Below, piece by piece: positions 1 through 64,000 of a stretch of 64,000 nucleotides of DNA. Source of the DNA: Streptomyces sp. LaPpAH-108. GTDB lineage: Bacteria > Actinomycetota > Actinomycetes > Streptomycetales > Streptomycetaceae. The position numbers and the translations under genes were made by a program. A model generated the notes under the pieces. The model had not been told where the DNA came from and searched no databases. It saw nothing but the letters and a program-made list of their open reading frames with translations. The DNA lies in assembly GCF_000373625.1 (NCBI RefSeq), contig NZ_KB891987.1, positions 797,081 through 861,080 on the forward strand, read 5' to 3'. Each line of letters starts with the position of its first letter. Within the stretch, counting starts at the first letter, position 1.

Positions 1-75
1 CACGCGTCGCGTCCACCAGCCCACTCCGCGAGGCCCGGACGTCTTCAGGGCACCCGGACCGGACGGCCGGGCGCG

Positions 76-230
76 CTGTCGGCAGGTCCTCGGACTGAAG
101 CGGGCGTGCGCAAAGCACGCGAGTACACCGTTGCGGGACAGTTCCGGATTCGCACCGGATTCCCCTGCGACGACAGCGAGCATGAGCATACATCTAGTGC
201 CGCGCTGTCGTCGCAGGCCCAGATGTTGTG
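76..230 (-). promoter_or_regulatory. Cobalamin (B12) riboswitch, facing off the left edge
   Basis: Read on the minus strand, a 15-bp perfect stem (217-203 with 178-164) is followed by the conserved cobalamin core at about 166-125 (GAATCCGGTGCGAATCC, then CTGTCCCGCAACGG). A B12 box, AGTCCGAGGACCTGCC, lies at 96-81. These are diagnostic blocks of the AdoCbl riboswitch. The regulated gene would start left of position 1 on the minus strand. In Streptomyces the class Ia ribonucleotide reductase operon nrdABS is known to be controlled by such a riboswitch, and the neighbouring gene order fits. The target itself is not visible, so nrdABS is an inference. Confidence 0.9.
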
Positions 231-252
231 TCTGTCGTGTGTCGCGGTGATC

Positions 253-759
253 TCAGAGCGTGAACGCGTAGGTGAGCAGGGCGATCTCCAGCAGGCCGGG
301 CAAGGGGTTCCAGTCCCGCTCGGGTGTGCGAACAAAGCCGAGACGCGCGTAGATGCGATGGGCGGTGCGCATCGTCGGCTGGGTGGACAGCACGACGCGT
401 ACACAGCCCTCCACGGCCCGCGCGCGCTCCACACAGGCCCGTACGAGCGCTTCCCCGGCTCCCTGCCCCCGGCCCGCGTGCGCGACCGCCAGCATCCGGA
501 TCTCGGCCTCGCCCGGAGCGGCGATGTCGCTCAGCGGACCGCCGGACGGGACGAACGTCACACCGCCCAGCAGCACCCCGTCCCGCACGGCCACCAGCAC
601 CTCGGCGGCTGCCGCCCGTTTCGCCACGTTCCGCAGCTCCGCCAGATACGCGTCGCCCTCCCCGAAATCGAGGAGTCCGTCCTGGAGATAGGCCTGTGCG
701 GTGATCTCGCCCAGCTCCGCGTACTCGTCGGGGCGGGCCGGCCGGATGAGGAAGTCCAT
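253..759 (-). CDS. GNAT family N-acetyltransferase
   Basis: A 168-residue protein starting MDFLIRPARPDEY. The frame is open 19 codons further upstream, but MDFLIRP is the normal GNAT start. The acetyl-CoA pyrophosphate loop is visible as GRGQGAGEAL at about residues 96-105, after the beta-4 strand EIRMLAV, and the C-terminal AHRIYARLGF is the usual GNAT helix and strand. Substrate cannot be told from sequence; the family acetylates small amines, antibiotics or protein N-termini. It is a single-gene unit between the riboswitch locus and the symporter operon. Confidence 0.85.
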   Translation of the reverse strand: MDFLIRPARPDEYAELGEITAQAYLQDGLLDFGEGDAYLAELRNVAKRAAAAEVLVAVRDGVLLGGVTFVPSGGPLSDIAAPGEAEIRMLAVAHAGRGQGAGEALVRACVERARAVEGCVRVVLSTQPTMRTAHRIYARLGFVRTPERDWNPLPGLLEIALLTYAFTL

Positions 760-837
760 ACCGTGAGTCTGGACGACAGCGGGCCACCGGCGCTCTCGCT
801 TTCCGGCGGCCCGCAAGGGAGTTGATCAGTGAAGGGA

Positions 838-2448
838 CTAGTGCGCGCTCCCCGCCGTCGCGGGCGGCAGCTCCACCTCGACGCCCGCGTCGCCCGCGTC
901 CGCCGTGTAGTCGCCGGGCGCGGTCTCGTCCACGCCCTCGGGGGCCTTCACGGCCTTCAGGACGACCGTGCCGACCACGGTGACCAGGACGTTCAGCACG
1001 AAGGCCGTCAGGCCGATGTAGCCGATCTCACCGATGCCCGGGATCTCCTTGGCCGAGCCGCCGAAGTGCGCCTGCGTCGGCGAGGCGACCCCGTAGGCGG
1101 CCAGCGTGCCGTAGACCATGCCGACCGCCCAGCCCGCGAGCAGCGCCCAGCGGTGGAACCAGCGGGTGAACAGACCGCCCACCAGCGCCGGGAAGGTCTG
1201 GAGGATCCAGATGCCGCCCAGGAGCTGGAAGTTGATCGCCACCGTCTTGTCCATGGTGAGGACGAACGCCAGCGCGCCCACCTTCACCAGGAGCGACACC
1301 AGCTTGGAGACCTGCGCCTCCTGCTTGGGTGTCGCGTCCGGCTTGATGAAGTCCTTGTAGATGTTCCGGGTGAACAGATTCGCGGCCGCGATCGACATGA
1401 TCGCCGCCGGGACCAGCGCGCCGATGCCGATCGCCGCGAAGGCCACGCCCGCGAACCAGCTCGGGAACATGTCCTCGAACAGCTGCGGGATCGCCAGCTG
1501 CCCGTTGGTGACCTTCACCCCGGCCGCGATCGCCATGAAGCCGAGCAGCGCGAGCAGGCCCAGCATCAGGGAGTACAGCGGCAGGATCGTGGTGTTGCGC
1601 CGGATCACCTCACGGCTCTTGGACGACAGGGTCGCGGTGATCGAGTGCGGGTACATGAACAGCGCGAGCGCCGAACCGAGCGCCAGTGTGGCGTACGTCC
1701 ACTGGCCCGCCGGGGCCGGGACCAGACCGCCCGCGCCCGCCGTGGTGAACTTCTTGTCCGCGGCGGCGAAGATGTGGTCGAAGCCGCCCAGCTTGATCGG
1801 GATGTAGATGATCGCCACCGCGATGACGATGTAGATCAGCGTGTCCTTCACGAACGCGATCAGCGCCGGGGCGCGCAGGCCCGAGGAGTAGGTGTAGGCC
1901 GCGAGCACACCGAAGGCGATCAGCAGCGGCAGGTCCTTCACGAACCAGTTGGTGTTCTCACCGCCGCCCACGCCCATCACGTCCAGGACGGCCTGGATGC
2001 CGACCAGCTGGAGCGCGATGTACGGCATGGTCGCCAGGATGCCGGTGACCGCCACCGCCAGCGACAGGCCCTTCGAGCCGAACCGGCCGCGCACGAAGTC
2101 CGAGGTGGTGACGTACCCGTGGCGGTGCGAGACCGACCACAGCCGGGGCAGGAAGGTGAAGATCAGCGGGTACACCAGGATCGTGTACGGCACCGCGAAG
2201 AACCCGGCCGCACCGGCCGCGTAGATCGCGGCGGGCACGGCGACGAAGGTGTACGCCGTGTAGAGGTCGCCGCCCAGCAGGAACCAGGTGACCCAGGTGC
2301 CGAACGACCGGCCGCCCAGGCCCCATTCGTCCAGCGAGTGCTCGTTCTCGGCCTTGCGCCAGCGCGCGGCCATGAAGCCCACGACCGTGACGGCCAGGAA
2401 GAAGAAGACGAAGACGCCGAGCGCCACGCCGTTGACGCCGTCCTTCAC
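838..2448 (-). CDS. mctP: Sodium:solute symporter (SSF family), monocarboxylate permease-like
   Basis: A 536-residue polytopic membrane protein with about 13 hydrophobic segments. The first is right at the N-terminus, and the second follows a GGRSFGTWVTW motif typical of SSF carriers. It resembles the MctP-type branch (Na+-coupled uptake of short monocarboxylates such as lactate, pyruvate or acetate), which is commonly paired with a small DUF3311 protein, as here. Its start codon overlaps the stop of the DUF3311 gene (ATGA), so the two are translationally coupled. Substrate is inferred from family and pairing only; the C-terminus is a hydrophilic, Glu-rich tail of about 40 residues. Confidence 0.85.
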   Translation of the reverse strand: MKDGVNGVALGVFVFFFLAVTVVGFMAARWRKAENEHSLDEWGLGGRSFGTWVTWFLLGGDLYTAYTFVAVPAAIYAAGAAGFFAVPYTILVYPLIFTFLPRLWSVSHRHGYVTTSDFVRGRFGSKGLSLAVAVTGILATMPYIALQLVGIQAVLDVMGVGGGENTNWFVKDLPLLIAFGVLAAYTYSSGLRAPALIAFVKDTLIYIVIAVAIIYIPIKLGGFDHIFAAADKKFTTAGAGGLVPAPAGQWTYATLALGSALALFMYPHSITATLSSKSREVIRRNTTILPLYSLMLGLLALLGFMAIAAGVKVTNGQLAIPQLFEDMFPSWFAGVAFAAIGIGALVPAAIMSIAAANLFTRNIYKDFIKPDATPKQEAQVSKLVSLLVKVGALAFVLTMDKTVAINFQLLGGIWILQTFPALVGGLFTRWFHRWALLAGWAVGMVYGTLAAYGVASPTQAHFGGSAKEIPGIGEIGYIGLTAFVLNVLVTVVGTVVLKAVKAPEGVDETAPGDYTADAGDAGVEVELPPATAGSAH

Positions 2449-2708
2449 TTGGACGCACCCCCGCTCTGTGCCTTGCGGGCGCGCTGGTCACGCTGCCACA
2501 GCTGGTACGCCAGCATGGTGAGCGAGGTCGAGACCAGCACCCACAGCATCTGGTACCAGTAGAAGAACGGGATGCCGATGAACGTCGGGTCCGTCTTCGA
2601 GAACGAGCCGACCCAGAGCATCGCGACGAACGGCGCGAGAAGACACAGGCCGATGACGACACGGACCGGTGTCACCACCGGGTGCCTCACTTCGGGTGAT
2701 TCGGACAT
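2445..2708 (-). CDS. DUF3311 small membrane protein, symporter partner
   Basis: An 87-residue protein with two predicted membrane helices (about residues 15-35 and 45-68) and a short basic cytoplasmic tail (QRDQRARKAQ). It matches the DUF3311 family, whose members sit immediately upstream of MctP/SSF symporters and are thought to assist or stabilise them; no biochemical role is established. It is the first gene of a two-gene operon. The 144-bp upstream gap has a direct repeat of CGTTGATCA at about 2727-2735 and 2737-2745 that could be an operator. Confidence 0.8.
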   Translation of the reverse strand: MSESPEVRHPVVTPVRVVIGLCLLAPFVAMLWVGSFSKTDPTFIGIPFFYWYQMLWVLVSTSLTMLAYQLWQRDQRARKAQSGGASK

Positions 2709-2852
2709 GCCACCGCTCCGTCCCCTCGTTGATCAGCGTTGATCACTGCGTAATGCGCTGGCAATTTAGGTGACGGCAGGCGGGAGCGGAACCCCTCGTC
2801 CGTGTATTGATATGCCGCTGTGAGGTGCGGGGATGGGTGAGAGCGCCGCAGG

Positions 2853-3932
<1,080 letters not shown>

Positions 3933-4026
3933 TTGGTCCAGTTCCCGGTCCCACGGGTGGTTCGGCGCGCAGTCGTGCATCGCAGGGGTGGCAGGGGGGT
4001 GGGTGGCGTCCCTTGAGGAGGGTGGC

Positions 4027-5307
4027 GTGAAGCGCAGACTGACAGCCGCGATCGGCATCGCGGGCATGATCGTCTCGGTCGCGGCGTGCGGGAGCGACAG
4101 CGGCAACGACGGCAAGGGGGCGGCGGACGCCAAGGAGCTGACCGTCTGGCTCACCGTCGACGCGCAGAACAACTGGCCCGAGCTGGTCAAGGCGGCCGAC
4201 GCGGCCGTCGTCAAGAAGCACCCCGGCCTGAAGATCAAGCACGAGTACTACGGCTGGCCGGACAAGAACACCAAGCTCGACGCCGTCCTCGCCACCGACA
4301 AGGCCCCCGACGTGGTCGAGATGGGCAACACCGAGATGCTCGGCTACATGGTCAAGGGCGCCTTCGCCCCGCTGGACGCCACCGGGTTCGCCAAGTCCGC
4401 CGACTGGCTCGACGGCCTCAAGGCCTCGGTGACGTACGAGGGCAAGACCTACGGCGTGCCGTACTACGCGGGCGGCCGGGTCGCCACCTGGCGCAAGGAC
4501 GTGGCCGCCGCGGCCGGGGTCAAGGCGGTGCCGACGACCTACGACGAGCTGACCGCCGACCTGAACAAGATCCAGAAGAAGAAGGGTGACAAGTTCAGCG
4601 CCTGGTACCAGCCCTCCCGCGACTGGTACGCCGCGATGTCCTTCGTCTACGACGCGGGCGGCGCCATCGCCAAGGAGAGCGGCGGCCAGTGGAAGGCGAG
4701 CCTGTCCTCGCCCGAGTCGCTCAAGGGCCTGACCGAGTACAAGACCGTGCTCGACACGTACATGCACGGCGACAAGACCAAGGACGAGTCCGACCGTCCC
4801 ATCGTCTTCGGCCAGGGCAAGTCCGCCATGATCTTCGGCGCGGCCTGGGAGGGCGCGACCTCCGCCGACCCGAAGAACGACAAGGTCGGGGGGCTCAAGG
4901 ACAAGCTCGAGAACTTCGTGATGCCCGGCCCCTCCGGCAAGAACATGCCGGTCTTCCTCGGCGGCTCCGACCTCGCCGTCCCGGTGAAGTCCAAGGCGCA
5001 GGGGCTCGCCGCCGAGTGGATCAACGCCTTCACCGGACCCTCCGGGCAGAAGGGTCTGATGAGCAAGGGCAACCTGCCCAACAACAAGTCCGACCTCGCC
5101 ACCCTGAAGAGCGACCCGGCGACCGCCGTCCCGGCCACCGCGGCCGAGTCCAGCTGGTTCGTGCCGATGGCGCCCGGCTGGGGCCAGGTCGAGAAGGCGC
5201 AGATCCTGCAGACCATGCTGCAGAACATCGGCACCGGCAAGCAGACGCCCGCCGCTGCGGCCCAGCAGGCCGACGCCGCGATCGACAAGGTCATCAACAA
5301 CAAGTGA
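4027..5307 (+). CDS. dasA: DasA, chitobiose/GlcNAc ABC transporter solute-binding lipoprotein
   Basis: A 426-residue lipoprotein starting at GTG (VKRRLTAAIG) behind a GGAGG sequence. A longer open frame exists upstream but would bury the signal peptide. The lipobox is SVAAC with the lipidated Cys at residue 21, followed by a type 1 extracellular solute-binding domain (family SBP_bac_1). DasA binds N,N'-diacetylchitobiose and longer chitooligosaccharides and delivers them to DasB/DasC; energy comes from the shared ATPase MsiK, encoded elsewhere. DasA is also known to influence development in Streptomyces. It heads the dasABC operon and is divergent from dasR. Confidence 0.96.
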   Translation: MKRRLTAAIGIAGMIVSVAACGSDSGNDGKGAADAKELTVWLTVDAQNNWPELVKAADAAVVKKHPGLKIKHEYYGWPDKNTKLDAVLATDKAPDVVEMGNTEMLGYMVKGAFAPLDATGFAKSADWLDGLKASVTYEGKTYGVPYYAGGRVATWRKDVAAAAGVKAVPTTYDELTADLNKIQKKKGDKFSAWYQPSRDWYAAMSFVYDAGGAIAKESGGQWKASLSSPESLKGLTEYKTVLDTYMHGDKTKDESDRPIVFGQGKSAMIFGAAWEGATSADPKNDKVGGLKDKLENFVMPGPSGKNMPVFLGGSDLAVPVKSKAQGLAAEWINAFTGPSGQKGLMSKGNLPNNKSDLATLKSDPATAVPATAAESSWFVPMAPGWGQVEKAQILQTMLQNIGTGKQTPAAAAQQADAAIDKVINNK

Positions 5308-5444
5308 CCCGAGCGGTCATCGACAACACGTGACCCGAGCGCGGAGCACACCGGCCCCGGACCGCACCGGGGCCGGTGCCCGCGCACTTATCACCGCGCG
5401 GCCGTCGCCCGCGTACGACCAGAGGGACCGCTGAGGAGCGCGCG

Positions 5445-6431
5445 ATGAGTGCCGCAGACACGACCACCCCGGCCAAGGTGCCGCCACCGCGCCAGGCACC
5501 GCCCCCCGCGACGGCGGACGGAACGCGCCGGTCCGGCGCGAAGGGCGACTCGGCCACGCCCTGGCTGCTGCTCGCGCCCTGTCTGCTGATCCTCGCCCTC
5601 GTCATGGGCTACCCGCTGGTCCGTCTGGTCACCCTGTCCTTCCAGAAGTTCGGGCAGTCCCAGCTGTGGGGCTTCCAGCCCGCCGAGTCGGTGGGCTTCG
5701 ACAACTTCTCGTCGGTGCTCGGGGACGGCGAGTTCTGGCAGGTCGTGCTGCGCACCCTGATCTTCGCGGGCGGCTCGGTGATCCTCACCATGGTGCTCGG
5801 GATGCTGATCGCCCTGCTGCTCCAGCGGGTCTCCGGCTGGGTGCGCACCCTGGTCAACATCGCCCTGGTGGCCAGCTGGGGCATGCCCGTCATCGTCGCC
5901 ACCACCGTCTTCAAGTGGCTCTTCGACTCCGACTACGGCATCCTCAACGCCCTGCTCAGCAAGCTGCCCGGCGTCGAGATGGTGGGCCACAACTGGTTCG
6001 CGAGCGGCCCGCAGGGGCTCGCGGTCATCATGCTCCTGGTGGTCTGGGGCGCGGTGCCCTTCGTGACCATCACGCTCAGCGCCGGACTCACCCAGGTCCC
6101 CAAGGAGCTGGAGGAGGCGGCCCGGCTCGACGGCGCGGGCGCCTGGGGCGTCTTCCGCCATGTCACCCTGCCGATCCTCAAGCCGGTCCTGGTGATGCTC
6201 ACGACCCTGTCGGTCATCTGGGACATGGGCGTCTTCCCGCAGGTCTTCGTGATGCGCGGCGGCCACCCCGAACCCGAGTTCCAGCTGCTGACCACCTACT
6301 CCTTCGACCGCGCCTTCGTGGTCAACGACTACGCGCAGGGCTCGGCCATCGCCGTCGTCACCATCCTGCTGATGCTCGCCGTGGTCGCCGTCTACATGCG
6401 CCAGATGCTGAAGATCGGAGAGGTCGAATGA
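5445..6431 (+). CDS. dasB: DasB, chitobiose ABC transporter permease
   Basis: A 328-residue inner-membrane permease beginning MSAADTTTPA behind GAGGAGCG; 23 further codons are open upstream but lack a ribosome site. A proline-rich cytoplasmic N-terminus of about 38 residues precedes six membrane helices. The EAA loop that contacts the ATPase is EAARLDG at 224-230. It is the MalF-like subunit of the carbohydrate importer. Its stop overlaps the dasC start (ATGA), and it lies 137 bp after dasA. Confidence 0.95.
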   Translation: MSAADTTTPAKVPPPRQAPPPATADGTRRSGAKGDSATPWLLLAPCLLILALVMGYPLVRLVTLSFQKFGQSQLWGFQPAESVGFDNFSSVLGDGEFWQVVLRTLIFAGGSVILTMVLGMLIALLLQRVSGWVRTLVNIALVASWGMPVIVATTVFKWLFDSDYGILNALLSKLPGVEMVGHNWFASGPQGLAVIMLLVVWGAVPFVTITLSAGLTQVPKELEEAARLDGAGAWGVFRHVTLPILKPVLVMLTTLSVIWDMGVFPQVFVMRGGHPEPEFQLLTTYSFDRAFVVNDYAQGSAIAVVTILLMLAVVAVYMRQMLKIGEVE

Positions 6432-7276
6432 GCACCACGGCTTCCGACGCCCCCCGCCGCCGCACGGCCCGGCTCGGCTGGAACGCCCTCGGCCTGTTCG
6501 TCTTCGCGTCCCTCGGCTTCCCCGTCTACTGGATGGTGGACACGGCGATCAAGCCGGCCAAGGACGCCATCGACCCCGACCCCAGCCTGCTGCCCACGGG
6601 GTTCACCCTCGCCAACTTCCGCCGCGCGCTGGCCATCGCGGACTTCTGGGGCCCGGTCGGGCGCAGCCTCGTGGTGTCCGTCTCCGTCGTGCTGATCGGC
6701 CTCGTCGTCGGCACGCTCGCCGCGCTCGCCATCTCCCGCTTCGCCTTCCGCGGCCGCAAGGTCGTCATCGTCGGCATCCTCGCGGTGCAGATGGTCCCGC
6801 TGGTCGCCATGATCATCCCGGTCTTCCTGCTGCTCAACGACCTGGGCCAGTACGACAAGCTCCCCGGCCTGATCATCACGTACCTGACCTTCATCCTCCC
6901 GTTCACGGTGTGGACCCTGCGCGGCTTCATCGTCAACATCCCGCGCGAACTGGAGGAGGCCGCCATGGTGGACGGCTGCTCGCGCACCGGCGCCTTCCTG
7001 CGCGTCGTCTTCCCGCTGCTGGCCCCCGGCATGGTCGCCACCTCGGTCTACGGCTTCATCCAGGCGTGGAACGAATACCTCTACGCCCTGATGCTGCTCA
7101 GCCAGGAGCATCAGACGGCCACCGTGTGGCTCGGCAACTTCACCACCAAGAACGGCACCGAATACGCCCCGATGATGGCCGGCGCCACCATGATGGCCGT
7201 GCCGATCGTCGTCCTGTTCCTCATCATCCAGCGCAAGATGGCCGCGGGCCTGACCGCGGGCGCCGTGAAGGGATAA
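6428..7276 (+). CDS. dasC: DasC, chitobiose ABC transporter permease
   Basis: A 282-residue MalG-like permease that starts in the ATGA overlap with dasB. Six hydrophobic helices are visible, and the EAA loop is EAAMVDG at 177-183. It pairs with DasB to form the channel for chitooligosaccharide uptake. The hydrolase gene follows after only 8 bp, so import and cleavage are co-expressed. Confidence 0.95.
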   Translation: MSTTASDAPRRRTARLGWNALGLFVFASLGFPVYWMVDTAIKPAKDAIDPDPSLLPTGFTLANFRRALAIADFWGPVGRSLVVSVSVVLIGLVVGTLAALAISRFAFRGRKVVIVGILAVQMVPLVAMIIPVFLLLNDLGQYDKLPGLIITYLTFILPFTVWTLRGFIVNIPRELEEAAMVDGCSRTGAFLRVVFPLLAPGMVATSVYGFIQAWNEYLYALMLLSQEHQTATVWLGNFTTKNGTEYAPMMAGATMMAVPIVVLFLIIQRKMAAGLTAGAVKG

Positions 7277-7284
7277 CGCCACCG

Positions 7285-8769
7285 ATGACGACACTCGCCC
7301 GCGGCAGCGACACCCTCACCCGGGACGCGCTGGCCGTCCTCCAGCCCGGCTTCACCGGCACCACCGCCCCCGACTGGTTGCTGCGCCGCCTCGGCGAGGG
7401 CCTGGCCTCGGTCGGCCTGTTCGGCCGCAACATCGTCTCGCCCGAGCAACTGGCCGCGCTCACCGCGCAGTTGCGCACCGAACGCCCCGATGTCCTGGTC
7501 GCCATCGACGAGGAGGGCGGCGACGTCACCCGCCTGGAAGCCCGCAGCGGCTCGTCCTTCCCGGGTAACCACGCCCTCGGCGCGGTGGACGACACGGAAC
7601 TGACCCGCGCGGTCGCCCGCGAGCTGGGCCGCCGCCTGGCCGCGTGCGGGGTCCACCTCAACTGGGCGCCCTCCGCCGACGTCAACTCCAACCCCGCCAA
7701 CCCGGTCATCGGTGTCCGCTCCTTCGGCGCCGACACCGACCTGGTCGCCCGGCACACCGCCGCCTATGTGACCGGCCTCCAGTCGGCCGGGGTCGCCGCC
7801 TGCACCAAGCACTTCCCCGGGCACGGCGACACCGCCGTCGACTCCCACCACGCGCTGCCCCGCATCGACGTGGACGCGGACACCCTGGACCGCCGCGACC
7901 TCGCCCCCTTCCGGGCGGCCATCGAGGCGGGCACGCGCGCGGTGATGAGCGCCCACATCCTCGTCCCCGCCCTGGACCCGGACCGCCCGGCGACCCTCTC
8001 CCGGCCGATCCTCACCGGCCTGCTGCGTGACGGACTCGGCTACCAGGGCCTGATCGTCACCGACGGCATGGAGATGCGCGCCATCTCCGCCACCTACGGC
8101 ATCGAGCGCGGCAGCGTCCTCGCCATCGCCGCCGGTGCCGACGCGATCTGCGTGGGCGGCGGCCTCGCGGACGACGAGACGGTACGACGGCTGCGGGACG
8201 CGCTCGTCACGGCGGTGCGCTCCGGCGAGCTGGCCGAGGAACGGCTCGCGGACGCCGCCCGCCGGGTGCGCGAACTGGCCGCCTGGGCCGCCGCGCCGAC
8301 CGGTACCGCCACCGCGCCCGACACCGAGGCGGGGCTGCGCGCGGCCCGCCGGGCCCTCAGGGTGACCGGCGGCGAGGGCTTCACCCCGCTCACCGGGGCG
8401 CCGTACGTGGCCGCGTTCACGCCGGTCGCCAACATCGCGGTCGGCGACGAGACGCCCTGGGGCGTGGCCGCCGATCTGGCCCGGCTGCTGCCGGGCACCC
8501 GCACCGGCGGCTTCGCCGGGGAGAAGGCGGGCGAGGAGGCGCTGGCGGAGGCGGGGGAGAGCCGGATCGTCGCCGTGGTCCGCGACGAGCACCGTCACCC
8601 CTGGATGTCGGCCGCCCTGGACACCCTGCTGGTTGCCCGTCCCGACACGGTGGTGGTGGAGATGGGCGTGCCCCAGGCCCCCGCCCGGGGCGCCCTGCAC
8701 CTCGCGACCCACGGCGCGGCCCGGGTCTGCGGGCAGGCGGCGGCGGAGGTCATCGCCGGGGCGGTATGA
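7285..8769 (+). CDS. dasD: Glycoside hydrolase family 3 beta-N-acetylhexosaminidase
   Basis: A 494-residue protein with no signal peptide, so probably cytoplasmic. The GH3 NagZ-type acid/base loop is KHFPGHGDT at 175-183 followed by DSHH, and the nucleophile is Asp260 in IVTDGM. The catalytic barrel covers about residues 15-330, and a second alpha/beta region follows. It is expected to split imported chitobiose to GlcNAc, completing the das pathway. The symbol dasD is used for the gene directly after dasC in Streptomyces; I am fairly but not fully sure the name applies here. The start ATG at 7285 lies 8 bp after dasC. Confidence 0.88.
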   Translation: MTTLARGSDTLTRDALAVLQPGFTGTTAPDWLLRRLGEGLASVGLFGRNIVSPEQLAALTAQLRTERPDVLVAIDEEGGDVTRLEARSGSSFPGNHALGAVDDTELTRAVARELGRRLAACGVHLNWAPSADVNSNPANPVIGVRSFGADTDLVARHTAAYVTGLQSAGVAACTKHFPGHGDTAVDSHHALPRIDVDADTLDRRDLAPFRAAIEAGTRAVMSAHILVPALDPDRPATLSRPILTGLLRDGLGYQGLIVTDGMEMRAISATYGIERGSVLAIAAGADAICVGGGLADDETVRRLRDALVTAVRSGELAEERLADAARRVRELAAWAAAPTGTATAPDTEAGLRAARRALRVTGGEGFTPLTGAPYVAAFTPVANIAVGDETPWGVAADLARLLPGTRTGGFAGEKAGEEALAEAGESRIVAVVRDEHRHPWMSAALDTLLVARPDTVVVEMGVPQAPARGALHLATHGAARVCGQAAAEVIAGAV

Positions 8770-8843
8770 GCCGGAGCCGGTGCTTGTGCCCGTGCTGGTG
8801 CTGGTGCTGGTGCCGGGGGCCGCTCGGCCCCCGGCGGGTCAGG

Positions 8844-9629
8844 TCAGATGCCCTGCCAGGCGGGTTTGTGCGCGTAGGTGTGCCGGAAGTAGTCGGCCAG
8901 CTTGAGCTTGGAGGCAGCGGCCTCGTCCGCGACCACCGTGGCGTGCGGGTGCAGCTGGAGCGCGGAGGCCGGGCACACCGCCGCCACCGGGCCCTCGACG
9001 GTCGCGGCCACCGCGTCCGCCTTGCCCTCGCCGGTCGCGAGGAGCACCAGGTGCCGGGCCTCCAGGATGGTGCCGATGCCCTGGGTGATGACGTGGTGCG
9101 GGACCTGCTCGATGTCGCCGTCGAAGAAGCGCGCGTTGTCGACGCGGGTCTGCTCGGTCAGCGTCTTGATCCGGGTGCGCGAGGCGAGCGAGGAGCACGG
9201 CTCGTTGAACCCGATGTGCCCGTCCGTGCCGATCCCGAGCAGCTGGAGGTCCACGCCCCCGGCCTCGGCGAGCGAGCGGTCGTACGCCGCGCAGGCCGCC
9301 CGGAGGTCATCGGCCGTGCCGTCGGGGCCCATGAACGCGTCCATCGGGATGCCGAGCGGTTCCAGGACCTCGCGGCGCAGCACCGAGCGGTAGGACTCGG
9401 GGTGGTCGGCGGGCAGCCCCACGTACTCGTCGAGCTGGGCGATCCGGGCGCGCGTGGTGTCGACGGCGCCGGAGCGCACCTTGGCGGTCAGCGCCTGGTA
9501 GACGGGCAGCGGGGTGGATCCTGTGGCCACGCCGAGCAGGGCGTCGGGCTTGCGCCGCAGCAGCTGGGCCATGGCCTCGGCTATCAGCTCGCCACCCGCC
9601 GCGGCGTCCGGAACGATGACAACTTCCAC
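8844..9629 (-). CDS. nagB: Glucosamine-6-phosphate deaminase
   Basis: A 261-residue enzyme converting glucosamine-6-phosphate to fructose-6-phosphate and ammonia. I chose the GTG start (VEVVIVPDAA), which gives the usual NagB N-terminus; an ATG 20 codons upstream abuts the dre site. The active site is clear: GVATGSTP (33-40), Asp67 in LDEYVGL, and LGIGTDGHIGFNEP (131-144) containing the general base Asp136, His138 and Glu143. It converges on the GH3 gene, with a short gap holding a CTGGTG simple repeat. It is a DasR target, with a consensus dre site 62 bp upstream of the start. Confidence 0.96.
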   Translation of the reverse strand: MEVVIVPDAAAGGELIAEAMAQLLRRKPDALLGVATGSTPLPVYQALTAKVRSGAVDTTRARIAQLDEYVGLPADHPESYRSVLRREVLEPLGIPMDAFMGPDGTADDLRAACAAYDRSLAEAGGVDLQLLGIGTDGHIGFNEPCSSLASRTRIKTLTEQTRVDNARFFDGDIEQVPHHVITQGIGTILEARHLVLLATGEGKADAVAATVEGPVAAVCPASALQLHPHATVVADEAAASKLKLADYFRHTYAHKPAWQGI

Positions 9630-9690
9630 GCTGGGCCTGCCGTTCTGAAGAGGGCTGGAGATGGGGGAGCGCGCGCCGCGCGTCGCCATG

Positions 9691-9702
9691 TGGTTTAGAC
9701 CA
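9691..9702. promoter_or_regulatory. dre operator upstream of nagB
   Basis: TGGTTTAGACCA differs from the palindromic dre core by one base. It sits 62 bp upstream of the nagB GTG start on the minus strand, as expected for DasR control of GlcNAc catabolism. Confidence 0.85.
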
Positions 9703-9948
9703 ATCTAGCAGAGCGGCCCCCTCCCGGACCGGCTCCGCGCGGGAGGCGTGACGGCACTGAGTGCCCTCTTCGTGCGCCCCCATGCACCCGCGTGGCGTAA
9801 ATCGCCCCGGCTGACCGCTCCCCTGGACGGCGGTGCCGGGCTAGGCTGCGTGGCATCGGGTGCCACCTGGCCCCGCCGTCCGTCGTCCATGCCGTCAGCC
9901 AGGCTTTATGGCGCGATCCGCGCTGTTCCATGCATGGACATGCCAGCG

Positions 9949-9960
9949 TGGTCTAGTCCA
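9949..9960. promoter_or_regulatory. Second dre-like site between nagB and the sensor kinase gene
   Basis: TGGTCTAGTCCA, identical to the dre core at 3753-3764, lies 320 bp upstream of nagB and 325 bp upstream of the sensor kinase start. It could act on nagB at a distance, on an unrecognised transcript, or on the kinase gene. The 655-bp gap between nagB and the kinase also holds the nagB dre site and a 23-bp tandem repeat, with no gene that I can support. Confidence 0.7.
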
Positions 9961-10172
9961 CAATGCAGGCAACGAACACCGCAGGGCGAACAGCTGAAAA
10001 AGCCTCCGTCTTCCCCGCACAGGAAGGCGGATTCGAGGAACCGGTGCTCTCTGCCCTGACTGCCCCGGCTCCTCGGCCTTCGGCCGACCGGGACCGCACA
10101 CCCCACGGCCGATGATGCTCCGGGCTGCGGTGCCGGGAGGGTTGAGGGTCCTTCCCAGGCGCCGCGGCCCGC

Positions 10173-10254
10173 GGGTGTTCCCGACGGGTGTTCCCCGACC
10201 GGTCCGACAGGTGTTCCCCACCCGGTCCGACGGGTGTTTTCCGGCCGGTCCGAG
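10173..10254. repeat. 23-bp tandem repeat (3 copies plus partial)
   Basis: Three consecutive 23-bp units (10186-10208, 10209-10231, 10232-10254) share GGTGTT(C/T)(C/T)CC...CGGTCCGA(C/G), with a 13-bp partial copy before them. The array ends 30 bp before the kinase start, so it lies in its 5' leader or promoter. Confidence 0.8.
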
Positions 10255-10284
10255 CGCCCCGGTACGCTCGCACTCGTGCCCTCC

Positions 10285-11751
10285 ATGAACGAACTGGTCC
10301 GCCAGCACACCGCCCTCGGCGACTCCGACCTCGAGTGGCTTCACCTGCTGGTATCGGAGTGGCAGCTGCTCTCCGACCTCTCCTTCGCCGACCTGGTCCT
10401 GTGGGTGCCCACCGAGGACGGCACCCGGTACGTCTCGGTGGCGCAAATGCGCCCCAACACCGGCCCCACCTCCTACCAGGACGACATGGTCGGGCACCTC
10501 GTGCCGCGCGGCCGGCGCCCCCTGCTGGACGCGGCCCTCGACGAGGGCCGCATCGTGCGCGAGGGCGACCCGGAGTGGCGCGAGGAGGTCCCCGTCCGGG
10601 TCGAGTCCATCCCGGTGCGCCGCAACGGCCGCGTCCTCGGCGTGATCGCCCGCAACACCAACCTGCTGACCGTGCGCACCCCGAGCCGTCTGGAGCTGAC
10701 CTACCTCCAGAGCGCCTCCGACCTCGCTCAGATGATCGCGGCCGGCACCTTCCCCTTCCCCGACCAGCACGTCGACATGGACGCCTCGCCGCGCGCCGGT
10801 GACGGTCTGATCCGGGTGGACGCGGACGGCATCGTCCAGTACGCCTCCCCGAACGCGCTCTCCGCCTACCACCGCCTCGGCCTCGCCGCCGACCTGGTCG
10901 GCCACCACCTCGGCACCACCACCGCCGAACTCGCCCCCACCCGGGGGCCGGTGGACGAGGCGCTGGCCAAGGTGGCCAGTGGCTGGGCGCCCCGCGAGTT
11001 CGAGATCGAGGCCAACGACGGGGTCATCCAGTTCCGGACGATCCCGCTCAAGCCCAAGGGCACCCGCATCGGTTCCCTGGTGCTCTGCCGTGACGTGACC
11101 GAACTCCGGCGCCGCGAACGGGAATTGATCACCAAGGACGCGACCATCCGGGAGATCCACCACCGGGTGAAGAACAACCTCCAGACCGTCGCCGCCCTTT
11201 TGCGGCTCCAGGCCCGCCGTATCGATTCCGAGCGCGGCCGGGAGGCGCTGGAGGAGGCGGTGCGCCGGGTCGGCTCGATCGCCATCGTGCACGAGACGCT
11301 GTCCCAGAACCTGGACGAGCGCGTGGAGTTCGACGACATCGCCGACCGGGTGCTCGCCATGGTCGCGGAGATCTCGCCGGGCAAGGTGACCGGCCGCCGC
11401 AGCGGACGCTTCGGTGTGCTCGACGCCGAGGTGGCCACCCCGCTGTCCATGGTCCTCACCGAAGTCCTGCAGAACGCCCTGGAACACGGCTTCCGCGAGG
11501 GCGACACCGGAACCGTCGAGGTGTCGGCGGTCCGGGGCGGCACCACCAAGGAGGGGCGCCTGCTTGTCACCGTCCAGGACGACGGCGTGGGCCTGCCCGA
11601 GGGCTTCGACCCGCACACCGCGGGCAACCTCGGCCTCCAGATCGTACGGACGCTGGTGGAGGGCGAGTTGAGCGGCACCTTCGACATGGTGCCGGGTCTT
11701 GAGCGCGGGACACGGGTGATCCTGGACATCCCGGTACGGCCGCAGCGGTAG
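10285..11751 (+). CDS. PdtaS-type histidine kinase (GAF-like N-domain, PAS, HisKA_2/HATPase)
   Basis: A 488-residue cytoplasmic sensor kinase beginning MNELVRQHTA; a GTG three codons upstream is an alternative. The N-terminal H_kinase_N/GAF-like domain spans about 1-150 and a PAS domain about 170-275. The HisKA_2 phosphoacceptor motif EIHHRVKNNLQ is at 290-300, with the probable phosphorylated His at 293. A HATPase domain follows, with N box EVLQNALEHGF and G box DDGVGLPEGF. It matches mycobacterial PdtaS, which signals through an ANTAR-type RNA-binding regulator; no partner regulator is adjacent. The signal in Streptomyces is unknown. Confidence 0.9.
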   Translation: MNELVRQHTALGDSDLEWLHLLVSEWQLLSDLSFADLVLWVPTEDGTRYVSVAQMRPNTGPTSYQDDMVGHLVPRGRRPLLDAALDEGRIVREGDPEWREEVPVRVESIPVRRNGRVLGVIARNTNLLTVRTPSRLELTYLQSASDLAQMIAAGTFPFPDQHVDMDASPRAGDGLIRVDADGIVQYASPNALSAYHRLGLAADLVGHHLGTTTAELAPTRGPVDEALAKVASGWAPREFEIEANDGVIQFRTIPLKPKGTRIGSLVLCRDVTELRRRERELITKDATIREIHHRVKNNLQTVAALLRLQARRIDSERGREALEEAVRRVGSIAIVHETLSQNLDERVEFDDIADRVLAMVAEISPGKVTGRRSGRFGVLDAEVATPLSMVLTEVLQNALEHGFREGDTGTVEVSAVRGGTTKEGRLLVTVQDDGVGLPEGFDPHTAGNLGLQIVRTLVEGELSGTFDMVPGLERGTRVILDIPVRPQR

Positions 11752-11842
11752 GGGAGTTGGGCGAGGGAGCGGGATGAGAGCGCCGCAACTCGGCGCGTCC
11801 CGCCCCGTTCTGCTCGCCCCGGCCCGGCGCGGGCAAGCGAAA

Positions 11843-11870
11843 AGCCTCGGACCACTGGTGGTCCGAGGCT
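11843..11870. terminator. Perfect 13-bp hairpin, bidirectional terminator
   Basis: AGCCTCGGACCAC is followed by TG and its exact reverse complement. It sits between the convergent kinase gene and wblE, 92 bp after the kinase stop. The rest of the 278-bp gap has no recognised feature. Confidence 0.8.
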
Positions 11871-12029
11871 CGTGCTCGTTGCTGCTGCCCCTCGGTGGGG
11901 GCACCCCCCGCCCGGCCGGAGCCGGGACCTGGAGGAGCATCGGGGAACTGCGCGCTGCGGCTCGGGGGCGGGAGAAGCGCACGTGGTGTGCGCGCCGCCA
12001 AGCTCAGGCTGTCAGCAGGGGTGGGAGTG

Positions 12030-12287
12030 TCAGGCGGAGGCCTGACGAGCCCGGTTGCGGGCGGCGCGGCGCTTCATGGCGCGGCGCTCGTCCTCGCTGA
12101 GACCACCCCAGACGCCGGAGTCCTGGCCGGACTCGAGCGCCCACTGCAGACACTGCTCCATGACGGGGCAGCGACGGCAGACGGCCTTGGCTTCCTCGAT
12201 CTGCAGCAGCGCAGGACCGGTGTTGCCGATGGGGAAGAAGAGCTCGGGGTCTTCCTCGCGGCAAACGGCGTTGTGACGCCAGTCCAT
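12030..12287 (-). CDS. wblE: WhiB-family iron-sulfur transcription factor WblE
   Basis: An 85-residue WhiB-like protein. The four [4Fe-4S] ligands are Cys9, Cys37, Cys40 and Cys46 (C-x2-C-x5-C spacing for the last three). The GVWGG turn at 58-62 precedes a basic C-terminal tail (MKRRAARNRARQ) that binds DNA. It corresponds to WblE, the ortholog of mycobacterial WhiB1, an essential NO-responsive regulator that binds the primary sigma factor. The start is preceded by AAGGAGAGG. Confidence 0.95.
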   Translation of the reverse strand: MDWRHNAVCREEDPELFFPIGNTGPALLQIEEAKAVCRRCPVMEQCLQWALESGQDSGVWGGLSEDERRAMKRRAARNRARQASA

Positions 12288-12615
12288 GGCTGCTACCTCT
12301 CCTTGGTACGTGCAGGTATTACGTACAAGTTGCTTGTGAATGTGAACGCTTTCACGAGTCCCCCAACAAGTGAAGGGCCGACTGCCGAGATGTCCCGGTG
12401 TGGTCCTGTGGATTGAAGGGAGATCGGTGATCAGTGGACGCCGATGTCGCGGGCTGTCCCGACCGCCACGTAGAGACTCGCAAACCTCGGCGGCGGATAC
12501 AACCCCTTCCGGAAGATTTTTTTTGATTCCTCGGTGTCGACTAGGTCACAGCCGTACTTCCATGGGGTGGACCCTGGCCTAAACGTTCGAGTGAAAGGAC
12601 TTTTGCCTGTTCCGC
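12288..12615 (-). promoter_or_regulatory. wblE upstream region with two inverted repeats
   Basis: This 328-bp gap between the lipid kinase stop and the wblE start holds a palindrome GTGAACGCTTTCAC (12342-12355) and an inverted repeat GTACGT...ACGTAC with a 9-bp spacer (12306-12326). Both lie in the wblE leader or promoter. An A8 tract on the minus strand lies at about 12517-12524. I could not assign a promoter with confidence. Confidence 0.5.
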
Positions 12616-13584
12616 TCACACAATCACACGCAGTGCATGGCGAACGCCTGTGAACGTCACGCTCGTCCGCAGCCCTAGGTGGTCGCCGTCCATCTGGAGG
12701 GGCAGAGGGACCTTCGAATGCAAGGTGAAGCGGTCCAGATCGTGCAGGGAGAAAGCATGTCTCCCCTGGGGTCCACGCTCGGGGGACGAAGTGAGCAACT
12801 GGGTCGCATACCGGGCAACGGCGGCCGTGGACAGGCGACTTAGACCGAGTACGTCGAGCCCTTTATCGAACGACGCCTTAGGCGACGTGTACATCGGGCG
12901 ATTGCCGAGATAGGTCCACGGGGACGTGTTCGAGACTATGGCGACAACCAGGTCCGTCACCGGGTCCGCGCCCGGCCGCTCCAGCTCGATCGTGCCGTGC
13001 CTGCGATTGGGCTCACCGAGGAACTGCCGTACCACCTGGCGCACATAAAGAGCGTGCGTCGACTTGCGGCCGCGCTCGCGCTCCCGCTCGACCCGGCCGA
13101 CCACGCCCGCGTCGAAGCCGAGACCGGCGTTGAAGGTGAACCAGCGGTCCGGCACCGCCTCGTCCGCCGTGCCCGGCGTCCCCGAGGTCAGGCCCAGCCC
13201 GACCACCCGCTCCCGGCGCTCGCGCAGCGCGTCGAGCAGGGCACCGGTCGCCTCGACCGGATCGTTGGGCAGCCCGAGCGCGCGGGCGAAGACATTGGTG
13301 GAACCGCCGGGCACCACGGCGAGGCCGGGCAGCCGCTCCAGGTCGGGGCCCGCGTGCAGCAGGCCGTTGACCACCTCGTTCACCGTGCCGTCGCCGCCGA
13401 GGGCCACGACCATGTCGACGTCGTCACTCTCCGCAGCCGACCGGGCCAGATCGCGCGCGTGGCCGCGGTACTCGGTGGTGACGGCTTCCAGCTTCATCTC
13501 GCTCGCCAGCGCGTGGATCAGCACATCGCGTCTGCGTGCGCTGGTGGTGGTTGCCGCCGGATTGACCACGAGAAGTGCACGCAT
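12616..13584 (-). CDS. Diacylglycerol/lipid kinase family protein (DAGK_cat)
   Basis: A 322-residue cytoplasmic protein starting MRALLVVNPA, the typical DagK beta-strand; 36 upstream codons are open but not conserved-looking. The nucleotide-binding motif GGDGTVNEV is at 63-71 and PGGSTN at 92-97. The family phosphorylates diacylglycerol or related lipids (YegS/DgkB/BmrU group); the true substrate is not deducible. It is transcribed toward wblE and diverges from the small membrane-protein gene at 13710. Confidence 0.9.
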   Translation of the reverse strand: MRALLVVNPAATTTSARRRDVLIHALASEMKLEAVTTEYRGHARDLARSAAESDDVDMVVALGGDGTVNEVVNGLLHAGPDLERLPGLAVVPGGSTNVFARALGLPNDPVEATGALLDALRERRERVVGLGLTSGTPGTADEAVPDRWFTFNAGLGFDAGVVGRVERERERGRKSTHALYVRQVVRQFLGEPNRRHGTIELERPGADPVTDLVVAIVSNTSPWTYLGNRPMYTSPKASFDKGLDVLGLSRLSTAAVARYATQLLTSSPERGPQGRHAFSLHDLDRFTLHSKVPLPLQMDGDHLGLRTSVTFTGVRHALRVIV

Positions 13585-13709
13585 GACTGGCAGCGTACCT
13601 ACTGGGGGGTATCGGGCCCAGAGCGAGTTGAGGATCGGGTAAGAGAAGACGGCGTGAGCCTCGCCACGCACCGCCCGGCGCCCCTCGGGCACAGGGCTAC
13701 CCTTCTCGG

Positions 13710-14162
13710 GTGAGCAGTGAGCAGACTTCCGCCCCGGACCCCGCCGAGGCCGCAGCGGCCCCCGGGCCCCGCCCGCGCCGGCTGACCTGGGCGGCCGCGC
13801 TGGCCGCCGTGGAGGGCGCCGCCCTGGTGATCGCGGCCGTCTCGATCCTCGTGCTCGGCCTCACCGGCTCCCCGGACGACCGTCAGCAGGCCGTCACGGG
13901 CGGGATCACACTGGCGGTGCTCGCACTGCTGCCGCTGCTGGCCGCGCGGGGGCTGTTCCTCCTGCGCCGCTGGAGCCGGGGCCCCGCCGTCATCACCCAG
14001 ATCCTGGCCCTGCCGGTCGCCTACAACCTGCTCAAGGCCGACAGCGTGGCCATCCCGGCCGGTATCGCCCTCGCGGCGGTGGCCGTGGCCTCCCTGGTCC
14101 TGCTGGTCAACCCGGCCACGGCCCAGGCCCTCGGCATCAAGGGGCCGGGCCGGGCGGGCTAG
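13710..14162 (+). CDS. Small integral membrane protein, function unknown
   Basis: A 150-residue protein starting at GTG. An Ala/Pro-rich cytoplasmic N-terminus of about 25 residues precedes four hydrophobic helices (about 27-50, 62-84, 95-108, 113-133). No catalytic motif is visible. It is divergent from the lipid kinase and convergent with sigH. A GC-rich hairpin-like stretch at 14168-14203 between its stop and sigH is a probable shared terminator. Confidence 0.75.
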   Translation: MSSEQTSAPDPAEAAAAPGPRPRRLTWAAALAAVEGAALVIAAVSILVLGLTGSPDDRQQAVTGGITLAVLALLPLLAARGLFLLRRWSRGPAVITQILALPVAYNLLKADSVAIPAGIALAAVAVASLVLLVNPATAQALGIKGPGRAG

Positions 14163-14216
14163 AGCCGCCGGGCCGGGGCCCGTAGGAAAAAGCCCCGGGC
14201 CGCGCCTCCTTCGCGC

Positions 14217-15356
14217 CTACTCCTCCACCAGCAGCTTCTCCCGCAGCTGCGCCAGCGTGCGGGCCAGCAGCCGGGAGACGTGCATCTGCGAGATGCCGAC
14301 CTCCTGCGCGATCTGCGACTGGGTCATGTTCCCGAAGAAGCGGAGCAGCAGGATGCGCTTCTCCCGGGGCGGCAGGTCCTCCAGGAGCGGCTTGAGCGAT
14401 TCCCGGTACTCCACGCCCTCCAGCGCCTCGTCCTCGGCACCGAGGGTGTCGGCGACCGCAGGGGACTCGTCGTCGGTGTCGGGGACGTCCAGGGACAGCG
14501 TGGAGTAGGCGTTGGCCGACTCCAGGCCCTCCAGGACCTCCTCCTCGGAGATGGCCAGCTTCTCGGCCAGCTCGTGCACCGTGGGGGAGCGGCCGTGCTG
14601 CTGGGACAGCTCCGCCGTCGCGGTGGTCAGCGCGAGCCGCAGTTCCTGGAGGCGGCGCGGCACCCGGACCGCCCAGCCCTTGTCCCGGAAGTGCCGCTTG
14701 ATCTCGCCGACGACCGTCGGGGTGGCGTACGTGGAGAACTCGACGCCGCGCTCCGGGTCGAACCGGTCCACGGACTTGATCAGACCGATGGTGGCGACCT
14801 GGGTGAGGTCGTCCAGCGGCTCGCCGCGGTTGCGGAAGCGGCGTGCCAGGTGCTCGACGAGCGGCAGATGCATCCGGACCAGCCGGTTGCGCAGCTCCGC
14901 GTACTCCGGGGTGCCGTCCGCGAGGCCGCGCAGCTCGATGAAGAGCGCACGGGCGCCGCTGCGGTCGTGCGGGTCGTGCGGGGCCGCGCGCACGGCTTCC
15001 GTCGTGCCGCCCGGCGCCGCGTCCTCGGCGTGTCGCTCGTGCTCGCTCATCGTCCCGCCCGTCGCCCTTCCCCGAGCCCTCGCCCCGGCGCGGGCGGCGG
15101 TGTCGCCGCTGCCGCGCTGCCCCAGGGGCGTGCTCCGCACGGTCCCCTCGCCGCCGACCCGCGCGGAGTCGTCCTCCGGGTGGGGCCTGGCCTGCTCGGG
15201 AATGCCGTCGATGCCGTCGGCCATGTGCCGGGGTACGTCCGCCGGGCTCTGCCTCGGGTTCCCGGCCTCGCCCGAGCGGGGAGCACCCGTCTCCCCGGTC
15301 GGCAGCCGCCTTGTGCCGCGCTCTTCGTCCCGCACCGGACCGTCCCCGTTCCTCAC
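14217..15356 (-). CDS. sigH: Stress-response sigma factor SigH (SigB/SigF family)
   Basis: A sigma-70 group 3 factor with region 2 (EYAELRNRLVRMHLPLVEHLARRF, in two parts; DRFDPERGVEFSTYATPTVVGEIKRHFRD across 2.3-2.4), region 3 and a region 4 HTH (MTQSQIAQEVGISQMHVSRLL). Three in-frame starts are plausible: GTG at 15356 overlapping the prsH stop as GTGA (379 residues), ATG at 15224 (335), and ATG at 15050 (277, just before region 1.2/2). In S. coelicolor SigH is made in several sizes from alternative starts and processing, so all may be used. It controls osmotic stress and septation, and is held by PrsH. Confidence 0.92.
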   Translation of the reverse strand: MRNGDGPVRDEERGTRRLPTGETGAPRSGEAGNPRQSPADVPRHMADGIDGIPEQARPHPEDDSARVGGEGTVRSTPLGQRGSGDTAARAGARARGRATGGTMSEHERHAEDAAPGGTTEAVRAAPHDPHDRSGARALFIELRGLADGTPEYAELRNRLVRMHLPLVEHLARRFRNRGEPLDDLTQVATIGLIKSVDRFDPERGVEFSTYATPTVVGEIKRHFRDKGWAVRVPRRLQELRLALTTATAELSQQHGRSPTVHELAEKLAISEEEVLEGLESANAYSTLSLDVPDTDDESPAVADTLGAEDEALEGVEYRESLKPLLEDLPPREKRILLLRFFGNMTQSQIAQEVGISQMHVSRLLARTLAQLREKLLVEE

Positions 15357-15781
15357 GCCGGGCCGGGGCCCGCGCCGCGTTGTTTGTACAGGCTGATCGA
15401 CACGGTCCGGTCCTCGTCCACGGCGGACGAGACCTTGCCCGCGAGGGCCGACAGGACGGTCCAGGCGAACGTGTCCCGCGACGGGGCGTGGCCGTCGGTC
15501 GTCGGCGCCGAGACCGTGACCTCCAGCGAGTCGTCGACGAGCCGGAAGACACAGCTCAGCACGGACCCCGGCACGGCCTGCTGGAGGAGGATCGCGCAGG
15601 CCTCGTCGACCGCGATGCGCAGGTCCTCGATCTCGTCCAGGGTGAAGTCCAAACGGGCCGCGAGACCGGCCGTGGCCGTCCGCAGCACCGACAGGTAGGC
15701 ACCCGCGGCCGGCAGACGGACTTCCACGAAGTCCTGGTTCGCCGTGGGCTCGCCTGCGATCTGGGACACCCTCACCTCCAT
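15353..15781 (-). CDS. prsH: Anti-sigma factor PrsH (RsbW/SpoIIAB-type kinase)
   Basis: A 142-residue HATPase-fold protein starting MEVRVSQIAG; the frame stays open 40 codons upstream without similarity. The ATP-binding N box is EIEDLRIAVDEACA. It is the anti-sigma factor of SigH (also called UshX), expected to bind SigH and phosphorylate an anti-anti-sigma partner encoded elsewhere. Its stop overlaps the longest sigH start by GTGA, giving co-translation. Confidence 0.92.
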   Translation of the reverse strand: MEVRVSQIAGEPTANQDFVEVRLPAAGAYLSVLRTATAGLAARLDFTLDEIEDLRIAVDEACAILLQQAVPGSVLSCVFRLVDDSLEVTVSAPTTDGHAPSRDTFAWTVLSALAGKVSSAVDEDRTVSISLYKQRGAGPGPA

Positions 15782-16054
15782 GGTGGTACAAGCTTTACGG
15801 GGCCGAGGGTCGCCCCCCGGCGTAACGCGTTGGTGGTTCCGCGGTGACGCTATCGCGCCCGGAACGTTCCTGTCCCCATGACCCCGACCCCCTGGCGTCA
15901 CTCACAGTAAAACTCTGAATACGCTCCGTGTCTAGGGGGTGTGCGGGCCCAAATGGGAAGAGCGCGCGCCGGGTTGACGTACCCAGGCGTCAGGCGGTCG
16001 AACCGTCCCAGGTCGGAGTGCCTGTCGCAGCCGCGTTCATGGTCACGTTCGTGG
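15782..16054 (-). promoter_or_regulatory. sigH operon promoter region
   Basis: This 273-bp gap upstream of prsH is relatively A/T-richer near 15900-15930 (TTCAGAGTTTTACTG on the minus strand), with a G-run about 17 bp downstream. That loosely recalls SigB-type GTTT...GGGT promoters. The match is imperfect, so only the general assignment as the sigH operon promoter region is offered. Confidence 0.35.
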
Positions 16055-16315
16055 TCATACGAGTACATGGTCGACGAAGCACCACCGCCAGTCCTCGCCC
16101 GGTTCGTAGGTCCGCATCACGGGGTGACCCGAGTCCGCGTGGTGCTTGGTCGCGTGCCGGTTCGGCGAGGAGTCGCAGCAGCCGATGTGGCCACAGGTCA
16201 GGCAGATCCGCAGCTGCACCGGGTCCGTCCCGTCCGCCAGGCACTCCAGGCACGTCTCGCTGAGCGGTCCGGGTTCCGGGAGCGGCAGCGCGTCGACGTG
16301 CGTGCACTGTTTCAT
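16055..16315 (-). CDS. UBP-type zinc finger domain protein
   Basis: An 86-residue protein beginning MKQCTHVDAL. Cys and His residues are spaced as in the ZnF-UBP domain: C4-x-H6, C22-x2-C25, C38-x2-C41, C46, then H54, H58, H59 and H64. In eukaryotes this fold binds free ubiquitin C-termini; actinobacteria lack ubiquitin, so its bacterial role is unknown. It lies directly upstream of the prsH-sigH operon on the same strand and could share its stress regulation. Confidence 0.85.
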   Translation of the reverse strand: MKQCTHVDALPLPEPGPLSETCLECLADGTDPVQLRICLTCGHIGCCDSSPNRHATKHHADSGHPVMRTYEPGEDWRWCFVDHVLV

Positions 16316-16377
16316 GATTGCCAGATTACGTCGGGTGCGCGGGTGGCCGCGCGGAAAAGCGAGGGCGGGCGAGGACC

Positions 16378-17973
16378 ATGGACGTGCTGCCGCTGCTGTT
16401 GCTGGTGGCGGGGAGCGCCGCCGTCGCCGGCGCGGCCCGGCGCACTCCCGTACCGGCTCCGCTGCTGCTGGTCGCCGTCGGCCTGGCCGCCTCGTACATC
16501 CCCGGGGTGCCGGACTACACCCTGGAACCCGACGTCGTCCTGCCGCTGCTGCTGCCCCCGCTGCTGTACACCTCCGCGACCGACAGCTCGTATCTCGACC
16601 TGCGCGCCCAGGTGCGCCCGGTGGCCCTGCTCTCGGTCGGCTATGTGCTCTTCGCGACCGTGGCCGTCGGATGGGCCGCGCATCTGCTGGTGCCCGGGCT
16701 GCCGCTGACCGCCGCCCTGGTCCTCGGCGCGGTCGTGGCACCGCCCGACGCCGTCGCGGCCACCGCCGTCGCGCGCCGGGTCGGGCTGCCGTCCCGGATC
16801 ACGACGATCCTCCAGGGCGAGTCCCTGCTGAACGACGCCACCGCCATCACCGCCTACAAGGTCGCCCTCGCCGCCGCCATCGGGGAGGGCGCCACCTGGT
16901 CCGGCGGAGTGGAGGAGTTCCTGCTGGCCGCCGTCGGCGGGGTCGGCGTCGGTCTCGTCCTCATGGCCCCGCTGCACTGGCTGCGCACCCATCTGAAGGA
17001 ACCCCTCCTCCAGAACACCCTCTCGCTGCTCATCCCCTTCGTCGCCTACGGCGTCGCCGAGCAGCTGCACGCCTCCGGGGTGCTCGCGGTCGTGGTCGTC
17101 GCGCTCTATCTCGGCCACCGTGCGTGGGAGGTCGACTTCGCCACCCGCCTCCAGGAGGAGGCCGTGTGGAAGATGGTCGCCTTCATCCTGGAGTCCGCCG
17201 TCTTCGCCCTCATCGGACTCCAGCTGCACGGCGTCCTCAAGGGACTCGGCGCGTACGAGGCGGCGTCCGCGACCTGGTACGCCGTCGCCCTCTTCGCGGT
17301 CGTCGTCCTGACCCGGTTCGTCTGGGTCTACCCGGCGGCCTTCGTGCCCCGCATCCTCTCGGAGCGCGTACGGACCCGCGAGGAGAACCCCACCTGGCGG
17401 GGCGCCCTCGTCACCGGCTGGGCCGGGATGCGCGGCGTGGTCTCGCTCGCCATCGCCTTCTCCATCCCGGTCACCGTGCACGGCGGCGAGCCCTTCCCGC
17501 AGCGCAACCTGATCCTCTTCCTCACCTTCACGACCGTCATCGGCACCCTTGTCATCCAGGGGCTGTCGCTGCCCCCGCTGATCCGCTTCCTGAAGTTCCC
17601 CGGGCGCGACCAGCAGGCCGAGACCCTGGCCGAGGCCAACGCCCAGGCGCAGGCGTCGCTGGCCGCCGAGTCCCGGCTGGACGCCCTCCTGTCCGACGAG
17701 CGCAACACGCTGCCCGCCCCGCTCGCCGACCGGCTGCGCGCCGTCCTGGAGCGCCGCCGCAACGCCGTCTGGGAACGGCTCGGCCAGGTCAACCCGGTCA
17801 CCGGCGAATCCGTCGACGACACCTACCGCAGGCTGTCGCGCGAGATGATCAGCGCCGAACGCGAGGTCTTCGTCCGCCTGCGCGACCACCGCTACATCGA
17901 CGACGAGATGCTGCGGGCGCTGCTGCGCAGGCTGGACCTGGAGGAGGCGGCGGCCTATCGGGAGGCGGGGTAG
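16378..17973 (+). CDS. Na+/H+ antiporter, CPA1 family
   Basis: A 531-residue membrane protein with about 12 helices (residues 1-410) and a hydrophilic C-terminal tail of about 120 residues. The ion-binding motifs of CPA1 exchangers are present: APPDAVAATAV and GESLLNDATAI (conserved Asp). It exports Na+ or K+ for protons and helps pH and osmotic homeostasis, a fit with its place next to the osmotic-stress sigH locus. The ATG at 16378 gives an immediate first helix. It ends one base before the convergent PLP-enzyme gene. Confidence 0.9.
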   Translation: MDVLPLLLLVAGSAAVAGAARRTPVPAPLLLVAVGLAASYIPGVPDYTLEPDVVLPLLLPPLLYTSATDSSYLDLRAQVRPVALLSVGYVLFATVAVGWAAHLLVPGLPLTAALVLGAVVAPPDAVAATAVARRVGLPSRITTILQGESLLNDATAITAYKVALAAAIGEGATWSGGVEEFLLAAVGGVGVGLVLMAPLHWLRTHLKEPLLQNTLSLLIPFVAYGVAEQLHASGVLAVVVVALYLGHRAWEVDFATRLQEEAVWKMVAFILESAVFALIGLQLHGVLKGLGAYEAASATWYAVALFAVVVLTRFVWVYPAAFVPRILSERVRTREENPTWRGALVTGWAGMRGVVSLAIAFSIPVTVHGGEPFPQRNLILFLTFTTVIGTLVIQGLSLPPLIRFLKFPGRDQQAETLAEANAQAQASLAAESRLDALLSDERNTLPAPLADRLRAVLERRRNAVWERLGQVNPVTGESVDDTYRRLSREMISAEREVFVRLRDHRYIDDEMLRALLRRLDLEEAAAYREAG

Positions 17974-17974
17974 G

Positions 17975-18862
17975 TCACTGGTTTTCCAGGGGGCGCCCGG
18001 TGATCACCGCCGCGACCCTCGTCCCGCGGGGGAAAGCGCCCTCCTGGGCGAGCGTGACGAGGGCGAGCAGCAACTTGGCGACATACAGCCGCTCCACGGG
18101 CAGTCCGTGGCGCTTCTCGAACTCCTCGGCGAACGCCTCCAGCTCCGGCGTCGTCCGCGCGTAGCCGCCGCAGTGGAAGCGGTCGTCCAGCGACCAGGAA
18201 CCCGTACGGCCGCCGAACGCGCGCTCCTGGAGAGCGCGTATCCCGTCCTCCAGGAAGCCGCCTTTGAGCACGGGGACACCGAGCGCGTGCTGACCGGGCG
18301 CGAGCCCCGCCGCGAGACCGGCCAGCGTGCCGCCCGTACCGCAGGCCACCGCGACCACGTCGGCCCGGCCGCGCAGCTCCGCGCCGAGCGCCACACAGCC
18401 GCGCACCGCCTCGGCGTTGCTGCCGCCCTCCGGGACGACGTACGCCCCCTCGGCGCCCGCCGCGCGCAGGATCGCCGCCAGGGTCTCCGGCTCGTCCTTG
18501 CGGCGATACGTCGACCTGTCGACGAAGTGCAGCCGCATCCCGTCGGCCGCGCAGCGCGCCAGCGAGGGGTTGAGCGGGCGCTCCGCCAGCTCCTGGCCAC
18601 GCACCACCCCGGTCGTGGCGAAACCCAGCAGCCGGCCCGCCGCCGCGGTGGCCCGCAGATGGTTGGAGTAGGCCCCGCCGAAGGTGACCAGCTCCCGGCC
18701 GCCCGCCGCCTCGACGTTCGGCATCAGCTTGCGCCACTTGTTGCCGATCAGCTCCGGGTGGATCAGGTCGTCCCGCTTGAGCAGGAGGCGTACGCCGTGC
18801 CGGGAGAAACGGTTGTCCTGGATCTCTGTGAGGGGGGAGGGGAGGGTGGGGCGGAGGGGCAT
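17975..18862 (-). CDS. PLP-dependent deaminase/D-cysteine desulfhydrase family protein
   Basis: A 295-residue fold-type II PLP enzyme starting MPLRPTLPSP. The PLP-lysine motif is LIGNKWRKL (Lys42), the substrate loop GGAYSNH follows, and the phosphate-binding loop is ACGTGGTLAG. The family includes ACC deaminase and D-cysteine desulfhydrase; here the GNKWRK variant and shorter length fit the desulfhydrase-like branch better than true ACC deaminase, but the reaction is not certain. It is probably cotranscribed with the upstream amidase gene, 44 bp away. Confidence 0.82.
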   Translation of the reverse strand: MPLRPTLPSPLTEIQDNRFSRHGVRLLLKRDDLIHPELIGNKWRKLMPNVEAAGGRELVTFGGAYSNHLRATAAAGRLLGFATTGVVRGQELAERPLNPSLARCAADGMRLHFVDRSTYRRKDEPETLAAILRAAGAEGAYVVPEGGSNAEAVRGCVALGAELRGRADVVAVACGTGGTLAGLAAGLAPGQHALGVPVLKGGFLEDGIRALQERAFGGRTGSWSLDDRFHCGGYARTTPELEAFAEEFEKRHGLPVERLYVAKLLLALVTLAQEGAFPRGTRVAAVITGRPLENQ

Positions 18863-18906
18863 GCGGTCATTGTCGCGCGGGGTGGGCGGTGTGGCCGCCG
18901 GGCCTG

Positions 18907-19500
18907 TCAGCCCTTCAGCTGTTCCTTGATCCGTGCCCGCAGCCACTTCATCGTGAAGCCGCGCGGGTCCACCTTGCCCGGCTGCCACTCCAGGTGGCCG
19001 ATGACCGACCGTTCCGTCCAGCCGTGGTGGCGGCAGACGGCCGCGGCGGCCCGCACGATCGCGTCCAGCTGCTCCTCGGGCCAGGGGTCCTTGCCGTCGC
19101 CCAGGTTCTCGCACTCGAAGCCGTAGAAGTACCGGTTGCCGTCGGTGTTCGCCTCGTTGTCCGGCGGCAGCCCCTTCTCCGCGATCACCGCGCGCAGGAC
19201 GTCGTCGTCACCCAGACCGGCGTGGTTGGCGCGGCCGTAGCCGACCAGGTGGACCGTGCCGTCCTTGGTGATCACGCCGTGGCAGAGCGGTCCGGGCAGG
19301 TCGTCGCGGCCGGTGCGGCACAGTTCCACGGTGCGCTCGCTGCCGCTGGTCGCCGTGTGGTGGATCACCACGCCGTGGACCGGGCCCCACGGCCCCTTGT
19401 GGTTGCGGTTGTGGCGCCGCCAGCCGTCGACGCCGACGACCGTGAGCCCCTCCCGCTCGAGGGCGTCCAGAAACGCGCTCGCGGACATGGGTGAGGACAT
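18907..19500 (-). CDS. N-acetylmuramoyl-L-alanine amidase (Amidase_2/PGRP fold), no signal peptide
   Basis: A 197-residue protein preceded by GGAGG. Zinc-ligand and catalytic motifs of the T7-lysozyme-like amidase fold are visible: VVIHHTA (His47/48), GFECENLG (Glu) and [17 protein letters not shown] (His, Lys, Asp). No export signal is visible, so it may act in the cytoplasm on recycled muropeptides, leave by a nonclassical route, or be a phage-derived endolysin. It lies divergent from eshA. Confidence 0.87.
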
Positions 19501-19840
19501 GACCGCCTCCTTACGTGCCGTGCGGGGGCCGCCGGAAACGGCCCGTTCCTATCGCCGCTTGTACCGATGTCAGGGGGTCGGGATCACATCGTTCGCACGG
19601 TGTGCGAGCCGATTCGGACAAGTTGCGGCGGGGGCGGGGCCGGGAGGAGGGGCGGCCGGTGCGGTTCGGCCGCCGTCCGCCCGCGAGCTGGACAAAGTCG
19701 CGCCATTTGCCCAGGAGTCGGATGATCCATTCCCCTCCTTTCGGGTAATGGTGCGGGCACACTCCGTGATGGAAAGCTCGGTCGTGGGACCGGTGCCCCG
19801 CGAGATCGGGCACCGGGCATACATGGGAGGGCATTTCCTT
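19501..19840. promoter_or_regulatory. Divergent amidase-eshA intergenic region with palindrome
   Basis: This 340-bp gap separates the amidase and eshA genes. TCGCAC-GGT-GTGCGA (19593-19607) is a perfect 6-bp-arm inverted repeat suitable for a dimeric regulator. A strong ribosome-binding site (GGGAGGG, 19826-19832) precedes the eshA ATG. No gene is visible inside. Confidence 0.45.
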
Positions 19841-21247
19841 ATGTCGGTAGGCGAAGAGGTCCGCACCGAGCAGGCCAAGCCGCAGCAGTCACTCGGCACG
19901 GCGGCGGCGCGGAACCTGGCCACCACCACCAAGTCCGCACCGCAGATGCAGGAGATCAGCTCCCGCTGGCTGCTGCGCAGTCTGCCCTGGGTCGACGTGA
20001 AGGGCGGCGCGTACCGGGTCAACCGGCGGCTGACCTACACCGTCGGGGACGGCCGTGTCACCTTCGTGAAGACGGGCGACCAGGTCGAGGTCATCCCGGC
20101 CGAGCTGGGTGAGCTGCCCGCCCTGCGCGACTACGAGGACGAGGAGGTGCTGACCGAGCTGGCCCGCCGCTGCCGCCAGCGCGACTTCGCGCCCGGCGAG
20201 GTGATCGCCTCCTTCGGCAGCCAGTCCGACGAGGTGTACCTCCTGGCCCACGGCAGGGTCGAGAAGATCGGCACGGGCCCGTACGGCGACGACGCGGTGC
20301 TCGGCGTCCTCGCCGACGGCGCCTACTTCGGCGAGCAGTCCCTGCTCGACCCGGACGCCATCTGGGAGTACACCGCCCGCGCGGACACCGCCTGCACGGT
20401 GCTGATCCTCGCCCGCCAGGACTTCGAGCAGGTGGCCGAGCGCGCCGACTCGCTGCGCGGCCACCTCCAGCAGCTGCGCTCGATCCCGGACCAGCGCACC
20501 AACAAGTACGGCGAGAAGGAGGTCGAGCTGGCGGCCGGCCACTCCGGCGAGCCCGACATCCCGCACACCTTCGTGGACTACGAGGCCCGCCCGCGCGAGT
20601 ACGAACTGAGCATCGCCCAGACCGTGCTGCGCATCCACACCCGCGTCGCCGACCTCTACAACCAGCCGATGAACCAGACCGAGCAGCAGCTGCGGCTCAC
20701 GGTCGAGGCGCTGAAGGAGCGCCAGGAGCACGAGCTGATCAACAACCGGCAGTTCGGCCTCCTGCACGCCTGCGAGTACGACCAGCGCATCCAGCCGCAC
20801 GACGGCGTCCCCGGCCCGGACGACCTGGACGAGCTGCTCAGCCGCCGCCGGGGCACCAAGTTCCTCCTCGCCCACCCGCGCGCCATCGCCGCGATCGGGC
20901 GCGAGCTGAACAAGCGCGGACTGGTCCCGGAGACCATCGACGTCGGCGGCAACCGCATCCCCACCTGGCGGGGCGTGCCGATCTACCCGTGCAACAAGAT
21001 CCCGGTCACCGAGGCCCGTACGACCTCGATCCTCGCCCTGCGTACCGGCGAGGCCGACCAGGGCGTCATCGGCCTCAGGCAGTCCGGCATCCCGGACGAG
21101 ATCGAGCCGAGCCTGTCCGTCCGCTTCATGGGCATCAACGAGCAGGCCGTCATCAACTACCTGGTCACCGCCTACTACTCGGCGGCCGTCCTGGTGCCGG
21201 ACGCGCTCGGCGTGCTGGAGAACGTCGAGATCGGCCGGTGGCGGTGA
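19841..21247 (+). CDS. eshA: EshA: family 2B encapsulin-type shell protein with cyclic-nucleotide-binding domain
   Basis: A 468-residue protein starting [10 protein letters not shown], 8 bp after GGGAGGG. An N-arm with [20 protein letters not shown] (17-36) and [17 protein letters not shown] (40-56) is typical of family 2 encapsulins (HK97-fold shells related to SrpI). A cyclic-nucleotide-binding domain occupies about 100-212 ([22 protein letters not shown]; phosphate cassette YFGEQSLL). The rest completes the shell fold (for example [18 protein letters not shown]). EshA proteins form large assemblies and were linked to ppGpp, antibiotic production and growth in Streptomyces. The next gene is a probable cargo enzyme. 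Confidence 0.9.
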
Positions 21248-21267
21248 CCTCGCGCCACCGCGCACCC

Positions 21268-21295
21268 GGGTTCCCGTCCCTCGGGGCGGGAACCC
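21268..21295 (+). terminator. Intercistronic hairpin between eshA and the prenyl synthase gene
   Basis: A 9-bp perfect stem (GGGTTCCCG with CGGGAACCC) and a 10-nt loop lies 20 bp after the eshA stop, with no U-tract. It may attenuate or process the message, so that shell protein is made in excess over cargo. Confidence 0.5.
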
Positions 21296-21365
21296 CTTCG
21301 GGGGGAGGGCCCGCCCGGCACCGTGCCGGACGGGACCACGCGCTCGCACGTCGGGAGGGGGAGCC

Positions 21366-22709
21366 ATGACCGAGTTCATGACACAGGCCGAACAGCGCCC
21401 GTCGGGCCCGGGGAAGACGGGCACGGGAAGGCCGGGGACGGGGAGCGCGGTCACGCCGCCGCGCCCGCCCGGGCAACGGGAGCCGGTGGAGGACACCGGG
21501 GGGCTCGACGGACGGAGACCGGCGGGAGACGCCGGGATGCTCGACGGGCGGGGACCGGCGGGGGACGCCGGGTCGTTCGACGGGCGACGGACGGCGGATG
21601 ACGCCAGGCCGCCCGCTGGAGGGGAGACGGCGGACAACGCGACGCAGCTCGACGAGGCGACCGAGGACGGTGGCGCGCTCGACGGGCAGGAGGCGACGGT
21701 TCTGCTGGAGCGGACCCGGGAGCTGGTGGACCCGGAGCTGCGCGCCGCGATCGAGTCGCTGCCCGGACCCCTGCGCCGTATCGCGCTCTACCACTTCGGC
21801 TGGCAGCACGCCGACGGCACCCCGGCGGCGGGCAACGCGGGCAAGGCGATCCGGCCCGCCCTCGTGCTCGCGGCGGCGTCCGCGCTGGGCGGACCGTCCG
21901 CCCGGGCGGCGGCGGTGCGGGCAGCGGCGGCGGTCGAACTGGTCCACAACTTCACGCTGTTGCACGACGACGTGATGGACCGCGACACCACGCGTCGCCA
22001 CCGCGCCACCGCCTGGACCGTCTTCGGCGACGCCGACGCGATCCTCGCCGGTGACGCCCTCCAGGCCCTCGCGCTGCGGCTGCTCGCCGACGACCCGCAC
22101 CCGGCGGCCGGACCGGCGTCGGCCCGACTCGCGGAGTGCGTCATCGAACTGTGCGCGGGCCAGCACACCGACACGGCCCTGGAGCAACGCGCCCCCACCG
22201 AGGTCGGGTTGGCCGAGGTGCTCACCATGGCCGAGGCCAAGACCGGCGCCCTCCTCGGCTGCGCCTGCGCCCTGGGCGCGCTGTACGCGGGCGCGGACGA
22301 CGCGGAGGTGGCGGCACTGGACGGCTTCGGCCGACAGGCGGGCCTCGCCTTCCAGTTGATCGACGACGTGATCGGCATATGGGGCGACCCACGGCGCACC
22401 GGCAAGCCGGTCGGCGCGGATCTGGTCGTCCGCAAGAAGTCCCTGCCGGTCGTCGCCGCGCTCACCTCCGGCACCCCGGCGTCCGCCGAACTCGCCGCGC
22501 TGTACGCCCGCCCGTACGCGGACGGGGACGGCGAGATCGCCCGCACCGCCCTGGCCGTGGAACAGGCGGGCGGCCGGGACTGGGCCCAGGCCGAGGCCGC
22601 CGACCGCATGGCCCGCGCCGTACAGGAACTCTCCCGCGCGGTTCCCGCCCCCGAGGCGGCGGGCGGCCTGCTGGCCCTGGCGGAATTCGTCACCCGCCGG
22701 ACCAACTGA
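21366..22709 (+). CDS. Polyprenyl diphosphate synthase with long disordered N-terminus, candidate encapsulin cargo
   Basis: A 447-residue protein behind GGGAGGGGGAG. Residues 1-115 are low-complexity, rich in Gly, Asp, Arg, Pro and Thr, with three 12-residue repeats at 45-80. The all-alpha isoprenyl diphosphate synthase fold follows: GKAIRP (159-164), the first Asp-rich motif DDVMD (201-205) and a variant second motif LIDDVIGIWGD. It should condense IPP with allylic diphosphates (GPP, FPP or GGPP). Family 2B encapsulins are often encoded next to terpene enzymes whose disordered N-terminal extensions direct loading; the tail here fits that role. Product length is unknown. Confidence 0.88.
   Translation: MTEFMTQAEQRPSGPGKTGTGRPGTGSAVTPPRPPGQREPVEDTGGLDGRRPAGDAGMLDGRGPAGDAGSFDGRRTADDARPPAGGETADNATQLDEATEDGGALDGQEATVLLERTRELVDPELRAAIESLPGPLRRIALYHFGWQHADGTPAAGNAGKAIRPALVLAAASALGGPSARAAAVRAAAAVELVHNFTLLHDDVMDRDTTRRHRATAWTVFGDADAILAGDALQALALRLLADDPHPAAGPASARLAECVIELCAGQHTDTALEQRAPTEVGLAEVLTMAEAKTGALLGCACALGALYAGADDAEVAALDGFGRQAGLAFQLIDDVIGIWGDPRRTGKPVGADLVVRKKSLPVVAALTSGTPASAELAALYARPYADGDGEIARTALAVEQAGGRDWAQAEAADRMARAVQELSRAVPAPEAAGGLLALAEFVTRRTN
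21498..21605 (+). repeat. 36-bp in-frame tandem repeat (3 copies) in the prenyl synthase gene
   Basis: Three 36-bp units encode GGLDGRRPAGDA, GMLDGRGPAGDA and GSFDGRRTADDA (consensus G-x-[LF]-D-G-R-x-x-A-x-D-A). A degenerate fourth, GGALDGQEA, lies at residues 102-110. They fall inside the disordered leader. Confidence 0.9.
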
Positions 22710-22730
22710 CGTACCCGCCACCCCGATACC

Positions 22731-22786
22731 CCGGAGCCCCCGAGCCCGCGCGGCCCCTGACCCCGCACGGTCGTCGGGGGCTCCGG
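22731..22786. terminator. Bidirectional terminator, 13-bp perfect stem
   Basis: CCGGAGCCCCCGA (22731-22743) pairs exactly with TCGGGGGCTCCGG (22774-22786) between the convergent prenyl synthase and ketosynthase genes. Confidence 0.75.
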
Positions 22787-22828
22787 TGCCTATCCGTGGA
22801 CAGTTCAGGTGCCGTACCGGTGCCGTAC

Positions 22829-23788
22829 CTACGGGCAGGTGACGACCTGTCCGACCCAGGACAGGCCGCCGCCGAACGCGAGCAGCAGCACCGGGCCGCC
22901 GCTCGGGAGTTCACCGCGCTCGGTGAGCTTGGACAGGGCGAGCGGCACGGAGGCGGCGGAGGTGTTGCCGGACTCCACGACGTCCTGTGCGATCACCACG
23001 CTCTCGGGCAGGTCGAGTTGGCGCAGGACGGCGTCGATGATCCGCAGGTTCGCCTGGTGGGTGACCACACCGGCCAGGTCGGACAGGGCGAGCCCGGCCC
23101 GCGCGCAGGCATCCCGGGCGATGGCGGGGAGTTCGGTCGTGGCCCAGCGGAAGACGGTCTGGCCGTCCTGGGCGAAGCGCGGGTGCCAGTCGCCGACCAG
23201 TCGGACGGCGTCGCCCCGGCCGGGGTCCGAGCCCCAGGTGACGGGCCTGATCTCGGCGGCATCGGCGGTACTGAGCACGGCGGCGCCCGCGCCGTCGCCG
23301 AGCAGGACGCAGGTGCGGCGGTCGGTCCAGTCGGCGACGTCGGACATCTTCTCGACGCCGATGACCAGCGCGTTCCTGGCGGCCCCCGCGCGCAGGGAGT
23401 GGTCGGCGCAGGCGAGCGCGGTGCAGAACCCGGCGCAGCCGTTGTTGAGATCGAAGGCGACCGGGGAGGGCAGCCCGAGCCGCCCGGCGACCTGGGCGGC
23501 GATGGAGGGGCACCGGTCGACGGCACTGCACGTCGCCACGGTGATCATGCCGATGTCGGCGGGTTCGAGACCGGACGCGGCCAGCGCCTTGCTCGCGGCG
23601 GCCGTCGCCATGTCGGTCACCGACTCGTCCTCGGCGGCGATGCGGCGGGTGGCGATACCGGTACGGCGCCGGATCCACTCGTCGTCGGTGTCGACCATGG
23701 CGGCCAGGTCGTCGTTGGTCAGGACGCGTGCGGGCTGGTAGTGACCCAGCGCGGTGATACGGCTTCCCGGCGCGGCGGTGACGGGCAC
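22829..23788 (-). CDS. Beta-ketoacyl-ACP synthase III (FabH-like)
   Basis: A 319-residue thiolase-fold enzyme. The GTG start (VPVTAAPGSR) is preceded by GAGGAG at good spacing; an upstream TTG is less likely. The catalytic triad is visible: Cys in NNGCAGFCTALA, His in VTHQANLR and Asn in SGNTSAAS. It condenses an acyl-CoA starter with a malonyl-type extender. Standalone FabH paralogs in Streptomyces may serve fatty-acid priming or specialised metabolism. It stands apart from any fab operon and is divergent from a TetR regulator, which probably controls it. Confidence 0.88.
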   Translation of the reverse strand: MPVTAAPGSRITALGHYQPARVLTNDDLAAMVDTDDEWIRRRTGIATRRIAAEDESVTDMATAAASKALAASGLEPADIGMITVATCSAVDRCPSIAAQVAGRLGLPSPVAFDLNNGCAGFCTALACADHSLRAGAARNALVIGVEKMSDVADWTDRRTCVLLGDGAGAAVLSTADAAEIRPVTWGSDPGRGDAVRLVGDWHPRFAQDGQTVFRWATTELPAIARDACARAGLALSDLAGVVTHQANLRIIDAVLRQLDLPESVVIAQDVVESGNTSAASVPLALSKLTERGELPSGGPVLLLAFGGGLSWVGQVVTCP

Positions 23789-23831
23789 AGGTGATCTCCT
23801 CGGCTCGGCGTCGATGCCGCCGGAATATAGC

Positions 23832-23850
23832 AACCGACCGATCGGAAGTT
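23832..23850. promoter_or_regulatory. Probable TetR operator in the ketosynthase-regulator interval
   Basis: An imperfect dyad centred on CCGATCGG (23838-23845), flanked by AAC and GTT, lies between the divergent starts. Its size and position suit a TetR-family operator controlling both genes. Confidence 0.5.
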
Positions 23851-23871
23851 AAAGGAGGGCGGCTCGCTACG

Positions 23872-24510
23872 ATGGCTGCCATGAGCCCTCGCAAGTCCGC
23901 CGCCGAAGCCCGCCGAACCCGGCAGCGCATCGTCCAGCGCGGCATCGCCCTCGCCTCGGTCGACGGTCTCGAAGGACTCACCATCGGCCGCCTCGCCGCC
24001 GACCTGTCGATGAGTAAGGCGGGCGTACTCGGCCACTTCGGCACGAAGGAGGCTCTCCAGCTGGCAACCCTGGAGGGCGCGGCAGCGGAGTTCTCCCGCC
24101 TGGTCTGGGAGCCCGCCGCCGCCGAACCCCCGGGCCTGCCCCGCCTCCGCGCGATCTGCGATGCCTGGGTCACCTACCTCGAAACCGCCCGCGACATCTT
24201 CCCCGGCGGCTGCTTCTTCACCACGGCCTCCATCGAGTACGACGCCCGGACCGGCCCCGTCCGCGACACGGTCATCCGCCTCTCCCTCCTCTGGCGCCGC
24301 CGTCTCACCACCGAGATCCGCACAGCACTGACCTCCGGCGACCTCCCCCCGGACACGGACCCCGACCAGCTCGTCTTCGAACTGATGGGCCTTTACCTGG
24401 CCCTGAACCAGGAGATACAGCTCTTCGCGAACGCGGCAGCAGGCAGCCGGGCCCGGATCGCTTTGGATCGCCTGCTGGGCCCTCGCGCCTTGGAGGACAC
24501 TCCGGGTTAG
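23872..24510 (+). CDS. TetR-family transcriptional regulator
   Basis: A 212-residue protein (MAAMSPRKSA); the ATG at 23881 is an alternative. AAAGGAGGG lies upstream. The N-terminal HTH (IVQRGIALASVDGLEGLTIGRLAADLSMSKAGVLGHFG spans about 20-57, in several pieces) is canonical for TetR. The C-terminal TetR_C domain has the DARTGPVRD and LFANAAAG features of a subgroup seen near fatty-acid and acyl-CoA genes. Divergent placement suggests it represses the FabH-like gene in response to an acyl ligand; this is inference. Confidence 0.88.
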   Translation: MAAMSPRKSAAEARRTRQRIVQRGIALASVDGLEGLTIGRLAADLSMSKAGVLGHFGTKEALQLATLEGAAAEFSRLVWEPAAAEPPGLPRLRAICDAWVTYLETARDIFPGGCFFTTASIEYDARTGPVRDTVIRLSLLWRRRLTTEIRTALTSGDLPPDTDPDQLVFELMGLYLALNQEIQLFANAAAGSRARIALDRLLGPRALEDTPG

Positions 24511-24545
24511 TGGGACGTGACCGGGAGACGGACGCTCATGCCCTG

Positions 24546-25547
24546 TCAGGAAGTGGTCGACCGCGGCGCTTGGTCATGGCTTTGGGGTGTGGGAGTGAGT
24601 GGACGTGGAACATTGCCCGAAGCGCCGGCTTCGAGTGGGCTGGGTTCGCCCTCTGGACTGGGTGTCGGCACAGTTGACCCGAGGCGTGGGAGATGCCGTA
24701 GGGCGTTTGGGACCTTGCCGGTCGACAGGTAGGGAATCTGGATCACCAGATAGATCAGCGGAGTGAGAAGGAGTAGGTGCTCGGCACTGAACCCGAGGAC
24801 TTTGAACCCCTCGATCAGTGCGGCTCCGATGAGAAGAGCCAGGAGGTGAGCGATGACCATGCGCCACGGAATCGGTGGTTCTGTCGGCATGGACTCCCCA
24901 GACGTGGGCTCTGGTGACGGAGCCAGACTCAAGGGTTCTTGACGCACAAGGATGTCGATCGAGTGCACGATGCGCTCGGCGAGCACTTTTACTTGCGAAT
25001 GATCACGAAGGCTCGCCTCGAATGCGTCGTCCAGTTGCTGGGACATCCTGACGCAGTGCGGCAACAAGGCGGCGCGCAGCTCTGATCTGCGGGAGATACC
25101 GAACAGAGCGTACGTGACGAGGGCAACCCCGAGTCTTTCCACCTGTTTGCTGAGCTCTGATGTCGCCATGGACGCCGCGTGGTCATCGTCAGGTCGGGGT
25201 CGGCAGGCGAGGATGGCCTGCAGGGCGGCCCATTGCACATATGCGGTTGGCCACCCTCGCTGCGTCGCCACTCGGTCGAGCTGGGCGAAACCGGCTGTGA
25301 GCACGAAGAGCGCGTACGAAGGCAGCCACATCTGACTTGCCATTTCCCACTGGTGCTTTACGAGCGCGGTGATCAGCGCACCGGTGCAGATGGTGATCGC
25401 GCACAGGAGCAAGAGCGTGGCAGAGACCGCGAAACGGCCTCGCTTGGCGAGATGCCAGGTAAGCAACTCGCTCTTGCTCCACTTCTCGGGGTGCTGGACG
25501 CCCAGAGCGGTCAGCGCGTTTTGGGCATTGTAGATCAGCGACTCCAC
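24546..25547 (-). CDS. Membrane protein of unknown function
   Basis: A 333-residue protein starting at GTG (VESLIYNAQN), inside the end of the upstream 55-codon gene, so probably translationally coupled. Two hydrophobic hairpins (about 39-63 with 73-90, and 229-254 with 258-276) flank a soluble middle of about 130 residues containing RRSELRAALLPHCVRMSQQLDDAFE. A Pro/Ser-rich tail follows. Codon use is visibly less GC-biased than in the flanking core genes, suggesting acquisition. I do not recognise the family. Confidence 0.65.
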   Translation of the reverse strand: MESLIYNAQNALTALGVQHPEKWSKSELLTWHLAKRGRFAVSATLLLLCAITICTGALITALVKHQWEMASQMWLPSYALFVLTAGFAQLDRVATQRGWPTAYVQWAALQAILACRPRPDDDHAASMATSELSKQVERLGVALVTYALFGISRRSELRAALLPHCVRMSQQLDDAFEASLRDHSQVKVLAERIVHSIDILVRQEPLSLAPSPEPTSGESMPTEPPIPWRMVIAHLLALLIGAALIEGFKVLGFSAEHLLLLTPLIYLVIQIPYLSTGKVPNALRHLPRLGSTVPTPSPEGEPSPLEAGASGNVPRPLTPTPQSHDQAPRSTTS

Positions 25548-25702
25548 TCGGATGTCCGAGCGCCCGGGGAAAACCGCTTGATCACTCGGCCTGGCCTCCT
25601 GGCGCGTCTGCCCAGCAGCGCTAGGGTCACGAGGATGGCCACACAGACCGCAACAACAGTCACTGCTGACGTGATCGAATAAAAATATTTAAGAAGATCC
25701 AA
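25535..25702 (-). CDS. 55-residue single-pass membrane protein
   Basis: A TTG-initiated frame (LDLLKYFYSITSAVTVVAVC) preceded by AAAGGAG six bases upstream. It has one clear transmembrane helix (about residues 12-30, TSAVTVVAVCVAILVTLALL) followed by a strongly basic tail (GRRARRPGRVIKRF). Its stop lies 12 bp inside the 333-residue membrane-protein gene, a typical overlapping operon. The A/T-rich 5' end (AAATATTT) is unusual for this genome. It is too short for standard gene calling, and the function is unknown. Confidence 0.6.
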   Translation of the reverse strand: MDLLKYFYSITSAVTVVAVCVAILVTLALLGRRARRPGRVIKRFSPGARTSEWSR

Positions 25703-25741
25703 TAGTGGCTCCTTTCAGCCGTGGCAGATAGTTTCGACGTT

Positions 25742-26209
25742 CTACCGCCAGCCGTCGAGGGAGAGGGCTGGGCCACCATCGAGATAACGATGCAGGGCGC
25801 TTGAAGTGGTGTCCACGAAGTCCCGGGGGATCGCATCGGCATCCACCCAGCAGACCTGGGCGTGCTTGTGAGGTTCGCGGTTCTTGGGCTCGCCGTTCCA
25901 CTCGGTGGTGGCGAAGACGACCGTGAGGAAGCCGTTCGACGCCATGGGCGCCGTGGATGACGTGAGCGACTTTCAAGGCCCCCCGGCTTCACGGTCAGGC
26001 GCGTCTCCTCGTACAGCTCGCGAACGGCCGTTTCCGTGATCGGCTCGCCGGGTTCGTTCTTGCCGACGGGAAGGTCCCACATGCCCTGGGCGAACTTGGC
26101 GTTCTTGCCGCGCTGGAGGAGGACTACGCGGTTGGGCCTTGTCGTGGACGATGACGGCGGCGACTAGCAGGGTCATGGACACCTGGCCGTCGGTCTTTGA
26201 TCGAGCCAC
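25742..26209 (-). pseudogene. NUDIX hydrolase, frameshifted
   Basis: Three reading frames together rebuild a NUDIX protein. The N-terminus MTLLVAAVIVHDKA is at about 26176-26136. The next frame carries the NUDIX box region (MWDLPVGKNEPGEPITETAVRELYEET) from about 26135, and a third frame gives MASNGFLTVVFATTEWNGE and WVDADAIPRDFV to the stop at 25742. Shifts occur near 26135 (extra C in GCCCAAC), near 25975 and near 25945. It would have hydrolysed a nucleoside diphosphate derivative. It is the last gene of a decayed operon. Sequencing error in C/G runs is possible, but the neighbouring genes are broken too. Confidence 0.75.
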
Positions 26210-26478
26210 GGGCTTGGTGCCTTCCCTCTCGGACGCCGATACTCCGGATCTCGATGGCGAGGGCGCCCAGAGCCTCGAAGTCGGCGTATTCGGTGACCCG
26301 TTGGACCTCCACCTCGCAGGTCTCGTCCGTTCCCTTGATCCGGAAGCGGATGGTGTCGCCGACGGCGAGGTGCGGGTACTTGACCCGCACCTCGATGGTC
26401 TTGGTACCCGCTGCTACGAGCTCGAAGTATGGGCGGTACAGATGGAGTTCGCGGACGCGGGCCCGTGCTGTCGGTCAT
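26124..26478 (-). pseudogene. ASCH-domain protein, frameshifted and internally deleted
   Basis: The intended ATG at 26478 overlaps the preceding gene's stop (ATGA), but the ASCH frame (RELHLYRPYFELVAAGTKTIEVR, then VKYPHLAVGDTIRFR) is only reached after a frameshift near 26450. After TEYADFEAL the sequence jumps to GALAIEIR. The 25-30 residue segment that normally carries a (Y)PPEKE-type stretch is missing, perhaps lost between short repeats encoding EAL. The remaining tail runs into the NUDIX start region. ASCH (PUA-like) domains bind RNA or modified nucleotides. Confidence 0.7.
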
Positions 26479-26950
26479 GGGGCTGGAACGCGCCTGGAAG
26501 GCGGGGCCGTCATCGGACGGCCGATCTCGGCGGCCGAGTACGAGCGGAAGAAATGGCGAGGGTCGGAGAGCAACGCCTCGGCCACCGCGAGCAGATGGTC
26601 GGCGTACTCGGTGACGGTGCCGGGCCACTGCCGGGTGTCGAGCATCAGGGAGCGGCGCCTTTGGGCAAGGGGGCACGGCCTTCTCATATGAGGGATTTCG
26701 ACAGCTTGGCGCCGGTGTCCGTCACGATCTGAGGGCAGAACAGCCGGACTGGGAGCTGGGCGCGGACAAGCCTTACGGTCTGGAGAGCCTCGTCGACGAG
26801 GTGTGATCCGAAGACCCAGTCGCCGCTGAGGCTCGGGCAGGAGACGTGGAGATGCAGGGTGGCCGTGGAGGGGGGGGCGAGCCGCCAGTGGGCGGCGTCC
26901 AAGCGCGTGAGGAGCCGGAGCCCGGTGCGCCGATCACATCGGCCGCCACG
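26475..26950 (-). pseudogene. Class I tRNA-ligase-like protein fragment with KLSKS motif, frameshifted
   Basis: Two frames encode LDAAHWRLAPPSTATLHLHV...PQIVTDTGAKLSKSLI (to a stop at 26684), then RRSLMLDTRQWPGTVTEYADHLLAV...FFRSYSAAEIGR (to a stop at 26475). GAKLSKS is the KMSKS loop of class I aminoacyl-tRNA synthetase-like proteins. The expected N-terminal half (HIGH motif, Rossmann core) is absent, and a further shift lies near 26915. Its stop overlaps the ASCH start by ATGA, showing that ligase-like, ASCH and NUDIX genes once formed one operon. Product function is unknown. Confidence 0.6.
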
Positions 26951-27122
26951 GAGCCTTCCGGGTCACCTGCTGGTGGCATCCTCGTCTGCCGTCGCTGAGG
27001 GCGTACGGAAAAACGACCGCACCCGGACCGTCATGGGCGCCGTGTTCGGCGGTCTGCGGGCCGGGTGCGGGCAAGAGACGCTGCAACCTGATAAATCGCA
27101 GGTCAGGCGGCACGACCCGAGG

Positions 27123-27518
27123 TCACGCCTTCTTGGTCTCCCAGAAGATCTTGGCGACCTGGTCGATGTAGTCCAGCGCCTTCTGGCCCGTCGCCGGGTC
27201 GGTGGAGGCCTTGGCGGCGGACAGGGACTTCACGGCCTCGTTGAGGAGGTTCTGCAGCTCGGGGTAGCTGTCGAAGTGCGGCGGCTTGAAGTAGTCGCTC
27301 CACAGCACGTCAAGGTGGTGCTTCGCCAGCTCGGCGCGCTGCTCCTTGATCACCGTCGCGCGGATCTGGAAGTGGGGGTCGTCGTTGGCGGCCATCTTGT
27401 CCTGGATGGCCTTCACCGACTCCGCCTCGATGCGGGCCTGAGCCGGGTCGTACACGCCGCAGGGCAGGTCGCAGTGAGCGCTCACCGTGACCGTGGGGGC
27501 AAACAGGCGGGAAAGCAT
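27123..27518 (-). CDS. sodN: Nickel superoxide dismutase
   Basis: A 131-residue precursor. The nickel hook HCDLPCGVY begins at residue 15 after a 14-residue leader (MLSRLFAPTVTVSA) that must be cleaved to expose His1, which ligates Ni(III). The four-helix bundle follows. SodN dismutates superoxide in the cytoplasm as a homohexamer. The cleaving protease SodX is encoded on the opposite strand at 29455, but a TnpB-like element now separates the two. In Streptomyces sodN is expressed when nickel is available, and nickel represses the iron enzyme through Nur. Confidence 0.97.
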   Translation of the reverse strand: MLSRLFAPTVTVSAHCDLPCGVYDPAQARIEAESVKAIQDKMAANDDPHFQIRATVIKEQRAELAKHHLDVLWSDYFKPPHFDSYPELQNLLNEAVKSLSAAKASTDPATGQKALDYIDQVAKIFWETKKA

Positions 27519-27545
27519 GGAGCGTTCCTTCCTCGTGATCGTCTT

Positions 27546-27570
27546 CTCAGGTGGGACATTACTCCCTGAG
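27546..27570. promoter_or_regulatory. Inverted repeat upstream of sodN
   Basis: CTCAGG and CCTGAG arms flank a 13-bp centre starting 28 bp upstream of the sodN ATG. This is the right place for the sodN leader, an operator or part of the promoter. Its role is not established here. Confidence 0.4.
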
Positions 27571-27628
27571 GGACTGGTTTTCCCGAGTGCCCCCCAGGGC
27601 TTAGGACAAAAGTCCGGGGTGCCGGCTG

Positions 27629-27644
27629 CTTGTTGTGCAACAAG
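27629..27644. promoter_or_regulatory. Palindrome between sodN and the TnpB-like gene
   Basis: CTTGTTG-TG-CAACAAG has perfect 7-bp arms. A small hairpin GGAC-AAAA-GTCC lies just before it (27604-27615). These may be structures of the element's left end or an operator of the original sodN-sodX promoter region; sequence alone does not decide. Confidence 0.45.
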
Positions 27645-27725
27645 GTGCAGTGCGGTCTGGCGGGGGTGGACGGCCGGGGCCTGCCGGGTGACTGTGCGGG
27701 GAACAGGAGTTCGCGTGCCGAATGA

Positions 27726-29420
27726 GTGACCTTTTCGGGGAGCGGGTCGTTGGACGCATTGATGGTGGCCGGAGGGAGGGGTGGGGTGGGTGGTCTGCGG
27801 GAGATCTCGGCGCCATTCGTGGTGCCCGGCCCCTCAGGTGTCGCGGTCCGGGACCGGCTCAAGCGTCTGAGCGTGGTGGACGAGAGGGCGCTGCGGCTGG
27901 TCGGTGATCATCTCGGCAGCCTTGCCGCGCGTGATCTGAAGGCGCGTTGCGAGGCTGGGCTGGAGCACGACAGTGACCAGTGGGCGGAGCGCAAGCGTCT
28001 GCTTACGGCGGAGTCGTCCTCGCGGTGGGCGGGTTCACTCACGAAAGCCACGCACGATCAGTGGGGTCTGGCCCGGCGTGCACAGCTCGCGCATGTGCGG
28101 GGTTTGGAGGCGGGGGTGCGTTCGATTGCGCATCGGTTGTCTCTGCCGGTCGGGGCGAAAGGCAGCAAGCGGGCGCCCGGGGGCTACCGCTCGCGGCAGG
28201 AGTGGTTTGCCAAGTCTCGTCGTCTGAGGGTGCTGGAGTACCGGCTGCGGTCGGCACGGGGGGACTGGCGAGCGGGTGTGGTGCGGGGCGGGAAGCGGCT
28301 GCTGAACTCCCGCCACCATCTCGACGCGGCCGGTCTCACTGAAGAACAGTGGCGGGAACGGTGGCGGGCCGCACGCCGGTTCCTCTCCGCCGACGGGGAG
28401 TCGGGCAAGCGGTTCGGCAACGAGACGATCAGGGTCGCTCCGGACGGCGAGGTCAGCATCAAGCTCCCCGTGCCGCTCGCGTATCTGGCGAACGCCTCGC
28501 ACGGTCGGTACGTCCTGACGGCGCGGGTGGCGTTCGCGCACCGGGATGAGCAGTGGCGTGACCATGTGACGGCGAACCGGGCGGTCGCCTACCGCATTCA
28601 TGAGGACACCGCGCGAGGGCGCTGGTACCTCACCGCCTCCTGGACGCGGTCCGTCGCGACCGTGCTGCCGTTGACCGCCGCCCGTTCATACGGGCTGATC
28701 GGCGTCGACATGAACGCCGACCATCTCGCCGCCTGGCGTCTGGACGCCCACGGCAACCCGGTGGGGGCGCCGAGGACGTTTGCTTACGACCTGTCCGGCA
28801 CCGCCTTCCATCGCGACGCCCAGGTCCGTCACGCTCTGATCCGGCTGGTGCATTGGGCCGAACGCCACGGTCTGGCGATCGCGGTCGAGGACCTGGACTT
28901 CAGTGCTGAGCCCACTCGCGAGAAGCATGGCCGCCAGAAGCGGTTCCGTCGGCTGATCTCCGGCATGCCCACCTCCAGACTGCGGGCCCGGCTCGTCGGC
29001 ATGGCGGCCGATCACGGCATTCCCCTGATCGCCGTCGACCCGGCCTACACCTCCCGGTGGGGCGCCCAGCACTGGCAGAAACCCCTCACCAGCACCCATC
29101 GCACACCCACTCGCCACCACGCGGCATCGGTGGCGATCGGACGACGCGCCCTCGGGCACCCGATCCGGCGGCGGACGGCACCGCCCCGCCATCACCAGAG
29201 CGATGATGGCGGGCATCGGACCGTCCAGGCCGGGCCAGGCACCCCGGGGCGTGCGGAACCCCGCCCCCGTGTTCCCGGACCACGGATACGATCCGTGCGC
29301 GCCGGGCGCGGAGCGAAAGCGGGCGACCAGCGTGCCCAACACCGTTCGGGGCACACGGCTGAGCATGAGACCTGGCAACAGGACTTCCTCCCACTCAGCC
29401 TCCAGGAACGGTCAGACTGA
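27726..29420 (+). CDS. tnpB: Solo TnpB-like (IS200/IS605 accessory) RNA-guided nuclease relative
   Basis: A GTG-started 564-residue protein (alternative ATG at 27762). The RuvC-like core is recognisable: IGVDMNADH (Asp328), IAVEDLDF (Glu388) and VDPAYTSRWG (437-446). Two canonical parts are missing. The CxxC zinc ribbon after PAYTS is replaced by RWGAQHWQKPL, and the third RuvC motif (normally D-x-N-A-A) reads RHHAAS (463-468). The last 80 residues (after about 480) are Arg/Pro/His-rich, and the DNA there is predicted to double as element right end and guide RNA. No TnpA is nearby. It sits between sodN and sodX. Confidence 0.85.
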   Translation: MTFSGSGSLDALMVAGGRGGVGGLREISAPFVVPGPSGVAVRDRLKRLSVVDERALRLVGDHLGSLAARDLKARCEAGLEHDSDQWAERKRLLTAESSSRWAGSLTKATHDQWGLARRAQLAHVRGLEAGVRSIAHRLSLPVGAKGSKRAPGGYRSRQEWFAKSRRLRVLEYRLRSARGDWRAGVVRGGKRLLNSRHHLDAAGLTEEQWRERWRAARRFLSADGESGKRFGNETIRVAPDGEVSIKLPVPLAYLANASHGRYVLTARVAFAHRDEQWRDHVTANRAVAYRIHEDTARGRWYLTASWTRSVATVLPLTAARSYGLIGVDMNADHLAAWRLDAHGNPVGAPRTFAYDLSGTAFHRDAQVRHALIRLVHWAERHGLAIAVEDLDFSAEPTREKHGRQKRFRRLISGMPTSRLRARLVGMAADHGIPLIAVDPAYTSRWGAQHWQKPLTSTHRTPTRHHAASVAIGRRALGHPIRRRTAPPRHHQSDDGGHRTVQAGPGTPGRAEPRPRVPGPRIRSVRAGRGAKAGDQRAQHRSGHTAEHETWQQDFLPLSLQERSD

Positions 29421-29425
29421 GACTG
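29225..29425 (+). ncRNA. Candidate omega/reRNA scaffold overlapping the tnpB 3' end
   Basis: The end of the tnpB frame carries stable small hairpins, for example CACGGAT-ACG-ATCCGTG (29281-29297) and GCAC...GTGC around CCCGGGGC (about 29239-29254). In TnpB systems the guide RNA is made from the 3' end of the gene and the right end of the element. The guide would then read into the flank beyond about 29420, that is, the sodX leader. This is an inference from position and structure. Confidence 0.4.
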
Positions 29426-29454
29426 TGGAGGAACGGACCGGGGAGGTGCCGGGG

Positions 29455-29886
29455 ATGCCGGAGTTGTCGCAGGAGACCGAGCGGGGCAGGGCGCTGCCGC
29501 CCTTCGGGCTGGCCGAGGTCACGGGGCCGTCCATGGTGCCCACGCTGCACCACGGGGACCGGCTGCTGCTGCGGTACGGCGCCCAGGTCAGGCCCGGTGA
29601 CGTGGTCGTCCTGCGCCATCCCTTCCAGCAGGACCTGCTGGTCGTCAAGCGGGCCGCCGAGCGGCGCGAGGGCGGCTGGTGGGTGCTCGGCGACAACCCG
29701 TACGCGGGCGGGGACAGCACCGACTACGGCGTCGTACCCGAGGAACTGATCCTGGGCCGGGCCTGGCTGCGCTATCGCCCGCTCGGTGCTCAGCGCTCGC
29801 CGCTCGCGCTGGCCCGCTGGCTGTTCTCGGCCGCCAGGCCGCTGCTGTCGGACCGGTCGGCCGCCAGGCGCTTGCGGGCGCGGTAG
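29455..29886 (+). CDS. sodX: SodX, nickel superoxide dismutase maturation protease (S26/S24-like)
   Basis: A 143-residue signal-peptidase-like enzyme starting MPELSQETER after GGGGAGG; an in-frame GTG lies 3 codons upstream. The catalytic Ser is in VTGPSMVPTL, and the Lys is in LLVVKRAA. The conserved GDNPYAGGDSTDYG loop of S26 peptidases is present. It removes the SodN leader so the N-terminal His can bind nickel. No membrane anchor is evident. Its 3' end overlaps the convergent CGNR gene by 97 bp. Its promoter side has been taken by the TnpB-like element. Confidence 0.93.
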   Translation: MPELSQETERGRALPPFGLAEVTGPSMVPTLHHGDRLLLRYGAQVRPGDVVVLRHPFQQDLLVVKRAAERREGGWWVLGDNPYAGGDSTDYGVVPEELILGRAWLRYRPLGAQRSPLALARWLFSAARPLLSDRSAARRLRAR

Positions 29887-30419
29887 GCGGCGACGTTGGC
29901 GCGGGTCGCGCAGCGGTCGGAGCAGTAGCGCCGGGAGCGGTTGGTGGAGGTGTCCAGGTAGGCGTTGCGGCAGGGCGCGGCCTGACACAGGCCCAGGCGG
30001 TCCACGCCGTACTCGGTGAGGTGGAAGGCGAGGCCCATCGCGGCGATGGCGGCGTAGCCCGCGGTCGCGTTGGAGGGGTGGTCGGCCAGGTGCATGTGCC
30101 ACAGCGGGCGGCCGTCCTCGTCGCGGTGGTCGTGGCCGGAGATCTGCGGGCTGACCGGGAATTCGAGCAGCAGTGAGTTGAGCAGGTCGACGGCGAGGGT
30201 CTCGTCGTCCTGGTCGGCCGCCTCGAAGACCCCGCGCAGCCGGGCCCGGACCGAGCGGAAGCGGGTCACGTCGGCGTCGGTGGCGCGCCGGGCCGCCTGG
30301 GCGTTGGCGCCGAAGAGGTCGCGGACGGCCTCGACGGAGGTCAGGGAGTCCTTGCCCCGCGCCGGTTCCTCGCTGTTGACGAGGCGTACGGCGTAGTCCG
30401 AGTAATAGGCCAGTTCCAC
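29790..30419 (-). CDS. CGNR zinc-finger (ABATE domain) transcriptional regulator-like protein
   Basis: A 209-residue protein. The N-terminal ABATE domain (MELAYYSDYAVRLVNSEEP onward) is followed by a C-terminal CGNR-type zinc finger with Cys in LCQAAPCRNAYLD and RYCSDRCATRANVAAYRAR (about 143-185), which resembles a treble-clef DNA-binding module. A basic Ser-rich tail overlaps the end of sodX on the other strand. It is divergent from a methyltransferase gene with 101 bp between. The family is presumed to regulate transcription with a ligand-binding N-domain; no target is known. Confidence 0.85.
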   Translation of the reverse strand: MELAYYSDYAVRLVNSEEPARGKDSLTSVEAVRDLFGANAQAARRATDADVTRFRSVRARLRGVFEAADQDDETLAVDLLNSLLLEFPVSPQISGHDHRDEDGRPLWHMHLADHPSNATAGYAAIAAMGLAFHLTEYGVDRLGLCQAAPCRNAYLDTSTNRSRRYCSDRCATRANVAAYRARKRLAADRSDSSGLAAENSQRASASGER

Positions 30420-30520
30420 TAGTAATCCTTACGCGAGCGCTCTATGGTCGTGTCGGCGGGCGGGTAACAGACGTTCGCCCATCCAGGGTATTACGTCTGC
30501 GGTGAGAGGGACGGGTAATC

Positions 30521-31279
30521 ATGACCAGCAGCATCGGTACGGACTGGGCCGCGTGGCAGGAGAGCTGGGACCGGCAGCAGGAGTGGTATCTGCCGGACCG
30601 TGAGGAACGGTTCCGGATCATGCTCGACATGGTCGAGGCGTTCGCCGGACCGGCCCCGCGCGTGCTGGACCTCGCGTGCGGCACGGGCACCATCACCGCC
30701 CGGCTGCTCGACCGCTTCCCGGACGCCGTCAGCACGGGCGTCGACCTCGACCCGGCCCTGCTCGCCATCGCCCGCGGCACCTTCGAGGGCGACGACCGGG
30801 TCACGCTGGTGGAGGCCGACCTCAAGGACCCGGCGTGGACGGCCGAGTTGCCGTACGACGCGTACGACGCCGTGCTCACCGCCACCGCCCTGCACTGGCT
30901 GTACCTCGACGACCTCACCGATCTCTACGGCCGGCTCGCCAAGCTGACCCGCGACGGCGGTGTCTTCCTGAACGCCGACCACATGCCGGACGAGGCCACG
31001 CCCCGGATCAACGAGGCCGAGCGCATCCTGCGGCACGCCCGCATGGAGGAGGCCAAGCGGGCGGGCGTCCTGGACTGGGCCGACTGGTGGCGGCTCGCCG
31101 CCGCGGACCCGGTGCTCGCCGAGCCGACCGCCCGCCGCTTCGAGATCTACGGCGAGCACGCCGACGGCGAGACCCCGTCCGCGGCCTGGCACGCGGCGGC
31201 GCTGCGCGAGAAGGGGTTCGCGGAGGCCCGGCCGGTGTGGTGCTCGCCGTCGGACACGCTGCTCCTTGCACTGAAATAG
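30521..31279 (+). CDS. Class I SAM-dependent methyltransferase
   Basis: A 252-residue protein. The SAM-binding glycine loop is VLDLACGTGTITARLL (about residues 48-63), the acidic residue at the end of strand 2 lies in GVDLDP, and the post-III region is DGGVFLNADHMPD. Substrate is not predictable. It is divergent from the CGNR gene and followed by a strong terminator shared with the convergent ABC-transporter operon. Confidence 0.87.
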   Translation: MTSSIGTDWAAWQESWDRQQEWYLPDREERFRIMLDMVEAFAGPAPRVLDLACGTGTITARLLDRFPDAVSTGVDLDPALLAIARGTFEGDDRVTLVEADLKDPAWTAELPYDAYDAVLTATALHWLYLDDLTDLYGRLAKLTRDGGVFLNADHMPDEATPRINEAERILRHARMEEAKRAGVLDWADWWRLAAADPVLAEPTARRFEIYGEHADGETPSAAWHAAALREKGFAEARPVWCSPSDTLLLALK

Positions 31280-31319
31280 TCAGACTTAATTGCCGGGCGA
31301 ATTCCCGGCGCCGCCGGAA

Positions 31320-31380
31320 ACAGCGGACGGTGCCCCCTTTTCCCGCGCATCGCGCGCAATTCGGGGACACCGTCCGCTGT
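31320..31380. terminator. Large bidirectional terminator hairpin
   Basis: ACAGCGGACGGTG (31320-31332) pairs perfectly with CACCGTCCGCTGT (31368-31380), extended inside by CCCC/GGGG. It serves the convergent methyltransferase gene and amino-acid ABC operon. Confidence 0.85.
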
Positions 31381-31403
31381 CCGTCGTTTTTCAGGGAATC
31401 TCG

Positions 31404-32204
31404 TCAGAGAACCTTCGAAAGGAACGACTTCGTCCGGTCGTGCTGCGGATTCGTCAGCACCTCGCGCGGATGACCCGCCTCGACCACCACGCCGTCGTCC
31501 ATGAAGACCAGCGAATCGCCGACCTCACGGGCGAAGCCCATCTCATGGGTGACGACGATCATCGTCATGCCGTCCTCCGCGAGGTCGCGCATCACGTCGA
31601 GGACCTCACCGACCAGCTCCGGGTCGAGCGCCGAGGTCGGCTCGTCGAAGAGCATCAGCTTGGGCTGCATGGCCAGCGCGCGGGCGATGGCGACGCGCTG
31701 CTGCTGACCGCCGGAGAGCTGGGCCGGGTAGTGGCCCTTGCGGCTGCCCAGGCCCACGCGGTCCAGCAACTGCTCGGCCCGCTCCCGGGCCGCGGCCTTG
31801 CCCTCGCGCTTGACCTGGAGCGGCGCCTCCATGACGTTCTCCAGCGCCGTCATGTGCGGGAAGAGGTTGAAGCGCTGGAAGACCATGCCGATCTCCCGTC
31901 GCTGCGCCGCGACCTCCTTCTCCTTCAGCTCGTAGAGCTTGTCGCCCTTCTGGCGGTAGCCGACCAGCTGGCCGTCGACGTACAGCTGTCCGGCGCTGAT
32001 CTTCTCCAGGTGGTTGATGCACCGCAGGAAGGTGGACTTGCCGGAGCCGGACGGGCCGATCAGGCAGAACACCTCGCGCGGGTTCACCTCCAGGTCGATG
32101 CCCTTGAGGATGTGCGCGGGCCCGAAGGACTTGTGCACGCCCTCGGCCCGGACCATCGGGGCGCCGCTCGTGCTGGGCACGACGTCCTTGGTGAGCTTGC
32201 TCAT
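31404..32204 (-). CDS. Polar amino acid ABC transporter, ATP-binding protein
   Basis: A 266-residue ATPase with Walker [11 protein letters not shown]-loop [10 protein letters not shown], signature LSGGQQQR and Walker B LMLFDEP, and H-loop VTHEMGF. It is of the GlnQ/GluA type (polar amino-acid uptake family). It is the last gene of a three-gene importer operon and overlaps the permease stop (ATGA). It powers uptake of an amino acid such as glutamate, glutamine or cystine; specificity is not certain. Confidence 0.93.
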
Positions 32205-33130
32205 CGGGCCACCTCCGGGCGGCGGAAGGAGACGAACAGGCGGAGGTTCTTCCGCAGCCGCTCCAGCGGCGTCGGCGGCAGGTTCCGCGTCGAGCCCCGG
32301 GCGAAGCGCCGTTCGACGTAGTACTGCACGATGCTGAAGATCGTGGTCAGGAACAGGTACCAGACGCAGGCGACGAAGTACATCTCGACGACCGCCAGCG
32401 AGGTGCTGGAGATGTCCTGGGCGTTCTTGATCAGCTCGGGCAGCTGTACCGCGTAGGCCAGCGACGAGGTCTTCAGCATGTTGATGAACTCGTTGCCGGT
32501 CGGCGGGACGATGACCCGCATCGCCTGCGGCAGGATCACCCGGCGCAGCGTCTTGCCCTGGGTCATGCCCAGCGCGTGCGACGCCTCGGTCTGGCCCTCG
32601 TCGACGGACTGGATACCGGCGCGGACGATCTCCGACATGTACGCGGCCTCGTTCAGACCGAGACCCAGCAGGGCGGTCAGGACCGGCGTCATGACGTCGT
32701 TCATCTCGTTCTTGTAGAACCCCAGGTTGAGGACCGGGAAGACGAGCGAGATGTTGTACCAGAGCAGCAGCTGGACCAGGACCGGCGTGCCCCGGAAGAG
32801 CCAGATGTAGAACCAGGACACCGTGCTGGTGACCGGGTTCGACGACAGCCGCATGACGGCGAGCACCACGCCGAGGGCGACGCCGAGCACCATGGCCAGC
32901 ACGGATATGTACAGCGTCGTCCAGGCGCCGGAGATGATGTCCGGGTCGAACAGGTAGTCCGGGATGACGCTGTAGTTGATCTTCGCGTTGGAGAAGGCGA
33001 TCCCGATCATCGCCAGGACGGCGAGGACCAGGACGCCGGAGACCCAGCGTCCCCAGTGACGTACCGGGATGGCCTTGATCTGCTCCGGCGGCACCGAGGG
33101 CGCCGGAACCTTGTCGACCGTGTCAGTCAC
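32201..33130 (-). CDS. Polar amino acid ABC transporter permease
   Basis: A 309-residue membrane protein of the HisM/GlnP type. It has a cytoplasmic N-terminus of about 30 residues, a helix at 32-50, and further helices of the BPD_transp_1 domain. The EAA-like loop ([30 protein letters not shown], about residues 175-204, in two parts) contacts the ATPase. The C-terminal tail is basic. It is coupled to the ATPase gene by ATGA overlap and lies 28 bp after the binding-protein gene. Confidence 0.92.
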
Positions 33131-33158
33131 AGCGACTGCCTTTCGTGATGCGCGAGGT

Positions 33159-34112
33159 TCAGGAGCCGCCGTTGATCTTCGCCTCGGTCACCGCACCGTC
33201 TGTGACGTTCCACTTCTGCAGGATCTTCGTGTACTCGCCGTTCTTGATGATGGCGTCGAGCGCGGCCTGCAGGGCGTCGCGCAGCTGGGTGTTCTCCTTC
33301 GTCACGGCGATGCCGTACGGACCGGCCTCGATCTGGTCGCCGACGACCTCGAAGTCGTTGCCGCCGCCGGAGGTCTTCGCGTTGTACGCGGCCACCGGGA
33401 AGTCGTTGAGGTCGGCGGCGGACGCGCCCTGCTTCAGGCGCAGCAGGGCCTCGGGGTCGGTGTCGTAGGTCTGCAGGGTGATCGGCTTCTTGCCGTCCGT
33501 CTTACACTTCTTGATCTGCTCGCGGGCGATGCCCTCGGAGGTGGTGCCCTTCTGCAGGGCCACGACCTTGCCGCACAGGTCGTCCAGCGACTTGATGCCC
33601 TTCGGGTTGCCCTTCTGGACCAGGATCGAGGTACCGGCGGTGAAGTAGTCGACGAAGTCGACGCCCTTGCCGACCTTCTTGCCGTTGCTGGAGTCGACAC
33701 CGTTCTGGCGGTCCTTGGTGTCGTTCATCGCCGACATGACCACCTGGAAGCGCTTGGCCTGCTGGCCCACGATCAGGTTGTCGAACTTGTTGTTCTGGAA
33801 CTCGAAGGTGACCCCGAGCTGCTTGCCGAGGGCGGCGGCGATGTCCGGGTCGATGCCGGTCGCCTTGCCGTCCTTCATGAACTCGACCGGCGGGTACGCG
33901 ATGTCCGAGCCGACCTTGATGACACCCGCCTTGCGGATGTCGGCGGGGAGCTTGTCGGCGAGCGGGGCGGACGCGGTCGACGTGTCGGAGCCGCCGGACT
34001 TGTCCGTGTGATCACCGCAGCCGGTGAGCAGCAGGGTGCCGGCGACCGCGATCGCACCGCCCGCGGCGATCCGGGTGCGCGTGGTCGTGCGACGGGTGGA
34101 GCTTGCGGTCAT
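33159..34112 (-). CDS. Polar amino acid ABC transporter substrate-binding lipoprotein
   Basis: A 317-residue lipoprotein starting MTASSTRRTTT (17 upstream codons are open, but GGAGGAACC precedes this ATG). The lipobox is LLTGC with Cys at residue 32. The mature domain is of SBP_bac_3 type (GVIKVGSDIAYPPVEF near residue 60, GIDPDIAAAL following). It captures an amino acid outside the membrane for the two downstream gene products. It is first in the operon. Confidence 0.92.
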   Translation of the reverse strand: MTASSTRRTTTRTRIAAGGAIAVAGTLLLTGCGDHTDKSGGSDTSTASAPLADKLPADIRKAGVIKVGSDIAYPPVEFMKDGKATGIDPDIAAALGKQLGVTFEFQNNKFDNLIVGQQAKRFQVVMSAMNDTKDRQNGVDSSNGKKVGKGVDFVDYFTAGTSILVQKGNPKGIKSLDDLCGKVVALQKGTTSEGIAREQIKKCKTDGKKPITLQTYDTDPEALLRLKQGASAADLNDFPVAAYNAKTSGGGNDFEVVGDQIEAGPYGIAVTKENTQLRDALQAALDAIIKNGEYTKILQKWNVTDGAVTEAKINGGS

Positions 34113-34758
34113 CGTGGGTTCCTCCGGCGGATGGGAAGAGGTCCGATGGGACGACGACAACACACACCTTCGTGTGTCGCGACCTCATGGGTTTACGGCA
34201 TCCTGCCATTCGGACTAGGCCATTCAGGGTCGTCACAATGTCAAAATCGGATAACGGGTGATCCCGAACCGCATCAGGTCGGTACAACCCCGCTGTAGCC
34301 CTGCCGGAGAATCTTCGGAAATTCGCCGCCCAGGCCGGAAAATCGTCGACATGTCTCACGAACCGGATGGCCGGACCGCGTGCATTCGGGGCATTCGCGC
34401 ATGCGGCGAACGGGGGGTGTGACGTGTGTCGCGGCCCGTGTCGGAGCGGGCCGTCGGCGGGTCGTCGCCGGGCGGGCGGCGGCCGATCGGCGGGTCGTCG
34501 GTGGCTGGTGGGGGCTGGTGGGTGACTGGTTGGCGCGGCCACGTCATGTGACCTTGCGCCCAATGGACTCGTGGTCCGCCCGTCCGTCCGGTAAGAAGGT
34601 TCTTTACACCCCTCATCCGGGGCTCAGGGCGCGTGTGCGGCGCGCCCGTCGCGTATGTGCTCCCGCTTCACCGTTTCGACGAGCCGTACGCGGTGCCCGC
34701 CCGCTCCTCACCCGGAGCGGCCGACCCTCAACCATGCATACCTAAGGGGTAAGACAAA
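34113..34758. other. Intergenic region between amino-acid importer and malic enzyme
   Basis: A 646-bp divergent gap with no supported gene. A TTGACA box on the minus strand (34244-34239) may be the -35 of the importer promoter, but I see no good -10. A G-rich stretch near 34450-34530 contains repeated GGCGGGTCGTCG and CTGGTGGG(G/T) units. The malic enzyme leader occupies the last part. Confidence 0.5.
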
Positions 34759-35982
34759 GTGGCAGCGGAGATCGTCAATCCTCGCAGCGACAGCGGTACC
34801 GGACCGGAGGGCGGGGCCGAGCCCCTGGACTCCTTCGATCCGGCGTTCGCGCTGCATCGTGGCGGCAAGATGGCCGTGCGGGCCACCGTGCCGATCCGCG
34901 ACAAGGACGACCTTTCCCTCGCGTACACGCCCGGTGTGGCGCGCGTGTGCACCGCGATCGCTCAACAGCCCGATCTCGTCAACGACTACACCTGGAAGTC
35001 CTCGGTCGTCGCCGTCGTCACCGACGGCACCGCCGTGCTCGGCCTCGGGGACATCGGTCCCGAGGCGTCCCTGCCCGTGATGGAGGGCAAGGCGATCCTG
35101 TTCAAGCAGTTCGGCGGAGTCGACGCGGTGCCGATCGCGCTCGCCTGCACCGACGTGGACGAGATCGTCGAGACCGTCGTCCGGCTCGCCCCCTCCTTCG
35201 GCGGGGTGAACCTGGAGGACATCTCGGCCCCCCGGTGCTTCGAGATCGAACGGCGCCTGCAGGAACGGCTGGACATCCCGGTCTTCCACGACGACCAGCA
35301 CGGCACGGCCGTCGTGACCCTCGCCGCGCTGCGGAACGCGGCCCGGCTCAGCGGCCGGGAGATCGGGCAGCTGCGCGCCGTCATCTCCGGCGCCGGAGCG
35401 GCCGGGATCGCCATCGCCCGGATGCTGGTCGAGGCCGGCATCGGGGACGTGGCGGTCGCCGACCGCAAGGGCGTCGTCTCGGCGGAGCGCACCGATCTGA
35501 CCGACGTCAAGCGGGAGGTGGCCGCCTTCACCAACAAGGCGGGCATCAACGGCTCGCTGGAGGACGCGCTCGTGGGCGCGGACGTCTTCATCGGCGTCTC
35601 CGGCGGTACGGTCCCCGAGGAGGCCGTCGCGTCCATGGCCGAGGGCGCCTTCGTGTTCGCGATGGCCAACCCGAACCCGGAGGTCCACCCGGAGGTGGCG
35701 CACAAGTACGCGGCGGTCGTCGCGACCGGGCGCTCCGACTTCCCGAACCAGATCAACAACGTGCTCGCCTTCCCCGGCATCTTCGCCGGGGCGCTCCAGG
35801 TGCGGGCGAGCCGGATCACCGAGGGCATGAAGATCGCCGCAGCGGAGGCGCTGGCCGCCGTCGTCGGCGACGACCTCGCCCCCGACTACGTGATCCCCTC
35901 GCCCTTCGACGAGCGGGTCGCCCCCGCCGTGACGGCCGCCGTCGCGGCGGCGGCCCGCGCGGAGGGCGTGGCCCGGCGCTGA
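34759..35982 (+). CDS. NAD(P)-dependent malic enzyme (oxaloacetate-decarboxylating)
   Basis: A 407-residue enzyme starting at GTG. The catalytic Tyr lies in [10 protein letters not shown], divalent-metal and substrate residues in [10 protein letters not shown], and the dinucleotide-binding loop is [13 protein letters not shown]. It converts malate to pyruvate and CO2, supplying NAD(P)H and linking the TCA cycle to gluconeogenesis and acetyl-CoA supply. It is of the short bacterial type without a phosphotransacetylase domain. Coenzyme preference cannot be read with confidence. It is a single-gene unit. Confidence 0.93.
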
Positions 35983-35993
35983 CGCCCGCGGGC

Positions 35994-36076
35994 GCGGATG
36001 CTGTGGGCGGGGTGCGGATGCCTGTGGGCGGCGTGCCGTTGCCTGCGGGTTCGGCGCCGATGCCTGGGGGCCTGGT
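35994..36076 (+). repeat. About 21-bp imperfect tandem repeat, 4 units, after the malic enzyme gene
   Basis: Units of 20-21 bp begin GCGGATG, GCGGATG, GCCGTTG and GCCGATG and share CCTG(T/C)GGG. The repeat lies right after the malic enzyme stop in a 288-bp gap. An alternative frame through it is open, but nothing indicates that it is translated. Confidence 0.6.
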
Positions 36077-36270
36077 GCCGAGCGGCCCTGTGCCGTAGCG
36101 ACCGTGTGCCGTGCTGAACGGCCTCACCCTTTCCCGGTGGGGCCGTTCGGTCGTTCTGCCGCCGTGCGGCGCGCAGCGCGTTGCGCCGCACGGGTGCCGG
36201 AGGCAAGAGGGTGTGTGTCACACCGTCCGCCGGTTCCGTCCGGGGCCGGGCGGAACCTATCGTCGGGCCC

Positions 36271-37236
36271 ATGTTCGCTGTCTACGCCGCCCGGATCGAC
36301 CGTGACCAGCCGCTGTCCGGCCTCGAGTTGGGGGAGCGCCCGGCTCCCGAGGCCCGGCCCGGCTGGAGCACCGTCGACGTCCGCGCCGCCTCCCTCAACC
36401 ACCACGACCTCTGGTCCCTGCGGGGTGTCGGACTCCCCGAGGACCGGCTGCCGATGATCCTCGGCTGCGACGCCGCCGGGGTCGACGCGGACGGCAACGA
36501 GGTCGTCCTGCACTCCGTCATCGGGCAGACCGGCCACGGAGTCGGCCCCCGCGAACCCCGCTCGATCCTCACCGAGCGCTACCCGGGCACCTTCGCCGAG
36601 CAGGTCGCCGTGCCCACCTGGAACCTGCTGCCCAAGCCGGAGGGCATGTCCTTCGCCGAGGCCGCCTGTCTGCCGACGGCGTGGCTGACCGCGTACCGGA
36701 TGCTGTTCACCAACGCCGGGGTGCGGCCCGGCGACTCGGTCCTCGTGCAGGGCGCGGGCGGCGGTGTCGCCACCGCCGCGATCATGCTCGGCAAGGCGGC
36801 CGGGTTGCGGGTCTTCGCCACGAGCCGGGACGAGGCGAAGCGCAAGCGGGCCCTGGAGCTGGGTGCCGTCGAGGCGGTGGAGCCGGGGGCGCGGCTGCCG
36901 CAGCGGGTGGACGCCGTGATCGAGACCGTCGGCGCGGCCACCTGGTCACACTCGGTGAAGTCGCTGCGGCCCGGCGGCACGCTGGTCATCTCCGGCGCGA
37001 CCAGCGGTGACCGGCCCTCGCACGCCGAACTGACCCGCATCTTCTTCCTGGAGCTGAAGGTCGTCGGCTCCACCATGGGCACCAAGGACGAGCTGGAGGA
37101 CCTGCTCTCCTTCTGCGCCGTCACCGGGCTGCGGCCCGTCATCGACGAGGTGCTGCCGCTGGACCGCGCCCGCGAGGGCTTCGAACGGCTGGAGTCCGGC
37201 GAGCAGTTCGGGAAGATCGTGCTGACTACGTCCTGA
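36271..37236 (+). CDS. Medium-chain dehydrogenase/quinone oxidoreductase family protein
   Basis: A 321-residue MDR-superfamily protein starting MFAVYAARID. The GroES-like N-domain has SLNHHDLWSLRG and ILGCDAAG. The coenzyme loop is LVQGAGGGVATAAIM. The four structural-zinc cysteines are absent. It is probably an NADPH-dependent quinone or enone reductase, substrate unknown. It ends 35 bp before the first palindrome of the next operon's promoter. Confidence 0.87.
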   Translation: MFAVYAARIDRDQPLSGLELGERPAPEARPGWSTVDVRAASLNHHDLWSLRGVGLPEDRLPMILGCDAAGVDADGNEVVLHSVIGQTGHGVGPREPRSILTERYPGTFAEQVAVPTWNLLPKPEGMSFAEAACLPTAWLTAYRMLFTNAGVRPGDSVLVQGAGGGVATAAIMLGKAAGLRVFATSRDEAKRKRALELGAVEAVEPGARLPQRVDAVIETVGAATWSHSVKSLRPGGTLVISGATSGDRPSHAELTRIFFLELKVVGSTMGTKDELEDLLSFCAVTGLRPVIDEVLPLDRAREGFERLESGEQFGKIVLTTS

Positions 37237-37271
37237 ACTCCCTTCAGCAGCACCCCTTTTCCGGGCCGTTT

Positions 37272-37314
37272 GTCAATCTGGGTTGACAGAATATCGACGT
37301 CAACCTAGGTTGAC
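37272..37314 (+). promoter_or_regulatory. Promoter with two operator palindromes, probably leaderless
   Basis: A consensus promoter is visible: -35 TTGACA (37283-37288), 17-bp spacer, -10 TAGGTT (37306-37311). Two related palindromes overlay it: GTCAATCTGGGTTGAC (37272-37287) on the -35 and a perfect GTCAACCTAGGTTGAC (37299-37314) on the -10, 27 bp apart. The ATG at 37318 is 7 bp from the -10, so transcription should start at or beside the A of ATG. The regulator is likely the small HTH protein encoded first in the operon. Confidence 0.8.
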
Positions 37315-37317
37315 ATC

Positions 37318-37527
37318 ATGACGGATGCAACGGATCTCGCCCAGCGGGCCGGCGACCGCGATCCGCGGGTCGGGCTGCGGGCAGTGGCCGCGCTCCGCAG
37401 GCTGCTGGAGCAGCTGGAGGCGGTGCAGGTGCGCGCTGCGCGCAATCAGGGCTGGTCGTGGCAGGAGATCGCCGCCGAACTGGGTGTCAGCAGGCAGGCC
37501 GTGCACAAGAAATACGGGAGGCAGTGA
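37318..37527 (+). CDS. Small HTH DNA-binding protein
   Basis: A 69-residue protein (MTDATDLAQR). The C-terminal half forms a HTH (GWSWQEIAAELGVSRQAVHKKYG), and the N-terminal half an amphipathic helix (RAVAALRRLLEQLEAVQVRAARNQ) that could dimerise. It has no ribosome-binding site because the message is probably leaderless. Its stop overlaps the ClpN-like gene start (TGATG). The palindromes over its own promoter suggest autoregulation. Similar HTH-plus-ClpN pairs occur in Streptomyces; their job is not established. Confidence 0.82.
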   Translation: MTDATDLAQRAGDRDPRVGLRAVAALRRLLEQLEAVQVRAARNQGWSWQEIAAELGVSRQAVHKKYGRQ

Positions 37528-38090
37528 TGTTCGAACGCTTCACCAGGAACGCCCGCGAAGTCGTCACCGGCGCGGTCGGGTACGGGGAGCGGGCGGGCGC
37601 GCCGTCCGTCGGTGCCGCGCATCTGCTGCTCGCCCTCCTCGACCGTGAGGGAACCCGGGCGTCCTTCGCGCTGGCCGCGCTCGGCCTGGGCGAACGGAAG
37701 GCGTCACTGCGCGAGGCCCTCGAACAGGCGCGGCGGCGGGCGGGTCTGACCCGCGCCGAGACTGACGCGCTCGCCGGACTCGGGATCGACGTCACGGAGA
37801 TCGTCTCCCGTGTCGAGGAGGCGCACGGCACCGGGGCGCTGACCGGCGACCACCGGAAACCGGGCGGCTGGTCCGGCCGCCGGCCCTTCGACCGGGACGC
37901 CAAGGGCGTTCTGGAGGGGGCCCTGCGTGCCGCCGTCGCCCGCCGCGACCGGCACATCGGTGACGAGCACCTTCTGCTGGCCCTGACCATGCGTCCCGGA
38001 GTTCCGGCCGAGGTGCTCGCCGACCACGGGGTCACCCACGCGTCGCTGCTGCGGGTCCTGTACGGCGAAGGCACCGCCCAGGCGGGCTGA
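37527..38090 (+). CDS. Clp N-terminal-domain protein (double Clp_N, no ATPase)
   Basis: A 187-residue protein starting MFERFTRNAR, as in ClpC/ClpA N-domains. It has two Clp_N repeats (AREVVTGAVGYGERAGAPSVGAAHLLLALL near the N-terminus; DRHIGDEHLLLALTM in the second half), and no Walker motifs follow. It may bind Clp substrates or adaptors without unfolding them. It is translationally coupled to the HTH gene by a one-base stop/start overlap. The linker at about 70-110 is charged. Confidence 0.85.
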   Translation: MFERFTRNAREVVTGAVGYGERAGAPSVGAAHLLLALLDREGTRASFALAALGLGERKASLREALEQARRRAGLTRAETDALAGLGIDVTEIVSRVEEAHGTGALTGDHRKPGGWSGRRPFDRDAKGVLEGALRAAVARRDRHIGDEHLLLALTMRPGVPAEVLADHGVTHASLLRVLYGEGTAQAG

Positions 38091-38135
38091 ACCGGCCCGC
38101 CCCGCACCAGGCCCGGGCTGCCCACCGCAACGCCT

Positions 38136-38176
38136 GTGATCCCGGCCGACGCCCCGCCGGGGCCCGCCGGGATCAC
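38136..38176. terminator. Bidirectional terminator, 11-bp stem
   Basis: GTGATCCCGGC (38136-38146) pairs with GCCGGGATCAC (38166-38176), lying between the convergent ClpN-like and PadR genes. Confidence 0.75.
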
Positions 38177-38183
38177 GGGCGAC

Positions 38184-39224
38184 TCAGCCTTTCGGCGCGT
38201 GCAGTGTCGCGCCGACATGCGCCGCAGCCGTGGAGAGGCGGCGGCGGACCTCACGGAGCTGATCCTCGGTGATGCCGTGGTCGCGGGCCGCGTCGCGGAT
38301 GTCGTCGCGGAAGCGGTCCAGGAGGCGGTCCAGGTCGCGGGCCGGGTCGCCGGAGGGGGTCTCGTGGGCCCAGGACGGCTCGTACGCAGCGGGGAAGTCC
38401 TCCGGGACGGTGGAGAACTCCGGCTCCATGGCGGGGCCGCTCGCGCGGGCCGAACTCCGGCCGGGGCCGGCGCTCTTGCCGTACTCCTTGCCGAACTCTC
38501 CGAACTCCCGGGCCAGGTCGGACAGGCCCTCGCGGACGCCGGTCGGCCAGTCGCCCCGGCCGAAGGCGTCCTGCACGCGCTCCTGGACCCGGCGGGCGAC
38601 GCGCTGCATCTCCTCCTGCGCCTGGGCCCGTGCCCGCGACTGCGCCTCCTGGGCCTGGCGGCGGGCCCGCTGGGCCTCCTCGCGGGCCCGGCGGCTCTCG
38701 TCCTTGGCCCGGCGGGCCTGCTCCTTCCACTCCTGCTTGGCCCGGCGCAGCTCCTCCTTGGCAGCCCGCCACGACTCGGGGTCGCCGCTCTGGTCGCCGT
38801 AGGCGTGGGACTGGGCGGCGCCGGTCCGGGCACCCTGACGGGCCTCGGTCGCCGCCGCGCGCATCTCGCGGCGCAGGTCGCCCGCCGCGCCGCGCACATC
38901 GGCCTTGATCTCGGCGGCCAGTTCGGCGACCGAGTCGCGGATCTCCAGCTCCAGGTCGGCCAGTTCGCCGCTGCGGTCGGCCAGTTCGGCGCGGCCCGCG
39001 TCGGTGATCGCGTACACCTTGCGACCGCCCTCGGTGGTGTGGGTGACCAGGCCCTCCGCCTCCAGCTTGGCCAGGCGCGGGTAGACCGTGCCCGCCGAGG
39101 GGGCGTACAGGCCCTGGAAGCGCTCTTCGAGGAGACGGATCACCTCGTAGCCATGGCGGGGCGCCTCGTCGAGCAGCTTCAGCAGATACAGGCGCAGGCG
39201 GCCGTGGGCGAAGACGGGAGGCAT
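38184..39224 (-). CDS. PadR-family regulator with long coiled-coil extension
   Basis: A 346-residue protein. Residues 1-80 are the PadR winged helix (LRLYLLKLLDEAPRHGYEVIRLLEE; GTVYPRLAKLEAEGLVT). The rest is unusually long for PadR: a Glu/Arg/Ala-rich coiled coil at about 90-225 (RRAKQEWKEQARRAKDESRR), then a linker and a helical C-terminus with RDLDRLLDRFRDDIRDAARDHG. Its start follows the DUF4097 stop by one base, so the two are coupled. A palindrome upstream of the pair is the likely operator. Confidence 0.87.
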   Translation of the reverse strand: MPPVFAHGRLRLYLLKLLDEAPRHGYEVIRLLEERFQGLYAPSAGTVYPRLAKLEAEGLVTHTTEGGRKVYAITDAGRAELADRSGELADLELEIRDSVAELAAEIKADVRGAAGDLRREMRAAATEARQGARTGAAQSHAYGDQSGDPESWRAAKEELRRAKQEWKEQARRAKDESRRAREEAQRARRQAQEAQSRARAQAQEEMQRVARRVQERVQDAFGRGDWPTGVREGLSDLAREFGEFGKEYGKSAGPGRSSARASGPAMEPEFSTVPEDFPAAYEPSWAHETPSGDPARDLDRLLDRFRDDIRDAARDHGITEDQLREVRRRLSTAAAHVGATLHAPKG

Positions 39225-39225
39225 G

Positions 39226-40110
39226 TCAGAGCACCTTCTTGTCGGTCGTGAAGGAATTGTCTCCCGGAGCGGCCCCGGGGCCCGCCGACGGGCCGTCCGC
39301 GTCCTGGTCCGCCGGGCGGCGCAGCAGGGCGATGGAGCCGGAGACCGTGGTGGCCCGCAGCCTGCCCTTGCCGCTGCCCAGGCGACCGGCGATCTTGTGG
39401 GCGCCCCACTGGCCGTACACCCGCAGGCCGTCGAAGGCGTTGGAGATCTGGCCGCTCGCGGTGTTCGCCTCCACCTCCGTGTCCGCCGGGTGCGGCAGGC
39501 GGATGGCGATCTCGCCGGAGACGCTGGTCAGCCGCACGTCGGTGGGGCCCGCCGGGTCCAGGTCGACGATCATCGAGCCGCTGACGGAGTCGGCGCGGAC
39601 GGCGGGGCCGGAGCCGTCCAGCACGGTCAGGTCGCCCGAGACGGAGTTGAAGCGCAGATCGCCGGTGACCGTCTGGGCCTCCAGATTGCCGGAGACGGTG
39701 TCCGCGCGGACCGGCCCGGACAGACCGACCAGCGTGGCGTCTCCGGTGACCCCCTTGACCACCGCCGGGCCGCGCAGCCCCGAGACGACCGCCCCCGCTC
39801 CCACCACCCCCACCTCCACACGGGTGTCCGCGGGCACGGCGAGGGAGACCACCGCGCTGCGCCGCCAGCCCTTGCGGTCCAGCCACTTCAGGAAGCCCTT
39901 CCAGGGCAGGTCCTCGTACGCCACCGTGAGCGTGCCGCCCTCCTGGGTGACGATCAGGGGTGGCCCCTCGATCTCGGAGACCTCGAGGCGGGCGGAACTC
40001 TCCTCGGTGCCCACCACGTTCACCAGACCATTGACGATGCGCACGTGCAGTTCGCTCACGGGAGCGTCGAAGGCGAGCTTCTGGGGCTCGGCGACGGACC
40101 ACTCGGACAT
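39226..40110 (-). CDS. DUF4097-family beta-repeat protein
   Basis: A 294-residue protein starting MSEWSVAEPQ; an upstream in-frame start (MACRVV) lacks a good ribosome site. The centre is a right-handed beta-helix-like array with recurring T-V-S-G-x-(L/I) steps (ADTVSGNLEA, FNSVSGDLTV, ADSVSGSMIV, LTSVSGEIAI, TTVSGSIAL), as in DUF4097 adhesin-like proteins. No signal peptide or anchor is seen. It is the first gene of the DUF4097-PadR operon; such pairs are common in actinobacteria and probably form a PadR-regulated stress or envelope unit. Confidence 0.85.
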   Translation of the reverse strand: MSEWSVAEPQKLAFDAPVSELHVRIVNGLVNVVGTEESSARLEVSEIEGPPLIVTQEGGTLTVAYEDLPWKGFLKWLDRKGWRRSAVVSLAVPADTRVEVGVVGAGAVVSGLRGPAVVKGVTGDATLVGLSGPVRADTVSGNLEAQTVTGDLRFNSVSGDLTVLDGSGPAVRADSVSGSMIVDLDPAGPTDVRLTSVSGEIAIRLPHPADTEVEANTASGQISNAFDGLRVYGQWGAHKIAGRLGSGKGRLRATTVSGSIALLRRPADQDADGPSAGPGAAPGDNSFTTDKKVL

Positions 40111-40166
40111 GGGGCCTCCTCGGCAAGGACACACGACACGACACGCCATATCGCGTCTACGGGAAA

Positions 40167-40180
40167 CACGATATATCGTG
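40167..40180. promoter_or_regulatory. Probable PadR operator
   Basis: CACGATATATCGTG is a perfect 14-bp palindrome, A/T-rich at the centre, 57 bp upstream of the DUF4097-PadR operon. A related half-site (CATATCG) lies at 40147-40153. Confidence 0.7.
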
Positions 40181-40277
40181 GCTGCCGGAAGTCAAGACAC
40201 TCTTTCGTGAGCGCTCGGGCGGCGGTGGGGCGCACCGGGAAGCGGAGGGGCGGGGCGCACGGAAGCGCGTACGACGA

Positions 40278-40320
40278 CAGGCCCGCGACCGGAGGCCGAA
40301 GCCGTCCGGTCGCGGGCCTG
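40278..40320. terminator. Terminator, 15-bp perfect stem
   Basis: CAGGCCCGCGACCGG pairs exactly with CCGGTCGCGGGCCTG across a 13-nt loop, just after the DUF6104-like gene (minus strand). Confidence 0.8.
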
Positions 40321-40351
40321 CTGAAAGAGCCGCGGTCTCCCCGAGGGATTC

Positions 40352-40531
40352 CTACTCGTCGTCCTCGTCGTCCAGCCGCGCGAGCCACGTCGCCAGCCGC
40401 TCCACCGGCACCTCGAAGTCCGGGTTCAGATCGACGAACGTCCGCAGCTGCTCGGCGAGCCACTCGAAGGAGACCTCCTCCTCGCCGCGCCGCTTCTCCA
40501 GTTCCTCGATGCCTCGGTCGGTGAAGTACAT
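40352..40531 (-). CDS. DUF6104-like small acidic protein
   Basis: A 59-residue protein starting MYFTDRGIEE; the frame is open 20 codons upstream, but this start gives the conserved form. It is strongly acidic at the C-terminus (LARLDDEDDE) and helical, with EELEKRRGEEEVSFEWLAEQ. It is conserved among Streptomyces as far as I recall (DUF6104). No function is known. It is located downstream of the large 2-oxoglutarate enzyme gene's terminator on the same strand. Confidence 0.75.
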   Translation of the reverse strand: MYFTDRGIEELEKRRGEEEVSFEWLAEQLRTFVDLNPDFEVPVERLATWLARLDDEDDE

Positions 40532-40602
40532 GGCTGGAGCTCCGTCGGTGGGTGTGCGAAAGGACATGAAAATGATAGGCAGCCGCCGCACCGAACGAGA
40601 AA

Positions 40603-40638
40603 GGGCCCGACCCCCGGACGAATCCGGAAGCCGGGCCC
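40603..40638. terminator. Terminator after the 2-oxoglutarate enzyme gene
   Basis: GGGCCCG and CGGGCCC arms with an inner CCGGA/TCCGG stem lie about 30 bp beyond the minus-strand stop at 40670. Confidence 0.65.
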
Positions 40639-40669
40639 CGCTCGGCCTCTCAACGCGGCCCGCGCAGGG

Positions 40670-43600
40670 TTACGCCTCGAACACCTCGCGCACCAGCTGC
40701 TCCTGCTCCGCCTGGTGGCGCTTGGCGGAGCCGACGGCCGGGGACGAGCCGTGGGGGCGGGAGATGCGGCGCAGGCGCTCGCCCGCCGGGACGTCGGCGC
40801 CGACGGCCAGGTCCAGGTGGTCGATCAGGTTGAGGGCGATGAAGGGCCACGCGCCCTGGTTCGCCGGCTCCTCCTGGGCCCAGATGTACTTCTCGGCGTT
40901 CGGGTACTTGTTGACCTCCGCCTGGACCTCCGCACCCGGCAGCGGGTACAGCCGCTCGAGGCGGATGATCGCCGTGTCCGTGACGCCGCGCTTGTTTCGC
41001 TCGGCCTCCAGGTCGTAGTAGACCTTGCCCGCGCAGAAGACGACCTTGCGGACGGCGGCCGGGTCGACCGTGCTGTCGCCGATGACCGGGCGGAACTCGC
41101 CCGAGGTGAACTCGTCCGCCTTCGAGGCCGCCGCCTTCAGGCGCAGCATCGACTTCGGGGTGAAGACGACCAGCGGCTTGTGGTCCGGGTTGTGGACCTG
41201 CCACCGCAGGAGGTGGAAGTAGTTCGACGGGAGCGTGGGCATCGCGACCGTCATGTTGTTCTGCGCGCACAGCTGCAGGAACCGCTCCGGGCGGGCCGAG
41301 GAGTGGTCCGGGCCCTGGCCCTCGTAGCCGTGCGGGAGGAGCAGGACCACACCGGAGGTCTGGTTCCACTTCTGCTCGGCCGAGGAGATGAACTCGTCCA
41401 CGACGGTCTGCGCGCCGTTGACGAAGTCACCGAACTGGGCCTCCCACATCACGAGCGCGTCCGGGCGGGCCAGCGAGTAGCCGTACTCGAAGCCCATGGC
41501 CGCGTACTCGGAGAGCAGGGAGTTGTAGACGTTCAGCCGCGCCTGGTCCTCGGAGAGGTACTGGAGCGGGGTGTACTCCTCGCCGGTCTCCCGGTCGATG
41601 AGCACCGCGTGGCGCTGGCCGAAGGTGCCGCGCTGGGAGTCCTGGCCCGCGAGGCGGACCGGGGTGCCCTCCAGGAGCAGCGAGCCGATGGCCAGGGTCT
41701 CGCCCATGCCCCAGTCGATCGTGCCGTCCTCGACCATGGACGCCCGGCGCTGCAGCTGCGGCAGCAGACGCGGGTGGGCGGTGATGTGGTCGGGGATGTC
41801 GATCTGGGACTCGACGATCCGCTTCACGGTCTCCGCGGAGATCGCGGTCGGCACCGCCACCGGGAAGCTGTCGCTCGGCGCCTGGGACTCGCCCTGGACC
41901 GGCTGCGCGGTGGCCTCGCGGACCTCCGTGAAGACCTTCTCCAGCTGGCCCTGGTAGTCCTGGAGCGCCTGCTCGGCCTCTTCCAGGGTGATGTCGCCCC
42001 GGCCGATCAGGGACTCGGTGTAGAGCTTGCGCACCGAGCGCTTCTTGTCGATCAGGTCGTACATCAGCGGCTGGGTGAAGGCCGGGTTGTCCGACTCGTT
42101 GTGCCCGCGGCGGCGGTAGCAGATGAGGTCGATCACCACGTCCTTGTTGAACGCCTGGCGGAACTCGAAGGCGAGCCGCGCGACGCGGACCACGGCCTCC
42201 GGGTCGTCGCCGTTCACGTGGAAGATCGGGGCCTCGATCATGCGGGCCACGTCGGTGGCGTACATGGACGAGCGCGAGGACTCCGGGGCGGCGGTGAAGC
42301 CGACCTGGTTGTTGATGACGATGTGGACCGTGCCGCCGGTGCGGTAGCCGCGCAGCTGCGACATGTTCAGGGTCTCGGCCACCACGCCCTGGCCCGCGAA
42401 GGCCGCGTCGCCGTGGATCGCCACCGGCAGGACGGTGAAGTCCGTGCCGCCCTTGTTGATGATGTCCTGCTTGGCGCGGGCGACGCCCTCCAGGACCGGG
42501 TCGACCGCCTCCAGGTGCGAGGGGTTGGCGACCAGGGAGACCGCGATCTGCTCGCCGTCCAGGCCGGTGAAGGTGCCCTTGGCGCCCAGGTGGTACTTCA
42601 CGTCGCCGGAGCCGTGCATCGACTTCGGGTCGAGGTTGCCCTCGAACTCGCGGAAGATCTGCGCGTACGACTTGCCGACGATGTTGGCGAGGATGTTCAG
42701 GCGGCCACGGTGGGCCATGCCGATGACGACCTCGTCCAGGCGCGACTCGGCGGCGGAGTCGATCACCGCGTCGAGCAGCGGGATGACGGACTCGCCGCCC
42801 TCCAGGGAGAAGCGCTTCTGGCCGACGTACTTCGTCTGCAGGAAGGTCTCGAAGGCTTCCGCCGCGTTCAGACGGCGCAGGATGCGCAGCTGCTCCTCGC
42901 GCTCCGGCTTGGAGTGCGGGCGCTCGACGCGGTCCTGGATCCACTTGCGCTGCTTGGGGTCCTGGATGTGCATGAACTCGATGCCGATGGTGCGGCAGTA
43001 CGAGTCGCGCAGCACGCCGAGGATGTCGCGCAGCTTCATCAGGGACTTGCCGGCGAAGCCGCCGACGGCGAACTCGCGCTCCAGGTCCCACAGGGTGAGC
43101 CCGTGCTCGGTGATGTCCAGGTCGGGGTGCTTGCGCTGCTGGTACTCCAGCGGGTCGGTGTCGGCCATGACGTGGCCGCGGACCCGGTAGGAGTGGATCA
43201 GCTCGAAGACGCGGGCGGCCTTGGTGACGTCGTCGTCGTGGCTGGCGTCGATGTCCTTGAGCCAGCGGACCGGCTCGTAGGGGATGCGCAGCGCCTCGAA
43301 GATGTCGTCGTAGAAGCCGTTCTCGCCGAGGAGAAGGTTCGCGACCTGGCGCAGGAACTCGCCGGAGGCGGCGCCCTGGATCGTCCGGTGGTCGTAGGTC
43401 GACGTGAGCGTCATGACCTTCGAGATGCCGAGCTTGTTCAGGGTGTCCTGGCTGGTGCCCTGGAACTCCGCCGGGTAGTCCATGGAGCCGACGCCCATGA
43501 TGACCGACTGGCCGGGCATCAGGCGCGGGACCGAGTGGACGGTGCCGAGGCCGCCGGGGTTGGTCAGGGAGACCGTGACACCGGTGAAGTCGTCCATGGT

Positions 43601-44449
43601 CAGCTTGCCCTCGCGGGCGCGGCGGACGATGTCCTCGTAGGCCTGCCAGAACTCGAAGAAGTTCAGCGTCTCGGCCTTCTTGATCGCCGCGACGACCAGC
43701 TGGCGGTCGCCGTTGGGCTTGACCAGGTCGATGGCGAGACCGAGGTTGACGTGCGGCGGCTTGACGAGGGTGGGCTTCCCGTCCTTCTCGCCGAACGACC
43801 AGTTCATGGACGGCATGGCCTTGATGGCCTGCACCATGGCGAAGCCGATCAGGTGCGTGAAGGAGATCTTCCCGCCCCGGGCGCGCTTCAGGTGGTTGTT
43901 GATGACGATGCGGTTGTCGAACAGCAGCTTCACCGGGACCGCGCGGACCGAGGTGGCGGTCGGCAGCTCCAGCGAGGCGTTCATGTTCTTGACCACGGCG
44001 GCGGCCGGGCCGCGCAGGGTGATCAGCTCGGGGCCCTCGGCGGCCGGAGCGACCGCCTTCGGCTGCGCGGCGGCCGGGGCCTGCGCGGGCCTGGCGGGGG
44101 CCGGGGCGGCCTTCGCCGCCGGGGCCGGAGCCGGGGCCTGGGCGGGAGCGGCGGCGGGCTTCACGGCGGCCGGGGGCTGCGCGGCGGGCGCGGCCTGGGC
44201 CGGGGCGGCCGAGGTGGTCCCCGCGGCCCCCGCGGCCGTGGCGCTCACCGGAGCCGAGGCGGCAGGAGCCCCCGGCTTGTAGTCGGCGAAGAAGTCCCAC
44301 CAGGCGCGATCAACCGAATTCGGGTCCTGGAGGTACTGCTGATAGATCTCGTCGACGAGCCACTCGTTCGGGCCGAACGCCGCAGCGGGGTTCTTCCCGG
44401 CTTGGTCGTCGGTCGAAAGGTTCGAGTTACTGGGGGACTGTGGCGACAC
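40670..44449 (-). CDS. sucA: Multifunctional 2-oxoglutarate dehydrogenase E1/E2 (decarboxylase, Kgd/OdhA type)
   Basis: A 1259-residue enzyme from the GTG start ([10 protein letters not shown]); 55 upstream codons are open but atypical. Domains: an E1 N-terminal helix ([30 protein letters not shown]), an Ala/Pro linker (about 65-140), an E2-type acyltransferase domain (with [11 protein letters not shown]), then the TPP-dependent E1 core ([25 protein letters not shown]) and the C-terminal transketolase-like domain. This fused architecture is typical of actinobacteria. It oxidatively decarboxylates 2-oxoglutarate in the TCA cycle, and in these bacteria it is controlled by a small FHA protein (GarA/OdhI). 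Monocistronic, with a terminator downstream. Confidence 0.95.
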
Positions 44450-44761
44450 GGCGGCAACCGCCCTCTTCCGCTTCACAAGGTGATGGACAGCGGGAATAAA
44501 GGCTACGCCTCCCGGAGCGGGAAGGTCAGGTCGGGCCCGTTCATCGTCGTGTAAGTCACACCGGGAACGGCGTTTCGGAGCCGGAAATGGCGGGAAACAA
44601 GCGTGGTTCCGCACGTCAGAGCGAGGGTGAGGGTGCGAGGAACCAGGCCCCTGGACGCCGTCGTTCGTCGACCGGCGTGGGCCCGGACCTGATCACACGG
44701 GTCCGGCGGAGCGGATCATCGGTGATCTTGGTCTTCCGGAGTGAACTCTACGTCAACTCGG
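44450..44761 (-). other. Upstream region of the 2-oxoglutarate enzyme gene
   Basis: A 312-bp gap between the two-component operon stop and the start at 44449, expected to hold its promoter and leader. I see no convincing promoter, operator or additional gene. Confidence 0.4.
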
Positions 44762-45865
44762 CTACGAGGAAAGCCCCGGAAGAGTGACGATGATCCGGCA
44801 GCCGCGCTCGGATTCGGCCACGCCGATCCGTCCGCCGTGCAGATCCACCGCCCAGCGGGCGATCGCGAGGCCGAGCCCCGTGCCGCCGTCGCTGCCCGGA
44901 CCGTGCGGACGCGTCACCGCGCCCCGGTTGAACCGCTCGAACACCCGGTGCCACTCCGACCTGGGGATGCCCGGACCCTCGTCCTGGACCTCCAGCTCCA
45001 GCGACTCCGGCTGCGCCCCGCGCCGCGCCTTCACGGTCACCCGGCCGTAGGCGGGGCTGTGCTTGACGGCGTTGTCGATCAGGTTGGCGACGACCTGGTG
45101 GATGCGCTCGGGGTCCGCGTGCGCGGTCAGCTCCGGCGGGGAGACGTCCAGGTGCAGATGCACATCGGTGCGGGTGTGGGTGCCCGAGCCCGAGGCGATG
45201 CCCGCGCGCGCGGAGGCGACCATGTTGGCCTCCTTCAGCACCCCGGACAGATAGGGCCACACCTCGAAGCGGCGCAGCTTCAGCGGGACGACGCCGTTGT
45301 CGAGCCGGGAGAGGTCCAGCAGGGTCTCCACCAGGCGGCCCAGGCGCTCGGTCTGCTGGAGGGCGGTGCGCATGGTCTCGGGGTCGGCCTCGGTGACGCC
45401 GTCGACGATGTTCTCCAGCACCGCGCGCAGGCCCGCGATCGGGGTGCGCAGCTCGTGCGAGACGTTCGCCACCAGCTCCTTGCGCTGGCGGTCCTGTGCC
45501 TCCAGCTCGTCGGCCATGACGTTGATCGTCACGGCCAGGTCGCCCAGTTCGTCGCGGCGGCCCTCGCTCACCCGGCGGGTGTAGTCGCCGTGCGAGATGG
45601 AGCGGGCCACCGCGTTCATCTCGTCCAGCGGGGCGGTGAGCGAGTGCGCCACGAACTGGGTGATCAGCAGGGTGGCGATCATCGAGAAGACCGTGATGAA
45701 GCGCAGTTCGGTCTTGGTGTGCACCGCGATCATCGACAGACCGGTGGTGATCAGCACCGAGATGACGACCAGCGCGCCCAGCTTGGTCTTGATCGAGAAC
45801 GGGCGTACGCCGCCCCAGGGTTGATCCCCGGAGCCCTTCCGTGCGGCCTCCCGTCCCGTGCTCAC
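44762..45865 (-). CDS. Two-component sensor histidine kinase (HAMP/HisKA/HATPase)
   Basis: A 367-residue kinase starting at GTG in a GTGA overlap with the regulator stop. Two membrane helices (about 26-46 and 55-75, close together with almost no extracellular loop) precede HAMP (about 75-130), HisKA with VSHELRTPIAGLRAVLEN (His in the VSHELRTP motif) and HATPase_c (NLIDNAVKHSP; DEGPGIP; GTGLGLAIA). The tiny outside loop suggests it senses membrane or cytoplasmic cues. It pairs with the upstream OmpR-type regulator. Confidence 0.92.
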   Translation of the reverse strand: MSTGREAARKGSGDQPWGGVRPFSIKTKLGALVVISVLITTGLSMIAVHTKTELRFITVFSMIATLLITQFVAHSLTAPLDEMNAVARSISHGDYTRRVSEGRRDELGDLAVTINVMADELEAQDRQRKELVANVSHELRTPIAGLRAVLENIVDGVTEADPETMRTALQQTERLGRLVETLLDLSRLDNGVVPLKLRRFEVWPYLSGVLKEANMVASARAGIASGSGTHTRTDVHLHLDVSPPELTAHADPERIHQVVANLIDNAVKHSPAYGRVTVKARRGAQPESLELEVQDEGPGIPRSEWHRVFERFNRGAVTRPHGPGSDGGTGLGLAIARWAVDLHGGRIGVAESERGCRIIVTLPGLSS

Positions 45866-46602
45866 GACGTCGGCGTCTCCAGCGCGTACCCGACGCCGTG
45901 CACCGTGCGGATGCGTTCGGCGCCGATCTTCCGGCGCAGGGCCTTGATGTGGCTGTCCACGGTCCGGGTGCCGGAGGCGTCCGCCCAGTCCCACACCTCG
46001 GCGAGCAGCTGCTCACGGGAGAGCACCGCGCGCGGGGTGTTGGCCAGGCACACCAGCAGGTCGAACTCGGTGGGCGTCAGATGCACGTCCTCGGCCTTGA
46101 CCCGCACCCGGCGCTGAGCGTGGTCGATCTCCAGCTCGCCGAGGCGCAGTATCCCGGAGCGGGGCGTGGTGGCCGCGATGGCGGCGCGCTCCATGCGGCG
46201 CAGCAGGACGTGCACCCGGGCCGCCAGCTCCCGCATGGAGAACGGCTTGGTCATGTAGTCGTCGGCGCCGACGCCCAGGCCGACCAGCATGTCGGTCTCG
46301 TCGTCGCGCGCGGTGAGCATCAGCACCGGCACCGGGCGGGCGGCCTGCACCCGGCGGCAGACCTCCAGGCCGTCGAAGCCGGGCAGCATGATGTCGAGGA
46401 TCAGCAGGTCGGGCTGCCATGCCTCGGCGGTGTCGACGGCGGCCGGACCGTCGCCCGCGGTCTGCACGAGGAAACCCTCCGCACGCAGCCGGGCCGCGAT
46501 GGCGTCGACGATCGTGGGGTCGTCCTCGACGACCAGCACCCGGCGCTGGGCGCCCTGGGTCGTGGTCGCCGCACCGGTCTGGGAGGTCTGTGTCTGCTCC
46601 AT
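45862..46602 (-). CDS. OmpR/PhoB-type response regulator
   Basis: A 246-residue regulator. The receiver domain (about 20-133) has acidic pocket VEDD, phospho-Asp in LLILDIMLPGFDG, Thr in LMLTARDDE and Lys in YMTKPFS. The winged-helix effector domain (about 145-243) ends with the RTVDSHIKALRRKIG recognition region. It is first in a two-gene operon with the kinase (GTGA overlap). Targets are unknown. Confidence 0.94.
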   Translation of the reverse strand: MEQTQTSQTGAATTTQGAQRRVLVVEDDPTIVDAIAARLRAEGFLVQTAGDGPAAVDTAEAWQPDLLILDIMLPGFDGLEVCRRVQAARPVPVLMLTARDDETDMLVGLGVGADDYMTKPFSMRELAARVHVLLRRMERAAIAATTPRSGILRLGELEIDHAQRRVRVKAEDVHLTPTEFDLLVCLANTPRAVLSREQLLAEVWDWADASGTRTVDSHIKALRRKIGAERIRTVHGVGYALETPTS

Positions 46603-46710
46603 CGCCCGCCCCTGCTGCTTTCCGGAATCCGTGGGGTGATCCCATGACTGCGATCGACGCCTGATGATCGGCGTCAGGGCAGCACATTACGGGGACACGC
46701 CCGGCCGTCG

Positions 46711-47388
46711 CTATCCAGGGCGGACGGCGAGATGCACCACGTCGGGAACGCCACGGGCAACGGGCACCTCTTCGGTACGCACCTGCCGGAACCCGGCATT
46801 CCGCAAGGTTCCTTCAAATTCCGGAGAGGGCTGGGCCGACCACACCGCCAGCACCCCGCCGGGCCTCAACACCCTTGCGCAGGCGGCGAGTCCGGGCTTC
46901 GTGTACAGACCGTCGTTGTCCTCGGTGACGGTCCATCCGGGGCCGTTGTCGATGTCGAGACACAGCGCGTCGAACGTGTCCGATGTCTCATTGACGTAAG
47001 CGACGAGATCGGCCTCGACCACGGCCGTGCGCGGGTCCGCGAGCGCGTCCGCCGACAGCTCCCCGAGCGGTCCGGTCCGGTGCCAGTCGATCACGGCGGG
47101 CTCGCGCTCCACCACGACGATCCGGCCCCAGGACGGATCGGCCGCCGCGTGGGCGAGCGAGAAGCCGACCCCCAGGCCGCCGATCAGCACGTCCGGCGCC
47201 GGGCGGCCGTCGAGCGCGGTCCGCGCGGCGTCCACGAGCAGCCGCTCCGAGCGCCCGTCCGAGGTGTCCATCAGGAAGCACCCGTTGGCGATGATCTGGA
47301 GCAGGCCGCCGTGCCGGCGCAGGACCACCTCGCCGTACGGCCCGTCGCGCCGGTCCAGGACAACGGGGCTGTCGTGCGTCGTGGTCAT
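46711..47388 (-). CDS. Spermidine synthase-like methyltransferase-fold protein
   Basis: A 225-residue protein (MTTTHDSPVV); an ATG three codons upstream is possible, but the ribosome site CAGG sits at correct spacing only for the internal ATG. The Rossmann core shows DVLIGGLGVGFSLAHA (glycine loop), VVVEREPAVIDWHR and DALCLDIDNGPGW. The family includes aminopropyltransferases, but the polyamine-binding Asp/Tyr set is not clear, so the reaction is uncertain. It is divergent from lon. Confidence 0.82.
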   Translation of the reverse strand: MTTTHDSPVVLDRRDGPYGEVVLRRHGGLLQIIANGCFLMDTSDGRSERLLVDAARTALDGRPAPDVLIGGLGVGFSLAHAAADPSWGRIVVVEREPAVIDWHRTGPLGELSADALADPRTAVVEADLVAYVNETSDTFDALCLDIDNGPGWTVTEDNDGLYTKPGLAACARVLRPGGVLAVWSAQPSPEFEGTLRNAGFRQVRTEEVPVARGVPDVVHLAVRPG

Positions 47389-47533
47389 GGGGGTCATCCT
47401 GCTGGACCCGGCGGAACCGGGCCACGCGTTTTACGGAACCCGCCCCGACCGCCCCCAGCTGCGGCGACGCATCCGCCCTCTCCTGTTCGCTCAGAGTGAA
47501 CAAGGGGTGGGGAACATTCAGGGGCTCACGAGC

Positions 47534-47554
47534 ATTGAGTCAGTGTTGCTCAAG
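47534..47554 (+). promoter_or_regulatory. HAIR element (HspR operator) upstream of lon
   Basis: ATTGAGT-N7-GCTCAAG matches the HspR-associated inverted repeat consensus CTTGAGT-N7-ACTCAAG with one change per arm. It ends 21 bp before the lon ATG. In Streptomyces lon is a known member of the HspR heat-shock regulon, along with dnaK and clpB. Confidence 0.9.
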
Positions 47555-47575
47555 TTGACTGTCAAAGGGGAGATC

Positions 47576-50008
47576 ATGGCTGATGAGTCCACGGCGTTCA
47601 CGCTCGTCCTGCCCGTGCTGCCGCTCGACGGTGAAGTCGTGCTGCCCGGCATGGTCGTACCGCTGGACCTGAGTGACGCCGAGGTGCGGGCGGCCGTTGA
47701 AGCCGCGCAGGCCGCGCAGGCCGCCGCCCGCTCGGAGTCCGGCAAGCCCAAGGTGCTGCTGGTGCCGCGCATCGACGGCACGTACGCCAAGACCGGCGTC
47801 CTCGGCACCGTCGAACAGGTCGGCCGCCTGGCCGACGGCGACCCCGGTGCGCTGATCCGGGGCCGCGACCGCGTGCGCATCGGCGCCGGTACGACCGGAC
47901 CCGGGGCCGCGCTGTGGGTCGAGGGTGTCCGGGTGGAGGAGACCCTTCCCGACCCGCTGCCCGGTCAGGTGACCGAGCTGGTGAAGGAGTACAAGGCGCT
48001 GGCCAGCACCTGGCTGAAGAAGCGCGGCGCCTGGCAGGTCGTGGACCGGGTCCAGGCCATCGACGGCGTCTCCGCGCTCGCCGACAACTCCGGTTACTCG
48101 CCCTTCCTCACCACCGACCAGAAGATCCAGCTCCTGGAGACCACCGACCCGGTGGCCCGGCTGAAGCTCGCCACCCAGCAGCTCCGCGACCACCTCGCCG
48201 AGCAGGACGTGGCCGAGACCATCGCCAAGGACGTCCAGGAGGGCGTCGACAAGCAGCAGCGCGAGTTCCTGCTGCGGCGCCAGCTGGAGGCGGTCCGCAA
48301 GGAACTGCGCCAGCTGAACGGCGACGGCGACGACTCCGCCGAGGAGTCCGACGACTACCGCGCCCGCGTCGAGTCCGCCGATCTGCCGGAGAAGGTCCGC
48401 GAGGCCGCCCTCAAGGAGGTCGACAAGCTGGAGCGCGCCTCCGACCAGTCGCCCGAGGGCTCCTGGATCCGCACCTGGCTGGACACGGTCCTGGAGATGC
48501 CGTGGAACGAGCGGACCGAGGACGCGTACGACATCCAGGGCGCCAAGGAGATCCTGGACGCCGAGCACGCCGGTCTGGACGATGTGAAGGAGCGCATCAC
48601 CGAGTACCTGGCGGTGCGCAAGCGGCGCGGTGAGCGCGGCCTCGGTGTGATCGGCGGGCGGCGCGGCGGTGCCGTGCTCGCGCTGGTCGGACCTCCTGGC
48701 GTCGGAAAAACCAGCCTCGGTGAATCGGTGGCCCACGCGATGGGCCGCAAGTTCGTCCGCGTCGCGCTCGGCGGCGTGCGGGACGAGGCGGAGATCCGGG
48801 GCCACCGGCGTACGTACGTCGGCGCGCTGCCCGGCCGTGTCGTCCGCGCGATCAAGGAGGCCGGGTCGATGAACCCGGTCGTGCTCCTGGACGAGATCGA
48901 CAAGGTGGGCTCGGACTTCCGGGGCGACCCGGCCGCCGCCCTCCTCGAAGTGCTCGACCCGGCGCAGAACCACACCTTCCGGGACCACTACCTGGAGGTC
49001 GAACTCGACCTGTCCGACGTGGTGTTCCTCGCCACCGCCAACGTCCTGGAGGCGATCCCGGAGGCGCTGGCCGACCGGATGGAGATCGTCCGCCTGGACG
49101 GCTACACCGAGGACGAGAAGGTCGTCATCGCCCGCGATCATCTGCTCCCGCGCCAGCTGGAGCGCGCCGGTCTGACCGGCGAGGAGGTCGTGCTCGACGA
49201 GGGCGCGCTGCGCAAGCTCGCCGGTGAGTACACCCGCGAGGCGGGCGTGCGCACCCTGGAGCGGACGATCGCGCGGCTGCTGCGCAAGGTCGCGGCCCAG
49301 CACGAACTGGGCGAGCGGGAGCTGCCGTTCACCGTCCGCGAGGAGGACCTGCGCGGACTGGTCGGGCGTCCGCACCACGTGCCCGAGTCCGCCCAGGACC
49401 CGGCCGAGCGCCGTACCGCCGTACCCGGTGTGGCGACCGGGCTCGCGGTCACCGGGGCGGGTGGCGACGTGCTGTTCGTCGAGGCGTCCCTCGCGGACCC
49501 CGAGACGGGCGGGGCGGGGCTCACCCTGACCGGTCAGCTTGGTGACGTGATGAAGGAGTCGGCGCAGATCGCGCTGAGCTTCCTGCGCGGTCACGGCGCG
49601 GAGCTGGAGCTGCCGGTGGCCGACCTGAAGGACCGGGGCGTGCACATCCACTTCCCGGCGGGCGCGGTCCCCAAGGACGGGCCGAGCGCGGGCATCACCA
49701 TGACGACCGCTCTCGCCTCCCTGCTCTCGGGGCGGCTGGTCCGCACGGACGTGGCGATGACCGGTGAGGTCTCGCTGACCGGGCGGGTCCTGCCGATCGG
49801 CGGGGTGAAGCAGAAGCTGCTCGCCGCGCACCGCGCCGGGGTGACCACCGTGATCATCCCCAAGCGCAACGAGGCCGACCTGGACGACGTCCCGGCCGAG
49901 GTGCTGGACAAGCTCGACGTGCACGCCGTGACCGACGTGCGCCAGGTGCTCGAGCTGGCGCTGGCCCCGGCGGGGGCGGTGGCGCCCGAGGTGCCCGTGG
50001 CCGCGTGA
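47576..50008 (+). CDS. lon: ATP-dependent protease Lon
   Basis: An 810-residue AAA+ serine protease starting [10 protein letters not shown] (AAAGGGGAG upstream); the frame is open much further upstream but without similarity. The LAN substrate-binding domain covers about 1-210 and is Ala-rich near the N-terminus. Walker A is GPPGVGKTS (372-380), and Walker B lies in [12 protein letters not shown]. The proteolytic dyad is Ser704 (DGPSAGIT) and Lys747 ([10 protein letters not shown]). It degrades misfolded and regulatory proteins in the cytoplasm. HspR represses it through the HAIR element; heat relieves repression. Confidence 0.97.
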
Positions 50009-50058
50009 CGGCCGGGCGCCGACCGGCGTACGCACCGGCACGCGCGAAGCGGCGTACG

Positions 50059-50091
50059 AAGGCCCGGACTCCCCAGCGGGGTCCGGGCCTT
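50059..50091. terminator. Bidirectional terminator between lon and GH25 gene
   Basis: AAGGCCCGGAC pairs with GTCCGGGCCTT around a GC-rich loop, between two convergent genes. Confidence 0.8.
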
Positions 50092-50116
50092 CGGGCTGTC
50101 CGGAAGCGGAAGCGGG

Positions 50117-50959
50117 TCAGCCGTTGGCCAGCGCCACCACCCGGTCCAGGGCGCCGTTGAACTTGTCGTGGTCGCCGACGGTCGGTCCTGAGGAGGTGTA
50201 CTGCCACATCGTCTGGTAGCCCCAGCCCGCCGGGAGGGTGCCCGGGGCGGCGGCGTAGCGGGCGATCCAGAGCGGGTTGTTCGCCGCGAACCCGGCGTAG
50301 TTGCCGGTGCACTGGGTCCACCAGCTGGTGGCCGTGTAGATCACGGCGTCCCGGCCGGTGCGGGCCTTGTAGGTGTTCAGGAAGTCCGCGATCCAGGACA
50401 CCATCGAGGCCGCGGTCTTGCCGTAGCAGGCGTCGCCGTACGGGTTCCACTCGATGTCGAGCGTGCCGGGCAGCGTCTTGCCGTCGCGCGACCAGCCGCC
50501 GCCGTGGTCCACGAAGTAGTTGGCCTGGGCGGCGCCGGTCGTGGTGTCCGGGGTGGCGAAGTGGTACGCGCCGCGGATCATCCCGACGTTGTACGAGCCG
50601 TTGTACTGCTGCGCGAAGGACGGGTTGGTGTAGTAGGTGCCCTCGGTGGCCTTCGTGTAGGCCCAGCGGACCCCGCTGTTCCAGAGGGTGGCCCAGTCGA
50701 CGCTGCCCTGGTGGCCGGAGACGTCGACGCCCTCGGTCTGGACGGCGGCGGCGACGGTGGGGGGAGTGCCGGAGCGGCCGTCGTGGGCGGCGACGCCGAT
50801 GCCGAGGTAGGCGGAGCCCCGCGCGGGGGCGGCGGCGGTGCGGGCGGCGGCGGGTACGGCGGACAGGGCGGCGAGCGCGAGCGCCGTCAGCAGGGCCAGG
50901 GCGAGCCCCGCGAGGGAACCGGGGGAGCGGCGGCGGGAGCCGGGTCTGTGCACGGGCAT
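50117..50959 (-). CDS. Secreted GH25 lysozyme (N-acetylmuramidase)
   Basis: A 280-residue protein with a basic twin-Arg-like N-terminus and hydrophobic signal (LAGLALALLTALALAALSAVPAA) cleaved near Ala-Arg-Thr (about residue 40). The GH25 barrel shows VDVSGHQGSVDW (catalytic Asp region), GAYHFATP and TLDIEWNPY (DxE motif). It cleaves the MurNAc-GlcNAc bond of peptidoglycan outside the cell. The ATG is preceded by GGAGG. It is a single gene convergent with lon. Confidence 0.92.
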   Translation of the reverse strand: MPVHRPGSRRRSPGSLAGLALALLTALALAALSAVPAAARTAAAPARGSAYLGIGVAAHDGRSGTPPTVAAAVQTEGVDVSGHQGSVDWATLWNSGVRWAYTKATEGTYYTNPSFAQQYNGSYNVGMIRGAYHFATPDTTTGAAQANYFVDHGGGWSRDGKTLPGTLDIEWNPYGDACYGKTAASMVSWIADFLNTYKARTGRDAVIYTATSWWTQCTGNYAGFAANNPLWIARYAAAPGTLPAGWGYQTMWQYTSSGPTVGDHDKFNGALDRVVALANG

Positions 50960-51036
50960 GACGTACCTCCTGGGCGATCCGAGGAGAAGTGGGGGGATCA
51001 TGGTCATGTCACAGGAACTGTCGGGCCTGTCTGTCA

Positions 51037-51070
51037 TGTCGGGCCCGACAATTGAAAGCTACGCACGTAG
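51037..51070. promoter_or_regulatory. Two palindromes upstream of the MarR gene
   Basis: TGTCGGGCCCGACA (51037-51050) is a perfect 14-bp palindrome, and CTACG-CA-CGTAG (51059-51070) follows. Both lie in the 237-bp gap between the divergent lysozyme and MarR genes and are candidate MarR operators. Confidence 0.55.
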
Positions 51071-51196
51071 ATGAGCGCGTGGAAGAGGGCTTCGATGCCG
51101 CCGTTGGTCTACGCCTGCGAAATACTGGCGGAGCTGCGGTGATGACGGGGTTCGGCAGAAAATTTCAGGACGCGAAACCGATTCAGGGGTGCTGAC

Positions 51197-51688
51197 GTGC
51201 ACGAGGACGCGAAGGGCGGCGCGCACGGCGCCGGCGGCCAGGAGGTGCCGCGCTGTGCGGACCAGGAGTTCCTGGCGCTGGAACGCGAGCTGACCGTGCT
51301 GCTGCGGCGTGCCCGCGCCAATCAGGGGGAGATGGCCCGCGAGGTCCACCCCGACCTGGAGTCCTCCGCGTACGGCCTGCTCATCCGGCTCGACGAGTGC
51401 GGCGGCCAGCGGGCCACCGAACTGGCCGCGTACATCGGTGTCGGCAAGGCCACCATGTCCCGTCAGCTGCGGGCGCTGGAGGAGCTGGGGCTGGTCGCCC
51501 GCGAGCCCGATCCGGCCGACGGCCGCGCCTGGCTCGTCACCCTCACCGAGGAGGGGCGCCACCGGGTGGGCACGGTCCGCGAGGCCCGCCGCGCCCGCTA
51601 CGTCAGCCAGCTCGCCCACTGGGACCGCCGCGAGGTCGCCGAACTGGCGCGGCTGCTGCACCAGTTGAACGGTCTCGCGGAGAAGTAG
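51197..51688 (+). CDS. MarR-family transcriptional regulator
   Basis: A 163-residue protein starting at GTG (VHEDAKGGAH). The winged-helix core is typical: RATELAAYIGVGKATMSRQLRALEELGLV, then the DPADGRAWLVTLTEEG wing. The Gly-rich first 20 residues are not part of the fold. It probably responds to a small phenolic or oxidative signal. It may regulate the divergent lysozyme or itself through the upstream palindromes. It is convergent with the PP2C-like gene (18-bp gap). Confidence 0.9.
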   Translation: MHEDAKGGAHGAGGQEVPRCADQEFLALERELTVLLRRARANQGEMAREVHPDLESSAYGLLIRLDECGGQRATELAAYIGVGKATMSRQLRALEELGLVAREPDPADGRAWLVTLTEEGRHRVGTVREARRARYVSQLAHWDRREVAELARLLHQLNGLAEK

Positions 51689-51706
51689 CCCTTGGTGGAG
51701 GGCGGT

Positions 51707-52495
51707 TCAGAACACGACGTGGATCACCGACGCGTCGTCGTGGGTCTTGCTGCGGCGCAGGAAGGTCCGTTCCTCGCGGTCCTTCTCCTCCAGTTCGCGC
51801 ACCCGGGCCACCAGCGCGTCGGCGCCCTGTTCGGCGATCAGGTCGAACAGGGCGGTCCAGTCGCCCTCGTGGAACTTCTCCGTCCAGCGGGTCGCGCCGT
51901 CCGTCAGCGCGGCCAGGGCGCGGACCCGCTCGCGCGGGACGCTGCCGGTGACCGCGCGGGCGGCGACCGAGGGATCGGCTGCGGCCGTGAAGAAGCCGCC
52001 CTCCTTGTTGCGCAGGTGCGTGTCGATCAGCGCGTCGGTGGCGAGCGCCGCGCGCGGGAGCCGGGCCAGGCGGTCGTCCAGGACCGGGGTGACCGTCCCG
52101 TCCGGGGCGCGCAGCAGCAGCGCCGAGTCGGACAGGACCAGGTACTCCAGCAGGTCGGCCGACCAGCGGGCCAGAATCACTGTGGCCTGCGGCGTTCGCG
52201 GGTGAGAAAGGTCACAGGTTTGAGAGTGCGCGGAACGGGTTCGGTCGATCGCGCGCGCAAGAATCTCCGGCAGCGTCAGATGTCGGTCGGAAACGGTCAG
52301 TTCGGTCAGCGCACCGCCGAGTCGCGCGGTGAACCAGGGCACCGAGTGCGTGCATCCGGTCGCCTCGCGGGGCGGTGTCACCCCGTCGAGCAAGATCACG
52401 CAACCGCCCTGACCGCAGGCGGGTAGTCCGACCCCGGCGAAGTCCTCGTTGGGGCGGTCCGGGTCACCGGGTTCCGAGACGAGTTCAGTGCGCAC
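51707..52495 (-). CDS. PP2C-like protein phosphatase domain protein
   Basis: A 262-residue protein from a GTG start (VRTELVSEPG). PPM motifs are partly visible: RPNEDFAGV near the N-terminus, LLDGVTP, ALTDGATR and a terminal THDDASVI (metal-binding Asp pair). The first metal motif is shortened, and the fold is minimal, so activity is plausible but not certain. It would dephosphorylate Ser/Thr or act as a signalling relay. It is divergent from the conservon operon with a 384-bp gap. Confidence 0.78.
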   Translation of the reverse strand: MRTELVSEPGDPDRPNEDFAGVGLPACGQGGCVILLDGVTPPREATGCTHSVPWFTARLGGALTELTVSDRHLTLPEILARAIDRTRSAHSQTCDLSHPRTPQATVILARWSADLLEYLVLSDSALLLRAPDGTVTPVLDDRLARLPRAALATDALIDTHLRNKEGGFFTAAADPSVAARAVTGSVPRERVRALAALTDGATRWTEKFHEGDWTALFDLIAEQGADALVARVRELEEKDREERTFLRRSKTHDDASVIHVVF

Positions 52496-52879
52496 CGGCC
52501 CAGTCTGCACGAACCCTCCACAGAAATCGCCAAACCTCGTCGACCATGGCGCAATTGAGCCGCCCGTGCCGTTCGCGAGCGTCTTTTGGGGGAAATTGAC
52601 ACGGTCCGGGAAGACGTGGCGGCGAATACTGCCAAAGGCTGCCCCGCGCGTCCAACCGGCCCGCCGCACAGGGGTGTCGGGCGGCCCGGCGGAACTTGCC
52701 CGCCAACTCCCCTCCGATGTTCACTCCTTCGGGTGGCGGGTCAGGTGATGCGCGGCCACTGCCCACCGGCGCTGGGAGGGTCGGGAACCGTACGAACCGG
52801 GTGTACGCACCACTTGGCACCGAGACGACGGGGCGCCACCCGGGCCCTTCGGTAGACGAGTTCAGGATTGCGAGCACCG
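52496..52879. other. Divergent region upstream of the conservon
   Basis: A 384-bp gap between the PP2C-like gene and cvnA, expected to hold both promoters. No strong palindrome, promoter or additional gene was identified. Confidence 0.4.
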
Positions 52880-55800
52880 GTGCAGAAGAAGCGGCCTCGG
52901 CGCACAGGCAGGCAGACGGCCCCCGAGGGGGCTGCCGAGCAGACCCCCGTGGGCGCCGGACGCCCCACTCATGTGCGCACCCGGCTGATCGTCGCCGTGG
53001 CGGTGGTGGCCGCGGCCATCGCCGGAGCAGGCGCGCCCGCGCTGCTCAGCGCGTCGCGGGACCTCAGCGAGTCCCAGGAGCTGGCGACACTGTCCGCCCG
53101 CACCCAGGACGCCCTCGCGCTGGCGCACTCCCTGGCCGACGAGCGCGACGAGGTCACCGCCTACGTGGCGGCGGGACGCCCCAAGTCCAAGGCGCCCTCC
53201 GAGGAGCGCGGCGCCCGGGTGGACCGCCAGGTCGAGGACCTGCGCGCGGACACCGGCATCCCGTCCCGGCTGCGGGCCGACCTCGACGGAATAGCGGCCG
53301 TGCGCCGCACCGCGCTCACGGGGAAGACGGACGCGCTCCAGACCCATCAGGCGTACTCCGCCACCATCGCGGACCTGCACCGGCTCGCCATGGAACTGGC
53401 TGAGAAGATGCCCCCGCGCGCCGGTACCGGCAGCTACGCGCTCGCCGAACTGGACACCGCCGTCCAGCAGTCCGCCGCCGCGCGCGGTCTGCTGCTGGCC
53501 GCGCTCAGCGTGCCCTCCACCCCGCGCACGGTGATCAGCCCGGTCACCGGTCTGCCCGTCACCACGCGGACCACCAGTGACGCGGACCGCAAGCAGCGCG
53601 ACGCGCTCACCGCCGCCGCCCAGCAGGCCCGGCTGCGCGCCGACGCGACCCTCGCGGACTTCCGGGCCACCGGCACCAAGGAGGCCGTCACCTCCTTCGA
53701 CTCCACGGTCACCGGCACCGAGGTCAACTCCGCGGACAAGTACCTCGCGGCCCTCACCGACCAGCCGACCCTCGGCGACAGCGAGCTGAACACCAGCCCC
53801 AAGAAGCTGGACGCCACGCTCTCCGCCCGCGTCGACCTGATGCGCGGCGCCGAGCAGGCCCTCTACGACCGGCGCACCAAGGACCTCGCCCAGTTGCGGG
53901 ACGACGACGTCACCGCGCTGGAGATCCGTGTCGCCGCGCTCGGCGTGCTCCTGCTGGTCGCCGTCGGCATCGCCACCGGCATGGCCCGCACGCTGACCCG
54001 CCCGCTGTCGGTGCTGCGCCGGGGCTCGGCCCGGCTGGCCGGTGCCGAGGACCCGACGACCGAGCAGCCGATCGCCTTCACCGGGCGCAACGACGAGTTC
54101 GCCCAGGTCGTCCGCTCCGTCAACGCCCTGCACGCGCACGCCGTCGCGCTGCACGAGCGGGTCGGCACGCTGGAGACCGACCGCAAGCACCTGGTCGGCC
54201 AGCGGCAGAAGATGGCCGACGCGCGCGAGCAGCTGCGCACCGAACTGTCGGAGTCCTCCGCCCAGTTGGAGCGGCTGCGGACCAGCATCGGGGGCACCTT
54301 CGTCAACCTCGCGCTGCGCACCCTCGGCCTCGTCGAGCGTCAGCTCTCCGTCATCGAGGGCCTGGAGGAGCGCGAGCAGGACCCGGAGCGGCTGGCCACG
54401 CTGTTCAAGCTGGACCACTTCGCCACGGTCATGCGCCGCCACAGCGAGAACCTGCTCGTCCTCTCCGGCACCGAGCACGTCCTGCCGCACCCGGGCCCGG
54501 TCCCGCTGGTCGACGTGGTCCGCGCGGCCGTCAGCGAGATCGAGCGCTACGAGCGCGTCCGCATCGCCGCGCTGCCCCCGCACGCCCATGTGGCCGGGTT
54601 CGCCGCCGACGACCTCTCGCATCTGCTCGCCGAACTCATGGAGAACGCCAGCTCGTTCTCCCCGCCGGATCTGCCCGTCGAGGTCTCCGGCTGGATGCTG
54701 GAGTCCGGCGAGGTCATGCTCTCCGTCCAGGACGAGGGCATCGGCATGACCACCGAGCGCATGGACCGGCTCAACTCCCGCCTGGCGGAGTTCGATCCGG
54801 AGTCGCCGTACGAGCAGGAGGGCGCCGAGGGTCTTGGGCTCGGCCTGTACGTGGTGGCCCGGCTCGCTCACCGGCACGGCATCCGCGTGAAGCTGCGCGA
54901 GCAGAAGCAGGGGGGTGTGGCGGCGGTCGTCGTCCTGCCCGAGGCGCTGCTCGCGGAGACCCCGGTCGCCGCGATCCCGCACCCGGCCACCCGCCGGGAC
55001 ACCACCCAGTCCTTCTCGCTGCCCGGCGCCGACGCGGAGGCCAACTCCAACGTCCTGCGCGGCCGGGACAAGGGCACCGACCCGCTGGTCGCCCTCGCGG
55101 AGAAGGCGGTACGGGAGAACGAGGCGCGGGACGGCTCCGCCGGTCGCGTACCGCCGCTGGTCACCGAGACCACGATGGAGCTGCTGCTCCCGGAGCCGGA
55201 CACCGAGGACGACGCCCCGGACGCCGGTGCCGGTGCCGAGTCCGCCGGTGCCGCGTCCGCCGACGCCGGACAGCCGGTCGAGGAGGCGAAGCCCGCCGCC
55301 GAGGGGACCGGCCGCATCGCCCGCGCCCAGCGCCTCGCCGCCCGGGCCGCCCGCGCCGACGACTGGCCCGGCGAAGCCGCCGCCGCGCCCTCCGGTGAGG
55401 GCGACGACTGGCCCGGCGCGGATGTCGACCGGTCCGATGCTGCCGTGCCCTCCGGTGCGCGCGTTTCGCGGTCCGGTGAGGGCGATGACTGGCCCGGTGC
55501 GTCGGACGAGCGGTCGGATACCGCTGCCGCGCCTTCCGTGCCGCGCCCGGCCCGGTCCGTTCCGGACGACGACTGGCCCGGCGCGGATGCCGACCGGTCC
55601 GACGCTGCCGTGCCCTCCGGCGCGCGGGCCTCGCGGTCCGGTGAGGGCGATGACTGGCCCGGCGCGTCGGACGAGTCGTCCGACACCGCTGCCGCGTCCT
55701 CCACAGTCCGGCGTGCGCAGGGTGACGACTGGACCGGTGAGGGCGCCGACCGCGTCGACACCGCCGTCACGCCATCCGCCGCGAACGCCGCGCAGGGCGA

Positions 55801-56449
55801 CGACTGGCCGGGGGCCACGGACGACCGGTCCGACGCCGCCGCGTCCTCCACCGCCCGCGCCGCCCGGCGTGCGCAGGGTGACGACTGGCCCGCCGACCGC
55901 GTCGACACCGCCGACACGCCGTCCGCCGCGAACGCCGCTCAGGGCGACGATTGGCCGGGGACCACGGACGACCGGTCCGACGCCGCCGTGTCGTCCTCCG
56001 GCCGTGCCGCTCGCCGTGCGCAGGGCGACGACTGGCCCGGTGAAGGCGCCGAGTCGTTCGATGCCGAGCACGAGCGGAGTGGCGTACGCGAGGAGGGGGC
56101 CGCTCAGGCGCGTATCCCCGCGCCGAGGTCCGGTGAGGCCCCTGGGGAGGGGACCGTTCACGGTCGCGCGGCGGACGAGACGGAGACGGAGGACCGGCTC
56201 ACCGCCAAGGGCCTCCCCAAGCGCACACCCAAGATCACCGCACCCGAGGCGCCGGTGGCCCCGCGCGGCGGAAGCGTCGACGCCGAGGCCCTGCGCCGCA
56301 GGCTCGGCGGATTCCGTCGCGGAGCCCAGGCCGGTTACCGGGATGTGGAAGCGGAGATCGCCGACAGGACGGGCCACGACGAGCGGCCCGCCACCGGCGA
56401 ACACGTCGAAGAAGCCACGGGGGGCCCAGCCGAGGAGGCAAGCAGTTGA
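52880..56449 (+). CDS. cvnA: CvnA, conservon sensor-kinase-like protein with DDWPG repeats
   Basis: A 1189-residue membrane protein from GTG (VQKKRPRRTG); a TTG four codons upstream is less likely. A TM helix at about 35-57 begins an extracytoplasmic nitrate-sensor-like domain (60-350). A second TM (LEIRVAALGVLLLVAVGIATG is the start) is followed by HAMP (about 375-430) and a HATPase_c domain (LAELMENASSFSPPD; DEGIGM; GLGLYVVARL). A very long disordered tail of about 480 residues carries ten DDW(P/T) repeats. There is no HisKA His box. CvnA proteins work with CvnB-D as a membrane-attached G-protein-like relay. Confidence 0.92.
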   Translation: MQKKRPRRTGRQTAPEGAAEQTPVGAGRPTHVRTRLIVAVAVVAAAIAGAGAPALLSASRDLSESQELATLSARTQDALALAHSLADERDEVTAYVAAGRPKSKAPSEERGARVDRQVEDLRADTGIPSRLRADLDGIAAVRRTALTGKTDALQTHQAYSATIADLHRLAMELAEKMPPRAGTGSYALAELDTAVQQSAAARGLLLAALSVPSTPRTVISPVTGLPVTTRTTSDADRKQRDALTAAAQQARLRADATLADFRATGTKEAVTSFDSTVTGTEVNSADKYLAALTDQPTLGDSELNTSPKKLDATLSARVDLMRGAEQALYDRRTKDLAQLRDDDVTALEIRVAALGVLLLVAVGIATGMARTLTRPLSVLRRGSARLAGAEDPTTEQPIAFTGRNDEFAQVVRSVNALHAHAVALHERVGTLETDRKHLVGQRQKMADAREQLRTELSESSAQLERLRTSIGGTFVNLALRTLGLVERQLSVIEGLEEREQDPERLATLFKLDHFATVMRRHSENLLVLSGTEHVLPHPGPVPLVDVVRAAVSEIERYERVRIAALPPHAHVAGFAADDLSHLLAELMENASSFSPPDLPVEVSGWMLESGEVMLSVQDEGIGMTTERMDRLNSRLAEFDPESPYEQEGAEGLGLGLYVVARLAHRHGIRVKLREQKQGGVAAVVVLPEALLAETPVAAIPHPATRRDTTQSFSLPGADAEANSNVLRGRDKGTDPLVALAEKAVRENEARDGSAGRVPPLVTETTMELLLPEPDTEDDAPDAGAGAESAGAASADAGQPVEEAKPAAEGTGRIARAQRLAARAARADDWPGEAAAAPSGEGDDWPGADVDRSDAAVPSGARVSRSGEGDDWPGASDERSDTAAAPSVPRPARSVPDDDWPGADADRSDAAVPSGARASRSGEGDDWPGASDESSDTAAASSTVRRAQGDDWTGEGADRVDTAVTPSAANAAQGDDWPGATDDRSDAAASSTARAARRAQGDDWPADRVDTADTPSAANAAQGDDWPGTTDDRSDAAVSSSGRAARRAQGDDWPGEGAESFDAEHERSGVREEGAAQARIPAPRSGEAPGEGTVHGRAADETETEDRLTAKGLPKRTPKITAPEAPVAPRGGSVDAEALRRRLGGFRRGAQAGYRDVEAEIADRTGHDERPATGEHVEEATGGPAEEASS
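55358..56041 (+). repeat. DDWPG-coding tandem repeats in the cvnA tail
   Basis: Ten copies of a DDW-P/T core occur in about 228 codons, spaced 20-28 residues apart, with longer duplicated blocks (for example TPSAANAAQGDDWPG and TDDRSDAA, each seen twice). The DNA repeats are near-identical, showing recent expansion. Confidence 0.9.
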
Positions 56450-56943
56450 CCACGCCCAGTACCTACGGACTGAGCAGTGAAGCCCGCAACCTGCACTGGC
56501 TGCTGACCAACCTGGTCGAGGAAGTACCCGGCATCCAGTCCGTGGCGGTCGTCTCCTCCGACGGCCTGCTGCTCCTGTCCTCCGACCCCGAGCGGGCGGA
56601 GGAGTCCCGGCAGGCGCGCCCTGCCAAGGGTCCGCGCGGCAGCGCCGCCGACCTCGCCACCATCGTCTCCGGCATCGGCAGCCTCACCGTCGGCGCCGCC
56701 AAGCTGATGGAGTCCGGCGGGGTCAAGCACACGATGGTCGCGATGGACGAGGGAAGCCTGTTCGTCATGTCGATCAGCGACGGTTCGCTGCTCGGCGTGC
56801 ACGGCTCCGCCGAGTGCGACATGAGCGTCGTGGCGTACCACATGGCCCTGTTCGTCGGCCGTGCCGGACACGTGCTCACGCCCGAACTCCGCAGCGAGCT
56901 GAGGAAATCGCTGGAGTCCGAGACGACGGGGAGCGGCCGATGA
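56446..56943 (+). CDS. cvnB: CvnB, roadblock/LC7-domain protein
   Basis: A 165-residue protein starting at TTG in a TTGA overlap with cvnA. The roadblock/LC7 fold is marked by LTNLVEEVPGIQSVAVVSSDGLLL and SLFVMSISDGSLLGVHG. It is thought to link the sensor to the GTPase CvnD as an MglB-like partner. It overlaps cvnC by ATGA. Confidence 0.93.
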   Translation: MTTPSTYGLSSEARNLHWLLTNLVEEVPGIQSVAVVSSDGLLLLSSDPERAEESRQARPAKGPRGSAADLATIVSGIGSLTVGAAKLMESGGVKHTMVAMDEGSLFVMSISDGSLLGVHGSAECDMSVVAYHMALFVGRAGHVLTPELRSELRKSLESETTGSGR

Positions 56944-57380
56944 GCAGGACGGAGACGAGGAACAAGTCCAAGAAGGGGCAGCTTCCCGTGCGCGGCGGCG
57001 ACCGCAAGGCCGCGCGCGTACGCCCCTACTCGCTCACCGGCGGGCGCACCCGCTTCGGCCACGTCCTCCTGGTGGAGACGTTCGTGGCGACCACGGCGGC
57101 CATCGACGCCCCCGAGGAGCGCAAGGAACTGACGAACGGCGGTTCCGGCGCCCGGGTCATGCCCGAGATGCTGGCCATCGTCGAACTGTGCCGCCGTATG
57201 CGCACGGTGGCCGAGATCGCCGCGCTGCTGAGCATGCCGCTCGGCGTGGTCCGGGTTCTCCTGAGCGACCTCGCGGACCAGGGAAAGATCCGTGTGTACG
57301 GCACCGGAACCGGTCACGGCACCGGCCGTCCGGACCGCGCTCTGCTGGAAAGGGTGCTGAGTGGACTCCGTCGTCTCTGA
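56940..57380 (+). CDS. cvnC: CvnC, DUF742 protein
   Basis: A 146-residue protein (MSRTETRNKS) with a basic N-terminus, then the DUF742 core (RVRPYSLTGGRTR) and a winged-helix-like C-terminus (EIAALLSMPLGVVRVLLSDLADQGKI). It is the third conservon component; its precise role is unknown. It overlaps cvnB by ATGA and cvnD by 20 bp. Confidence 0.93.
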   Translation: MSRTETRNKSKKGQLPVRGGDRKAARVRPYSLTGGRTRFGHVLLVETFVATTAAIDAPEERKELTNGGSGARVMPEMLAIVELCRRMRTVAEIAALLSMPLGVVRVLLSDLADQGKIRVYGTGTGHGTGRPDRALLERVLSGLRRL

Positions 57381-58026
57381 CGCCACCGCCTCCGTCGGGA
57401 ACGTCTCCACCGTCTCCGCCCTCGCCGGGACCGCCGATCCCGACGAGAACCTGAAGTCCTGGCAGCAGGACCGCAGTCGCGCCCCCGTCGCCACCAAGAT
57501 CGTGGTGGCGGGCGGCTTCGGCGTGGGCAAGACCACCCTGGTCACGGCGGTCTCGGAGATCACCCCGCTGCAGACCGAGGCCCTGATGACCCAGGCGAGC
57601 GAGGACACCGACGACCTCACCGCCACCCCGGGCAAGACGTCCACCACCGTGGCGATGGACTTCGGCCGCATCACGCTCGACGACGATCTGGTGCTCTACC
57701 TGTTCGGCACGCCGGGCCAGCAGCGGTTCTGGTTCATGTGGGACGACCTGGTGCGCGGCGCGATAGGCGCCGTGGTCCTGGCCGACACCCGGCGGCTCAA
57801 GGACTGCTTCCCGGCGCTGGACTACTTCGAGAGCTGCGGCCTGCCCTACGTGGTCGCGGTCAACCACTTCGACGGCACGGAGAGCTTCGAGCCGGAGGAC
57901 GTGCGGGAGGCGCTGACCATCCCGGCGCACATCCCTGTCATGATCATGGACGCCCGGCGCCGGATCTCGGCCATCGAGACCCTTCTGGCCCTGGTGGGCC
58001 ACGCGCTGGACGTCACCCCCGAGTAG
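57361..58026 (+). CDS. cvnD: CvnD, conservon Ras-like GTPase
   Basis: A 221-residue protein from GTG (VDSVVSDATA). GTPase motifs: P-loop GGFGVGKTTL, DTDDLTATPGKTSTTVAMDFGR (switch), LFGTPGQQRFWFMW (G3-like; Gly-Gln-Gln) and AVNHFDGTE (NxxD-like G4, variant NHFD). It has no lipid anchor. It should cycle between GTP and GDP states with CvnB. A monooxygenase gene follows after 28 bp, probably in the same operon. Confidence 0.93.
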   Translation: MDSVVSDATASVGNVSTVSALAGTADPDENLKSWQQDRSRAPVATKIVVAGGFGVGKTTLVTAVSEITPLQTEALMTQASEDTDDLTATPGKTSTTVAMDFGRITLDDDLVLYLFGTPGQQRFWFMWDDLVRGAIGAVVLADTRRLKDCFPALDYFESCGLPYVVAVNHFDGTESFEPEDVREALTIPAHIPVMIMDARRRISAIETLLALVGHALDVTPE

Positions 58027-58054
58027 TCCCAGCCCCCGTAGGAGACACCCCCGT

Positions 58055-59308
58055 ATGCGCAAGATACTCGTCGTCGGGGCCGGTCAATCCGGCCTCCAGC
58101 TCGCCCTCGGCCTCCAGTCGCACGGCTACGAGGTCACGCTCATGTCGAACCGGACCGCGGACGAGATCCGCTCCGGCCGGGTCATGTCGACGCAGTGCAT
58201 GTTCGACACGGCGCTGGGGCACGAGCGGGAGCTGAAGCTCAACTTCTGGGAGTCCCAGGCCCCGAAGATCGAGGGCCTGGGCGTCTCCGTCGCGGCCCCC
58301 GGCTCCTTCGACCCGGGCCCCTCCCAGCGGGCCATCGACTGGGTCGGCAAGCTGGACGGCTACGCGCAGTCGGTGGACCAGCGGGTGAAGATGGCCGGCT
58401 GGATGGAGACCTTCGCCCAGCGCGGCGGCCAGCTGGTCATCCACGGCGCGGCCGTCGGCGACCTGGACTACTTCTCCCGCACCTACGACCTCGTGCTGGT
58501 CTCGGCGGGCAAGGGCGAGCTGGTCTCGATGTTCGCCCGCGACCCGGAGCGCTCCCCGTACACCGAGCCGCAGCGCGCGCTCGCGGTGGCGTACGTGCAC
58601 GGGCTCGGCCCGCGCCCCGAGCACCCGGACTTCGAGGCCGTGCGCTGCAACCTGGTGCCGGGCGTCGGCGAGATGTTCGTGATGCCGACGCTGACCACCT
58701 CGGGCCGCGCGGACATCCTGTTCTGGGAGGGCATACCCGGCGGTCCGCTCGACGTGTTCAACGGCGTCAAGGACCCCACGGAACACCTCTCCCTGACGCT
58801 GGAGCTGATGGAGAAGTTCCTGCCCTGGGAGTACGCGCGCGCCACCAAGGTCGAGCTGACCGACGCGGGCGGCACCCTCGCGGGCCGGTACGCGCCGACC
58901 GTGCGCAACCCCGTCGGCCACCTCCCCGGCGGCGGTCTGGTGCTCGGCGTGGCCGACGTGGTCGTCGCCAACGACCCGATCACCGGCCAGGGTTCGAACT
59001 CCGCGTCCAAGTGCGCCGCCGCCTACCTCGCCGCCATCCTGGAGCGCGGTGACGAGCCCTTCGACGAGGAGTGGATGCGGGCCACCTTCGACCGCTACTG
59101 GAACACCGCCCAGCACGTCACCAAGTGGACCAACGCGATGCTCGCCCCGCCGCCGGAGCACATCCTCAACCTCATCGGCGCCGCGGGCCAGCTCCAGCCG
59201 ATCGCCGACCGCTTCGCCAACGGCTTCGACGACCCGTCCGACTTCGAGAACTTCTTCTACGACCCGGAGAAGACCGGCGCGTACCTGGCGTCCGTCACGG
59301 GCGCCTGA
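58055..59308 (+). CDS. Styrene/indole monooxygenase-like FAD enzyme (StyA family)
   Basis: A 417-residue flavoprotein. The N-terminal FAD loop is VVGAGQSGLQLALGL, with a StyA-like second region (RNPVGHLPGGGLVLGVADVVVANDPITGQGSN contains the FAD-ribityl contacts and is cited here in parts: GGGLVLGVAD, DPITGQGSNSAS). StyA-type enzymes use reduced flavin from a separate reductase to epoxidise styrene or oxidise indole; no reductase is adjacent. Cotranscription with a conservon is known for some conservons that end in a cytochrome or other oxidase. The substrate is unknown. Confidence 0.85.
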   Translation: MRKILVVGAGQSGLQLALGLQSHGYEVTLMSNRTADEIRSGRVMSTQCMFDTALGHERELKLNFWESQAPKIEGLGVSVAAPGSFDPGPSQRAIDWVGKLDGYAQSVDQRVKMAGWMETFAQRGGQLVIHGAAVGDLDYFSRTYDLVLVSAGKGELVSMFARDPERSPYTEPQRALAVAYVHGLGPRPEHPDFEAVRCNLVPGVGEMFVMPTLTTSGRADILFWEGIPGGPLDVFNGVKDPTEHLSLTLELMEKFLPWEYARATKVELTDAGGTLAGRYAPTVRNPVGHLPGGGLVLGVADVVVANDPITGQGSNSASKCAAAYLAAILERGDEPFDEEWMRATFDRYWNTAQHVTKWTNAMLAPPPEHILNLIGAAGQLQPIADRFANGFDDPSDFENFFYDPEKTGAYLASVTGA

Positions 59309-59325
59309 GACTCCTCGTCCCGCAG

Positions 59326-59356
59326 AGGCCGCCGTGACCCCGTGTCGCGGCGGCCT
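59326..59356. terminator. Bidirectional terminator after the monooxygenase gene
   Basis: AGGCCGCCG pairs with CGGCGGCCT across a 13-nt loop, between the convergent monooxygenase and NlpC/P60 genes. Confidence 0.75.
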
Positions 59357-59365
59357 TCCGGGTGT

Positions 59366-60409
59366 TCAGAGGCGGCGCGGGGGAGCGTCCGGGCGGACGG
59401 CGCCCAGGATGGGGTTGGCGGCGATGGGGGAGATCTTGACGTGGTCGCCGGGGCGGGGGGCCTGGACGACCTTTCCGTCGCCGATGTACAGGGCGACGTG
59501 GGTGGCCTCGGGGAAGTAGATCACCAGGTCGCCGGGGCGCAGATCGGTCAGGGGGATGCGGCGCAGGGAGGCCCACTGTTCCTGGCTGGTACGGGGGATG
59601 GGGGTGCCCGCGCGGGCCCAGGCGCGGGAGGTGAGCCCCGAGCAGTCGTAGGAGGAGGGGCCGACCGCGCCCCACTGGTACGGCTTGCCGATCTGGTCCA
59701 TCGCGAAGCTGAGCGCACGGGTGCCGGCGGGGGACGCGGGCCGGTTCGGGCCCAGGGCGCCGGAGGAGGCGAGACGATTCTGCGCCGCGGTCACCCCGTC
59801 CTGCTCCAGCTGGTTCACCTCGGTCAGCTGCGCCGGGGTGAGCGCCGCGAGCGTCCGTTCCACGTCCCGCAGCCGGGCCGTCACGCCGTCGCGGTCCCGT
59901 TTCTGTTTGTCCGCCAGGGTCTCCTGGGTGTCCAGCGCCTTGCGCGCGGCCCGCGCCACCGTGTCCGCCCGCTGCTCGGCGCCGGTCAGCCGGTCCAGCG
60001 TCCGGGCGCGCTCGCTCGCCAGCCGTCCGATGACATGCCCCTCGTCCAGGGCCTGCTGCGGATCGCGGGCCAGGAGCAGCCGGACGTAGGGGGAGAAGGC
60101 CGAGCTGTTCTGGTACTGCTGGCGGGCCAGCCGTCCGGCGTCGCCCCGGCTGTCGTTCAACGCCAGCCGGGCATGGGCCAGTTCGTCGTCCAGGCGGCGC
60201 ACCTCGGCGCGCTGCCGGGTCAGCTTCTCCGAGGTGCCGTTGTAGGTCTCGGTGGCCTTTTCCGTCTCCCGGTACAGCCGCTGAAGATCCGTCAGCAGCT
60301 GGGCCGCCGAGCGCGCGGGTGCCGGTTCGGCCGCCGCGGGTACGGGTGCGAGGGCGGCCTGGGCGGCCACCGCGGCCGTACAGGCCAGACGCAGAAGCAT
60401 TCCTGACAC
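59366..60409 (-). CDS. Secreted NlpC/P60 peptidoglycan hydrolase with coiled coil
   Basis: A 347-residue exported protein starting at GTG, with GAGGTGATGGC upstream; an ATG three codons in is an alternative. The signal sequence (LLRLACTAAVAAQAALAPVPAAA) ends near residue 27. A coiled-coil domain (about 35-210), as in RipA/Cgl-type endopeptidases, precedes the NlpC/P60 domain, with catalytic Cys256 in SYDCSGLT, His304 in THVALYIGDG and a third polar residue in PGDHVKI. It cleaves stem peptides in septal peptidoglycan; the coil probably keeps it inactive or binds a partner. Confidence 0.92.
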   Translation of the reverse strand: MSGMLLRLACTAAVAAQAALAPVPAAAEPAPARSAAQLLTDLQRLYRETEKATETYNGTSEKLTRQRAEVRRLDDELAHARLALNDSRGDAGRLARQQYQNSSAFSPYVRLLLARDPQQALDEGHVIGRLASERARTLDRLTGAEQRADTVARAARKALDTQETLADKQKRDRDGVTARLRDVERTLAALTPAQLTEVNQLEQDGVTAAQNRLASSGALGPNRPASPAGTRALSFAMDQIGKPYQWGAVGPSSYDCSGLTSRAWARAGTPIPRTSQEQWASLRRIPLTDLRPGDLVIYFPEATHVALYIGDGKVVQAPRPGDHVKISPIAANPILGAVRPDAPPRRL

Positions 60410-60520
60410 GCCATCACCTCCGGTGCGGAGTTGCGGACCTCCCGCCTCCTCCGTACCGCGAGCATCGGGTGCCTGTCGCGGGACGCGCGCGCCGAGCGTG
60501 CGCGGTCCGGCGCAACCTTG

Positions 60521-60856
60521 TCACCCGGTCGGGTCGTCCGGCTTGCCGTCCGGCGTGTTGCCCGGCGCCGTGTCGTCGGTGCGCCGCGCGGGCGGCTTGG
60601 ACCACGGCCACCGCAGCCGGTCCCCGCTCCGCTCGCCCTCGGGGTCGTACACGTACTTCCAGCCCCGCACCAGGCCCAGCCTCTTGGTGTGCCCGCGCGG
60701 CTCGCGGCGGTAGTACAGCACCGTGGGCGGGCCGCCTGCCGCGTCGGGGACGGGGATGCGGTACGTCTTCGGGGGGTGCCCGGTGGGGCCGAGCAGCACG
60801 GGCAGCACCCGGCCGTCCATGGGGCCGCCCTCGAAGGGGGTGTCCTGACTCTTCAC
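60521..60856 (-). CDS. Conserved hypothetical protein
   Basis: A 111-residue protein from GTG (VKSQDTPFEG). A short folded region (KTYRIPVPDAAGGPPTVLYYRREPRG) is followed by a proline-rich tail (PWSKPPARRTDDTAPG). The sequence is soluble and I recognise no family. Its start overlaps the TetR stop by GTGA, so it belongs to the same operon as the regulator. Confidence 0.6.
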   Translation of the reverse strand: MKSQDTPFEGGPMDGRVLPVLLGPTGHPPKTYRIPVPDAAGGPPTVLYYRREPRGHTKRLGLVRGWKYVYDPEGERSGDRLRWPWSKPPARRTDDTAPGNTPDGKPDDPTG

Positions 60857-61521
60857 GCGCCCAAGTCTCGGTCATCGCCGCCGAGGTCACCGAGGACCGC
60901 CGCGGTCTGCGGGTCGCGGGCGGCGGTCACCGCGAGGACGGCGGTGAACTGTTCCACCAGCCAGTCGCGCAGCTCGTCGGCCGGGGGCCGCTTGCCGTCG
61001 TCCAGCCACATCAGGGAGGACGCCTCGACCGCCGCGATCCACATCCGCACGGTCATCCGCAGCCGGGGGCCGGGCTCGGCCACGCCGAGGTGGCGGAACA
61101 GGTGCTCGGCGGCGGCCCGGCGCACCCCGTCCACGATGGCGGTCGTCCGGGAGGTCTCCACCACGCTGCCGCCCTGGAGCAGCGCGCTGAACCCGGTGTC
61201 GTGCTGGTCGACGAAGGCGAGATACCGGTCGAGCGCCCGGGTCAGCCGGGGCACCAGCGCTCCCTCGCGCGGCTCGTCGAAGCACTGGCGCAGCGCGTCC
61301 GCCGCCGAGGTGAGCGCGGCCTCGTACAGCTGCTGCTTGCCGCCGGGGAAGTAGCGGTACACCAGCGGCCGCGACACCCCGGCCGCCTCCGCCACGTCGT
61401 CCAGCGAGACGTCCTCCGGCGCCCGGTGCGCGAAGAGGGACAGCGCCGCGTCGAGCAGCTGACTGCGACGCTGCTCCACGCTCAGGCGTCGATAGGCGGG
61501 AGAGGCGGCCTGCGGGGTCAT
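60853..61521 (-). CDS. TetR-family transcriptional regulator
   Basis: A 222-residue protein (MTPQAASPAY). The HTH region is LLDAALSLFAHRAPEDVSLDDVAEAAGVSRPLVYRYFPGG (about 22-60, in parts). The C-terminal helices (DDGKRPPADELRDWLVEQF) form a ligand pocket. It lies between a repeat-rich gap and the small downstream gene, with an AurF-like diiron enzyme gene upstream on the same strand; it may regulate that enzyme. Confidence 0.88.
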   Translation of the reverse strand: MTPQAASPAYRRLSVEQRRSQLLDAALSLFAHRAPEDVSLDDVAEAAGVSRPLVYRYFPGGKQQLYEAALTSAADALRQCFDEPREGALVPRLTRALDRYLAFVDQHDTGFSALLQGGSVVETSRTTAIVDGVRRAAAEHLFRHLGVAEPGPRLRMTVRMWIAAVEASSLMWLDDGKRPPADELRDWLVEQFTAVLAVTAARDPQTAAVLGDLGGDDRDLGA

Positions 61522-61914
61522 GCCCGGCAGCGTAATCGCTACGCGCTGGGCGTCTCGCCGGACCGGGGGGTTCCGGTGCCCGGCAGCGCCGACGATCCCG
61601 TGCGCCCGCCGCCGACGCCCCCGGCGCGCCCACGACGGCGGCCTCGGCCCGACCGGTCACGGCCGCTCCGGCGCCACCCGGCCAGGGGGCCCCTGGGTTC
61701 CCGCTCGTGCGGCTTCGGCGCGCCCGCTCACGGCGGTTCCCGTGGGCCCGGTCGGCGACTTTGGCCTGCCGGTGTCGGCGGCTCCGGTCCGGCCGCTCGC
61801 GGCGGTCCCGGCCTGCCCGGGGGAGCCGGGCACTGCGGTCCGTCCGGTGGCGGCGGCGCCGGGCCGACCGGTGACGGCGGCCTCGGCCCACTCCGTCACC
61901 GCGCCCCCGCCCCC
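61522..61914. repeat. GC-rich degenerate repeat region, no confident gene
   Basis: A 393-bp gap between the AurF-like gene stop and the TetR start. At about 61657-61899 the minus strand has an open frame of short degenerate repeats (for example AAVTGRPGAAATGR, GTAASGRTGAADTGR, TGTAVSGRAEA) with a period of about 8-16 residues. There is no ribosome site, and it is probably a by-product of a repeat of CGGC(G/C)G(C/T) blocks rather than a protein. Confidence 0.5.
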
Positions 61915-62853
61915 CTACGCCAGCAGTCCCGACGACTTCCACAGGCGCCGTCCGGCTCCGCGCAGGACGCCGATCTCGTCCAGGAAGTCGGTCAGGCGCT
62001 TCGCGCCGGTCTGCATGATCTCGCGGCGGTGGGCGCTGGCCTTGACCTGGGCCATCGCCTCGCGCTTGTCGAGGCCGACGTTGGTGTAGACCTCGGGGTT
62101 GACGAAAGCGACGGAGAAGACGCGGGCGAACTCGCCGGAGGTGACCCGGGTGAACTCCTGGGACCACTTGGGCGCGGTCACCATCTGGCGCCGCAGCTCC
62201 TCGCGGGCGTACCGCACATGCCGGGCCTCCTCCACGACATGGATGCGCGTGACGCCCCGGACCAGCGGCTGGACCCGCTCGTCCGGGAAGGTCAGCCGCT
62301 GCATCCAGTCCAGGACCTCCTCGCCGAGCAGGGTCGCCGTGAAGGAACCCGGGGTGGTGGAGATGGTCTTGAAGAGCCGGCCGAGGTTCTGGTGGGCCCG
62401 GCTGACGGGGTACCAGGGGGTCTCCCCGCGCGAGATCAGCCGCGCGAACATCTTCGAGTGACGGCACTCGTCCTCGATCTCGGTGAGCGCGTACCGCACA
62501 TGCGCGCTCGTCGCCGCCTTGTCGTAGACGTGCCGCACCAGCAGCTGCATGAGGATCAGCTCGAACCAGATGCCCAGCGAGGCGAGCGCGGCGGCCTCGT
62601 GCCGGGAGAGGTCGATGCGCTGCTCCTCGCTCATCTTCTCCCACAGCGGCGTGCCGTAGAGCGAGACCAGCTCCGGCGGCCAGAACCACTTGCCCTCCTC
62701 GAAGGGCGCCTCCCAGTCCAGCTCCTTGTCCGGGTCGAAGGAGTGCTTGGCGGAGGAGACGAGCAGCCGCTCGGCCACCTCCTCGCGGTCCTTGAGCAGG
62801 CCCAGCGCGTCGCGCAGCCCTTCGAGCGCGTCCGCTTCGGTCACGGTCGTCAT
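61915..62853 (-). CDS. AurF-like diiron oxygenase (ferritin-fold)
   Basis: A 312-residue helical protein (MTTVTEADAL). Diiron-ligand motifs of the AurF/p-aminobenzoate N-oxygenase family are visible: EIEDECRHSKMF (ExxxxH) and EEARHVRYAREEL (EExxH), with an earlier Glu in HEAAALASLGIWFELIL. It is likely to carry out N-oxygenation or another O2-dependent oxidation; the substrate is unknown. Many AurF homologs lie in primary genomes without a known product. A GC-rich repeat lies downstream, and the neighbouring TetR may control it. Confidence 0.85.
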   Translation of the reverse strand: MTTVTEADALEGLRDALGLLKDREEVAERLLVSSAKHSFDPDKELDWEAPFEEGKWFWPPELVSLYGTPLWEKMSEEQRIDLSRHEAAALASLGIWFELILMQLLVRHVYDKAATSAHVRYALTEIEDECRHSKMFARLISRGETPWYPVSRAHQNLGRLFKTISTTPGSFTATLLGEEVLDWMQRLTFPDERVQPLVRGVTRIHVVEEARHVRYAREELRRQMVTAPKWSQEFTRVTSGEFARVFSVAFVNPEVYTNVGLDKREAMAQVKASAHRREIMQTGAKRLTDFLDEIGVLRGAGRRLWKSSGLLA

Positions 62854-63022
62854 GGCTCACTCACCTCGTCACCCGGGGGTACGTCGTCGTCCGCCTCTTA
62901 TGAGACTGCGTGTCAGCAAGGGCGTCAATCCCTCGTGCGGGACTTGTTGACGGTGCGTCGGCCACCTTGGCGGCATCTCTGGCCGTACGGGCCGGGATGT
63001 CCGAATGGAGTACGGTGCTGGC

Positions 63023-63883
63023 GTGTCCATGCCTCCGCAGCCCCCGTCCCAGCCGCCGACCCCGCCCCCGTACGGCGCCCCGGGCCCCCAGAACGCCCCC
63101 GGCCCGTACGGCGCCCCCGGCCCCCAGGGCGCTCCCGGCCCTTACCCCAACCCCGGCCAGTACGGCGCCCCTTACGGCCAGCAGCCGCCCCCCGGAGCCC
63201 CGCAGCCGTACCCCGCCTGGGGGCAGCCGCTCATACCCCCGCCCCCCAAGCGCCGGACCGGTCTGATCCTCGGCATCGTCGGCGGTGTCCTCGCGCTCGG
63301 CATCCTCGCGGTCGTCGGCCTCGTCCTGGTCGGCAAGGCCGCCGTCGACAGCGGACTCCCGCAGGCCCGGCACAAGCTGGCGCTGCCGCAGAAGCTGCTG
63401 GACGGCACGTACGAGCTGTCCCAGGACCTCTCCCGCACCGAGGGCAAGAAGATCGAGGACGAGGCCGACGGCGCCTGGGACGTGAAGGACATCCACGCGG
63501 TCGTCGGCCAGTACGACCAGGGCGGCGACGAGACCAAGGGCGTGCTGGTGGTGTCCGGCATGTACGGCCGCTTCGTCCACCAGGCCGAGGTCCGGCGCGG
63601 CATGCTCCACGGGGCGGGCGACACCCCGGGCGCCTCGGTGGCCCAGCCCGCCAAGGACGTCACCCCGCCCGGCGCGGACACCACTGTCAGCTGCGAGGTG
63701 CTCCGGCAGAAGGAGTCCGGGGTCGAGCTGGTCTACCCCGTCTGCGCCTGGGCGGACGGCAACACGGGCGCCGTCGTCGTCACGGTGGACCTGGCCGCGA
63801 AGGACGCCACCGACGTGGACCTCGACGCCGCCGCCCGCGACACCCTGAAGGTCCGCTCCGAGATGATGCGGCCGGTGGGCTGA
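63023..63883 (+). CDS. Pro-rich membrane-anchored protein
   Basis: A 286-residue protein starting at GTG (VSMPPQPPSQ); ATG at 63029 or 63005 are alternatives. A Pro/Gly/Tyr-rich cytoplasmic N-terminus of about 75 residues (PYGAPGPQ repeats) precedes one TM helix (GLILGIVGGVLALGILAVVGLVLVG, about 80-104). A soluble extracellular region of about 180 residues follows, with a single Cys pair (SCEVL, YPVCAW). This layout is common for Streptomyces proteins of unknown role at the envelope. Confidence 0.78.
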   Translation: MSMPPQPPSQPPTPPPYGAPGPQNAPGPYGAPGPQGAPGPYPNPGQYGAPYGQQPPPGAPQPYPAWGQPLIPPPPKRRTGLILGIVGGVLALGILAVVGLVLVGKAAVDSGLPQARHKLALPQKLLDGTYELSQDLSRTEGKKIEDEADGAWDVKDIHAVVGQYDQGGDETKGVLVVSGMYGRFVHQAEVRRGMLHGAGDTPGASVAQPAKDVTPPGADTTVSCEVLRQKESGVELVYPVCAWADGNTGAVVVTVDLAAKDATDVDLDAAARDTLKVRSEMMRPVG

Positions 63884-63889
63884 GCCCCG

Positions 63890-64000
63890 TCACCGTGCCA
63901 GCACCGCCCGCATCACCTCGCGGGCGATCGGCGCCGCGTCGCCGCCGCCGCTGACCTCGCCCCGGTCGGCCGCCGCGTCCTCCACCACCACCGCCACCGC
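63890..64000 (-). CDS. C-terminal end of a penicillin-binding protein (transpeptidase), partial
   Basis: The last 36 residues of a minus-strand gene entering from the right edge: AVAVVVEDAAADRG...GDAAPIAREVMRAVLAR. The A(V)-V-V-V-E...A-x-P-I-A-x-x-V-M-x-A-x-L ending is typical of class B PBP transpeptidases (PbpA type). The catalytic motifs lie beyond the window. Confidence 0.7.
   Translation of the reverse strand, partial: AVAVVVEDAAADRGEVSGGGDAAPIAREVMRAVLAR

Follow-up and report, generated by a model that had tools for sequence, protein, structure and literature searches.

A polyprenyl-transferase-type family 2B encapsulin operon with a candidate prenyl synthase cargo in Streptomyces sp. 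LaPpAH-108

Family 2B encapsulin shell genes adjoined by a polyprenyl diphosphate synthase gene constitute the polyprenyl-transferase type (PT-type) of operon, of which 900 were listed in 2021 together with a description of the synthase N-termini (Andreas and Giessen, PMC8346489). The disordered N-terminus of these synthases was given there as 50 to 100 residues, with no targeting motif found (PMC8346489), and the gene most often found next to family 2b shells is one for a polyprenyl diphosphate synthase (PMC8049743). EshA proper (SCO7699), encoded in the 2-methylisoborneol operon (PMC5839063), is also a family 2B shell with an inserted domain, and S. venezuelae has the same operon (PMC6428758). 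Streptomyces lydicus has a two-component family 2B encapsulin with two shell genes in a xylulose kinase type operon, and solved family 2B shell homologues assemble into particles (PMC12407261). The S. coelicolor eshB gene is SCO5249, the promoter of which is reported to be up-regulated during development (PMC3878966).

Here, we describe a shell and synthase gene pair in Streptomyces sp. LaPpAH-108, within a 64,000-nucleotide stretch of contig NZ_KB891987.1 that we refer to as the window. The pair is an ordinary, already catalogued Streptomyces family 2B operon of the polyprenyl-transferase type, with the same two genes, gene order, and domains as the operons in PMC8346489, where the disordered synthase N-terminus was also noted. 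Nothing essential differs, although the 106-aa synthase tail in the window, with its 36-bp repeats, exceeds the usual length. The original prediction had described the pairing as less studied, which is at odds with the 900 listed operons, the commonest-neighbour status of the synthase, and the NCBIfam models that name both roles. Its shell, its candidate cargo, and its disordered, repeat-bearing tail stood, but its nucleotide gating, its use of the tail as a cargo hallmark, its view of the pairing as less studied, and the name EshA were not supported. As the pair itself was already known, the useful part of the present analysis is the correction of the gating and tail claims.

The gene pair and its linkage

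The features of the locus are as follows, all on the forward strand.

19841..21247 (+): family 2B encapsulin shell protein, 468 aa, most likely EshB/SCO5249-type by synteny and tree (NF041163, PF19307, PF00027, PDB 9bhu, PT-linked shell clade)
20180..20443 (+): inserted cyclic-nucleotide-type domain of the shell, residues 114-201, with W175-E176-Y177 replacing the phosphate arginine (PF00027; alignment with the Crp of the same genome)
20489..21238 (+): HK97-type (SrpI-like) shell domain, residues 217-466 (PF19307, 451 bits)
21366..22709 (+): encapsulin-associated polyprenyl diphosphate synthase, 447 aa (NF041169; nearest solved fold 3nf2)
21366..21683 (+): predicted disordered N-terminal tail of the synthase, residues 1-106, differing between species (pLDDT; tail comparison)
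21478..21634 (+): 36-bp tandem repeat inside the synthase tail, 4.3 copies, encoding LDGRxPAGDAG-like units (Tandem Repeats Finder score 133, 75% matches)

The two genes are co-linear, with an intergenic gap of 118 bp, and both reading frames are intact under table 11, so that the predicted extent of 19841-22709 is exact; the synthase ATG is preceded by a good ribosome site, GGGAGGGGGAG. Both genes score above the cut-offs of curated NCBIfam models. The shell matches NF041163 (family 2B encapsulin nanocompartment shell protein) with 771 bits against a cut-off of 400 over residues 17-466, and the synthase matches NF041169 (family 2 encapsulin nanocompartment cargo protein polyprenyl transferase) with 490 bits against a cut-off of 450. 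The family 2B shell and the adjoining prenyl synthase as its candidate cargo are thus both borne out.

Linkage of the two genes was assessed in a non-circular manner by using only the synthase model NF041169 to search 199 Streptomyces genomes and inspecting the upstream region afterwards. Matches above cut-off were present in 150 of the 199 genomes, and among 110 matches taken in score order, 108 have a same-strand shell gene ending no more than about 0.7 kb upstream of the synthase core. Only L202 and L211 depart from this pattern, and L211 lies at a contig edge. Viewed from the shell, the synthase is present in 77 of 79 loci (L009-L087), and a family 2B shell above cut-off is found in 118 of 121 Streptomyces genomes. 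This adjacency is not a matter of chance, as there is only a handful of shell-model matches per 5- to 12-Mb genome. No conserved third operon gene is kept downstream in all of the PT-type loci compared, and no shell-linked second enzyme is present in these loci. We note that L202 (G076 C2:286012-287007) is an encapsulin-type synthase above cut-off with no shell directly upstream, and that synthases beside the intact shells at L034, L027, and L054 match only in part or in two frames, which suggests frameshifted or degraded genes or assembly errors.

We favor, with a probability of roughly 0.8, a PT-type family 2B operon in which the shell assembles and houses a short-chain prenyl synthase. By analogy with solved homologues, the first gene product would most likely form a T=1, 60-subunit icosahedral HK97-fold shell, and the second gene would code for a short-chain trans-prenyl diphosphate synthase that is most likely the enzyme held inside it. 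An alternative is that the synthase is not cargo, but is co-transcribed with the shell and either cytosolic or docked on its outer face, feeding an unlinked enzyme in or near the shell. Such an arrangement is consistent with the single family 2B shell in this genome, with terpene cyclases located elsewhere, and with the close to half of paired synthases that have only ∼8 to 15 residues before the core and no common tag. However, it is made unlikely by the near-universal adjacency of shell and synthase, the family 2 precedents of cysteine desulfurase and terpene cyclase cargo (PMC8346489, PMC12407261), and the absence of a second shell-linked enzyme from the loci compared. No direct evidence of particle formation or cargo loading in a PT-type system was found in the cited literature. 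Physical encapsulation of the synthase is likely, and it is the best explanation for the conserved gene pair.

Genes beyond the pair contribute little to this unit. A FabH-type ketosynthase III gene (22829-23833, − strand) and a TetR regulator gene (23791-24510, + strand) are divergent, overlap, and adjoin the synthase, but are not kept in relatives and lie outside the shell-synthase unit; their pattern of presence suggests that they are probably a local insertion. The upstream genes are kept among relatives as chromosomal synteny. Two very large clusters in the downstream comparison are artefacts of overlapping GC-rich reading frames.

The shell paralogue and its inserted domain

The name EshA in the original prediction is inexact, as it belongs to the paralogue of the 2-methylisoborneol operon. 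A tree of 134 shells groups the PT-linked Streptomyces shells into a single clade of 76 rows (SH-aLRT 100), of which 73 are PT-linked and three have broken or missing neighbours; the shells linked to terpene cyclases (TC-linked) fall outside this clade, with 61 to 68% identity to the window shell. EshA (SCO7699) is tied to a terpene cyclase and a methyltransferase (PMC5839063, PMC6428758), whereas the window shell is PT-linked. The gene order is also shared with S. coelicolor eshB, with an epi-isozizaene synthase type gene, a SigB/F/G-family sigma gene, and the shell gene in succession. In S. coelicolor these are the epi-isozizaene synthase SCO5222 (PMC10301674), SigH (SCO5243; PMC9205884), and SCO5249; here they are an epi-isozizaene synthase type gene with a P450 gene after it (C1:790185-790775; L283 and L284) ∼26 kb upstream of the shell, a sigma gene at 14.2-15 kb of the window, and the shell gene. 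Because this spacing fits the SCO5222/SCO5243/SCO5249 order, the window shell is most likely the EshB (SCO5249) orthologue, an assignment made from gene order and the shell-tree clade.

The TC-linked shells L098, L114, L091, L153, and L277, together with their sister rows, branch next to the PT-linked Streptomyces shells as their sister group, and several of these sister shells without a detected cyclase may have 2-methylisoborneol synthases too distant for the query. A terpene cyclase partner for the window shell was considered and rejected, as the nearest is the epi-isozizaene synthase type gene, which is part of an independent known operon; together with its P450, it constitutes an albaflavenone-type operon.

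The shell protein has the expected family 2B architecture, with a cyclic-nucleotide-type domain (PF00027, 64 bits) placed between an N-terminal arm and the SrpI-like shell domain. This insertion into the shell fold is evident from both the Pfam matches and an alignment with the nearest solved shell, PDB 9bhu, which is full length over residues 7-467 (686 bits). PDB 9bix and 9bje are presumably the two S. lydicus shells. The S. lydicus two-component encapsulin has the same fold and inserted domain as the window shell, but the window genome holds a single family 2B shell. By comparison with the solved homologues, the cyclic-nucleotide-like domains would be displayed on the outside of the shell, over the two-fold pores.

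The presence of this domain underlies the proposal that the compartment is gated by cAMP, ppGpp, or another nucleotide, with the synthase loaded through its long tail. The PF00027 domain is real, and older reports, as cited in PMC6627660, link EshA to cAMP binding and ppGpp levels. However, alignment with the Crp of the same genome (GELIGELSLFDPGPRTATATA) shows that the window shell lacks the phosphate-binding arginine of the CRP-type cassette, with W175-E176-Y177 standing where the Crp segment FDPGPRTAT has its arginine. This is true of essentially every shell examined: 234 of 240 shells retain W175, and only five of the 240 have a lysine or arginine at positions 174-177. In addition, the insertion domain of family 2B shells is reported to sit over the two-fold pores and to bind no cyclic nucleotides (PMC12407261). 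With the phosphate arginine lost and cyclic nucleotide binding reported to be absent, cAMP gating is unsupported. As the S. coelicolor EshA work concerns a paralogue and the window gene is most likely EshB, the cAMP and ppGpp claims are not transferable to it untested. The synthase tail is moreover not conserved, and we regard gating by nucleotides with tail-mediated loading as highly improbable. As judged from the alignments, the inserted domain is a conserved element, probably a pore lid or a binder of some ligand that is not a cyclic nucleotide, and cyclic-nucleotide gating is not supported. Neither gating by a nucleotide nor a long tail at the N-terminus should be assumed to be how prenyl-synthase encapsulins work.

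The synthase core and its N-terminal tail

The synthase core is conventional. In addition to the NF041169 match, it has a Pfam polyprenyl_synt domain (PF00348, 190 bits) and two aspartate-rich motifs, DDVMD at 201, with a phenylalanine at the −5 position, and DDVIG at 333. The second motif is without its last aspartate, but all 27 diverse members compared share D333, D334, and G337. The predicted core matches 3nf2 (TM 0.93 by target, 46% identity), and the IdsB model gives 366 bits, under its cut-off of 475. By these sequence features the enzyme is of the archaeal/actinobacterial GGPP-synthase type. From its family, the enzyme would be expected to yield C15-C20 products, probably C20. Two further synthase relatives are coded by the same genome, with 398 and 192 bits on NF041169 (below the cut-off of 450), and the encapsulin-associated synthase is therefore probably not the housekeeping enzyme.

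Ahead of the conserved core is a tail of 106 aa rich in G, A, P, D, T, and R, in which the repeat units read LDGRRPAGDA, LDGRGPAGDA, and FDGRRTADDA. An AlphaFold prediction, made with an alignment of 27 shell-linked synthases, places residues 1-104 under a pLDDT of 50 and most of the sequence from residue 111 onward above 95, and the prediction of a disordered, repeat-bearing tail is thus upheld. Part of the disordered N-terminus described in PMC8346489 may correspond to the helices before the Pfam domain (residues 108-143 here), which are confidently folded in the model. The sister locus L008, with a 99% identical shell, has tail repeats differing from those in the window in both number and sequence.

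A long disordered N-terminus had been put forward as expected for encapsulated cargo, but long tails are restricted to one Streptomyces clade, and equally shell-linked relatives have only ∼8 to 15 aa before the folded core. Tail length in 190 dereplicated linked synthases has a median of 31 aa, a lower quartile of 11 aa, and a maximum of 172 aa, with start codons chosen by ribosome-site scoring such that single genes may be wrong. Hard upper bounds, obtained by counting open codons in frame upstream as far as a stop or the end of the shell gene, are no more than 15 codons for 14 of 191 genes and no more than 40 codons for 42 of 191. When 78 PT-linked shells are placed on a tree, 34 rows, nearly half, have tails of ≤15 aa, and these occur in every non-Streptomyces pair sampled and in two Streptomyces clades. 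The long tails are in a Streptomyces group of 47 rows (35 long, 9 mid, and 3 short), whose own branch support in this tree is only 93/46. Codons 10-25 of the long tails have a nonsynonymous difference in 84 to 86% of comparisons and are thus without amino-acid constraint. On these comparisons, the long tail is a derived, late, and freely varying addition in one Streptomyces clade that is not required for pairing, and it is weak evidence of cargo status. As many equally linked synthases are without it, loading cannot generally depend on a long tail.

No targeting motif common to all shell-linked synthases was found in the tails, although two segments recur among the 81 long tails. The first is a tail start of the form MxEFMTET, present in 43 of the 81 and also in the window tail, in which the codons show as little variation as the amino acids. 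The second is an ERRxPIGTQ-like segment in about 23 of the 81 (about 0 in shuffles), including L062, L056, L195, and L248, and absent from the window tail. Its nonsynonymous divergence is 0.38, compared to 0.71 and 0.77 in the flanks, a comparison biased by the segment having been picked by its pattern. We rejected a conserved tail targeting motif, as shared descent can account for both segments and neither is in all pairs. The ERRxPIGTQ-like segment is either a possible short linear motif amid a diverging tail or a product of shared descent.

It is conceivable, if somewhat doubtful, that loading occurs via the folded core or a very short peptide at the N-terminus, with one Streptomyces clade having added a fast-evolving, disordered, repeat-expanding tail that tunes packing inside the shell. 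If true, this would run against the present view, in which cargo is marked by its disordered N-terminus. The short- and long-tailed paired synthases provide a natural contrast and a direct route to the true loading signal. We also note an extreme repeat expansion in the shell-linked synthase of Streptomyces canus (L064), whose tail of ∼170 aa contains many head-to-tail copies of PETPPLHGPAPR.

What the first reader, a model, noticed from the sequence alone, without database searches (positions are those of the whole stretch)
27518..29455. TnpB-like element inserted between sodN and its maturation protease gene sodX
sodN (minus) and sodX (plus) point away from each other, and a solo TnpB-like gene lies between them on the sodX strand. 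In other Streptomyces, as I recall, these genes are adjacent. The insertion may separate coordinated promoters or let sodX be read from the tnpB transcript, making the SOD system dependent on the element.
Basis: partly seen in the sequence, partly recalled or inferred. Interest (0 to 1): 0.75.

Follow-up and report, generated by a model that had tools for sequence, protein, structure and literature searches.

The report
TnpB element splitting sodN from sodX
A small selfish DNA element carrying a gene for an RNA-guided cutting enzyme has landed between a nickel superoxide dismutase gene and the gene for the protease that matures it, genes that lie side by side in nearly all other Streptomyces checked; it is an ordinary kind of insertion, with an unusual change in the enzyme's active site.

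Summary
sodN (27123-27518, minus) and sodX (29455-29886, plus) are separated by a 1,792-bp element (27621-29412) carrying one tnpB-like gene. In 97 of 99 Streptomyces measured the two start codons lie 124-304 bp apart (usually 145); only this genome and Streptomyces sp. DSM 110735 carry the element, at the identical base. The insertion is exact: left flank GGGGT, right end AGGAACGGT, then CAGACTGAGACTG, rebuilding the conserved empty site. It belongs to a multi-copy Streptomyces family of solo-TnpB (IS200/IS605, IS1341-like) elements, with a GGGG(T) TAM and a 3' omegaRNA supported by covariation. It is single-copy here and no Y1 transposase gene was found. The insertion point is 5 bp past a conserved palindrome that stays with sodN, so sodX has lost its normal upstream sequence and probably depends on element transcription; no expression data exist. 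Two extra findings: the RuvC-III catalytic Asp is His in this clade, yet the gene remains under purifying selection; and the tnpB core is three times more diverged at silent sites than neighbouring genes between the two carriers, pointing to replacement by recombination. Domestication into SOD control is not supported: two carriers only, and no second genomic guide target.

The parts
27123..27518 (-). sodN, Ni superoxide dismutase
   Evidence: TIGR02753 E 1e-53, PF09055 E 1.9e-42
27604..27615 (.). GGACAAAAGTCC palindrome in the sodN-sodX intergenic region, on the sodN side of the insertion; identical in nearly all of 28 streptomycetes aligned
   Evidence: alignment of empty sites
27616..27620 (+). 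GGGGT, TAM / left target sequence (host DNA)
   Evidence: present in empty sites; GGGG precedes the left end in the family
27621..29412 (+). inserted solo-TnpB element, left end to right end
   Evidence: comparison with empty sites and with 81 copies, all ending in a GGT right end
27630..27643 (+). palindromic left-end sequence TTGTTGTGCAACAA, possible subterminal hairpin
   Evidence: sequence; identical in the DSM 110735 copy
27786..29420 (+). tnpB-like CDS (544 aa from GTG 27786; longest ORF from 27726); stop codon in host flank
28707..28709 (+). RuvC-I Asp codon (D308), invariant
28887..28889 (+). RuvC-II Glu codon (E368), invariant
29118..29120 (+). RuvC-III position: CAC (His445) where 67 of 75 copies have Asp
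29243..29412 (+). omegaRNA scaffold region at the right end, overlapping the tnpB 3' end; covarying stem and ACCGUU/AACGGU pseudoknot
29413..29428 (+). predicted guide, host DNA upstream of sodX (CAGACTGAGACTGTGG)
   Evidence: position directly after the right end
29455..29886 (+). sodX, Ni-SOD maturation protease
   Evidence: TIGR02754 E 5.8e-25

Best explanation
A non-autonomous IS200/IS605-type (IS1341-like) element, made of tnpB plus its 3' omegaRNA, inserted once 3' of a GGGGT TAM in the sodN-sodX intergenic region of a recent ancestor of this species and Streptomyces sp. DSM 110735. Shown: exact insertion, empty sites in relatives, family membership, omegaRNA covariation, single copy, no Y1 transposase found in the genome, intact sodN and sodX. 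Inferred: the element's omegaRNA carries a guide for the empty site, so the RNP acts (if it still cuts) on element-free copies of this locus and favours retention of the element. The sodN core promoter is probably untouched (insertion 102 bp upstream of the sodN ATG), whereas sodX has lost the conserved sequence upstream of the insertion and is probably transcribed by read-through from tnpB/omegaRNA or from a promoter in the right end or in the 42 bp of host DNA left upstream of it. The RuvC-III Asp-to-His change is shared with a copy at another place, so it probably predates this insertion; it weakens or alters cleavage, and the protein is still selected, most likely for RNA-guided DNA binding or residual cleavage. 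Later the tnpB core was replaced in at least one of the two lineages by recombination with a divergent copy.
For: Spacing 124-304 bp in 97 of 99 genomes versus 1936 and 1953 bp in the two carriers; joined flanks match the conserved empty site; family ends and TAM; covariation in the right-end stem, up to 34 sequences with a double change at one pair; 80 relatives kept out of 572, several per genome, and 10 of 31 sampled genomes match the family; no PF01797 match in the own genome while 5 control genomes ring; one copy; sodX dN/dS 0.06. Core replacement: tnpB dS 0.366 versus median 0.12, maximum 0.25 over 49 ORFs; left about 270 bp shared with DSM 110735 (30 versus 10 and 4 sites), core star-like with the SID4985 copy. 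Selection: dN/dS 0.16-0.27 in the His clade versus median 0.26 in Asp pairs.
Against: No transcript data: dependence of sodX on the element is inference. The sodX promoter is unmapped, and the conserved AGACTGAGACTG block downstream of the insertion could be enough. The omegaRNA stem has one mismatched pair in the window copy. The AlphaFold model is poor overall (pLDDT 58.5), good only in parts such as the RuvC core. The raised silent divergence could in principle reflect a locally raised mutation rate.
Confidence: 0.7

Rival explanations
1. Domestication: a nuclease-weakened TnpB has been co-opted as an RNA-guided regulator (TldR-like) of the sodN/sodX locus.
For: RuvC-III Asp to His in the clade with constraint as tight as in Asp copies; the guide matches DNA just upstream of sodX; Cas12m2 with a His-Asp-Asp site binds but does not cut (PMC10442227).
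Against: Only two related species share the locus. The SID4985 copy, whose 8-kb locus holds no sodN or sodX, also has the His. No TAM-adjacent guide target elsewhere in the genome at up to 2 mismatches apart from the element's own right end, which lacks the TAM; 3-mismatch hits are at control level.
Confidence: 0.1
2. Plain selfish insertion with an inactive TnpB and a neutral effect on sodN/sodX; the His copy is on its way to decay.
For: Single copy, no Y1 transposase found; the catalytic Asp is gone; one omegaRNA stem mismatch.
Against: The ORF is intact in both carriers with dN/dS 0.16, at the low end for the family; part of that constraint may predate the insertion.
Confidence: 0.25
3. Two independent insertions of divergent copies at the same base rather than one insertion followed by core replacement.
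For: tnpB cores of the two carriers are as far apart as either is from the SID4985 copy.
Against: The left tip is identical (45 of 45 bases) and the left part that can be compared shares derived sites between the two carriers, while left ends differ widely in the family.
Confidence: 0.12

Closest known systems
ISDra2 TnpB and IS200/IS605 elements (PMC8612924)
   Same: RuvC-domain protein, 3' guide RNA ending at the right end, TAM at the left flank, guide taken from host DNA, exact insertion without target duplication
   Different: No tnpA in the element and none found in the genome; GGGG(T) TAM; no zinc-finger cysteines; RuvC-III His in this copy
TldR, TnpB-like nuclease-dead repressors (PMC13418256)
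   Same: TnpB-like protein with a changed RuvC catalytic residue, retained under selection, next to host genes
   Different: No TAM-flanked genomic target found for the guide; no gene association beyond two related species
Cas12m2 with a His-Asp-Asp RuvC site (PMC10442227)
   Same: Histidine in place of a catalytic Asp in a RuvC triad
   Different: There the first Asp is replaced, here the third; CRISPR effector, not a transposon protein
TnpB clades with rearranged RuvC-III, such as RIII-r4 (PMC10278001)
   Same: Atypical RuvC-III motif
   Different: Membership not tested; reference sequences of that clade were not at hand

Membership tests
IS200/IS605-type solo-tnpB (IS1341-like) element | TnpB-family RuvC protein | tested here: met
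   TIGR01766 and NF040570 matches, both below cut-off; Cas12f/TnpB chains among the best, weak, solved-structure matches; RuvC fold hits; profile comparison with canonical TnpB E 7e-5, probability 63%
IS200/IS605-type solo-tnpB (IS1341-like) element | omegaRNA/reRNA scaffold ending at the right end | tested here: met
   fixed right end in 81 copies, covarying stem, pseudoknot
IS200/IS605-type solo-tnpB (IS1341-like) element | insertion 3' of a fixed TAM, no target duplication | tested here: met
   GGGG before the left end in the family and an exact empty site
IS200/IS605-type solo-tnpB (IS1341-like) element | mobility by a Y1 transposase in trans | tested here: inconclusive
   no Y1 match in the own genome; many copies elsewhere show past mobility
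IS200/IS605-type solo-tnpB (IS1341-like) element | guided double-strand DNA cleavage | not testable with these tools
   needs biochemistry; RuvC-III His makes it doubtful
TldR | loss of a RuvC catalytic residue | tested here: met
   Asp to His at RuvC-III; the position is inferred from spacing to canonical TnpB
TldR | guide with a TAM-adjacent target at a host promoter in the same genome | tested here: not met
TldR | stable association with a non-transposon gene across a clade | tested here: not met
   2 of 99 genomes; the third His-clade copy has no sodN/sodX in its 8-kb locus
RIII-r4 TnpB clade | the clade's rearranged RuvC-III configuration | not tested
   no reference sequences of the clade at hand

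The most novel reading that the evidence does not exclude
A clade of Streptomyces TnpBs with a RuvC-III histidine keeps a selected non-cleaving or altered function, and at sodN-sodX this protein and its guide RNA have become part of the expression of the SodX maturation protease.
Probability: 0.08. Interest if true: 0.75.

Novelty: new member of a known kind. Interest (0 to 1): 0.38.

Why it matters
It is a clean natural experiment: two closely related species with the element and many relatives with the exact empty site, in an intergenic region conserved across streptomycetes and studied in S. coelicolor (PMC3919588). It can show what a TnpB insertion does to a divergent gene pair and whether element transcription replaces a lost promoter. 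The repeated Asp-to-His changes at RuvC-III (the tree needs at least five changes of that label), with no relaxation in the one clade measured, give a specific test of whether such TnpBs still cut.

Tried and rejected
Two genus-wide protein searches with tnpB failed on the server; an alignment search on 31 genomes worked. Rfam found nothing. The sigma-70 scan found no promoter, and it does not cover other promoter types. The structure model was too weak overall, and its coordinates were not at hand, so active-site geometry was not measured. I considered reading the open frame from 29203 into sodX as a fusion protein and rejected it: relatives without the element also show long open frames upstream of sodX, an effect of high GC. 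I considered the low tnpB identity between the two carriers as plain relaxed selection and rejected it because silent divergence is raised too.

Full report
Observation. The window holds sodN at 27123-27518 (minus), a 564-codon open frame at 27726-29420 (plus) and sodX with ATG at 29455. Family matches are secure for sodN and sodX. The middle gene matches TnpB models only over the RuvC region and below curated cut-offs, but belongs to a well-populated Streptomyces family and aligns with the genome's canonical TnpBs by profile comparison.

Insertion. In the same set of 199 genus genomes, sodN was found in 194 and sodX in 194. For the 99 pairs whose coordinates I compared, the gap is 124-304 bp, most often 145, except 1936 bp in this genome and 1953 bp in G176, which is Streptomyces sp. 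DSM 110735. Joining the flanks at 27620 and 29413 reproduces the conserved empty site. All 81 copies share a right end matching AG..., ending in GGT, with unrelated DNA beyond; GGGG precedes the left end in the copies where it could be placed. The target is therefore GGGGT followed by CAGACTG.

What the element is. It is a solo-tnpB element. Several copies occur in some genomes and 10 of 31 sampled genomes match the family, while this genome has one copy and no Y1 transposase match. The right-end 170 bp carry a stem with strong covariation and a perfect ACCGUU/AACGGU pseudoknot, the layout of a TnpB guide RNA. The predicted guide is the host DNA in front of sodX. No TAM-adjacent match to it exists in the genome at up to 2 mismatches except the element's own right end, where ACGGT replaces the TAM; 3-mismatch hits do not exceed the reversed-pattern control.

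Active site. D308 and E368 are invariant. The RuvC-III position is Asp in 67 of 75 copies, His in 7 and Gln in 1; 12 further copies read all have Asp. The window copy, the DSM 110735 copy and the copy of strain SID4985 form a fully supported His clade, and the tree needs at least five changes of the His label. That this residue is the catalytic Asp rests on spacing to canonical TnpB (HDRD against TRHD) and on a modelled helix start in the RuvC core, not on a solved structure. Selection in this clade (dN/dS 0.16-0.27) is no weaker than among Asp copies (median 0.26). Related precedents point both ways: Cas12m2 with a His in its triad binds without cutting (PMC10442227), while D. radiodurans RuvC uses a His as a metal ligand (PMC9228767), so the effect of this change cannot be deduced.

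Mosaic history. Between the two carriers tnpB has dS 0.366; 49 other ORFs in the window, some of them probably overlapping spurious frames, have median 0.12 and maximum 0.25. A separately chosen frame of the TetR-type gene gave 0.277, still lower. The left 45 bases of the element are identical and the comparable left part shares derived sites, whereas the rest is equally distant from the SID4985 copy. One insertion followed by replacement of the core by recombination fits best.

Effect on sodN and sodX. The intergenic region is reported as highly conserved in streptomycetes, with the mapped sodN 5' end close to its ribosome binding site (PMC3919588). The insertion is 102 bp from the sodN ATG, so the sodN core promoter is probably intact. 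A GGACAAAAGTCC palindrome, nearly invariant in 28 empty sites, ends 5 bp from the insertion and stays with sodN. sodX keeps 42 bp of host DNA upstream of its ATG. Its coding sequence is intact and strongly conserved (dN/dS 0.06), so it is probably still expressed, by read-through or from sequence at the right end. This last step is inference.

Verdict. The functional claim is untested. Domestication is unlikely on present evidence. The find is a rare, exact insertion of a known kind of element, with an active-site variant worth a bench test.

Noticed in passing
window 24490-27008: The stretch between the TetR-type gene and sodN is about 1.9 kb longer than in DSM 110735, where only 584 bp separate the matching parts; it holds ORF 24546-25547 (minus) and an ORF at 25660-26082 (minus) that looks by eye like a broken NUDIX-type gene.
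   Followed up: partly
window 27604-27615: GGACAAAAGTCC palindrome in the sodN-sodX intergenic region, nearly invariant in 28 streptomycetes; a possible operator with no known regulator.
   Followed up: partly
L039, L040, L049, L093, L108: Further copies of the family with His (Gln in L040) at the RuvC-III position, apparently arisen separately; only His and Gln are seen, not other one-step changes of Asp.
   Followed up: partly
own genome G000 C1:474656-475596 and C1:529570-530673 (L125, L127, L128): Two of the genome's other TnpB genes look broken: one split into two adjacent matches, one with an internal TAG.
   Followed up: no
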